Both the position numbers and the translations under genes were made by a program. Below the pieces are notes generated by a model. It ran no database searches. It saw only the letters and a program-made list of their open reading frames with translations, and was not told the origin of the DNA. From positions 1 to 38,915 of the forward strand of contig CAISPN010000121.1 of the NCBI GenBank assembly GCA_903887375.1: a stretch of 38,915 nt of DNA, written 5' to 3'. This document shows, one piece after another, positions 1-38,915 of this stretch. This DNA is from an uncultured cyanobacterium. Its GTDB lineage: Bacteria > Cyanobacteriota > Cyanobacteriia > Cyanobacteriales > Microcystaceae. The stretch's first letter is position 1, and each line of letters starts with the position of its first letter.

Positions 1-240
1 GCCAGAGATGATGTTGTTGCCATAAAGTAGAGAACCAGCAACTGGTTCACGGATACCGTCGATATCTACAGGAGGGGCTGCAACAAAAGCGATAATGAAG
101 CAGGTAGTAGCAGCTAGTAAGCAAGGGATCATTAGAACGCCGAACCAACCTACATAGATGCGGTTGTTGGTGCTAGTAATCCACTGGCAAAACTGCTCCC
201 ATACAGAAGCGCTCTCGCGCTGTTGTAAAGTAGTAGTCAT
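1..240 (-). CDS. psbA: Photosystem II D1 protein, N-terminal 80 residues (cut by window edge)
   Basis: This is the D1 reaction-centre subunit of photosystem II, a thylakoid membrane protein that binds P680 cofactors, QB and the Mn cluster. Only the first 80 codons are present. They start [20 protein letters not shown], followed by the first transmembrane helix ([18 protein letters not shown]) and the conserved lumenal stretch with [19 protein letters not shown]. This block is almost invariant across cyanobacteria, so the family is certain. The ATG ends at 240. A well-formed promoter lies about 60-85 bases upstream. The C-terminal part, which would show the isoform and the processing site, lies outside the window. 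Confidence 0.97.
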
Positions 241-296
241 TGATTTATGATTTCTTTATTTATGTATTTTTCGAGGTGCGGTTATTACACTCTCAA

Positions 297-325
297 ATCA
301 TAAGGGATATTTTAAGATTTGTAAA
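297..325 (-). promoter_or_regulatory. psbA promoter (-35 TTTACA, 17-bp spacer, -10 TATGAT)
   Basis: Read on the minus strand, TTTACA (320-325) is followed by a 17-base spacer and TATGAT (297-302). This is a near-consensus sigma-70-type promoter, as is typical for psbA. Transcription would begin near 290, giving an AT-rich 5' leader of about 50 bases. The assignment rests on motif and spacing only. Confidence 0.7.
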
Positions 326-359
326 GTGTTTTCACAATTTTTTTTACAAATTATAAAAG

Positions 360-800
360 CTAGTCCAAGTGTTCTTTCTTGTGTCCGTAGAAATTGATGG
401 TATATTCAGTGATTTTGATATTGGTGAGCGCTTCAATTTGCTCAAGGAGCTCTTTGGGTAGCTCCACTTGTACATCAATGATTTCTTGAGTATCTAGACA
501 ATTGACATGGCTATGAGGAGAGCTGATATTGCCATAGAGTCTACATTGAGATCTCTCTAAACATTCGATGATGCCATTTTGAGAGAGAGCCTCTAAATTT
601 TGGTATACAGAGGTATGCCCAACATCTTTGCCCTGCTGATTGAGCCGGTCATAAATTTCTCTGGCTGAGAGATGCTCTTTCGAGTGCCAAAGTAATTCCA
701 AAATAGACTGGCGCTGGCTACTGACTCTCATGCCCAGTTGTTTACAACGTTTTAGGGCAGATTCTAATGAGTCAATGCCATTTGCTTTAATTTCTTGCAT
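360..800 (-). CDS. Fur-family transcriptional regulator (FurC/PerR-like)
   Basis: This 146-residue DNA-binding regulator belongs to the ferric-uptake-regulator family. It has the winged-helix region (residues about 20-85, with SAREIYDRL and GHTSVYQNLEAL) and a dimerisation/metal domain with H96, H98 and C101. The usual second cysteine of the zinc CxxC pair is Thr (CLDT), so the structural zinc site of classic Fur is absent. From memory this matches the cyanobacterial FurC/PerR-like clade rather than Fur or Zur. It is divergent from leuC, with 112 bases between the starts. The ATG is clear. The inducing signal (peroxide or metal) cannot be read from the sequence. Confidence 0.85.
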   Translation of the reverse strand: MQEIKANGIDSLESALKRCKQLGMRVSSQRQSILELLWHSKEHLSAREIYDRLNQQGKDVGHTSVYQNLEALSQNGIIECLERSQCRLYGNISSPHSHVNCLDTQEIIDVQVELPKELLEQIEALTNIKITEYTINFYGHKKEHLD

Positions 801-912
801 AACAAGAATCCTAATTCATACTCGTTACAAGTTTAACATATCTCAACTAATGATATTGGCTAGCTTTGGGGTTAAGATTAAGAACATATAGTTAGAAATT
901 TTAGCTGCATAG

Positions 913-2316
913 ATGAGTAAAGGCACTCTATTTGATAAGGTTTGGGATCTCCATACAGTAGGAGTTTTACCTTCAGGTCAGACACAGATATTCATTGGAC
1001 TTCACTTAATCCATGAAGTTACAAGTCCACAGGCTTTTGGTATGCTCGCTGAGCGTCAGCTCAAAGTTCTCTACCCCGAAAGAACAGTGGCAACAGTTGA
1101 CCACATTATTCCCACTAAAAATCAAGTCCGTCCATTTCTAGATGATTTGGCCGAGGAGATGATGCAAACTCTAGAAAATAATGCCAACAATCACAGCATT
1201 CGTTTTTACAATATTGGCTCAGGTAAACAGGGAATTGTTCATGTTATAGCGCCAGAGCAGGGATTGACCCAGCCTGGGATGACTATTGCCTGTGGAGATT
1301 CCCATACCTCCACTCATGGCGCCTTTGGAGCTATAGCTTTAGGAATAGGTACTTCTCAAGTGAGGGATATTCTTGCTACCCAGACTTTGGCTTTAGGTAA
1401 ACTCAAGGTAAGGCGTGTTGAGGTCAACGGAAAGCTCAGACCCGGAGTCTATGCTAAAGATGTCATACTCCATATAATTCGCAAACTGGGAGTTCAAGGC
1501 GGGGTTGGCTATGCCTATGAGTTTGCTGGTGGTACTATCGACCAGATGAGTATGGAAGAGAGAATGACCATCTGCAATATGTCTATTGAAGGGGGCGCTC
1601 GTTGTGGTTATGTCAACCCTGATGAAATAACCTATAAATACCTTGAAGGTAGAGAGTTTGCTCCCAGGGGAGAAAATTGGGATGCAGCATTGCAATGGTG
1701 GCAAAGCCTAGCCAGTGAGCCTGATGCTATCTATGATGATGTAGTTATCTTCCAAGCAGAAGATATCGAACCAACAGTTACTTGGGGAATTACTCCAGGT
1801 CAAAGTGTTGGGGTAGCTGAAGCAATACCAACTTTAGAAGATCTACCCGCAGGAGATCGTGCTACTGCCCAAGAAGCCTATCAATATATGAAGTTGACTC
1901 CCGGCAGCCCAATTAAAGGCACTAAAGTGGATGTCTGCTTTATTGGTAGTTGTACCAACGGTAGGATCTCCGATTTGAGAGAAGCAGCCAAATTTGCTCA
2001 AGGTCATAAGGTAGCTCCTGGGGTCAAAGCTCTAGTTGTTCCAGGCTCGGAACAGGTGAAAAAGGCCGCTGAGCTTGAAGGACTTGACAAGATTTTTGAG
2101 CAAGCTGGCTTTGAGTGGCGTGAGGCTGGGTGCTCGATGTGTTTGGCTATGAATCCTGATAAATTACAAGGGGATCAAATCAGCGCATCTTCTTCTAATC
2201 GTAATTTCAAAGGTCGTCAGGGCTCTTCTACAGGCCGCACCTTATTGATGAGCCCAGCTATGGTAGTAGCAGCCGCAATCACTGGAAAGGTAGCTGATGT
2301 GCGTGAACTTCTATAG
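913..2316 (+). CDS. leuC: 3-isopropylmalate dehydratase, large subunit
   Basis: This is the large subunit of isopropylmalate isomerase, which converts 2-isopropylmalate to 3-isopropylmalate in leucine synthesis, as a heterodimer with LeuD. Its 467 residues match the family length. The 4Fe-4S cluster ligands are visible as GSCTNGR (about residue 346) and [11 protein letters not shown] (about 406 and 409), with the aconitase-type [12 protein letters not shown] motif near residue 130. leuD follows 15 bases downstream and ilvC after that, so the three are probably one branched-chain amino acid operon ending at the terminator at 4002-4026. No attenuator or leader peptide was seen upstream. Confidence 0.97.
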
Positions 2317-2331
2317 GGAAAGTTAAAAACA

Positions 2332-2922
2332 ATGAGTCAAATTAAACAAATTACTGCCCGTGCCATACCCTTAGTGGGAGATGATATCGATACTGATCGG
2401 ATTATTCCTGCTCGTTTTTTGCGCTGTGTAACTTTTGAAGGTTTAGGCAAAGAAGTCTTTAAAGATGATCGCCAGCAAGCTAGTGGCAATCACCCCTTTG
2501 ATGCGCCCCAGTATCAAGGAGCTAATATTTTAGTAACTAATGCTAACTTTGGCTGTGGATCATCTAGAGAGCATGCTCCCCAATCACTAGCTAAATGGGG
2601 AATCAAGGCGATTATAGCCGAAAGTTTTGCTGAGATTTTCTTTGGCAATTGTGTGGTACTTGGTTTGCCCTGTCTCAAAATTGAACCAGAAGTATCCCGA
2701 AAATTGCAGCAAGATATAGCAAATCTACCTGATCAGCAAATAACTATCGATCTGGAAAACTTGAGCGTAACTTGGTCTGGTGGCTCAGCTAAAGTTACTA
2801 TTGATGAAGGATCTCGCCAGAGTTTACTTAGCGGTACCTGGGACAGTTGCGCTCAACTATTAAAGAATAAAACAGCAATTGATAGTACTAGCAAAAAGAT
2901 TCCTTACCTAGCTTGGCGCTAG
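2332..2922 (+). CDS. leuD: 3-isopropylmalate dehydratase, small subunit
   Basis: This is the swivel-domain partner of LeuC in the second step of leucine synthesis. Its 196 residues include DIDTDRIIPARFL near the N-terminus and the NFGCGSSREHAP substrate loop near residue 75, both typical of LeuD. It starts 15 bases after the leuC stop, which implies co-transcription and probably balanced subunit synthesis. The last 20 residues after the core domain are less conserved, which is normal for the family. Confidence 0.97.
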   Translation: MSQIKQITARAIPLVGDDIDTDRIIPARFLRCVTFEGLGKEVFKDDRQQASGNHPFDAPQYQGANILVTNANFGCGSSREHAPQSLAKWGIKAIIAESFAEIFFGNCVVLGLPCLKIEPEVSRKLQQDIANLPDQQITIDLENLSVTWSGGSAKVTIDEGSRQSLLSGTWDSCAQLLKNKTAIDSTSKKIPYLAWR

Positions 2923-2984
2923 TGATTTGCTGAACTTTCTAATTTATAATGAAGAGTTTGGACTGTCTGAAACAAGAGAAATAA

Positions 2985-3986
<1,002 letters not shown>

Positions 3987-4001
3987 AATAGCAAATTTTA
4001 G

Positions 4002-4026
4002 GGGAGCTATAATGGCTCCCTTTTTT
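4002..4026 (+). terminator. Intrinsic terminator after ilvC
   Basis: A perfect 6-bp GC-rich stem, GGGAGC (4002-4007) with GCTCCC (4015-4020), closes a 7-base loop and is followed directly by six T (4021-4026). It lies 15 bases after the ilvC stop. The ribosome-binding site of the next gene (AGGAGG, 4029-4034) begins three bases after the T-run, so that gene depends on read-through or on a promoter inside this region. Confidence 0.9.
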
Positions 4027-4042
4027 CCAGGAGGATATCTAG

Positions 4043-4495
4043 ATGAACTATTGGTTGATGAAATCAGAGCCGATTACTTATGGCATTGGGCATCTGGAAA
4101 AAGAAAAACAATGTATCTGGGATGGGGTTCGAAACTATCAAGCTCGCAATTTCCTTCGGATGATGCAAGTTGGAGATTTAGCTTTCTTTTATCACTCTAA
4201 TATCCAACCTCCCGGGATTGTAGGTTTAATGAAAATTATTGAAAGTAATCTAGATGATCCGAGCCAATTTGATCCCAATAGCCGTTACTATGATCCCAGT
4301 TCAAATCCGCAAAATCCTCGCTGGCAGACTGTTAGGGTTGAATTGGTAGAAATTTTCTCTACGATGATCACCCTTGAAAAACTTAAGCAAAATTTTACCC
4401 AAGATAAATTGATGGTAATCAAAAAGGGTAATCGCCTCTCGGTTACTCCAGTTGAGCAAGAGATAGCTCAAGTAATTCTTTCTTGGAGAAGTTAA
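4043..4495 (+). CDS. EVE domain-containing protein
   Basis: This 150-residue protein consists of one EVE domain, a PUA-like fold. It opens [14 protein letters not shown], the hallmark of the family, and includes [14 protein letters not shown] and [13 protein letters not shown] proteins are thought to recognise modified bases in nucleic acids, and the ligand here is unknown. The start is set by a strong AGGAGG at 4029-4034, eight bases before ATG 4043. An alternative ATG at 4012 in another frame sits inside the terminator and has no such signal. Its stop codon shares TTAA (4492-4495) with the convergent glyoxalase gene. Confidence 0.9.
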
Positions 4496-4878
4496 CCTCT
4501 GGTTTGAATCAATTCTATTTTGTAGCCATTGGGATCTTCAACAAAGGCAATTACACTAGAGCCATGTTTCATAGGACCTGGTTCTCTAGTAACTTTGCCA
4601 CCTTTAGTCTTGATAGCTTCGCAAGTACTATAAATGTCATCTACTCCAAGGGCAACGTGACCATATCCAGTGCCAATATCGTATTGATCTACTCCCCAGT
4701 TATAGGTCAGCTCTATCACTGCTTGTTCTGATTCAGGTCCATAACCTACAAAAGCCAATGTGAATTTTCCATCTGGATATTCCTTCTGTCTGAGTAACTT
4801 CATTCCCAGAACATCACAATAGAACTTGAGCGAATCTTCCAAGTTACCCACACGGATCATGGTATGTAATAGGCGCAT
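4492..4878 (-). CDS. gloA: Lactoylglutathione lyase (glyoxalase I)
   Basis: This is glyoxalase I of the vicinal oxygen chelate superfamily, which isomerises the methylglyoxal-glutathione hemithioacetal to S-lactoylglutathione. Both beta-alpha-beta-beta-beta repeats are present: [18 protein letters not shown] at the start, and [13 protein letters not shown] followed by [13 protein letters not shown]. The metal ligands H (LLHTM), E (AVIELTYN), H (YGHVAL) and E (KIELI) can be placed. I chose the ATG at 4878 because AGAGG lies four bases upstream and the family begins MRLLHTM. A TTG at 4893 would add five residues. The stop overlaps the convergent EVE gene. Confidence 0.93.
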
Positions 4879-4926
4879 AATTCCTCTATACAAATTATCC
4901 TCATTCTAACTAACTAAATTTTGGGC

Positions 4927-5190
4927 TTAAGTCTCATCATCTTGAGAGAAATTAGGGTCTAAAAGTTGCTTTTTGGCTTTTTTAAGCTGCTTCTTGAGTT
5001 TCTTGATTTCCTGATAAGCCTCTTCTCCAGTCATTTTTCCGTTAGATTCTAGGGCGCAGATAAAAGATACCCGTTGGCTAAACTCTTGTAGGTTGGAGTC
5101 AAATACCATGCGCTGCGGTGTGTATCTACCATGATACTTACTCACGGGATAGAAGAATTGTTGTTTAATTTTCTCAATTTCTTCGGACAC
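4927..5190 (-). CDS. DUF7219-like conserved cyanobacterial protein
   Basis: This small soluble protein of about 87 residues has a conserved core (FFYPVSKYHGRYTPQ, then NLQEFSQRVSFICALESNGK) and a lysine-rich helical tail (IKKLKKQLKKAKK). It resembles, from memory, the cyanobacterial DUF7219 family, whose function is unknown. I chose the GTG at 5190 because GGGGAGG (5199-5205) lies eight bases upstream. A TTG at 5226 would add twelve poorly conserved residues. The gene is on the opposite strand to the glutamate synthase gene and separated from it by 319 bases. Confidence 0.7.
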   Translation of the reverse strand: MSEEIEKIKQQFFYPVSKYHGRYTPQRMVFDSNLQEFSQRVSFICALESNGKMTGEEAYQEIKKLKKQLKKAKKQLLDPNFSQDDET

Positions 5191-5326
5191 TTGGATATCC
5201 TCCCCTTCTTCAATTTTAGATTGCAATGATTTTAATACTAGAAACAGTTTAACCTATTCTTAACCTTGATGCTTGATTTACTTTAATACGATAGGCTTTG
5301 TGGTGTTTTGATGGGCTACTGCAGAT

Positions 5327-5455
5327 ATGAGGAAACTTTCATATTTTGAAGAGCAAAGACGGGTAAGTATTAGAGATATGTTTTATGATATTGAAATTGG
5401 TGTATTTTCAGACGAAATCTTCAGATCGCGGAAAAATAGTGTAGTTCCCCCTTGA
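5327..5455 (+). CDS. Possible 42-residue small protein upstream of glutamate synthase
   Basis: An open frame starts at ATG 5327 and stops at 5453-5455. The predicted product is charged and soluble-looking: MRKLSYFEEQRRVSIRDMFY, then an acidic segment with IEIGVFSDEIF. Residue composition and codons look like coding sequence rather than random AT-rich DNA. I see no strong ribosome-binding site and do not recognise a family. It sits 54 bases before gltS in the same direction, so it could be a small gene, a gene remnant, or chance. This stretch (5191-5509) holds nothing else I can support. Confidence 0.3.
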   Translation: MRKLSYFEEQRRVSIRDMFYDIEIGVFSDEIFRSRKNSVVPP

Positions 5456-5509
5456 AAGTCTATTTGTCCCTGATATACCTTCCCTTAAGCAGCATGGAAA
5501 TAACATAGT

Positions 5510-8500
5510 ATGGATAACAAGCTTTATAACCAAGATAAAACTCCCTTCATGGGACAGAGTTGGCTAGTAGAAGAAAGGGATGCTTGTGGAGTAGGATTTA
5601 TAGCATCGCTCAAGGGAGAACAAACCCACAGTTTAATTGTCAAAACTCTATCTGCTTTGGGATGTTTAGAGCATCGGGGTGGTTGCAGTGCTGATAGAGA
5701 TTCAGGTGATGGCTCTGGCATCATGAGTGGGCTACCTCATGATGTATTTGCTCAGTGGTTTACCCAACAGGGGATTATCCAGCCGAATCCCGGATCATAT
5801 GGAGTGGCGATGGTCTTTCTTCCTCAAGATCCTAATAGAAGAGCCGAGCAAAAATTCCATATAGAAGAGATAGCCAAGAAAAAGGAATTTAAAATTTTAG
5901 GTTGGCGCGATGTTCCTATAAATTCCAAGGTCTTGGGTAGACAAGCTTTAGAAAACCAACCCCATATTGCCCAAGTATTTGTTCAACCATCTGAGGATTT
6001 AACTCCAGAGCAGATTGATCGGCTTTTGTATATTGTTCGTTCTGAAATAGGCAAGAAACTGGCTGATGATTTTTATATTTGCTCTTTTTCTTGTCGTACT
6101 ATAGTTTACAAGGGGATGGTCCGTAGTGAGATCTTAGGTCAATTCTATCTAGATCTGCAAGATCCCCTATATACTAGCTCATTTGCGGTCTATCATCGCC
6201 GCTTTAGTACAAATACCATGCCCAAATGGCCTCTAGCACAACCTATGAGGCTACTAGGTCACAATGGAGAAATCAATACCCTACTAGGTAATATCAACTG
6301 GATGAGTGCCAGAGAAAGTAACCTAGAATTCGATGGCTGGAATAAAGAAGATCTCCAAGCTCTCACTCCTATAGTCAATACCGCCAATAGTGACTCATTC
6401 AACCTTGATAGTGCTATGGAGCTGTTGGTGCGTGTAGGGCATAGTCCCTTGAAAGCAGCGATGATCCTCGTTCCTGAAGCCTATGACAAGCAGCCAGATC
6501 TGCAAAACTATCCTGAAATAGTAGATTTCTATGATTTCTACAGTGGAATTCAAGAACCCTGGGATGGTCCTGCTTTATTGGTTTTCAGTGATGGCAGTAC
6601 TGTTGGAGCCTGCCTAGATCGCAACGGTTTGAGACCTGCGCGCTATGCAATTACTGCTGATGATTATGTAATAGTGTCCTCGGAGGCTGGAGTAGTTTCC
6701 CTTGATGAAGCCAAGATTCTAGAAAAAGGCCGTCTTGGACCGGGTCAAATGATTGCAGTCGATCTCAATAGCCAAAAAATTCTCAAAAACTGGGAAATTA
6801 AACAAAAGATAGCTGCTGAGCATCCTTACGGTCAATGGGTAAAAAATTTACGTAAAGAGGTTAAACGCTCTAGCTTTAGACCTGAAACGTTGTTTGATAA
6901 TGGCGATCAGTTGCTGAAATATCAAACAGCTTTCGGCTATACCGCCGAGGATCTAGATATGGTTATCCAGCCAATGGCCTGGCAGGGAAAAGAGCCAATC
7001 TTCTGTATGGGAGATGATATCCCATTGGCAGTTCTTTCCCAAAAACCCCACCTTCTCTATGATTACTTCAAACAGCGTTTTGCCCAGGTAACCAATCCTG
7101 CTATAGATCCTCTGCGCGAAGCTTTAGTAATGTCACTCAATGTCTTTTTGGGTGAGCGGGGAAATCTACTCAATCCCGGCCAATCTGAGGCATCTTTGTT
7201 GAAATTATCTAGCCCTGTGCTCAATGAAACCGAATTGGCTCAAATTAAGCAATCTGGTTTTTCTGTTGGAGAAATTTCTACCCTATTTCCAATCACTGAT
7301 GGGCCCTCTGGTTTAGCAAACGCCTTAAATCAGCTCCAAAAGCAAGCCCAAGAAGCAGTAAATTCTGGTGCCAAAATCTTGATACTTACTGATCGCCCCC
7401 AAGGCAAGTATATAGATAGTGAGAATGCCTATATTCCTCCATTACTAGCTATAGGCACGGTGCATCAATTTTTGATCCGCAAAGGGCTAAGGTTGAAAGT
7501 TTCCCTAATTGCCGATACAGCCCAATGTTGGAGTACCCATCATTATGCTTGTCTGATTGGCTATGGGGCTTCGGCTATATGTCCTTATCTGACCCTAGAG
7601 AGCATTAAGCAGACTTGGGCAGATACCAGAACTCAAAATCTGATGAAAAATGGCAAACTAGAAGCCATAGAACTAGAGGTTGCTTTGACTCGCTACCGCA
7701 AGGGGGTTGAAGCCGGTTTACTCAAAATTCTCTCCAAAATGGGAATTTCTCTACTTACCTCTTATCATGGCGCTCAAATTTTTGAAGCCATTGGCTTAGG
7801 TAGAGAGCTTATAGAGATTGCCTTTAGTGGAACTACTTCGCGAGTTGGCGGACTGAGCGTTGAAGATTTAGCCCATGAAATAGTCACTTTCCATTCCAAG
7901 GCTTACCCTGAGCTCAGCCAGAAAAAACTGGAAAACTACGGTTTTGTCAATTATCGCAATGGTGGTGAATATCATATGAATTCACCAGAGATGGCCAAAC
8001 ATCTGCACAAGGCTGTAGCTGCCTATAAAGATGGTGCTGGTTATGACCACTATGAGCACTATCGGCAATATCTTCAAGCAAGACCGGCTACTGCCTTAAG
8101 AGATCTTTTGGAGTTTAATAGTGATTCGCAACCTATTTCTTTGGATCAGGTGCAGTCAGTGGAAGAAATCATCAAGCTATTTTGCACCGGTGGTATGTCC
8201 CTAGGAGCTCTCTCACGCGAAGCTCATGAGACTTTAGCTATTGCCATGAACCGCATAGGTGGTAAGTCTAATTCTGGCGAAGGAGGCGAAGATCCCAAGC
8301 GCTATAATCTCCTAGATGATGTAGATTCTCAAGGAAAAAGCAGCACATTTCCTCATCTCAATGGTTTGCGCAATGGCGATAGTGCCCGTTCTGCAATCAA
8401 ACAAGTAGCTTCTGGTCGTTTTGGAGTTACTCCAGAATATCTCATGAGCGCAGATCAGATTGAAATCAAATTGGCCCAAGGAGCCAAACCAGGAGAAGGT

Positions 8501-10120
8501 GGACAGTTACCTGGCAAAAAAGTTAGCCCTTATATTGCCATGTTAAGACGCTCCAAGCCTGGAGTGGATTTAATATCACCACCACCACATCATGATATCT
8601 ATTCAATCGAAGATCTAGCCCAATTGATTTTTGACCTGCATCAGATTAATCCTGCTGCTAAGGTTTCTGTCAAATTGGTAGCCGAAATTGGTATCGGTAC
8701 TATTGCAGCCGGTGTAGCCAAAGCTAATGCCGACATCATCCAGATTTCTGGACATGATGGTGGAACGGGCGCTTCTCCTTTGAGCTCGATCAAGCATGCT
8801 GGCGCGCCTTGGGAATTAGGACTGACTGAAGTTCATAGGGTCTTATTGGAAAATCAGCTCAGAGACCGTGTAATTCTGCGGGCTGATGGTGGCTTAAAAA
8901 CGGGCTGGGATATTGTCATGGCCGCTTTAATGGGGGCAGAAGAATTTGGCTTTGGTTCTATCTCTATGATCGCTGAAGGCTGCATTATGGCCAGAGTATG
9001 TCATACCAACAACTGTCCAGTTGGAGTAGCAACCCAGCAAGAAAGTTTGCGCCAGCGCTTCAAGGGAATTCCCGAAAATGTGGTCAATTTCTTCTATTTT
9101 GTAGCCGAAGAAGTGCGCTCTATTTTGGCTCAGTTGGGTTACCGTAGCCTAAAAGAATTAGTAGGCAGAAGCGATCTTCTCAAAACCAGAGAGAATCTTC
9201 AACTTGTCAAAACCAGCAGTCTCAACCTAGATTGTCTGCTCAAACTGCCACCAGTCAAGCAGGATCGCTCTTGGCTTGAACATGGACCAGTACATGAAAA
9301 TGGAGAAGTTCTAGATGATAAAATTCTCTCTGATCCAGCAATTATCCAGGCTATCGAAAAACAAGAAGTCATTAGTAAGCAGTACAGTATTGTCAATACT
9401 GATCGGACAGTGGGAACTCGTCTTTCTGGAGTAATTGCTAAAAAATACGGCAATACCGGTTTTTCTGGTGAGATAACCCTCAAATTTAAAGGTTCTGCTG
9501 GACAGAGCTTTGGTGCTTTCAGCTTGCCTGGAATTAAATTGATTCTTGAAGGTGAGGCTAATGACTATGTGGGCAAAGGTCTTCATGGTGGTGAAATCAT
9601 TATAGTTCCACATCAAGAAGCTGCCTACCAGGCATCTGAAAATGTAATCATAGGCAATACCTGCCTTTATGGCGCAACTGGTGGAGTGCTTTATGCCAAT
9701 GGGCGAGCTGGTGAAAGGTTTGCTGTGCGAAATTCTCTAGCCAAGGCGGTCATTGAAGGAGCCGGAGATCACTGCTGTGAATATATGACTGGCGGTGTGG
9801 TTGTTGTCCTCGGCGCTGTGGGTCGCAATGTCGGAGCTGGTATGACTGGCGGTATTGCCTACTTCCTCGATGAGCAGGGTAATTTCCCAGAAAAAATCAA
9901 TAGTGAAATTATTAAAATTCAGCCTGTCACTGCTCCTTCTGGTATTGCTCAACTCCAAGAGTTGATTAGTAATCATGTTGAGCGAACAGGCAGTCCCAAG
10001 GGGCGCTTGATTTTGGAAAAATTTGCCGATTACCTTCCTCTATTTTGGCAAGCAGTTCCGCCTTCAGAAGCCAATTCCCCTGAGGCTAATGCAGAAGATA
10101 AAACCCTAACTTCGGTTTAA
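5510..10120 (+). CDS. gltS: Ferredoxin-dependent glutamate synthase
   Basis: Fd-GOGAT makes two glutamates from glutamine and 2-oxoglutarate with electrons from photosynthetic ferredoxin. It is the main entry of ammonium nitrogen after glutamine synthetase. The 1536 residues match the full family length. The order is: class II glutaminase with nucleophile C26 (ERDACGVGF), so a 25-residue propeptide is probably removed; a central domain; the FMN/2-oxoglutarate barrel (about 860-1210); a 3Fe-4S site ([16 protein letters not shown], from about 1157); and a C-terminal GXGXG beta-helix (about 1290-1480). No small NADPH subunit gene is adjacent, consistent with the ferredoxin type. I found no GTA-N8-TAC NtcA box or glutamine aptamer upstream. 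Confidence 0.96.
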
Positions 10121-10134
10121 ATAGATAGTCTCTC

Positions 10135-10788
10135 TCAGCCTCCCAAAATATTGATTGCTCTAGAAGCTACCACAACTATCGTAACTAACGAAATGGTACT
10201 CTGGAGCATCATCAATAATTTGGATCTAGAGCTCAGGGGAAGAACATCTGTTGGGCTAAAGGCTGTGGCACTGGTATAGGAGAGAAAAAGATAATCTACA
10301 AAAACTGGTTTCCAATTTTTATATTCATCAATGCTATCTTGAGGAAATAGCCACTCAGGTATAAGTGAATTGTTATTGTGGCGAGCTTCTGGTCCACCGC
10401 GATCCAACTGCCAATAAATCAAAGAAAAAGCCAATACATTAATAATCCAGATAGAAACACTAGAGGTAAGTAACTCCAGCCCACTTACGTCTTTAGAGCG
10501 AATTATCATCTCCCGAATCAGATACCCCAAGGAGATCAAGTTGGCAAATTCAGATAAGATACAAAAGAGCAACATAACTCTTTTTTCGGTAGTTCTCCAA
10601 ATGAGCTTACCCCTACTGATGGGAACTGCAAATATGCAGATAATCATTACAGTGAGATATGAATAGACAAGCCAAATTGGGAAAATCCTGATTCTCTCAG
10701 GAAGCATTCTTATAAGAACTAATGCTATTAGAATTGTGATTACTATGGGCCAACGTGGCTCAATAAATTTGCGCTGTTCGGGTTTCAC
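10135..10788 (-). CDS. Conserved multi-pass membrane protein with channel-like C-terminal segment
   Basis: This 217-residue integral membrane protein has about six hydrophobic segments. The region YLFLSYTSATAFSPTDVLPL, followed by a long final helix (LVTIVVVASRAINIL), resembles the pore-loop layout of two-helix channel modules, but the potassium selectivity sequence is absent. From memory, similar proteins are found across cyanobacteria and actinobacteria as uncharacterised membrane proteins. The start is a GTG at 10788. The stop lies 14 bases from the glutamate synthase stop (convergent), and marC lies 28 bases upstream on the same strand. The function is not known. Confidence 0.65.
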   Translation of the reverse strand: MKPEQRKFIEPRWPIVITILIALVLIRMLPERIRIFPIWLVYSYLTVMIICIFAVPISRGKLIWRTTEKRVMLLFCILSEFANLISLGYLIREMIIRSKDVSGLELLTSSVSIWIINVLAFSLIYWQLDRGGPEARHNNNSLIPEWLFPQDSIDEYKNWKPVFVDYLFLSYTSATAFSPTDVLPLSSRSKLLMMLQSTISLVTIVVVASRAINILGG

Positions 10789-10816
10789 CTTTGTAATTTT
10801 ATAAATAAATAATTAG

Positions 10817-11446
10817 TTATTGTATTGCTAAGATATTAAGTCTTCTCAGGGTATTGAGAATGATTTGTATCCCTAGAGATGCCTGCAATACAGCAAACAC
10901 CCAGCCGATTACTCTTAAGCCAGCAACTGTAAACAATGATAGGAGTTTTTTGGCTAGTAGCATCGAGATCATATTCAGCAGCATTATTAATAAAAGCAAA
11001 TAGAGTATCATTCGAGAAAAATTTTGATTATCTTGACTGATAACCGAAAGAGCCAGAATTGCTGTAACCCCGGCAGGGCTAATAATAGTCGGAATAATCA
11101 AGCGCGAGATTAACATACCCATTGAGAGATTATCTGTTTTTTCAATAGTTGTCTCACCAGTTTTGATCATCACCTGTAGAGAAAGTAAAAAAAGAACAAT
11201 GCCACCGGTAAGGGTGATGGCATCGAAGGAAATTCCCCACTTTTGAACAATTAGAGAGCCAACTACAAACAGCAATAAAACAATTAAACTAGATGCTATT
11301 GTTGCTCCCAGAGCCAATTTAGTACGAAATTTGACATCATTTCCCGCACTCAGGGTAAGAAATGGCACAATGGTTTTGATTGGACCTATGGTGACAAACA
11401 GAAGAACAAAGACAGGCTTAAGATTGAGAGTCGAAGATTCTAACAC
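10817..11446 (-). CDS. MarC family membrane protein
   Basis: This 209-residue inner-membrane protein has six hydrophobic helices and the MarC/UPF0056 layout. An early FVTIGPIKTIVPFLTLSAG segment corresponds to the family's conserved (D)P-G-P-x-P-x-F region, with a later TIISPAGVTAILALS repeat. Two GP/SP re-entrant-like motifs and the length fit the family. The name MarC comes from the E. coli mar locus, but the biochemical role is unknown. A GTG start at 11446 gives the usual N-terminus. It reads toward the membrane protein at 10135-10788, which is 28 bases away and may be co-transcribed. Confidence 0.82.
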   Translation of the reverse strand: MLESSTLNLKPVFVLLFVTIGPIKTIVPFLTLSAGNDVKFRTKLALGATIASSLIVLLLFVVGSLIVQKWGISFDAITLTGGIVLFLLSLQVMIKTGETTIEKTDNLSMGMLISRLIIPTIISPAGVTAILALSVISQDNQNFSRMILYLLLLIMLLNMISMLLAKKLLSLFTVAGLRVIGWVFAVLQASLGIQIILNTLRRLNILAIQ

Positions 11447-11606
11447 AGTGATTATTAATACCTATTTGCACGAGGTACTATACATTCTAGCTAGTGGTTT
11501 TATTGAGAGGCTTTAATATTTTTTCCATTAGTCTTTCAAATCAGTCTTTAATTCTATTGGGCCCAAGGTACAATAAATAACACTGATAGAAAAAGTTCAC
11601 CCCAAT

Positions 11607-13424
11607 ATGTCCAGCAACGACGCCCAACTAGAGAAGCAGATCAAACTTCCCAAAACCAGTGAATCTGAAAAACTCAAAAAAATACGCCATACCACCTCGC
11701 ACATCATGGCTATGGCTGTACAGAAACTGTTTCCCAATGCGCAAGTGACAATTGGCCCTTGGACTGAAACAGGTTTTTACTATGATTTTGATCTAGCTGA
11801 GCCGCTAAGCGAAAAGGATCTCAAATCAATCAAAAAAGAAATGATCAAGATCATCAATCAAAAACTGCCTCTAGTTTGCGAGCAGGTCACCAGAGAGCAA
11901 GCTCAAGAGCGAATCAAGGCTATCAAAGAACCCTACAAATTAGAAATTCTAGATAGTATTCATGAGCCTATCACTATCTATCATTTAGGTGATAAATGGT
12001 GGGATCTCTGTGCTGGTCCACATTTAGAAAATACAGCAGAAATTGACCCTAAAGCCATCGAGCTGGAATCAGTAGCAGGAGCTTACTGGAGAGGAGATTC
12101 TGAGCGTGCCCAATTACAGCGAATTTACGGTACAGCTTGGGAAAATGAAGACCAACTTATTGAATATAAAAGACGCAAGCAAGAGGCAATCAAAAGAGAT
12201 CATCGTAAAATTGGTAAGGATTTAGGTCTTTTTATTTTCAGTGATATAGTTGGACCAGGTTTACCTCTTTGGACTCCAAAAGGAACGATACTGCGCTCTT
12301 TGCTGGAAGATTTTCTCAAAAAAGAGCAGATCAAAAGAGGTTATCTTCCAGTGACCACTCCCCATATTGCCCGAGTAGATCTTTTTAAGACCTCTGGCCA
12401 TTGGCAAAAGTACAAAGAAGATATGTTTCCCTTGATGTCTGATAATGCCGAAGCTGCTGCAGAGGAAGAGGGTTTTGTACTTAAACCAATGAACTGCCCT
12501 TTTCATATACAGATCTATAAAAGTGAACTGCGCTCTTACCGGGAATTACCAGTTAGACTAGCTGAATTTGGTACGGTTTATCGCTATGAGCAATCAGGAG
12601 AGCTAGGTGGATTAACTAGGGTAAGGGGCTTTACAGTGGATGATTCACACTTATTTGTCACCCCTGGCCAGCTAGATGATGAATTTCTCAAGGTTGTAGA
12701 TTTGATTCTCTCGGTTTTTAAAGCTTTGGGGCTTGCCAATTTCAAAGCAAGATTGAGTTTTCGCGAAGAAGGCTCTGATAAATATATTGGCTCAGATGAA
12801 GTTTGGCAAAAGGCTCAAAATGCTATTCGCAAAGCCGTTAAAGCGATGGATATGGAATATTTTGAAGCTCCAGGAGAGGCGGCTTTTTATGGACCTAAGC
12901 TAGATTTTATCTTCCAAGATGCTCTAGAGCGTGAGTGGCAACTTGGTACGGTTCAAGTGGATTACAATCTGCCAGAGCGGTTTGATTTGGAATATATCAC
13001 CACTGAAGGTAATCGAGAAAGACCAGTGATGATCCATAGAGCGCCTTTTGGTTCACTAGAGAGATTAATTGGTATTTTGATTGAAGAATATGCTGGAGAT
13101 TTTCCTTTCTGGTTAGCACCAATTCAAGCTAGATTGCTGCCAGTCAATGAAGAGCATTTAGAATATGCCCAAACTATCGCAAATTCAATGCAATCTCAAG
13201 GAATCAGAGTGGAGGTAGATACTAGTGGCGAAAGACTACCTAAGAAAATTCGCAATGCCGAAATCCAAAAAATCCCTGTAATGGCGGTAATAGGAGCCAA
13301 AGAAATAGAATCACAATCTTTGAGTATTAGAACTCGCAGCCAGGGAGATCTTGGTTTGCTCAAAAGTGAAAATGTTCTTGAAAAAATGAAGCAAGCGGTT
13401 GAAAACTATAGTGCAACGATATAG
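11607..13424 (+). CDS. thrS: Threonyl-tRNA synthetase
   Basis: This class II aminoacyl-tRNA synthetase charges tRNA-Thr. Its 605 residues lack the N-terminal TGS domain found in E. coli ThrS (642 aa) and begin almost directly with the editing domain, which carries HTTSH (H28, H32). The shorter form is common in cyanobacteria. The catalytic core includes KPMNCPFH (near 295, with the zinc cysteine), the motif 2 region FGTVYRYEQSGELGGLTRVR, and motif 3 with PFGSLERLIGILIEEY. The C-terminal anticodon-binding domain starts near 510. The nuclease gene downstream overlaps its last codons. Confidence 0.97.
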   Translation: MSSNDAQLEKQIKLPKTSESEKLKKIRHTTSHIMAMAVQKLFPNAQVTIGPWTETGFYYDFDLAEPLSEKDLKSIKKEMIKIINQKLPLVCEQVTREQAQERIKAIKEPYKLEILDSIHEPITIYHLGDKWWDLCAGPHLENTAEIDPKAIELESVAGAYWRGDSERAQLQRIYGTAWENEDQLIEYKRRKQEAIKRDHRKIGKDLGLFIFSDIVGPGLPLWTPKGTILRSLLEDFLKKEQIKRGYLPVTTPHIARVDLFKTSGHWQKYKEDMFPLMSDNAEAAAEEEGFVLKPMNCPFHIQIYKSELRSYRELPVRLAEFGTVYRYEQSGELGGLTRVRGFTVDDSHLFVTPGQLDDEFLKVVDLILSVFKALGLANFKARLSFREEGSDKYIGSDEVWQKAQNAIRKAVKAMDMEYFEAPGEAAFYGPKLDFIFQDALEREWQLGTVQVDYNLPERFDLEYITTEGNRERPVMIHRAPFGSLERLIGILIEEYAGDFPFWLAPIQARLLPVNEEHLEYAQTIANSMQSQGIRVEVDTSGERLPKKIRNAEIQKIPVMAVIGAKEIESQSLSIRTRSQGDLGLLKSENVLEKMKQAVENYSATI

Positions 13425-14319
13425 ACAATTTGTTGGCGTTGTTCTAGTTACCCTTTGCTTGGTTTTAATTCTACCGCCACAAGCTAGTTATTCTTTTGTT
13501 TCTAGTAGTCCGCAGATGCTACTGGGTAACCCTTCTGGCGCTGTTACTAGTTTGCGCTCCAAGAATAATTATCTGATGATCAAATCGCAATATGCGCTTT
13601 CCTACAATCAAGATAAATCTATTGCCAACTGGGTTAGCTGGGAGCTCAACAAGTCTTGGTTAGGAAAATTTGACCGTTGTAGAGGGAATACTCGCAAGGA
13701 TCGCTTTAACATAGATGGCAATTTGCCAATTGCGATTTCTCCTGTTTTGCCTACTGATTACCGGGGTAGTGGTTTTGATCGTGGTCATTTGATCCCATCA
13801 GGTGATCGCAGTAATTCACGCATCGATAACTGCGCAACTTTTGCCATGACTAACATTATTCCCCAAACTCGCGATATTAACCGTGGCCCTTGGGAAACTT
13901 TGGAAAAATATGCCCGCAAGTTAGCCAAAAATGGCAAACAGCTCTATATCATCGCTGGGGGAGCTGGTATTGGTGGAGAAAATGCTGATGGCAAAAAGGT
14001 ACTTTCTTTTGCCGGTTATGATTCAGCTCTAGATATCACTGTGCCGGCTATCTGCTGGAAGATAATTTTAGTACTAGATCGTCCTGGTTTGGGCATCAAA
14101 GATATCACAAATCAAGCTAGGGTAATTGCTGTAGCAATGAAGCAGGAGATGGGGACATTGGATAACTATTGGAATAATAAAGATGAAACCGGTAAATTTC
14201 GCTATATCACCACAGTCAAAGAAATAGAGCGACTCACAGGCTATGATTTTTTCAGCAATTTACCCCGGACCCTACAGATTGCTCTAGAATCCAAACTCGA
14301 TTCTGGCGAAGATTATTAA
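13399..14319 (+). CDS. Secreted DNA/RNA non-specific endonuclease (NucA-like)
   Basis: This sugar-non-specific beta-beta-alpha-metal nuclease of about 306 residues has an N-terminal hydrophobic segment (FVGVVLVTLCLVLIL) that looks like a signal peptide, so it is probably periplasmic or exported. The catalytic DRGHLIPSGDR motif (His near residue 127) and the Mg-binding asparagine block TNIIPQTRDINRGPWETLE are intact. Cyanobacterial NucA of Anabaena is the reference for this family. The start is TTG 13399 or GTG 13411. Both overlap the thrS end, and neither has a strong ribosome-binding site. The stop shares TTAA (14316-14319) with the convergent gene. No NuiA-like inhibitor gene is adjacent. 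Confidence 0.88.
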   Translation: MKTIVQRYRQFVGVVLVTLCLVLILPPQASYSFVSSSPQMLLGNPSGAVTSLRSKNNYLMIKSQYALSYNQDKSIANWVSWELNKSWLGKFDRCRGNTRKDRFNIDGNLPIAISPVLPTDYRGSGFDRGHLIPSGDRSNSRIDNCATFAMTNIIPQTRDINRGPWETLEKYARKLAKNGKQLYIIAGGAGIGGENADGKKVLSFAGYDSALDITVPAICWKIILVLDRPGLGIKDITNQARVIAVAMKQEMGTLDNYWNNKDETGKFRYITTVKEIERLTGYDFFSNLPRTLQIALESKLDSGEDY

Positions 14320-15056
14320 GTATTAAACTCTTCGTAAAATAACCTTGCCCATCTGGTAAAGCGCCAAATCAACACAAGACAAGTACCAGATAATATACTT
14401 CCAATAAGATTATTAAAGGCTTTTTTATATAAACCTATCATTCGATCCTTGAAATTGCTAGAGTTTTCCTTATTGAGCTTTATCTGTAAGGTTTGCAGTT
14501 CATTTTTGAGCTGTCCTTTAAGATGATCGATATTATTTGGATCTAAGCCATTGATAGCTTCTGGATTGACTCTGCGCGCTAAGTTAAAAAGTTCTTGGGC
14601 TGAGGTGGACTGGGCGATCTGTTGCTGGGCTTTTTCTATATTGGTATTGAGCTGAGCAACCTGTACTGTATTGTTGCTTTTTATGTTCTGGCTAATTTTA
14701 ACAAAGTCAAAGATCGCTAGAGGAACTAGGATAAAGTAGAAAATTCCCAGAATCAAAGCCAGCCAAGATAAGATACTCAAGATTCGAGAAGTACTGTATT
14801 TAATGTCAATGCCCTCTCTAAAAAAGAAGATCATTGCAAAGGCAATCAAAAGTCCCCAGACTTGATCAACCAGTTGACCTATGGCTTGAAATTCCCAAAT
14901 TGGCTTAAAAAATTTAGGTGGTATGAGTATGTTGAGAAATCCTAATAATGTTAAGGCTAAGATGAAATAGCCAATTACCCTGATCATAGTTACTACACGC
15001 TCATCGATCTTCTCTGAAATAACATCAATATCTTTTCTATCTTTTCTTTTTCTCAT
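14316..15056 (-). CDS. HpsJ-like membrane protein
   Basis: This 246-residue membrane protein has three N-terminal hydrophobic helices (about 25-125), an extended charged alpha-helical region (about 130-210, probably coiled coil) and one C-terminal hydrophobic segment. The layout and segments such as NLARRVNPEAINGLDP match what I remember of the HpsJ-like family. HpsJ is named for hormogonium polysaccharide in filamentous strains, but homologues are widespread and mostly uncharacterised. A pair of palindromes lies 22-57 bases upstream of its ATG and may be its operator. Confidence 0.6.
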   Translation of the reverse strand: MRKRKDRKDIDVISEKIDERVVTMIRVIGYFILALTLLGFLNILIPPKFFKPIWEFQAIGQLVDQVWGLLIAFAMIFFFREGIDIKYSTSRILSILSWLALILGIFYFILVPLAIFDFVKISQNIKSNNTVQVAQLNTNIEKAQQQIAQSTSAQELFNLARRVNPEAINGLDPNNIDHLKGQLKNELQTLQIKLNKENSSNFKDRMIGLYKKAFNNLIGSILSGTCLVLIWRFTRWARLFYEEFNT

Positions 15057-15077
15057 ACTTTCCTATGATGCAATCAT

Positions 15078-15113
15078 TAACAGTGTTTAGTTATTAAGAC
15101 TAACACTGTTAGT
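15078..15113. promoter_or_regulatory. Paired palindromic sites (TAACA-N-TGTTA type), possible operator
   Basis: Two copies of a similar palindrome lie together: TAACAGTGTTTA (78-89 of 15000) and the perfect ACTAACA-C-TGTTAGT (99-113). Their centres are 23 bases apart. The two copies are also complementary to each other, so the RNA could form a 10-bp stem plus 3 bp after a bulged T. Because no T-run follows on either strand, an operator upstream of the HpsJ-like gene seems more likely than a terminator. Confidence 0.45.
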
Positions 15114-15147
15114 TGCTATAGGGAAGTTTGAAAATTTTTAATTAGCT

Positions 15148-15348
15148 TCAATTAAAGGCTATCTTGTGTATTTTGTGATGCCTAGCGAACTTAGTGCTTC
15201 TGTGGATGAGGCGTCTTTTATGAGCTGGCAAAGTAGTGTCTTTTTCTTGTCCAGCAATTTTGATAATACTTATAGCATCATTGGCAAGTGGATTAAAGGG
15301 GCTAATGCTAATCTTAATCGGCTTATTTGGCTCTGGAGATATTGACAT
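15148..15348 (-). CDS. Small hypothetical basic protein
   Basis: This is a 66-residue open frame. The ATG at 15348 has AAGGA about nine bases upstream. A GTG at 15366 would add six residues. The N-terminal half is hydrophobic/polar (KPIKISISPFNPLAND), and the C-terminal third is rich in Lys, Arg and His (HKRRLIHRSTKFARHHKIHK). I recognise no family. It lies between the frameshifted gene at 15426-16210 and the HpsJ-like gene on the same strand, in a stretch with several decayed genes, so it could itself be a remnant. Confidence 0.4.
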   Translation of the reverse strand: MSISPEPNKPIKISISPFNPLANDAISIIKIAGQEKDTTLPAHKRRLIHRSTKFARHHKIHKIAFN

Positions 15349-15425
15349 AAAAACATCCTTAGACACAAGTCTATTTTTCTGAAATCACCTTGATTCATGA
15401 ATATATTTATTATAGAATAAACTTT

Positions 15426-16210
15426 TTACATTTCTTTGGCGTTTTTAATCGAGCTCTCAAAACTATCTTTTGCCCGAGATCCAGCATCTAAATTACTTTG
15501 ATCCATCTCTATTGCAATATAATTGTCGGATTTTTGCTTATTCTTGTTCGCTTCAACTACTTCTGGTGGGAATTTAAAAACAATTGTCTTTTTAAGTTGA
15601 GAACTTTTTTCAAATTCTAACTTTGTCCATACTTTCAGTATTAGTGTATGACTTTCGGTGTCGATAGGAAGAAATTGGTCTATTTCTTTAGTAATAGTTT
15701 CAAATTTAATGTAAACATTTTTTGATGTTTTTCCAAATACTAATATAGGTTGAGCTACATCTTTGGTTTTAAATTCTTCATTTTGATAATCTATAAAGGC
15801 AGTCCATGGAATCTCATCATAATTCTGATTATCCTTAGTAATGGATATTAAAATTTTATAAACTATTCCATTTTGTGCACCTGAATTATAAAAAGTTATT
15901 GGTATGACAAATCCAATTGTTTTTTATTTGCACCATCTTTTGTATCAAAGACAAAGTAACAAAACGCAACTTTTGCTACTAAAAATCTAATATCTGCAGG
16001 ACTAAAAGTGTTTATTAAACTTACTGCTAAAGCTACAAATGATATTACTAGAGAAACTAGAGGAATCCAGTTAGTCCAAGAGGTTGTATTTGGACTTAAC
16101 GAAGCAGAAGTAGAATTTTTACTTTGTGCTTTGACTTGAAAACTTAATGATGTAGATACAATTAGAAACAAACTGAGATATTTAGATAAAAGCAGATGTC
16201 TTCCCATCAT
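15426..16210 (-). pseudogene. Frameshifted secreted/membrane-anchored hypothetical protein
   Basis: Two consecutive frames together give a single protein of about 260 residues. The first part (ATG 16210 to stop 15896) has a signal-like segment (LSLFLIVSTSLSFQVKAQ) and a transmembrane helix (WIPLVSLVISFVALAVSL). The second part continues from about 15917 to 15426 as a beta-rich domain (GFVIPITFYNSGAQNG). The switch lies at a run of six A on the coding strand (15920-15925). Seven A would restore one open frame. No other damage is visible. It could be a recent pseudogene, an assembly error, or, less likely given the short run, transcriptional slippage. The family is not recognised. Confidence 0.6.
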
Positions 16211-16256
16211 CTAATATTTGTAATATTTGCATAATTTTTTAAATTCTATACTTATT

Positions 16257-16439
16257 TTAGTGCGTTTGTGTCATATGGTTGTCTAACCATTTCAAGGAGC
16301 TCGAGACTCCATACAAAGCAGCATATCCTTGAGGCTTAATAATCTCCATCGAGTCAATACCGAGCCTTTCTCTGAGATTTTCATTCTCTGCAAGATAGGC
16401 TAAATCTGCTTCGGGAGCTATTTTAGCTAATATATTTTC
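16257..16439 (-). pseudogene. Acyl-carrier-protein remnant
   Basis: The open frame lacks any start codon: TAA at 16440-16442 precedes it directly. It begins with an ACP-like helix I region (ILAKIAPEADLAYLAENENL) and continues RERLGIDSME, which contains the DSM motif whose Ser carries phosphopantetheine in acyl carrier proteins. The expected helix II segment is then missing, and a helix III/IV-like end (GYAALYGVSSSLKWLDNH) follows at once. This suggests an ACP gene with its first residues lost and an internal deletion of about 15-20 codons. It sits five bases after the RluA-type gene's stop. Confidence 0.5.
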
Positions 16440-16444
16440 TTAAA

Positions 16445-18013
16445 TTAGAAGGGAACATCTGATTGCAAGTGGAGATATTTATCAGCTAGTTGAGGATGTT
16501 GAAAGCAAATTTTTTTGGCATGAAGATAAAGTCTGCCTTTTTGATTTTGGCTACCATAGAGTCTATCTCCCAATATAGGCGCACCTAAGCCTGCTATCAC
16601 GTGCATTCGTAATTGATGGGTACGGCCAGTCTCTGGGATTAACTCTAGCCTGGAGCGCAAACCATCACAAGCTATCAGTTGAAAATGAGTAATGCTGGGT
16701 TTACCTAATTCCCAGTCAACTTTCTGGTAAGGACGATTTAAAGGATCAGACCAAAGAGGCAATCCAATAGTACCTCGCTCAATAGCTGTTACACCATCTA
16801 ATACAGCTTCATAGATCTTTGTAATTTCTCTGGAGGCAAATTGCTTGAGTAATATTTGATAGGTAACAGGATCTTTGGCTATGACAATTACTCCGGAAGT
16901 ATCTTGATCCAAGCGGTGGACAGCTTTGACAAATTGTCCCTCACCATAGTAGAGTTTCAGGCGATTTTCCACACTATCTTGGCTTGTGCTGTAGCGCCCA
17001 GGTACCGATAATAAGCCATTTGGTTTATCAACAACCAGTAAATAAGGATCTTCATAAACAATAGGCAGATCAATATTACTAATACCTGATAGTAAAAAGC
17101 CTAGCAAAGGTTGACATCTTTCCAAACAAGCGCCATAAAATTGACCACTTACTTTACCTCTTAGAGAAGATCCCCACCAAAATTCAGCTAGAGATAGAGG
17201 TTTTAGCCTATTTACTGCAGCGTAATGTAGTAATTTGGGCAGGCAGCATTCGCCAGTGCCGGTCGGTATGGGCATCCAGCTATCTAATGAGAGAGATTCT
17301 CCCTGAAAATTGTTGAGCCGATATGCTTGATAGAGCTGGTTTTGTAAATTAGAGGAGATGAATTTACGCTTTTGTTTAAGTTGCTTTATTTGCTCATCTG
17401 CCTGGTTAATCATTGCCTCAAGTGGTCTTAAAACGCTATCTCTTTGCTGCTTGAGTTGTTTTTTGGCTCTAGTTTCAGCTCGGCTATCTTGCTCGAGTTG
17501 CTCTAGAGCTTGTTGGTTGGGTGTAAGTGCTCTGGTTTTATTTCTTAGCTGCCTGTTTTGAGCATGAGTAAAATTTAGAGCCTCTATTTGCTCTTGATAG
17601 TACTGGCTCAATTTGAGATATTCCTTCTTTTGGGGAAGAGATTGAAAGTCTTTTAATTTTTGCTTGATTTGCTCTAGAGCCTTCAAGCTAGAGCGTTCAG
17701 CCTCAGCAACTTGAGCGCGCCCTGGAATAGAAGGCACCCAATCTGTTGAAGTTGGAGCTAGGCCTGAAACTGCCTTTAAAACTTTTTGCTCACCATAATG
17801 TGTCTCTACTAAGAGCACACCATACATTTTGCCCTCTACTTCGTTATTGCTGGCTAAATTGCGCATCAATCCATGGGCGATTTTTTCTGCTAGCTTGGTG
17901 CGTGGTAGTTGTAAAAGTTGACCAGTTTTGAAATTTCTGGCTTGGTAATAGTAGCTAACTGTCGAATCAATCGATTCATTATCGCTCAAAAAATCCGTCA
18001 AATCATGCAGCAT
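16445..18013 (-). CDS. RluA-family pseudouridine synthase with long N-terminal extension
   Basis: This RNA pseudouridine synthase has 522 residues. The catalytic domain occupies about residues 315-522, with HRLDQDTSGVIVIAKD carrying the catalytic Asp near 367, and PETGRTHQLRMH. The first 310 residues are not an S4 domain. They contain a small alpha/beta region (YGVLLVETHYGEQKV), a long charged coiled coil (about 105-235, many Gln, Lys and Glu), and the block GTGECCLPKLLHYAAV. This long architecture is known in RluA-type enzymes of bacteria, but I cannot say whether rRNA or tRNA is the target. The gene is intact despite decayed neighbours on both sides. Confidence 0.88.
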   Translation of the reverse strand: MLHDLTDFLSDNESIDSTVSYYYQARNFKTGQLLQLPRTKLAEKIAHGLMRNLASNNEVEGKMYGVLLVETHYGEQKVLKAVSGLAPTSTDWVPSIPGRAQVAEAERSSLKALEQIKQKLKDFQSLPQKKEYLKLSQYYQEQIEALNFTHAQNRQLRNKTRALTPNQQALEQLEQDSRAETRAKKQLKQQRDSVLRPLEAMINQADEQIKQLKQKRKFISSNLQNQLYQAYRLNNFQGESLSLDSWMPIPTGTGECCLPKLLHYAAVNRLKPLSLAEFWWGSSLRGKVSGQFYGACLERCQPLLGFLLSGISNIDLPIVYEDPYLLVVDKPNGLLSVPGRYSTSQDSVENRLKLYYGEGQFVKAVHRLDQDTSGVIVIAKDPVTYQILLKQFASREITKIYEAVLDGVTAIERGTIGLPLWSDPLNRPYQKVDWELGKPSITHFQLIACDGLRSRLELIPETGRTHQLRMHVIAGLGAPILGDRLYGSQNQKGRLYLHAKKICFQHPQLADKYLHLQSDVPF

Positions 18014-18094
18014 CTTTAGTGCAATGAGAGTATATAGAAATTTTTATTTTGTTGCATAATATTGCATATTTTATAAAAATTAACTTAAAATTAC

Positions 18095-18108
18095 GTATAA
18101 TTACGTAC
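18095..18108 (+). promoter_or_regulatory. GTA-N8-TAC sequence (NtcA-box match)
   Basis: GTA (18095-18097), eight bases, then TAC (18106-18108) is an exact match to the NtcA consensus for nitrogen control in cyanobacteria. It lies 79 bases before ATG 18187. A possible -10 element TATACA is at 18119-18124, only 10 bases downstream, whereas activated promoters usually have about 22. The box also arises from a repeat of ATTACGTA (18090-18097 and 18100-18107). The role is therefore uncertain. Confidence 0.35.
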
Positions 18109-18186
18109 ATAGTGAGTTTATACAAAAGAAATAAAGCTTTTGTCCGTAATATCTCTTAAACTATTTTTTGAGGATAATAAAATATC

Positions 18187-19268
18187 ATGGCTGCTTCACT
18201 GCAAGGTTTTCTCAATGCGATACTTCCAGCTACAGCAGATTTCAATTTAAATGCTGATGACTGGAAAAATACCCCTTTAGCTACTGGTAAACCCAGCTGT
18301 GGATCTTCAACAATGTAACTACTCTAGCCAATGTCACAGGTGGCTCAAGTGGTGGCTATACCTATGGTGGCAATTATTATTCTATTGGAACTACACAACT
18401 AGCTATCTGGGAATTGGCCTATGGTGCAGGTTCAAACAACCCTGCTTTTACTCAATACCTCCCTGCATATGACCAAGGCTTAGCTGATAGTTTAGCTGCT
18501 CTTGCCAAAACCAATGGTAGCAACTTTACTCCTACTTGGGGTCAGAGTGCTGCTGTGGTTTTATCTCCTGGTGGAGTACCTCCAACTGCTCAGCCTTTGG
18601 TGCTTGATGTCAAAATGCCTGATGCTCTTGGCTCTGCCTGCTTTGAAGCTCCTAGTACCTATTGTAATAGTAAGGATTCATTGGCTGAGGCCGACTTTAC
18701 CATCATTAAAGATGCAATTGTCGTCACAGTCACTGACAATATCAAAAACCCAAGCAAGGATTCTCAACTAATTAGTGGATTTAATTTCTCTATTGGGAGT
18801 AGTTCCTATGGCTGTGGCTCATCTTACAATTGGTCAGGTTCTGGTAGCTATACTCCTGTTACAAGTGCGAAAAATGGCTATATTAGTACTATTAGCGCTG
18901 GTGGAGCTCATACCGCTGGAGTCAGCGATCCTTTAACTTCTTGGGCAGCTAGCCAAAAAGGAAACTCCTTTAAAGTTAATTCAACCGACAGCAAGGAATG
19001 GATCATTGGTCCAGATAACAATGGTCTTTATAGAAATGCCGGCTCTTCTATCCTCAAACACAACCCAGTGACTCTCGGTTCTGCAACTTTCGTCGTAGCA
19101 GCACCAGGGGTTGGAGCTTCTACCAAAATTAGCAATGTATCCTTCCAGTTTGGAGAAGCTGGTTTCTGTGGTGGTGGCAATTTGGTTTCTGGCGTACCAT
19201 GTTATGACTATACCAAACCCAGTTATGGCTGTGGTGGTTATTCCATTGCTACTGGCTGTTTTTCCTAA
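18187..19268 (+). pseudogene. Frameshifted Cys/Gly/Ser-rich hypothetical protein
   Basis: The gene starts at ATG 18187 with GAGG 14-17 bases upstream. It reads MAASLQGFLNAILPATADFN and onward to GKPS, then stops at 18316-18318. From 18300 another frame continues without interruption to 19268 (WIFNNVTTLANVTGG and onward). Removing one TG from the TGTG at 18298-18301 joins the two as GKPS-WIFNN, giving about 359 residues. The product has no signal peptide. It is rich in Gly, Ser, Thr and Asn, and its cysteines cluster in the C-terminal half (YGCGSS, FCGGGN, YGCGGY). I do not recognise the family; it could be a surface or secreted beta-rich protein. Confidence 0.6.
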
Positions 19269-19274
19269 GCAATC

Positions 19275-20522
19275 CTAGCTGATACCTTGGACAACTTGTT
19301 TTACAGTTGTCAGGGTATCTAGCCCAATTAAACCTCTTCTATAGCCTTTTTGGTTGGAAATACCTAAAAACACTGAATCCCCCTGAGGGGGGTTTCTTGT
19401 AAAGCGCGATGAGGTATTGATGTAAACCAAGGCGCTATCTACATCCATCGCAAATTGTCTACTTTCTTGGTAGGATTCAGTAACTAAACAGTCTGCATGT
19501 CCACTACTAAATCTATTAATTACCTCTATTCCTGCTTTAAGGTTATCAACAAACTTGAAGGCAACTGTTTTAGATAGGTAGGATTTTTGCCATTCACTTT
19601 CTCTGACAGAGTAAAACAAATAGTCAGAAAATTGTTCTACTATTTCAGGATCACCGCGTAATTCAAATCCATTCTCTATGAGGCTTCCGAATAAATGGGC
19701 TAGGGTTTGATTGTTGTGTTTCCTGTTAATCAAGACTTTCTCAATAGCGTTTACAGGATCTGGTTCACTAGCATGACTATCAAGAATCATTGATCTGGTG
19801 AGCTCTAGATCTCCGCTATCAGACCAGTACAAATAGCAGTTGCCCATTGCAGTTTTTAGCACTGGTGCTGTTGCCTGTTGAATAACATTGCTAATCAGGC
19901 TAGGGCGACCATAGGGAATCACCAGATTCACATACTGATCTTGGCTAACTAACTCTTTTATTGAACCGCCTTCATCACTAGGGAGAAGTTGTAAGCATTC
20001 ACCAGGAAGTCCGCAATCTTCAATAGCACCGCGCAATATCTCGGCAATCATAACATTGGAATAGTGCGAGCTAGAATTTCCTCGCAGAATTAAACTGTTG
20101 CCACTTTTTAAGCACAGTCCCGCGGCTATGGCTGCCAACTCGGGAAATGACTCGTAAACTAAAGCGATTACTCCCAATGGCATTCTCTGGCAATAGGTTT
20201 GCGAGGGATTGAGTTGATAGGGGGCATCCATAACCTGCTGGAGTGGATCGGGCAGTTCCGCAATTCTCTCTAAAATCTCAACTGTAGATTCAATTCGCTC
20301 AGGTGTAAGCTTTAACCATTCCAAGATCAATTCAGATTCCGCTGTTTCTCTGCTAGTTTCCAAATCAAGAGTATTGGACTCTAGAATAGATTGGATATTT
20401 TCTTTTAAGGCTTTGGCCATATACTTAACAGCTTGACTTCGTTCTCTGCCTTGCCTGTTGCTTAGCTCAAGAAAAGCGCTGTTAGACTGTCTGACCTTAG
20501 AGGGAATAATCTCACTGGACAT
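19275..20522 (-). CDS. ProA-like aldehyde dehydrogenase homologue lacking the catalytic Cys
   Basis: This 415-residue protein aligns along its length with glutamate-5-semialdehyde (gamma-glutamyl phosphate) reductase, the second enzyme of proline synthesis. Matching blocks include GLCLKSGNSLILRG, AMGNCYLYWSDSGDLE and the C-terminal RRGLIGLDTLTTVKQVV. Where true ProA has VCNA with the nucleophilic Cys, this protein has PVNAIEKVLI (near residue 257), so the thioester cysteine is Val. The usual YEARPNVT reads YESFPELA. I recall that many cyanobacteria have two ProA paralogues, and this looks like the divergent one. It may be inactive, may do other chemistry or may be regulatory. Confidence 0.75.
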   Translation of the reverse strand: MSSEIIPSKVRQSNSAFLELSNRQGRERSQAVKYMAKALKENIQSILESNTLDLETSRETAESELILEWLKLTPERIESTVEILERIAELPDPLQQVMDAPYQLNPSQTYCQRMPLGVIALVYESFPELAAIAAGLCLKSGNSLILRGNSSSHYSNVMIAEILRGAIEDCGLPGECLQLLPSDEGGSIKELVSQDQYVNLVIPYGRPSLISNVIQQATAPVLKTAMGNCYLYWSDSGDLELTRSMILDSHASEPDPVNAIEKVLINRKHNNQTLAHLFGSLIENGFELRGDPEIVEQFSDYLFYSVRESEWQKSYLSKTVAFKFVDNLKAGIEVINRFSSGHADCLVTESYQESRQFAMDVDSALVYINTSSRFTRNPPQGDSVFLGISNQKGYRRGLIGLDTLTTVKQVVQGIS

Positions 20523-20539
20523 ATAATATATTCAAAAAA

Positions 20540-20950
20540 CTATCGATAGATGATCCACAAGGCAACAATAATCAAGGTTCCCCAGAATGTTGCACCAATG
20601 AGCCAGGGGATTAGAACCAATAAATAAGAGCTATTACCTGAGTGAAAATGCAGAACAAGAATTGCTATAAATACAACAAATAAGGGAAACAAAGGCCAAA
20701 AAAACAATCTTGCTGTAGTTTTGCCGGCAGATACCCAAGCTTTGCCGTTCCAACACCATCCTTTTTTATATGGATAAACCGAAGTTACCTGCTCTATTAT
20801 ATTCCCATTCTCTTCCAGGGCAAAAATCTGCTGACAAAGGTCACAGCCAAAAGCTTCGGTTAAATAGATAGGCTTGATCCTTCCCTGTCTGCGACAGGGA
20901 CATGGGTAATCGTTATTGTGATCTATTTTTAATGATTTTAAGGATCTCAC
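20540..20950 (-). CDS. Zinc-ribbon membrane protein, hypothetical
   Basis: This 136-residue protein has two parts. The N-terminal cytoplasmic-looking segment carries CPCRRQGRIKPIYLTEAFGCDLC split as CPC and CDLC, a likely four-cysteine zinc ribbon at residues about 17-40. The C-terminal half has two hydrophobic helices (FFWPLFPLFVVFIAILVLHF and LLVLIPWLIGATFWGTLII). From memory, similar small proteins occur in other cyanobacteria without known function. The start is a GTG at 20950. It is 17 bases upstream of the ProA-like gene on the same strand, so the two are probably co-transcribed. Confidence 0.65.
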   Translation of the reverse strand: MRSLKSLKIDHNNDYPCPCRRQGRIKPIYLTEAFGCDLCQQIFALEENGNIIEQVTSVYPYKKGWCWNGKAWVSAGKTTARLFFWPLFPLFVVFIAILVLHFHSGNSSYLLVLIPWLIGATFWGTLIIVALWIIYR

Positions 20951-21038
20951 GCTTAGAGTGTAAAAACTACTTCCTAGGATATCGTTTAAACTATCTAGCT
21001 GTCCTATATAAGTCCAAATTATATTTATTTAGAAAAAA

Positions 21039-21110
21039 GCGGACAACGCGATTCGAACGCGCGACATTCACCTTGGCAAGGTGACGCTCTACCAGCTGAG
21101 CTATGTCCGC
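21039..21110 (-). tRNA. tRNA-Gly (anticodon GCC)
   Basis: This is a 72-nucleotide cloverleaf on the minus strand. The acceptor stem GCGGACA pairs with TGTCCGC; the D-arm is GCTCAGCTGGTAGAGC; the anticodon stem TCACC/GGTGA encloses loop TTGCCAA, giving anticodon GCC; and the T-arm has the TTCGAAT loop. The 3' CCA is not encoded. No neighbouring tRNA was seen. Confidence 0.96.
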
Positions 21111-21231
21111 AATTGTCAGTTTTTTAATTATATTGAATGTTTTTGGATATGTCAACGCTTCTGCTCGACAAATTCTATATTTGTGACTTAACATAGATTA
21201 TGATACTTAATAAATTATTAAATTAACTAAA

Positions 21232-21708
21232 ATGGGTGAACAACTTAGTCATAGTTTAGAACCACTTGCTGCTTGGTTTCGAGGTTTAGGTACACCTGAG
21301 CCGATTGTGCATTGGGGCCATCCCCTGATGATGGGGATCGTTGTGCTTTTTATGGGCAGCTATGTCGTCTATACAGGATGGCGAGGTAGAACTAGCACTC
21401 CAGAAAGTCAAGAGGCAATCCAAAGCTTTACTGAGCACCGCAAAGTAGCCCCTTTGATGTTTCTTTTCATTGCTATGGGCTATACAGGCGGAGTTCTATC
21501 TTTGGTGATCCAAAAACAGCCTATTTTAGAAAGTCCTCATTTTTGGACTGGTTCATTGGCTATTATTCTTCTTTCAATTAATGCTGCTTTGGCTGCTATT
21601 GGCTTAAAAGGTTTCTTAAGAAGTTCTCATGCCTATATAGGCAGTCTGATAGCTGTAGTATTAGTTGCCCATATAGTATTAGGTCTCAAGTTGGGATTGT
21701 CTTTATAA
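21232..21708 (+). CDS. DUF4079 domain membrane protein
   Basis: This 158-residue integral membrane protein has four hydrophobic helices. It opens with a conserved HWGHPLMMGIVVLFMGSYV segment, and histidines recur (HPLMM, SHAYIG, AHIVLG) at helix ends. This matches, from memory, the DUF4079 family of cyanobacteria and plastids, which resembles four-helix b-type cytochrome folds. Haem binding is plausible but not shown. The gene starts at ATG 21232 after the divergent tRNA-Gly and is followed 24 bases later by the ECF transporter genes on the same strand. Confidence 0.8.
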   Translation: MGEQLSHSLEPLAAWFRGLGTPEPIVHWGHPLMMGIVVLFMGSYVVYTGWRGRTSTPESQEAIQSFTEHRKVAPLMFLFIAMGYTGGVLSLVIQKQPILESPHFWTGSLAIILLSINAALAAIGLKGFLRSSHAYIGSLIAVVLVAHIVLGLKLGLSL

Positions 21709-21732
21709 ATTTACCTAAACCGCCTAATCAAG

Positions 21733-22521
21733 ATGCCTTGGACTGTTATACCTGAAGGCGAAGAAAGACAGGTAAAAATTGTCAATAGCTCATCAATCGA
21801 TGGAGCTCCTATAGCTTATATAGTGGTGCTCTCTGCGATTGTAACTGCACTTTCTTTTATTCCTTTTTCTATTGTGCTTGGTTCAGGTGGAAGTATGCCC
21901 TTGAGCCAAGGAGTTTTCCCTTTGCTTGGTTGGCTATTAGGACCAATTGGCGGGTCCATAGCTAGCGCAATAGGCAGTATGGTCGGCGCATTTTTAGCTC
22001 CCTATACTGCAGGAATACCGATTGTCTCAGTTTTAGGTGCCACTGTATCTAGTTTCATAGCTGGAATTATGATCTATGGCAAAGGTCGAAGAGGCAGTTG
22101 GCTATTTTTGATAGTTTTGTTTTTATTAGCATTTTATATTTACGGTAATAGGGCAATTGTTCAAAATGGCATTCCTGTAAATATTTTTCTTGCCGGAAAC
22201 TTTATTGAACTATCTAGTTTTTTATTGTTTGTTTTACCTACTCGCAGAAGGTTTGCCCGTTGGATAGGTGATTCTAACTTAGCTTTAGTTGCTTTAGGTT
22301 TATTTGGTGGTACTTGGATTGCCAGTGGCTTATCACATCTATGTTTAGCAACCATTACCTACTCTATTTTTAACTGGCCCAAAGAAGTATGGCTAGCTTT
22401 GATTCCTATTATTCCTTTTGAAAATTTAATTCGCTCACTTGTTGGATCTGCTATTGGCACTGGGGTAATTGCCGGCTTGAGAGCAATCTCTCTAGTAAGA
22501 TCAGCAGAGGCAATTTATTAA
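21733..22521 (+). CDS. ECF transporter, substrate-binding S component
   Basis: This 262-residue membrane protein has about six to seven hydrophobic helices and small-residue-rich segments (GWLLGPIGGSIASAIGSMVG) typical of ECF S components and their AxxxA-type contacts with EcfT. It is directly followed by the fused ATPase gene (four bases between stop and start) and the T component, so it is the dedicated substrate-capture subunit of a group I system. I do not recognise the substrate subfamily. The nucleosidase at the end of the operon suggests a nucleoside-like or base-like ligand, which is inference. Confidence 0.75.
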   Translation: MPWTVIPEGEERQVKIVNSSSIDGAPIAYIVVLSAIVTALSFIPFSIVLGSGGSMPLSQGVFPLLGWLLGPIGGSIASAIGSMVGAFLAPYTAGIPIVSVLGATVSSFIAGIMIYGKGRRGSWLFLIVLFLLAFYIYGNRAIVQNGIPVNIFLAGNFIELSSFLLFVLPTRRRFARWIGDSNLALVALGLFGGTWIASGLSHLCLATITYSIFNWPKEVWLALIPIIPFENLIRSLVGSAIGTGVIAGLRAISLVRSAEAIY

Positions 22522-22525
22522 GAGT

Positions 22526-24229
22526 ATGGAAATTATCGCCAAATTAGACAAAGTCTCTTATCTTTATGAAAACTGCCAAGATTTAGTACTAAAAAATATT
22601 TCCCTAGATATTTATAAAGGCGAGTTTTTGGGAATTATTGGACCTACTGGCGCAGGTAAAACGACACTTTCTCTAGTTCTAAATGGCATTGTGCCACAGT
22701 TTTATGGTGGACGTTTTTTTGGCTATGCCGAGGTTGCTGGACTTGATACTCTTACTAATCCAGTTAGTAAATTATCCCGCTATGTTGGGGCAGTCTTTGA
22801 AGATCCTGAAACCCAATTATTGGCAACTTCAGTCGAAAATGAGATAGCTTTTACCTTGGAAAATTTGTGCTTACCTAGAGAGGAAATTTTGGCACGTATT
22901 GCGAGAGCTTTGGCTGCAGTTCGCCTAGAGGGAATGGAAAAAAAACAGCCTAATGAACTTTCTGGAGGGCAAAAACAAAGATTGGCGATTGCCTCCGCCT
23001 TAGCGCTTCAGCCTGCACTTTTAATCCTAGATGAACCAACTTCTCAACTTGATCCGGTTGGTTCACAGGAAGTATTTGCTACGGTTAAAGAGCTAAATCG
23101 CATCCTGGGTATGACAATTGTTATGGTTTCTCATGCCGCTGAAGAGATGGCTCAGCAAGCAGATCGCCTGGCTATATTAGAAGCAGGAGCAATCAGCGCC
23201 ATTGGCAGCCCAAATCAAATCTACTCTCAAGTCGAACAATTAGAAAGAGCTTCCCTGCGCGCTCCTCAAGTAGCCAAGACTTTTTGGGCAATTAATAGCC
23301 GTGGTATAACTTTAGAAAAAATTCCGGTCACCCTTGAGGCAGGTTTAGCTATTTTACCTAGTCTAACTAGTTACTATCATCAGCCTGTTTGGCAAGATTC
23401 CCCATCACCCAATTCCAATATTCTTCTAAAGGCAGAAAACCTCTCTTATACCCATAGCAATGGAACCGAAGCTTTAAAAAATATTTCTTTAGATATTTGC
23501 TCTGGTGAATACTTGCTAATTATTGGCCAAAATGGAGCGGGTAAGACTACATTGGTAAAGCATTTTCTCAAGCTGCTTAGCCCTATCAAAGGAAGTGTTT
23601 CTCTTAAAGGAATTTCTCTAGAGAATCTCTCTACTAGTGAGCTGGCACTTTCTATTGGCTATGTAGCACAAAATCCTGACAATCAGATTTTTAACTCTAC
23701 TGTCGAAAAGGAAGTTTCTTTTGCCCTTACTAATCTTGGTTACCCTGCCAAGGAGATCAAAGAAAAGACATGTCAAGCTCTTGAGAGTATGGGCTTATTA
23801 GAGGCTAGAAACCTTCACCCGCTCTCACTCTCTAAAGGAGATCGCGCTAGGGTTGTAATTGCTGCTATTTTGTCAATGGATCCTGAAATTATCATATTTG
23901 ATGAGCCTACTACTGGGCAGGATTATCAAGGCGCTAAAGCCATCTTGGAGATGACCCGCCAGTTACATCAAATGGGTAAAACTGTTATAGTCATCACCCA
24001 TCACCTTTATCTGATGGCTGAATATGCTCAAAGAGTGGTAGTAATGGGGCAAGGGAGAATCCTTCTTGATGCGCCAATTCGCCAAGCCTATCATGAGAGT
24101 GAAATTTTAGCCAAAACCTATCTAGTTCCACCACAAGAAGTATTGTTAGCTCAAAAGCTAGCTAGTCTTTCGGGTATTTCTTCTCCTTTGTTAACTTCAG
24201 CGGAAATTGCTGCCAGTTTTGACCTTTAA
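22526..24229 (+). CDS. ECF transporter ATPase, two ATP-binding domains fused (EcfA-A')
   Basis: This 567-residue energy-coupling protein carries two ABC ATPase domains in one chain. Domain 1 has Walker A GPTGAGKTT (near 40), signature LSGGQKQR (near 143), Walker B LLILDEPTSQLD and switch His (MVSH). Domain 2 has Walker A GQNGAGKTT (near 333), a divergent signature LSKGDRAR (near 435), Walker B IIIFDEPTTGQD and switch His (ITHH). Fused A units are known in ECF systems. The weak second signature suggests that one of the two ATP sites is less active. It is in an operon with the S and T components. Confidence 0.92.
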   Translation: MEIIAKLDKVSYLYENCQDLVLKNISLDIYKGEFLGIIGPTGAGKTTLSLVLNGIVPQFYGGRFFGYAEVAGLDTLTNPVSKLSRYVGAVFEDPETQLLATSVENEIAFTLENLCLPREEILARIARALAAVRLEGMEKKQPNELSGGQKQRLAIASALALQPALLILDEPTSQLDPVGSQEVFATVKELNRILGMTIVMVSHAAEEMAQQADRLAILEAGAISAIGSPNQIYSQVEQLERASLRAPQVAKTFWAINSRGITLEKIPVTLEAGLAILPSLTSYYHQPVWQDSPSPNSNILLKAENLSYTHSNGTEALKNISLDICSGEYLLIIGQNGAGKTTLVKHFLKLLSPIKGSVSLKGISLENLSTSELALSIGYVAQNPDNQIFNSTVEKEVSFALTNLGYPAKEIKEKTCQALESMGLLEARNLHPLSLSKGDRARVVIAAILSMDPEIIIFDEPTTGQDYQGAKAILEMTRQLHQMGKTVIVITHHLYLMAEYAQRVVVMGQGRILLDAPIRQAYHESEILAKTYLVPPQEVLLAQKLASLSGISSPLLTSAEIAASFDL

Positions 24230-24238
24230 ATAAACTCT

Positions 24239-25072
24239 ATGTACAATTCCCTTTGGCAAGCTACACAAAAAAACTCCTTAATCTCTCGGTTGGATTTTCG
24301 CAGCAAATTAGTCATGGTTATAGTGATCACCTTGATTGCTTTTACTTGGGAAAGTCCAATTACTTCTGGAATACTTACTATTTTGGTGGTTTTAGCTTGT
24401 TTATTTTCAGGGATTAAACTAAATTATTTGGCAAATATTTTAAAATTCATGTTGCCTTTTTACTTGTTTTTGTTGCTCACGATGGGCTTTTTTAATGTAG
24501 AACAAGTAAAGGTTTTAACTAACAAAAGCGAACTGACAGCTTTGCTCTCAATCAAAGGTTTTAACCTTACTTTAGAGGGAATACTGTATGGATTGAGTGT
24601 TATTTTTAAAACACTTACTATGATTTTTGTCATTCCTTTGGGGATTTTTACAACCGATCTCAATCAAATGATTGTCGGACTAACTAAAATAAAAGTGCCC
24701 TATAAAATTGTCTTTATCTTTTCTTCAACCTTGCGATTATTTCCATTATTAGCCCAAGAATTAGAAGGTATCATTGATGCCCAAAAACTCAGAGGTCTGT
24801 CAATTGAGAAAATGGGACTGCTGCGCAAGGCAAGGGTTTATGCTGCGATTGCTATCCCTTTGATTTTAAATGCAATGGTAAAATCTCAAAAGATGGAAAT
24901 AGTCTTACAAACAAAGGCTTTCTCTGGAGACAACAATCGTACTTATTTAAGTGAATCTAAATTGAGTGGAGTAGACTATGCTTTTATAATCTTTTTTATT
25001 GTTTTACTGATTATAGTACTAGTTTTATGCGTTGTCTTTGGAGTTGGTAAGTTCTGGTGGTTGCTCAAATGA
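24239..25072 (+). CDS. ECF transporter, transmembrane T component
   Basis: This 277-residue EcfT/CbiQ-like scaffold links the S component to the fused ATPases. The order is hydrophobic helices, a long coupling region, and a final helix. The coupling motif near residue 180 is AQKLRGLS, close to the conserved A-x-x-x-R-G. The second motif near 223 reads QTKAFS and has lost the Arg. The LDFRSKL segment near residue 20 is typical of the family. It follows the ATPase gene by nine bases. Its TGA stop overlaps the next start as ATGA (25069-25072), a sign of translational coupling. Confidence 0.88.
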   Translation: MYNSLWQATQKNSLISRLDFRSKLVMVIVITLIAFTWESPITSGILTILVVLACLFSGIKLNYLANILKFMLPFYLFLLLTMGFFNVEQVKVLTNKSELTALLSIKGFNLTLEGILYGLSVIFKTLTMIFVIPLGIFTTDLNQMIVGLTKIKVPYKIVFIFSSTLRLFPLLAQELEGIIDAQKLRGLSIEKMGLLRKARVYAAIAIPLILNAMVKSQKMEIVLQTKAFSGDNNRTYLSESKLSGVDYAFIIFFIVLLIIVLVLCVVFGVGKFWWLLK

Positions 25073-25737
25073 ATAACTGTTTTCCAGTAATTTTGGTCCC
25101 TCAAGGTAGGGAGTATCAAGCAGTGCTCAAAGGAATAAAAGGTAGCTCTATTAAAGTAATTCCCATTCCTATAGGTAAAGCCTGTATAGATGTTCTTAAA
25201 AAAAACAATATTCAACAAGAGTCAATATTATTAATGGGAGTAGCAGGATCTCTCTCAGCACAATTGCAATTAGGGGACGTTGTCGGCTACCAAAGCTGCT
25301 TTTTATACCAGAATCAACAAGGAGTACTAGCTAAAGAACTGACCTGCGCTAATTTTTTTGCTGATACCATAACTTCTGTTCAAGGATTAACCAGCGATCT
25401 TTTAATAGCCAATAGTGAGCAAAAGCAAAAGCTATCCCAATATGCCCAAGTAGTAGATATGGAAAGCTACCATGTGCTTGAATTATATCCTACAAAATCT
25501 GTAAGCGTTCTAAGGGTGATCAGTGATAATAGCCAACAAGATCTTCCAGATCTCAACTGCGCAATCAAAAGTGATGGCAAAATCGATAGTTTGGCTTTAG
25601 CTTTAGCTATGCTGAGAGAGCCTCAAGCCTCTGCTCATCTAATATATGGCTCTATTAAGGCGCTCTCTAAATTAGAAGCACTAGCTAGAGAAATAATCAG
25701 ATCACTTCAATTTCATTCTCACGCAGATGGACTTTGA
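25069..25737 (+). CDS. Nucleosidase / phosphorylase superfamily protein
   Basis: This 222-residue member of the PNP/MTAN superfamily cleaves or phosphorolyses N-glycosidic bonds of nucleosides. It has a glycine motif (LLMGVAGSLSAQLQLGDVVG), the substrate-binding VVDMESYHVLE (near 128) and VLRVISDNSQQD, whose Asp near 152 is the likely general acid. I chose ATG 25069 because it forms ATGA with the upstream stop; a GTG at 25057 would add four residues. The substrate is unknown. Salvage of an imported nucleoside fits the ECF operon, while hopanoid-type nucleoside phosphorylases are an alternative. Its last codons overlap ftrV. Confidence 0.75.
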   Translation: MNNCFPVILVPQGREYQAVLKGIKGSSIKVIPIPIGKACIDVLKKNNIQQESILLMGVAGSLSAQLQLGDVVGYQSCFLYQNQQGVLAKELTCANFFADTITSVQGLTSDLLIANSEQKQKLSQYAQVVDMESYHVLELYPTKSVSVLRVISDNSQQDLPDLNCAIKSDGKIDSLALALAMLREPQASAHLIYGSIKALSKLEALAREIIRSLQFHSHADGL

Positions 25738-25918
25738 ATTTTTGCTCAAACTCTACTATTACAGGCAGATTGGGACTGATGACGCGGCCTTGCCAGTCAT
25801 TTAAAATACTTACAATATTACCCTCTAAGCCCTGTAGATTGAGGGGCTCGCTTTTATGCTGAGGATGATGATAAACCAGAATAGAGTCAGTAACACGAAC
25901 GCGATCGCCAACTTTCAT
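25697..25918 (-). CDS. ftrV: Ferredoxin-thioredoxin reductase, variable chain
   Basis: This is the small non-catalytic subunit of ferredoxin-thioredoxin reductase, which passes electrons from photosystem I to thioredoxins for light regulation of enzymes. Its 73 residues begin MKVGDRVRVTDSILVYHHPQ and end HLRENEIEVI, both diagnostic, with the SH3-like barrel motif GLEGNIVSIL between. The length is normal for cyanobacteria. The final 41 bases overlap the convergent nucleosidase gene. A HIP1 octamer (GCGATCGC, 25901-25908) lies inside codons 4-6, the only copy I noticed in the window. The catalytic chain ftrC is not in the window. Confidence 0.93.
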   Translation of the reverse strand: MKVGDRVRVTDSILVYHHPQHKSEPLNLQGLEGNIVSILNDWQGRVISPNLPVIVEFEQKFKVHLRENEIEVI

Positions 25919-25977
25919 AATTCTCCCAATATACTCTCTACAACCCTACAAATAGTCCTTAATTAGGATAGCATTAT

Positions 25978-27138
25978 CTAGAGCGCTTTTGTTGAGCCCA
26001 AAAGGTTTAGGTATTTTTGCTCTATCTGGTCCCATTGGTAATTTTGCTCAACAAAGGTATTACCCTGTTTACCTAGTTGATTCCAGGTTGCCTGAGGAAT
26101 GCTCTCTAGAAGATAGATGAACTCTTGCTGATTACTGTACCATAATCCACCATTTGAGCGGCGACATTGTTGAACTAATACTTCACATTCGCCGTTGACT
26201 AAAACTCCTTTACTCATCTGCCATGCTTCCAAAAGCACCAGGGAGAGACTTTCATAAGGTGATGGCATAATCAGTAGATCACAATATGCCAGTGCGCTCC
26301 ATTTAGTTTGCTCATCCACAAAACCTAGGTAGATCAAATCTTGGTGTTTAGGAATAGGGATTTGGGCCTTGCCTAGGAGAATTAATTTTTGGGGAGAATT
26401 AACTTTTTCTTTATAGGCGAGAAAGTTGTTAAAAAGCTCTTGGCAGCCTTTAGATGTATCGATCCTACCGATATATAATAAAAAAGATCCATAATTGGCA
26501 AAGCCCTCAGTAATTAAAAGCTGTTTTTCTAGCGCTAGTCCTGCGACATAACCTGACCAATGGATATGGGGAAAAAGAGTTTCTAAGAAAAATTTTTCCT
26601 GCTGGGTATTAAACATAAAACCTTGTGGCAGGGCAAAAAAACCTTTCCACAGACTCAGATAAATACACCATTCATCATGAGCCAGGGGAACAAGATATGC
26701 TTTATCTGCCACTAGAGGAAGTCCAAAATAGGTAGTTGCATAGAGATAGGTAAAAAAAATAAAGGCATCATAGTTATCTTTTTGCTGCCAAAGATAAACT
26801 AGAAGATCGCTAGAGAATGGTCCTTGTGCCTTCATCCAGTTTTCCTCTTCCTCTAGTGAGGTTTCTAGAAAACGATAGCTTATAATTTGCGATAACTCCG
26901 CAAATTCTTCAAGATTACGCGAGCGATCTACTCGAAAACGTCTGGTCTTAACTCCTGCTATTTCTGTTGTTCCAGGTGGGTAGAAATTTTCCCATGTGAG
27001 GTAATCCAAAGCGCAGGTAGTTAAAATTTCAACATCCCAATACTTAGACATACGCTGGGCAATTTTTAGACAGTGAAATTCTGCGCCTCCATTAACTTCT
27101 AATCCACAGCGCTGAACCACCAAAGCAACTTTAAGCAT
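25978..27138 (-). CDS. Glycosyltransferase, GT4/GT-B type
   Basis: This 386-residue retaining glycosyltransferase has the GT-B fold. The N-terminal domain begins MLKVALVVQRCGLEVNGGAE, with the nucleotide-donor-independent GGAE loop typical of GT4. The C-terminal donor domain includes LLYIGRIDTSKGCQELF (near residue 220) and SPYESLSLVLLEAWQ, with the E-x7-E pair that contacts the sugar nucleotide. It is last in a minus-strand cluster with another GT4 and an ABC-2 export permease, so it probably assembles a surface polysaccharide. Donor and acceptor are unknown. Confidence 0.88.
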   Translation of the reverse strand: MLKVALVVQRCGLEVNGGAEFHCLKIAQRMSKYWDVEILTTCALDYLTWENFYPPGTTEIAGVKTRRFRVDRSRNLEEFAELSQIISYRFLETSLEEEENWMKAQGPFSSDLLVYLWQQKDNYDAFIFFTYLYATTYFGLPLVADKAYLVPLAHDEWCIYLSLWKGFFALPQGFMFNTQQEKFFLETLFPHIHWSGYVAGLALEKQLLITEGFANYGSFLLYIGRIDTSKGCQELFNNFLAYKEKVNSPQKLILLGKAQIPIPKHQDLIYLGFVDEQTKWSALAYCDLLIMPSPYESLSLVLLEAWQMSKGVLVNGECEVLVQQCRRSNGGLWYSNQQEFIYLLESIPQATWNQLGKQGNTFVEQNYQWDQIEQKYLNLLGSTKAL

Positions 27139-27146
27139 GATTGATT

Positions 27147-27545
27147 TTAACCATTATGTTCTAATTTGGCTTTGATAGTTTCTATTTCCTGGAGAAGTTG
27201 TTCATTGACTTCTAATGATAATTTAAGCGCGCCTATTAAACTGAGATTAATTTCTCTTTGATCTTTAAAAAGAGCGGCCAAACCTTTCAAAATAATTGGC
27301 TTAAATACCAGAGTAATATTAAAGGGAAAACGACTGAGTTTATCTGGCCATTTTTGTCTGATTATTGAGCGCTCTTGAGCAACTTTTAATATTTTTTTTA
27401 CTTGCGAGAGCAACAATTTCTTTTGGGCAAAGTTATTGACCTTTATGCTGTCAGATTTATTAGTAGAATCAATTTGTTGATCGATTTGCAGGTGAACCAT
27501 CTTCATCAATTCATCGACATCAATTTTGGCTTGATTATCATCCAT
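27147..27545 (-). CDS. Hypothetical protein resembling N-terminal segment of glycan-cluster methyltransferases
   Basis: This 132-residue protein starts with IDVDELMKMVHLQIDQQID, has a basic middle with FKPIILKGLAALF, and ends in a helical segment (LSLEVNEQLLQEIETIKAKL). This pattern is like the N-terminal region that, as I remember, precedes the SAM methyltransferase or glycosyltransferase domain in many cyanobacterial polysaccharide proteins. No catalytic domain follows. It may be a free-standing adaptor or a truncated gene. It sits between two glycosyltransferase genes with gaps of 8 and 4 bases, so it is surely in the same transcript. Confidence 0.6.
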   Translation of the reverse strand: MDDNQAKIDVDELMKMVHLQIDQQIDSTNKSDSIKVNNFAQKKLLLSQVKKILKVAQERSIIRQKWPDKLSRFPFNITLVFKPIILKGLAALFKDQREINLSLIGALKLSLEVNEQLLQEIETIKAKLEHNG

Positions 27546-27549
27546 AACT

Positions 27550-28638
27550 TCATATTCCTAAGTTTTGATAAATTTCGGCTATTTTTTGTAGGTATTTTTC
27601 CATAGTGAATATCTTAGCCCTTTGCTGAGCTGCTTTGGCTAATTTCTCTCTCAGTTCATTATTGTTGATGAGAGAATTTAATTTTTCAGCAATATCTTGA
27701 GTATTATAAGGATCTACATATAAGGCAGCATCACCTGCTACTTCTGGTAAAGATGAGATGTTAGAAGTAATCACTGGAGTGCCAAAACTCATTGCTTCTA
27801 GGACAGGAAGTCCAAATCCTTCATAAAGGGATGGGAAAATAAAACAAGTTGCTCCTTGATAAAAATATTGCAACTCCTGTTTACTTACATAATCCAATAA
27901 AATAACTGAGGATGTATTGATGTTTTTTAGTTCTTCTTGCCAAAGCCAAGCTTTTTTACCAATGATCACCAGAGGCTGCTTCAATTTGAGTTGTTGATAG
28001 GCTTCTATTATTCTTTGGACATTTTTTTTAGGTTCAATTGCTCCAACAAATAAGATATAGTTATTTTTTTCAAGTTGATATTTTTCTAGAATATTGTTAT
28101 TTGTAGAATCAATTTTTCTAAAGATAGTTGGTTGGTAAGTAACATGAATTTTCTCTTCTGGATAATTGAATAGCTCAATGATATCTTTTTTGGTACTTTC
28201 TGAAACAGTCACTATACAATGAGATTCTTGCAGGGAAATATTAATTAGTTCTTTAAAAAATCTTTTGTTGTCTAAGGTTAGATGTGGTAATTTGAGAGGA
28301 ATTAAATCGTGAATTGTTGTAATTTTTAATGTATTTTTAATAGTTATTGGCAAAGGGTAGGTTGCATGCCAAATATCTATATTGGGCTGCTTGATCTTAA
28401 ACTGCGATTTGATACGCAACCCTTTAAATAAAAGATTAGATACTCTATAACATTTATATTTTGTGAGTAGCTGATATTGAGCAAGAGGCTCTTGTGGATT
28501 TATTTGGCGACTTGTCAATACAGTAGTTGAATAGCCTAAATGCTTAAGAGCGCTTAGGAGATTCTCTGAATATGTCTTGATTCCAGTGCCCTGGGGTAGC
28601 TCCAGATTGTAACCATCAACCAGGACAATTAAACTCAT
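27550..28638 (-). CDS. Glycosyltransferase family 4 (group 1)
   Basis: This 362-residue GT-B glycosyltransferase begins [20 protein letters not shown], has HDLIPLKLP near residue 110, the donor-domain start [20 protein letters not shown], and the EX7E region [20 protein letters not shown] (near 270), all typical of mannosyl/rhamnosyl-type group 1 enzymes. Its exact sugar is unknown. It lies 12 bases after the ABC-2 permease gene, with the hypothetical protein four bases downstream, within the same minus-strand cluster for polysaccharide synthesis and export. Confidence 0.92.
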
Positions 28639-28650
28639 GTTTTTGTTTTC

Positions 28651-29460
28651 TTAGAGAAGATCCATAAAGTTGGCTTTCCACAACCGAAAACAGCTCCAGC
28701 CCAAAACAAGGATAATAATACCACTTAGCCAAGATTGCCCAATCAGAGATAAATCAGGTAGCTGACCAGATAGAGCAATTTGCCTGATGCTTTCGATAAT
28801 GGGCAAAAGGGGATTTAAAATCAAAAACTGTCTAGCTCTTTCGGGCACAATTATAGCCGGGTAAAACACTGGTGAGGCTATCCAGATCACAAAGCACAAT
28901 ACTTCATAGAAATAGGACAAGTCCCTAAAAAACACATAGAGAGCAGAGAGAACAAAACCTACTCCTGTACACACCAAGATCAAAGCAATCAAGGGTAAAG
29001 GTAGCGCCAGAATATTGAGCAGATTCATATGAGATCGCACGGCAGTCACAATCAGCAATAGAGGCAGTGGACCCATGAATAACTGAATGACATTAGAGGC
29101 GATCATTGAAAGGGGAAAAATGGACAGAGGTAACTTTACCTTATTGAGCAGAGCGCCATTAAACACTATACTAGCTAGGGCTTGAGATGTCGAACTATTG
29201 TAAAAGTTGATTACTACAAGACCAGTAAAAGCAGCTAGAAGATATTCAATAGTTGAGTTGTCATAATATTTTTCAAAGGTCGTGCCAAAAATAACTGTGT
29301 ACAGCCCAGTCATAATAATGGGAGTCATCAAAGACCAGTAAACTCCCAAAAGCGAACCCCTATATCTCGTATTGATGTTCCTCTTGACTAAAACTTGAAG
29401 CAATTCCCAGTAACGTGAAATTTCAGAATTCAGGAAGCCTGCTTTGATTAAAGGGGTCAT
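28651..29460 (-). CDS. ABC-2 type permease for polysaccharide export (Wzm/KpsM-like)
   Basis: This 269-residue inner-membrane permease moves lipid-linked or capsular polysaccharide out of the cytoplasm with an ATPase partner. It opens with ELLQVLVKRNINTRYRGSLL, the conserved cytoplasmic start of Wzm/TagG proteins, followed by six hydrophobic helices and the FRDLSYFYEVLCFVIWIASP block. The Wzt-type ATPase normally follows in the operon, but here glycosyltransferase genes come next and no ATPase is present nearby. It must use an ATPase from elsewhere in the genome. Confidence 0.9.
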   Translation of the reverse strand: MTPLIKAGFLNSEISRYWELLQVLVKRNINTRYRGSLLGVYWSLMTPIIMTGLYTVIFGTTFEKYYDNSTIEYLLAAFTGLVVINFYNSSTSQALASIVFNGALLNKVKLPLSIFPLSMIASNVIQLFMGPLPLLLIVTAVRSHMNLLNILALPLPLIALILVCTGVGFVLSALYVFFRDLSYFYEVLCFVIWIASPVFYPAIIVPERARQFLILNPLLPIIESIRQIALSGQLPDLSLIGQSWLSGIIILVLGWSCFRLWKANFMDLL

Positions 29461-29531
29461 GTAACGATAGTCTAAAATCTAAATCTCTCTAAACACTCTA
29501 TAAAAGTTGAGTTCTTCTGTCAAGGCAAAAT

Positions 29532-29558
29532 CAGGCTTTCCCAATTAGCAAAAGCCTG
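29532..29558 (-). terminator. Possible terminator of the 30-residue membrane gene
   Basis: An 8-bp perfect stem, CAGGCTTT (29532-29539) with AAAGCCTG (29551-29558), has an 11-base loop. On the minus strand it is followed by ATTTTG, a short T-run. It lies 26 bases after the stop of the small gene at 29584. A second, mutually exclusive stem, CCCAA (29540-29544) with TTGGG (29561-29565), overlaps it. Confidence 0.45.
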
Positions 29559-29583
29559 GCTTGGGAAATTTCAAACCAAGAAA

Positions 29584-29676
29584 CTAAGATTTTTTCGCCT
29601 CCAGATAGATCAATGCCTCAAGTCCCATGATCAGAGCAATTATACTCACAATGCCGGCAACAAGGAAGATTACCAT
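29584..29676 (-). CDS. 30-residue single-helix membrane microprotein
   Basis: A 31-codon frame starts at ATG 29676, with GAGG eight bases upstream, and ends in TAG. The peptide begins MVIFLVAGIVSIIALIMGLE, continues as a hydrophobic helix, and ends with a short charged tail (LEAKKS). Size and layout are like the small subunits of photosynthetic complexes (Pet, Psb, Psa or Ndh type), but the sequence matches none I remember well enough to name. A hairpin follows the stop, so it appears to be a monocistronic gene between the polysaccharide cluster and accB. Confidence 0.65.
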   Translation of the reverse strand: MVIFLVAGIVSIIALIMGLEALIYLEAKKS

Positions 29677-29826
29677 ATTCTAAACCTCAGAGGACCTACG
29701 CTAACATTATCGCCAGTCGGAACAGGTTTGCTGTGATCTTTTTTAAAAATCTTAATATTTTTTTCCTTTTTTAATTTTCCTCTTTTGTTTATAATCCAAT
29801 TTTGCGAATATATGTACCAATAAAGA

Positions 29827-30312
29827 CTAGTCGGGTTTAACCCACATCAATGTCTGTCCATACTCGACTGGTTCTCCATTGGAGACCAATATCTCCATGA
29901 CTTGTCCAGAAACTTCAGATTCTATATCATTCATTAATTTCATCGCTTCGATAATACATAGCACTTGACCAGTACGAATACGATCGTTTACAGCGACAAA
30001 AGGTGGCTCCTCTGGCGCCGGAGCCCGATAGAATGTCCCAACCATAGGGCTAGTAACGGGAACATAGTTACGCTCAAGAGGTCCAGGTATATTCTCCTGC
30101 GCAGTAACAGGAGGTGCTGCAACAGGTTGAATTACCGATTGAACTACTTGAGCCGGTTCCTGAGGAACAGAAACCGCGGCAATAGTAGCTTTGGATGTTA
30201 CATCTTTGCGAACCGTCAGCTCAAAGTCATCACTTTTTAGGGTCAATTCCGTGATATCAGTTTGAGCCAAGGCGCTTATAAACTCACGAATCTCACTTAG
30301 ATTAATTGGCAC
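29827..30312 (-). CDS. accB: Acetyl-CoA carboxylase biotin carboxyl carrier protein
   Basis: BCCP carries biotin between the carboxylase and transferase sites of acetyl-CoA carboxylase, the first step of fatty acid synthesis. The protein of about 161 residues has a conserved N-terminal helix (EIREFISALAQTDITELTLK), a Pro/Ala/Val-rich flexible linker (about 60-85), and a C-terminal biotinyl domain with EAMKLMND, whose Lys near 124 is biotinylated. I prefer the GTG at 30312: AGGA lies ten bases upstream and cyanobacterial AccB starts here. A GTG at 30321 would add three residues. efp is directly upstream, the usual cyanobacterial pairing. Confidence 0.95.
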   Translation of the reverse strand: MPINLSEIREFISALAQTDITELTLKSDDFELTVRKDVTSKATIAAVSVPQEPAQVVQSVIQPVAAPPVTAQENIPGPLERNYVPVTSPMVGTFYRAPAPEEPPFVAVNDRIRTGQVLCIIEAMKLMNDIESEVSGQVMEILVSNGEPVEYGQTLMWVKPD

Positions 30313-30337
30313 AGAACACACGTCCTAGTTTTAAGGA

Positions 30338-30895
30338 TTATCCACGACCAAGATACTTGTCCTCACGAGTATCAATACGGATTTTTTCACCTACCGTAAT
30401 GAACAAAGGAACCATTACCTGTGCACCAGTCTCAACAATTGCGGGTTTTGTCCCCCCGGTAGCGGTATCGCCTTTAACACCTGGATCGGTTTCAATAATT
30501 TCCAGGGTTACGGAGTTGGGAAGTTCCACCTCAATAACTTGATCTCCCCAAAAAAGGACATTAGCCTCCATACCTTCTTTAAGATACTTAACGCCATCAC
30601 CAATTTCTTGGGCAGCAAGACTGGATTCCTCAAAGGTTTCCATATCCATAAAGACATACCTTTCGGTATCTTTATAGGTAAATTGCATATTTTTCTTTTC
30701 GATAGTGGCTTGAGCTACTGTCTCTCCTGCACGGAATGTACGTTCAACCACGTTGCCAGATTGAACGTTTTTTAATTTGGTGCGGACGAAGGCAGCGCCC
30801 TTGCCTGGTTTGACATGGAGAAATTCAACTACACGCCAAACAGAGCCATCTATTTCAATTGTGACGCCAACGCGAAAATCGTTACTAGAAATCAT
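30338..30895 (-). CDS. efp: Elongation factor P
   Basis: EF-P relieves ribosome stalling at proline runs by binding between the P and E sites. The 185 residues form the usual three beta-barrel domains: [20 protein letters not shown] at the start, [17 protein letters not shown] with the loop Lys near residue 32, and the C-terminal domain with [13 protein letters not shown] see no EpmA/B or EarP-type modification genes nearby, so the modification state is unknown. It is the first gene of a minus-strand pair with accB, whose GTG start lies 25 bases after the efp stop. Confidence 0.97.
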
Positions 30896-31025
30896 GAACT
30901 GATTTAACAGCCGAGAAAGTTCAAGAACCTATTCTACAAGAAAAATGGTCTTAAACTGAGACTATTGACAACAATGCTAGTCAACTAAGAACATACAAGG
31001 GAAGTCCTATCAAATCAAAAAAATT

Positions 31026-32141
31026 ATGGAAGTAATCTTAGAAAACTCCAAATCATTGCTCAAGAAGGCTTTAACTCTATGTCTTTCTTTGGCTTTGCTT
31101 TTCGGTTCGACCACAGTTGCAAGCGCCCAAGCTCTACCTGAGGGAACTTTAATCAGCTATTTGGCCTCAAGGAATGCCATAACAGATCCCAAAGCACTAC
31201 TGCGCTACTCATTGCCCATAGATAATCCATCTATTCGTCAAATTCAAAAAGATATTGAAGATATTTCTAACCATATCAAGGGTAAACGCTGGTCTTTCAT
31301 TAGTCGTGATGTTCGACAGTCTGCGCTTAATCTCTCACTACATGGTAACGATATACTCAAAAGTATCCCACAAGAGCAACAAGGACAATCCTTGATCGAT
31401 CATCTCAAAGAAGGCATAAATGCTCTACAAGAGTCAGTAGAGAAAAAAGACAAGGAATCAACAATAAAAGAGCAAGCAAGCGTTCTAGACACAATAACAA
31501 CCATAGAGGAAATGATGGTTGTTGGTTTTCCCTTTGAGGTCCCCTCTCAGTATGCCAATCTACCCCAACTAAAGGGACGTGCTGTCATTGCTTTAGAGAC
31601 AACCAAGGGCAACATCAAGCTGGTTCTTGATGGCTACAATGCGCCTGTTAATGCTGGCAACTTTGTAGATCTGGTCAATCGAGGATTTTATGATGGGCTT
31701 CCTTTTACCAGGGCAGAAGAGTTCTTTGTAGTCCAAGCAGGTGATCCACCAGGAGATGCTACTGGTTTCAAAGACCCTTCCACCGGTAAAGATCGCACTG
31801 TTCCTTTGGAAATTCAAATTCGGGGTGAAGATAGTCCAATCTACGGCACAACTTTAGAAGATGCAGGATATTATCTGCCAGAACTTGCTCTTCCTTTCAA
31901 TGCCTATGGTGCCATTGCCACAGCAAGACCTGAAAATGATCCCAATGCAGGCTCTTCGCAGTTTTTTCTCTATAGATTCGATACTGAGCTGACCCCACCT
32001 GGTTTTAATTTAATGGATGGTCGATATTCCGTATTTGGCTATCTAATAGAGGGCAAAGATGTTCTAGATAAAATTACCACTGAAGATAAAATTATCTCAG
32101 CTAAAGTAATTTCTGGTTTAGACAATTTAGTCAAATCATAA
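31026..32141 (+). CDS. Lumenal cyclophilin-type peptidyl-prolyl isomerase (TLP40/CYP38-like)
   Basis: This 371-residue protein has a signal peptide (hydrophobic LTLCLSLALLFGS, cleavage near ASA-QA), a helical N-terminal domain of about 150 residues with a leucine-rich charged bundle, and a C-terminal cyclophilin domain (about 185-365: VIALETTKGNIKLVLDGY, GSSQFFLYRFD). The arrangement matches TLP40/CYP38 of thylakoid lumens, where CYP38 assists photosystem II assembly. Several catalytic residues of active cyclophilins differ (FTRAEEFFVVQAGDP in place of FHRVI..FMIQGGD), so it may act as a chaperone more than an isomerase. The gene ends 20 bases from the convergent gene at 32162. Confidence 0.88.
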   Translation: MEVILENSKSLLKKALTLCLSLALLFGSTTVASAQALPEGTLISYLASRNAITDPKALLRYSLPIDNPSIRQIQKDIEDISNHIKGKRWSFISRDVRQSALNLSLHGNDILKSIPQEQQGQSLIDHLKEGINALQESVEKKDKESTIKEQASVLDTITTIEEMMVVGFPFEVPSQYANLPQLKGRAVIALETTKGNIKLVLDGYNAPVNAGNFVDLVNRGFYDGLPFTRAEEFFVVQAGDPPGDATGFKDPSTGKDRTVPLEIQIRGEDSPIYGTTLEDAGYYLPELALPFNAYGAIATARPENDPNAGSSQFFLYRFDTELTPPGFNLMDGRYSVFGYLIEGKDVLDKITTEDKIISAKVISGLDNLVKS

Positions 32142-32161
32142 CGAGAGTCTAGGATTATTGG

Positions 32162-33397
32162 TTAAAGCGGGAGATTTTGCGAATGTAGTTTAAAACTATT
32201 GAGCTCACCAGCGATTGCTGCTCCTGCATTAATCAAAACTGTGATAATTGGGTCAACTCCTAAAAATACTCCCAAAAAGACAGCGCTCAGGTTGAGTGAT
32301 GTAGCAATACCTATGCTTTGGTAAATCGTAGAGATGGTCTGTTGGGACAAAGTGATAGATTCTTCAATGTTTTGAAGATCATCTTGGTCTTTAAGCTCAA
32401 TTTTACTGCCATCTTGGCCAAGAACCAAATAAGAGCCCTCTATATAGGCGAGATTTTTGCCTTGCTCTTGGGCTGAGTCATTAGATACAACGAGCGCATC
32501 TACTTGAGCTAACTTTTCTAAAGTTTTGCCATCGGGAATATAAACGCCGTATTGTTCTGCTTTTTCTAGGGCAGATACTACAGCTAGAGGAGTGATACCC
32601 CTCAAAGAAAGTCCGAAGTTTAAAGGAAGCCAAGCGCTAGCTCGAGAAAAATCGTTTGTTACTATACCAGTAATACCAGCTAAAACTAAAATAGGTATGA
32701 TTGATCTTTGGGTAATGGGTTGAATTTGCCCTAATAGTTCTGTTTCTGTCAATTTTGGATCTTCGGGAAAGTTTAATTGATTCTCTATTTGCTTTATATT
32801 TGTCTGTCTGAAATTCTCCCCAACTTGCGATAAATTTAAAGCCAAAGCGGCAGCTACTGGATTACCTAGTAACAATTGAGAACTCAGCCATAGAGCATCT
32901 ACACTATCAAAATTGATTGGATTTTCCCTGTTGTTGCTGACTCTTTGCCATAGGGGGCCAGCAGCAGCTACAATTATTCCACCTACTACCACTAAAGGTA
33001 ACTCAAAAGGCGCTGCAACTACACTTGTGACCAATGCCAAAATAGGTAAAGCCATATTATTTTCTTGTTGGCTAATCAGATTATTGGTAATAGGCTCACT
33101 TAAAGTGGCTTTACGAATTATGTGATCAAGATAGTTTAAAAAATCTTGCTTATTAGTATTTTCATTGCTGTAAGAAACTACTAGAGAACTGGCATCTAAA
33201 TTGAAACGATAATCAGTAATTATTGGACTAGATAAAATTAATTTTTCTAAGTTAGAACTATAAAACTCATCTTGCTGTAGAAGCGGAATTTTTAGCCTAA
33301 AACGATCTCCAATAGAATGAACTATATTATATTCAACTAAAGGGAGCTGAGGAACTGGTTTAGGCTTGCTGAGATTAGTTCTTTTAGTTCTTTTCAT
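32162..33397 (-). CDS. HMA-like domain plus catalytically empty P-type ATPase membrane core
   Basis: This 411-residue protein has an N-terminal HMA-like domain (VEYNIVHSIGDRFRLKIPLL, about 21-95) followed by membrane segments that follow the order of P1B-type metal ATPases. LSLRGITPLAVVSALEKAEQ (near 263-282) and KTLEKLAQVDALVV (291-304) match the helix leading to the phosphorylation site, and QTISTIYQSIGIAT and INAGAAIAGELNSFKL match the last helix pair. The phosphorylation motif DKTGT reads SNDSA (305-309), the CPx motif is gone, the actuator domain is reduced to about 30 residues, and the P/N domains to about 35. It cannot pump by the P-type mechanism. It is probably a membrane scaffold or sensor in one operon with the next two genes. 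Confidence 0.75.
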   Translation of the reverse strand: MKRTKRTNLSKPKPVPQLPLVEYNIVHSIGDRFRLKIPLLQQDEFYSSNLEKLILSSPIITDYRFNLDASSLVVSYSNENTNKQDFLNYLDHIIRKATLSEPITNNLISQQENNMALPILALVTSVVAAPFELPLVVVGGIIVAAAGPLWQRVSNNRENPINFDSVDALWLSSQLLLGNPVAAALALNLSQVGENFRQTNIKQIENQLNFPEDPKLTETELLGQIQPITQRSIIPILVLAGITGIVTNDFSRASAWLPLNFGLSLRGITPLAVVSALEKAEQYGVYIPDGKTLEKLAQVDALVVSNDSAQEQGKNLAYIEGSYLVLGQDGSKIELKDQDDLQNIEESITLSQQTISTIYQSIGIATSLNLSAVFLGVFLGVDPIITVLINAGAAIAGELNSFKLHSQNLPL

Positions 33398-33483
33398 TAT
33401 CTAGAAAATTAAAAAAAATCTGCTGACGATCAATATCTCAATAATATTAATCGTGAGCAGTTTATGATTTATCTGAGGTTTAA

Positions 33484-33798
33484 TTATTCGGAAATATTTA
33501 CTTCTTTGGGCTCAGAGGGAGCTTTTGAGTTTTGAGAAGTTTTAATTTCTGATTGAGCTTCTGCTACTAAGTCATTCCAAGATTCACTAGCTTCAGCAAT
33601 GGTTCCTTGAACTTTTTCAAAAGTATCAATACCCCATTTGATGCCACTTTTAGTCATATCGCGTCCTGATTCAGAAATTGTTTTACCAGCTTCAGTGTTG
33701 CCAAGCAGACTAACTGCGCTGCCTACAGCAAGAGCTGCTGCGCCTAAACTAAAAGCCACAACTGGCTCTATTCCTAAAAATAATGCTTCGAAATCCAT
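33484..33798 (-). CDS. DUF5132-like single-helix membrane protein
   Basis: This 104-residue protein has one N-terminal hydrophobic, Gly/Ala-rich helix (VVAFSLGAAALAVGSAVSLL, about 13-32) and an amphipathic charged tail (SGIKWGIDTFEKVQGTIAEA, then NDLVAEAQSEI). The tail pattern resembles, from memory, the DUF5132 family (x-AIKxG..YEK..AE..E..DLVAEA), whose members sit next to HMA-type ATPase genes. The C-terminal 20 residues are polar. It lies between the two HMA-like genes (gaps of 111 and 86 bases) on the same strand, so it probably forms part of the same complex. Its function is unknown. Confidence 0.6.
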   Translation of the reverse strand: MDFEALFLGIEPVVAFSLGAAALAVGSAVSLLGNTEAGKTISESGRDMTKSGIKWGIDTFEKVQGTIAEASESWNDLVAEAQSEIKTSQNSKAPSEPKEVNISE

Positions 33799-33909
33799 AT
33801 GTCCCTCTATTCAAAAACTAATCTGATTTGTTATTAATATTTGAACTACCCTAAGGGAATTCAATTTAGTTTGAATTATAGCAATTTTTAATAAATATGG
33901 AATAAGGTT

Positions 33910-34653
33910 TTATATTTTTTTATTTTTTGGTAATTGAGCAAACCAAAGATCATCACTTACTTGGCTACCGATTGCCCCTCCTACTATTCTTCCAAAAATC
34001 AGGCCAGGAATACCTAAAGTAGCAGAACCAATTGCCCCTCCTACTAATCCACCTAAGGACTCCATCATAATTTCTCTTCCCCCTCTTTCTAAAACCTTCG
34101 CCAGATCTGGTATGGGCGCTTTGTTTTGCTGAAAGTTACGTAGGCTATCTACTGCCACTTGGCCGCCTATGACCTGTCCAACAAAGCTGCCAATATTTCT
34201 ACCAGGAATCATGCCCAAGGGTCCCAGTAACATTCTACCGGTTACAATACCAAATCCCCTGCCGATAACTTGTCCGGCAGATGAGCCAACAATTCTTCCA
34301 CCAAGCTCTTGTAGTGGATTATCTATAGGTAGTTTGAGATGGAATTCATCTTGCGCTGTTTGCTCTTTAAAATCTGCTGGGGTAATCTGCTGGATTGACT
34401 TGAGAAGATTCTCCCTGAAATTATGGAGACTAATTTTTGTAGATTGGTATAAAACTGTGACTGAGTTAGATTTAGGGTTTATTTTGATTTCGCTTACCCA
34501 GGCAATAGAAAGCAAGAGAGTCTCTAGCCTATTTTGAAGAGATGGGTAATCTTGCAGCCAGAATATACGCACCCTCAAGCGTCCTTCTATTTGGTGGATT
34601 ACTTGAACTGCTGAGCTAGTCGGGGTTTCACTAACTTGTTCGACCTGAATCAC
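33910..34653 (-). CDS. CoBaHMA-like domain fused to two glycine-zipper hairpins (calcyanin-like architecture)
   Basis: This protein has 247 residues. Residues about 15-90 form an HMA-like fold with a basic first strand (VIHQIEGRLRVRI) and a second block (VSEIKINPKSNSVTVLYQ), but no metal-binding CxxC, as in the CoBaHMA subfamily. Next come two glycine-zipper hairpins. In the first, Gly recurs every fourth residue at 119, 123, 127, 131, 135, 139, then after a GPLG turn at 147, 151, 155, 159, 163. In the second, at 201, 205, 209, then after an LGIP turn at 217, 221, 225, 229. Calcyanin, the marker of intracellular CaCO3 formation, has three such units. The start is GTG 34653, divergent from ilvD. 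The function is inferred only. Confidence 0.7.
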   Translation of the reverse strand: MIQVEQVSETPTSSAVQVIHQIEGRLRVRIFWLQDYPSLQNRLETLLLSIAWVSEIKINPKSNSVTVLYQSTKISLHNFRENLLKSIQQITPADFKEQTAQDEFHLKLPIDNPLQELGGRIVGSSAGQVIGRGFGIVTGRMLLGPLGMIPGRNIGSFVGQVIGGQVAVDSLRNFQQNKAPIPDLAKVLERGGREIMMESLGGLVGGAIGSATLGIPGLIFGRIVGGAIGSQVSDDLWFAQLPKNKKI

Positions 34654-34736
34654 GGTTTTTCTAAAATTTAGTATGAACCAATTCTAGCAGTCTTAGCCTG
34701 TTAAAATCAGATTTATAAGTATGGAGTAATAGTCTG

Positions 34737-36419
34737 ATGTCCGAGAACCGAAGAAGTAAAATAGTAACTGAGGGAGTACAAAGATCGCCTAACCGGGCCA
34801 TGTTGAGAGCTGTAGGCTTTGGAGATAGTGATTTCACCAAGCCCATTGTCGGCCTAGCCAATGGTTATAGTACTATTACCCCCTGCAACATGGGAATTGG
34901 GGAACTAGCTAAAGCTGCGGAAAAAGGGCTAAGTGAAGCAGGTTCCATGCCTCAGGTATTCGGCACTATAACCATCAGTGACGGTATATCAATGGGAACC
35001 GAGGGAATGAAATACTCTCTAGTTTCACGCGAGGTTATTGCTGATTCGATTGAAACTGTCTGTAATGGGCAAAGTCTAGATGGAGTTTTAGCCATTGGGG
35101 GTTGTGATAAAAACATGCCCGGTGCGATGATCGCTATGGCTAGATTGAATATACCGGCGATTTTTGTCTATGGTGGTACTATTAAGCCTGGGCATTACAA
35201 AGGTCAAGATCTAACTGTTGTAAGTTCTTTTGAGGCAGTAGGTCAGTATAGCGCCGGTAAGATTTCCCAGCAGGAGCTAACAGAAATTGAAAGAAATGCC
35301 TGCCCAGGCGCTGGCTCTTGTGGTGGTATGTATACAGCCAACACCATGTCTTCGGTCTTTGAAGCAATGGGTATGAGCCTGGCCTATTCTTCTACTATGG
35401 CGGCCGAAGATCCAGAAAAGCTAGAAAGTACAGAAAAATCAGCGTATGTACTGGTTGAGGCCATTCGCCGCCAAATTTTACCTAGCCAAATCTTAACTCG
35501 CAAAGCCTTTGAAAATGGGATTGCAGTGATTATGGCTATTGGCGGATCTACTAATGCCGTACTGCATCTGCTGGCGATCTCTCGTACTATAGGAGTGGAG
35601 CTCAGCATAGATGATTTTGAGACTATCCGACAAAAAGTTCCGGTACTTTGCGATCTCAAGCCATCTGGTCGCTATGTGGCTACTGATTTACATCGTTCAG
35701 GTGGAATTCCGCAGGTTATGAAAATTCTCCTTAACCATGGGTTACTTCATGGAGATGCTTTGACTATTTCTGGAGAGACGGTAGCTGAGGTTTTAGCCAA
35801 TGTTCCAGATCAGCCAGCAGCCAATCAAGATGTGATCAGACCTTGGGAAAATCCACTCTATGCTCAAGGGCATTTGGCTATCCTCAAGGGTAATTTAGCC
35901 ACACAAGGGGCTGTTGCCAAAATCAGTGGTGTTAAAAAGCCACAGATCACAGGACCTGCAAGGGTTTTCGAATCTGAAGAGCAATGTCTTGAGGCTATTT
36001 TAGCTAAAAAGATTCAACCGGGAGATGTCCTTGTTATTCGCAATGAAGGTCCTAAAGGCGGCCCAGGTATGCGCGAAATGTTGGCCCCAACTTCGGCAAT
36101 CATTGGCGCTGGCTTAGGCGATTCAGTTGCCCTTATTACTGATGGTCGTTTCTCTGGGGGAACCTATGGTTTGGTCGTTGGCCACGTTGCCCCTGAAGCT
36201 GCAGTTGGCGGAACTATAGCACTAGTAAAAGAAGGCGATAGTATTACTATCGATGCTCAGGCAAAACTATTGCAACTAAATGTCTCCCAAGAAGAACTAG
36301 AGCAAAGATCGGCTAATTGGCAACCTCCTCAACCTCGCTATAAAACCGGAGTTTTAGCTAAATATGCAAAGCTAGTTTGTTCTAGTAGTTTAGGCGCACT
36401 TACAGATTTAAATCTCTAA
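34737..36419 (+). CDS. ilvD: Dihydroxy-acid dehydratase
   Basis: This enzyme dehydrates dihydroxy acids to the 2-keto acids that lead to valine, isoleucine and leucine, directly after IlvC. Its 560 residues match the family. The Fe-S cluster cysteines appear as GGCDKNMPG (near 123) and [16 protein letters not shown] (near 189-195), and the C-terminal GRFSGGTYG is intact. The gene is separate from the leuC-leuD-ilvC operon, lying about 31 kb away. The ATG at 34737 is 83 bases from the divergent start at 34653. Confidence 0.97.
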
Positions 36420-36464
36420 TAGCTTGTTAAAATCAAGACAATAAATAATTTACAAGGGAAATTC

Positions 36465-36623
36465 ATGTTGGTTCGTATAATTCTTGCCGTATTACTTCCT
36501 CCTGTTAGTGTTTTTCTATCTAGGGGAGTTAGTTCAGCTCTTTTTATTAATATTCTACTGACCATTATTGGTTGGGTGCCCGGTGTAATTCATGCTTTTT
36601 GGATTATCAGCAAAGAATCTTGA
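36465..36623 (+). CDS. YqaE/Pmp3 family small membrane protein
   Basis: This 52-residue protein has two hydrophobic helices: MLVRIILAVLLPPVSVFLSR and INILLTIIGWVPGVIHAFWI. The PP in helix 1 and the W-x-PG-x-IHA-x-W pattern in helix 2 are the family hallmark. Pmp3/YqaE proteins affect membrane potential and salt or stress tolerance in other organisms. AAGGGAA lies five bases before the ATG. The gene follows ilvD by 45 bases on the same strand. Confidence 0.88.
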   Translation: MLVRIILAVLLPPVSVFLSRGVSSALFINILLTIIGWVPGVIHAFWIISKES

Positions 36624-36637
36624 AAATTTGAGCTTAT

Positions 36638-37828
36638 TCAATCAAACATTTCAAAAATTCTAGTCAAAACGACATTAGAAAACAAGAAACCATCTGGGTC
36701 ACTCAGATGGATTCTTTTTGGGCTGATTTTAACCCAGCCATTTTCACTGTAGCTTTGCAATAAGCAAATTAAGTTTTCTGTAATGGCGTAGCCAAAATTG
36801 CTTTCGAGTTTTTCTAGGCTGATTCCCTCAGCTAATCTCAGCCCTAGCATGAGGGTTTCTAATAATAAATCTTTTTTGTTATTTGGTGATTTAGGAAATT
36901 TAAATTGTTCATTCTCTAGTGAATTTACATATTGATAATAATCATTTTGTGTGGCCGCTCTGGTGTATCTGACCCCTTCGAGGTAACTAGCTGCTCCCAT
37001 ACCAAAACCATAGTAAGATCGGTTTTCCCAATAGACTCTATTGTGCTGACATTGGTAGCCTTTGCGGGCATAATTAGAGATTTCATAATGTTCGTAGCCT
37101 GCTTGGGTTAGTTTGCGCTGTGCCATTCGGTACATATCTGCTGCAGTTTCTTCACTCGGCAAAGGAGAACAACCAGCAGCATACATCTTGCCAAAAGCAG
37201 TCACAGATTCCAAGACCAAATCATAACAAGATACATGCGTAGGAGATACTGAAATTACTTTCTCTAGCGACTCTTCCCACTGCTCTATGGTCTGATTAGG
37301 CAGGCCAGAAATTAAATCTAAACTGAAATTCTGGAAGTTAACTTGCAAGAAGAACTCCAATGAATCCCAAATTTGCTGCAGGTTATGGGATCTGCCACAG
37401 GTTTTGAGTAATTCATTTTGAAAAGCCTGTACCCCTAAACTAATTCTATTGATGCCTAGATTTTGATATTGAATTAGCTTATCTGCTGTAAATGTACCGG
37501 GATCTATCTCAATAGAGATTTCACTATCTGGGCTGATGCCAAATTTTTTTTCTAGAGCTTGGATAATTTTGCTCAATCCCTCAATAGGTAGCAAAGAGGG
37601 GGTTCCTCCTCCAAAAAATATAGTCTTGAGGGGTTTGCCTAGATTAGCACTGTGGTTGATTTCTTTTTCTAAAAATTCTATATAGCGATCTATAGGGGGA
37701 AAGTGAGCAGGATCGCTTTTATCTCCTATGACTGAAATGGGAAAGTCACAATAAAAACAACGACGACGACAAAAGGGGATATGGATATAAGCTGATTCAG
37801 GGATTGTCCAGAAAATTGAGGTAGTCAA
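36638..37828 (-). CDS. hemW: Radical SAM heme chaperone HemW (coproporphyrinogen oxidase-like)
   Basis: This 396-residue radical SAM protein has CRRRCFYC (C20, C24, C27), a CX3CX2C cluster site, followed by GGGTPSLL. It lacks the N-terminal extension with the extra cysteine of true HemN, so HemW, which delivers heme, is the best name. The start is TTG at 37828: an in-frame TAA lies directly upstream and no nearby ATG keeps the conserved Y-I-H-I-P-F-C start. It is divergent from the PIN/TRAM gene, with 116 bases between their starts, which probably hold both promoters. Confidence 0.9.
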   Translation of the reverse strand: MTTSIFWTIPESAYIHIPFCRRRCFYCDFPISVIGDKSDPAHFPPIDRYIEFLEKEINHSANLGKPLKTIFFGGGTPSLLPIEGLSKIIQALEKKFGISPDSEISIEIDPGTFTADKLIQYQNLGINRISLGVQAFQNELLKTCGRSHNLQQIWDSLEFFLQVNFQNFSLDLISGLPNQTIEQWEESLEKVISVSPTHVSCYDLVLESVTAFGKMYAAGCSPLPSEETAADMYRMAQRKLTQAGYEHYEISNYARKGYQCQHNRVYWENRSYYGFGMGAASYLEGVRYTRAATQNDYYQYVNSLENEQFKFPKSPNNKKDLLLETLMLGLRLAEGISLEKLESNFGYAITENLICLLQSYSENGWVKISPKRIHLSDPDGFLFSNVVLTRIFEMFD

Positions 37829-37944
37829 TTACACTTTAAAGGTTTGGCTATTGAGTATGCGGACTATAATTAAGGTAGACCCCAACTAGGTAGTTTAAAA
37901 TTACTATTAAGATGGGTTCTTGCAATTATAGGTTCTGATTGATT

Positions 37945-38915
37945 ATGCTAGATGCCGTTATCATTTTGTTATTCGTTGTTGCATCGGCAGGGGTGGGATT
38001 TACTAGCGTAGATCTTCTGCCAGTTGAGATTCAAGAACAAATTTCCAATATAGAAGCCCTGCGTTGGTTAGCCGGTGGATTTGCCTCAGTAATCGGACTG
38101 GCAATTGGTTTGGTCGCTCAGACTACTTACCGCCGACTTGAGCTGAGGATTCGCAAAACTCCTATTGAGGTTATTTTAACGCGCGCTGTGGGTTTGGTGA
38201 TTGGCCTTTTGATTGCCAATTTAATGTTAGCGCCAATATTTCTGCTGCCTATTCCTAAAGAGTTTGTCTTTATCAAACCGTTAATCGCCATTTTGGGTAG
38301 CGTGATGTTTTCTTATTTGGGAGTTGGTTTAGCTGATACCCATGGGAGAACTTTTCTACGACTGATCAACCCCAATAGTATAGAGAGTCTTTTGGTAGCT
38401 GAAGGAACCTTGAAACCATCTCCTACTAAGATTATTGATACAAGTTGTATTATTGATGGCAGAATTGAACCTCTTTTAGAAACTGGCTTTATTGAGGGAC
38501 AAATCTTGGTGCCTAGATTTGTTTTGCAGGAATTGCAGCAGTTGGCTGATGCCAATAATGATCAAAAAAGGATGCGCGGTCGACGGGGATTAGACATATT
38601 AAATCGTCTGCAGGAGCTTTATCCTGAGCAGATAATCATACATCCTGCTGATTATGAAGATATCTCAACGGTTGATGCAAAATTAGTTCGTCTCTCCCAG
38701 GAAATCAATGCCACTCTTTTAACCAACGATTACAATCTCAGTAAAGTTGCTAATCTCCAGAAAGTTTCTATTCTCAATGTTAATGATCTAGCCCAAGCTG
38801 TTAGAGCTATTTATTTACCTGGGGATACCTTGGAGCTGAAAATACTCAAGTTAGGCAAAGAGCCAACTCAAGGGATTGGCTATTTAGAAGATGGGACTAT
38901 GGTCGTTGTAGAAGA
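37945..38915 (+). CDS. PIN/TRAM domain membrane protein (cut by window edge)
   Basis: Only the first 323 codons are present, and the frame remains open at the end. The N-terminus has about four hydrophobic helices (residues 1-130). A PIN-type nuclease domain follows from about 160: IIDTSCIIDGRIE carries the first acidic residue, with VPRFVLQELQQLAD and LLTNDYNLSK carrying others. The last visible residues (TLELKILKLGKEPTQGIGYL) begin a TRAM RNA-binding domain. The architecture matches YacL-type proteins. Ribonuclease activity is likely but not shown. Confidence 0.9.
   Translation, partial: MLDAVIILLFVVASAGVGFTSVDLLPVEIQEQISNIEALRWLAGGFASVIGLAIGLVAQTTYRRLELRIRKTPIEVILTRAVGLVIGLLIANLMLAPIFLLPIPKEFVFIKPLIAILGSVMFSYLGVGLADTHGRTFLRLINPNSIESLLVAEGTLKPSPTKIIDTSCIIDGRIEPLLETGFIEGQILVPRFVLQELQQLADANNDQKRMRGRRGLDILNRLQELYPEQIIIHPADYEDISTVDAKLVRLSQEINATLLTNDYNLSKVANLQKVSILNVNDLAQAVRAIYLPGDTLELKILKLGKEPTQGIGYLEDGTMVVVE

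Follow-up and report, generated by a model that had tools for sequence, protein, structure and literature searches.

Does a cyanobacterial gene for an HMA-type domain followed by two glycine-zipper (GlyZip) units encode calcyanin, or another protein built from the same parts? The question is raised by an open reading frame (ORF) near one end of a 38,915-nucleotide stretch of DNA from an uncultured member of the Microcystaceae, called the window here. Calcyanin (ccyA) was reportedly defined by Benzerara et al. in 2022 by three C-terminal GlyZip units behind a variable N-terminal domain, which is a CoBaHMA domain in one type. The CoBaHMA family, said to have been described by Gaschignard et al. 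in 2024, reportedly has conserved basic residues and no CxxC metal site. Calcyanin is described as associated, or possibly associated, with the intracellular carbonate of cyanobacteria (PMC12836880, PMC12746419). What exactly it does is still unclear, and neither Achromatium nor the magnetotactic bacteria that form carbonate were found to have it (PMC11773610). Searches for 'CoBaHMA' and 'DUF5132' found no papers in the literature covered, subscription journals being outside its scope.

The window gene, its neighbors and its conservation

The features of the locus, with their coordinates in the window, are:

33910..34653, minus strand: ORF of 247 amino acids with a CoBaHMA-like HMA_2 domain, GlyZip1 and GlyZip2 (by ORF, Pfam and unit models); the window gene
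34384..34617, minus strand: HMA_2/CoBaHMA-like domain, residues 13-90 (by Pfam, tree and motif)
34144..34314, minus strand: GlyZip1 unit, residues 114-170 (Z1 model, 43.6 bits)
33946..34080, minus strand: GlyZip2 unit, residues 192-236 (Z2 model, 32.0 bits)
33484..33798, minus strand: DUF5132 protein of 104 amino acids (PF17195, 29.1 bits, cut-off 25)
32162..33397, minus strand: HMA_2-like protein of 411 amino acids with P-type ATPase remnants (HMA_2 24.3 bits, below the cut-off of 30)
34737..36419, plus strand: ilvD, dihydroxy-acid dehydratase, a divergent housekeeping neighbor

The ORF coordinates and residue numbers of a first-pass annotation hold; the strand, which it had not given, is minus, with GTG at 34653 as the start codon. 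An ortholog with 71-72% identity and identical architecture is present in a MAG (G633) that was deposited separately from the window's genome (G000). The gene order hemW - ilvD - HMA-GlyZip2 - DUF5132 - ATPase-like is common to both genomes, ilvD adjoining the gene in G633 too. The dN/dS ratio between the orthologs is 0.13, as compared to 0.11 for hemW. By this comparison, the gene is under purifying selection and has been kept in another member of the genus, and its identical architecture in G633 and its dN/dS argue that it is not a decayed calcyanin gene. The two-zipper form of the CoBaHMA-GlyZip combination is thus genuine and conserved.

The genus was sampled with three genomes, and a gene of this type was not found in the third (G663; 90% complete). 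One locus of G663 has the order HMA_2 (187 amino acids) - DUF5132 - ATPase-like; another has the order DUF5132 - single-GlyZip protein - HMA_2 ATPase, the latter containing TGES and DKTGT and being truncated by the contig end.

The DUF5132 gene is located about 110 bp downstream of the window gene on the same strand, and its product is 91% identical to the G633 counterpart. In a DUF5132 tree, in which most inner forks are open and the bootstrap was unsettled, the window copy groups with those of G633 and G663 (99/98). The next nearest by path, with the forks between open, are the copies that are linked to genes for three-zipper, i.e., (GlyZip)3, proteins in genomes G573, G547 and G271. The 411-residue protein scored at best 47.4 bits with P-type ATPase models, far under the cut-off. 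The catalytic motifs of P-type ATPases are TGES, DKTGT and GDGxND, and since all three are absent, the protein is probably catalytically dead. It occurs in all three members of the genus and is 64.5% identical in G633, with a dN/dS of 0.20. The window's genome also encodes two HMA_2 ATPases (L072, L073) in which none of the three motifs is missing.

Neither the promoter scan of the window (10 vs. 7.4 in shuffles) nor the terminator scan (2 vs. 2.3) was clearly above shuffles, so that the window gene and its neighbors form a putative operon at most. The sole match in an Rfam scan of the window was one tRNA, and a PHROGs search with the window protein returned no family at E ≤ 0.01. Used as a single query against the PDB, the protein matched two chains of poly(A) polymerase GLD2 (E 0.045-0.08), which were taken as chance matches.

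A PIN-domain protein is encoded at 37939-38915 on the plus strand, 3.3 kb from the window gene. Its homologs with 64-67% identity directly follow an HMA-(GlyZip)3 gene in 11 out of 11 genomes of the Thermosynechococcus family that were compared (L018-L022, L024-L027, L029 and L023/L095; L169 is the L019 locus), and a homolog was beside none of ten other GlyZip loci in the same comparison. The position of the PIN gene is possibly a trace of an old linkage, or due to chance. At L027 (G154; 1471-3576), the HMA-(GlyZip)3 frame has no stop codon and continues into the PIN-domain gene, resulting in an ORF of 701 amino acids.

Domain architecture and relationship to calcyanin

The Pfam model HMA_2 (PF19991) matched residues 13-75 of the window protein with 36.2 bits (cut-off 30), and the HMA-like N-terminal domain proposed in the first-pass annotation was thus recovered by a profile search. 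That it lacks a metal-binding CxxC motif, as was also proposed, follows from the complete absence of cysteines in the protein. Like CoBaHMA and HMA_2 domains, it has conserved basic residues: H20, R25 and R27 are invariant in 11 aligned proteins, ten of which, including the window protein, match HMA_2 at E ≤ 0.01. A distinguishing feature is a W-L-x3-P motif (W32-L33-x3-P37) after the basic strand, which is found in six of the 80 HMA domains collected and is missing from the remaining 74. The same six form a clade (98/97) in the HMA tree, comprising the window protein, its G633 ortholog, a 182-residue and a plasmid-encoded protein of Gloeothece, a protein of G674 and a 113-residue protein of G573. 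The tree had 68 rows and 89 columns, with bootstraps unsettled; 12 of the 80 domains, mostly near-copies, were dropped, and domains below 28 bits (such as L034 and L038) were excluded. The G573 protein is a stand-alone HMA domain, which scored 29.2 bits, slightly under the Pfam cut-off, and shows 41% identity to residues 1-93 of the window protein.

When groups that were named post hoc were compared, one uniting the window pair with the calcyanin-type HMA domains was rejected (p-AU 0.027), whereas the calcyanin-type domains without the window pair (10 rows, with the divergent L159 left out) were not rejected as a group (p-AU 0.23). The window pair with single calcyanin sub-groups gave p-AU values of 0.072 and 0.070. 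The phylogeny thus supports placement of the window HMA domain in a subfamily other than the calcyanin-type one, in line with the earlier suggestion that the protein may represent a separate family.

Two AlphaFold2 models of the window protein were obtained, both of low confidence (mean pLDDT 52.7 and 65.2; three-row alignments). In the first, the HMA part (residues 11-90; pLDDT 55-76 by blocks of ten) has predicted strands at 16-22, 25-30, 53-59 and 64-69 and helices at 37-48 and 76-88. Against the PDB, a profile of the subfamily gave 12 sequences at E ≤ 1 (best E 0.001), each of them a metal ATPase or CopZ. Foldseek returned nothing at E ≤ 0.001 for the window model; the top two rows were RNA polymerase subunits, and many of the others were HMA domains.

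The recurrence of glycine at every fourth residue in two units with Gly/Pro turns, as described in the first-pass annotation, was borne out. Between residues 110 and 236, 15 pairs of glycines with i,i+4 spacing are present, a number that none of 100,000 shuffles reached (mean 5.8, maximum 14). Unit 1 has glycines at positions 118, 119, 123, 127, 131, 133, 135, 139, 144, 147, 151, 155, 159, 163 and 164 and the turn GPLG (144-147), and unit 2 at positions 201, 202, 205, 206, 209, 214, 217, 221, 225, 226 and 229 and the turn GIPG (214-217).

Models of the HMA domain and of GlyZip1, GlyZip2 and GlyZip3 (Z1, Z2 and Z3) were built from eight three-zipper proteins; the window protein, its genus and the divergent L034 were excluded. 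With Z1, Z2 and Z3, respectively, unit 1 scored 43.6, 23.1 and 11.7 bits and unit 2 scored 17.2, 32.0 and 9.4 bits, as compared to 4.8, 12.5 and 4.0 bits for the best of 200 shuffles. The best Z3 scores (11.7 and 9.4 bits) are above the shuffle value of 4.0, but both come from segments to which Z1 or Z2 gives a higher score. Thus, the window protein reads HMA-GlyZip1-GlyZip2 and lacks GlyZip3, which agrees with the two zippers, instead of the three of calcyanin, that were counted before. A GlyZip3 remnant downstream of the gene was considered and rejected on length, since the distance to DUF5132 is about 110 bp and a unit takes ~150 bp.

Four arginines in GlyZip1 (R120, R132, R140 and R152) are kept in G633, and each is located one residue after a zipper glycine. 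None of the four is present in 14 other aligned proteins, which have 0 or 1 R/K in that stretch; the Gloeothece plasmid protein, which is outside these 14, has a lysine at the first of the four positions. Since all four are one residue past a glycine, they are expected to lie on a single side of the helix, flanking its glycine face. Together with the modest hydropathy of the helices (0.4-0.9), they argue against deep insertion into the bilayer and would fit a protein held at the membrane surface better than a simple transmembrane hairpin. The helical hairpins suggested earlier were seen in part in the low-confidence AlphaFold2 models: unit 2 forms two helices in both (184-213 and 215-239 in the first), whereas unit 1 is a single long helix (113-177). 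Pfam glycine-zipper families stayed under their cut-offs in the window protein (Gly-zipper_Omp, 17.9 vs. 25 bits; DUF456, 21.1 vs. 29.4 bits).

At E ≤ 0.001, the window protein has matches in 62 of 388 genomes of the class, many of which are confined to the HMA domain. Those outside the genus that match best over the full length in this draw are proteins of 319-378 residues with an HMA domain and three zippers, which we take to be the calcyanin architecture; an order-wide draw of 388 genomes adds L047 and L048 (341-344 residues) with the same parts. The L020 protein is identical to that of a Thermosynechococcus MAG. With such proteins as closest full-length relatives outside the genus, the description of the window protein as a short calcyanin relative stands. 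A full-length profile of the eight three-zipper proteins scored 153 bits on it, whereas the best of 200 shuffles reached 8.3; the match spans positions 11-247 of the 342 in the model. However, this likeness is not exclusive, since L035 (144 bits) and L056 (138 bits), in which an HMA domain is joined to zippers of another, acidic type, score nearly as high. As in calcyanin, an HMA-type domain at the N terminus precedes GlyZip1 and GlyZip2, the order being unchanged and the glycines invariant. Unlike calcyanin, the window protein has no GlyZip3, its HMA domain groups with another subfamily in the tree, GlyZip1 carries the four arginines, and the gene adjoins those for DUF5132 and the putatively dead ATPase.

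The only two-zipper protein beyond the genus in the HMA clade of the window protein is the plasmid-encoded WP_013334253.1 ('HMA2 domain-containing protein') of Gloeothece verrucosa PCC 7822. It aligns over residues 17-240 with 27% identity; unlike the window protein, it has a longer linker and a gapped first unit. No DUF5132 gene was found in the 7.5 kb read on either side of its gene. At L093 (G535; 7971-8777), an HMA-GlyZip gene stops after GlyZip2, whereas its close relatives L047 and L048 continue to GlyZip3; inspection by eye of three frames over about 400 bases downstream found no GlyZip3. At L037 (G214), HMA-GlyZip1-GlyZip2 and GlyZip3 are split over two overlapping frames; as read from its sequence, this is a three-zipper gene that is frameshifted or misassembled.

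Three-zipper genes, CAX and gene neighborhoods

Another contig of the window's genome (C119) encodes a complete (GlyZip)3 protein of 232 residues without an HMA domain. Its units scored, in order, 36 (Z1), 40 (Z2) and 38 (Z3) bits with models built without it. Like the window protein, it has GlyZip1 and GlyZip2; unlike the window protein, it has GlyZip3 and no HMA domain. Judged by three units in order, the calcyanin candidate in this genome is thus the C119 gene instead of the window gene. The first-pass annotation was right in seeing a relative of calcyanin at the window locus but missed this better candidate, as well as the resemblance of the DUF5132/HMA_2 cluster to one beside (GlyZip)3 and CAX genes in G573. 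The G633 ortholog of the C119 protein shows 71% identity, with a dN/dS of 0.20. No DUF5132 or HMA gene was found in the 8-9 kb read on either side of the C119 gene. A copy of the C119 gene as the source of the window zippers was considered and rejected (p-AU 0.0023). Neither of two wider groupings of these zippers, i.e., with the C119 gene plus the g3 copies (p-AU 0.14) or with CoBaHMA calcyanins (p-AU 0.175), was rejected; from the zipper tree, 7 of 35 rows had been dropped beforehand.

A (GlyZip)3 profile was made from ten proteins, including those of C119 and G677, whose own scores are circular. It gave matches at E ≤ 1e-6 in 12 of 50 genomes of the family, whole-length in seven, and at E ≤ 1e-10 in 16 of 386 genomes of the phylum. 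In G573, the gene order is HMA_2 (203 amino acids) - HMA (113 amino acids, of the window's clade) - DUF5132 - (GlyZip)3 (349 amino acids) - CAX antiporter. The order is HMA_2 (195 amino acids) - DUF5132 - (GlyZip)3 - CAX in G547 and DUF5132 - (GlyZip)3 - CAX in G271, with a weak HMA match nearby; the 113-residue stand-alone HMA gene was found in neither. Two-zipper proteins of 222-224 residues without an HMA domain (L160, L162) occur in G573 and G271, both of which carry a (GlyZip)3 gene as well. The (GlyZip)3-linked CAX has a close homolog in the window's genome (69%; contig C18), in G633 and in G663, paralogs being at 40-50%; in the window's genome, neither this CAX nor the (GlyZip)3 gene shares a contig with the window gene. 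A CAX scoring above 400 bits, a threshold chosen post hoc, was found in 6 of 7 family genomes with a full-length (GlyZip)3 protein vs. 4 of the 43 others (Fisher p 8.5e-5, uncorrected for kinship).

DUF5132 genes were found within 5 kb of 12 of the 26 GlyZip genes examined, a non-random sample in which some loci had less than 5 kb of flank. At six loci (L093-L097 and L169), neither DUF5132 nor a second HMA gene was present in roughly 7 kb read per side; these genes carry their own calcyanin-type HMA domain, L094-L097 and L169 being HMA plus (GlyZip)3. Eight (GlyZip)3 genes have no HMA domain, and an HMA gene was located within 5 kb of three (L084, L085, L163) and not of the other five (L066, L067, L087, L090, L170). 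Thus, CoBaHMA domains and zippers are sometimes fused, sometimes encoded by neighbors and sometimes apart, which is a hint that they may work together. Divergent proteins of 302-326 residues are encoded at L166, L167 and L168 (G361, G332 and G335; family f16), with DUF5132 adjacent or overlapping at L167 and L168. They have two or three zipper units, most of which score low, and may be remote relatives of calcyanin in a family with small genomes.

Possible roles of the window protein

We give about an even chance to the window protein being a membrane-associated CoBaHMA-GlyZip adaptor that partners the (GlyZip)3 protein, hence a relative of calcyanin and not calcyanin itself, with a presumed role in calcium or carbonate handling. 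Its HMA domain would dock, via the basic strand, on an anionic partner such as the head groups of anionic lipids. The zipper helices with their arginine stripe would pack at or in the membrane, or else against those of the (GlyZip)3 protein, and DUF5132 and the dead ATPase would serve as structural partners or scaffold. The whole set may act in a Ca2+-handling module of calcyanin and the CAX antiporter; the calcium link of the window gene is drawn from the company of these genes. The work of one calcyanin polypeptide, with CoBaHMA domain and zippers, would be divided here between two proteins.

In favor of such an adaptor are the 153-bit profile match, the assignment of the units as Z1 and Z2, the synteny with G633 and the dN/dS of 0.13. 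The inclusion in the HMA clade of the 113-residue G573 protein, whose gene is beside DUF5132, (GlyZip)3 and CAX, argues in the same direction, as do the homologs of the linked CAX, its co-occurrence with (GlyZip)3, the DUF5132 genes near 12 of 26 GlyZip genes and the C119 protein itself. Against it are the scores of L035 and L056, the six loci with neither DUF5132 nor a second HMA gene, and the HMA genes near only three of eight HMA-less (GlyZip)3 genes, the C119 gene not being one of these three. The location of (GlyZip)3 and CAX on other contigs, the presence in G663 of DUF5132 and the dead ATPase without the two-zipper gene, the rejected grouping of the zippers with C119, and the failure to find the 113-residue gene in G547 and G271 also count against it, as do the low-confidence structure models and the modest hydropathy with four arginines.

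A somewhat less probable account is that these genes form a general cyanobacterial membrane module of CoBaHMA, DUF5132 and HMA_2-ATPase proteins, used in lipid or cation stress, with glycine-zipper tails and unrelated to carbonate biomineralization. HMA_2 domains are widespread, as the many HMA-only matches among the 62 class genomes illustrate, and the window's genome has two HMA_2 ATPases with intact motifs. Moreover, in G432 and G095 (L098, L099), genes for HMA domains with zippers of other types are within 5 kb of DUF5132 and other HMA_2 genes, and a search with the window protein gave one and two matches in these genomes, none of them a (GlyZip)3 protein. However, the window's genome encodes a (GlyZip)3 protein, and its CAX on contig C18 is closely homologous to the one linked to (GlyZip)3 in G573, G547 and G271, and the window's HMA subfamily includes the gene adjoining the G573 (GlyZip)3 locus. 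That the protein is a true calcyanin minus GlyZip3, which would still nucleate or bound intracellular carbonate alone, seems unlikely: it aligns over its full length with HMA-(GlyZip)3 proteins, sharing their order of parts and their invariant glycines, but GlyZip3 is absent in both genus members with the gene, only about 110 bp separate the gene from DUF5132, the HMA domain falls outside the calcyanin-type group in the tree, and a complete (GlyZip)3 protein is encoded elsewhere in the genome. A truncated or misassembled calcyanin gene is hardly credible; L093 likewise stops after GlyZip2, unlike its sisters, but in G633, a separate MAG, the gene has the same end, the same neighbors and a low dN/dS.

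The adaptor reading can be taken further to a split calcyanin, which we consider rather doubtful. In this small genus, one CoBaHMA-(GlyZip)3 polypeptide would be replaced by a pair, namely a bare (GlyZip)3 protein and a CoBaHMA-(GlyZip)2 adaptor that has acquired an arginine stripe, and their zippers would assemble in trans on the membrane, with DUF5132 and the dead CoBaHMA-ATPase, to control the storage of Ca2+ and carbonate.

A search for the calcyanin marker on architecture alone could choose the wrong gene in such genomes. The separation and recombination of the parts of calcyanin within one lineage gives a hint as to which of them cooperate, i.e., the CoBaHMA domain, the zippers, DUF5132 and CAX, and such a lineage points to new candidate partners. 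Since the CoBaHMA-(GlyZip)2 protein and the bare (GlyZip)3 protein occur in the same genus, the presence or absence of carbonate inclusions in its members would constitute a natural experiment.
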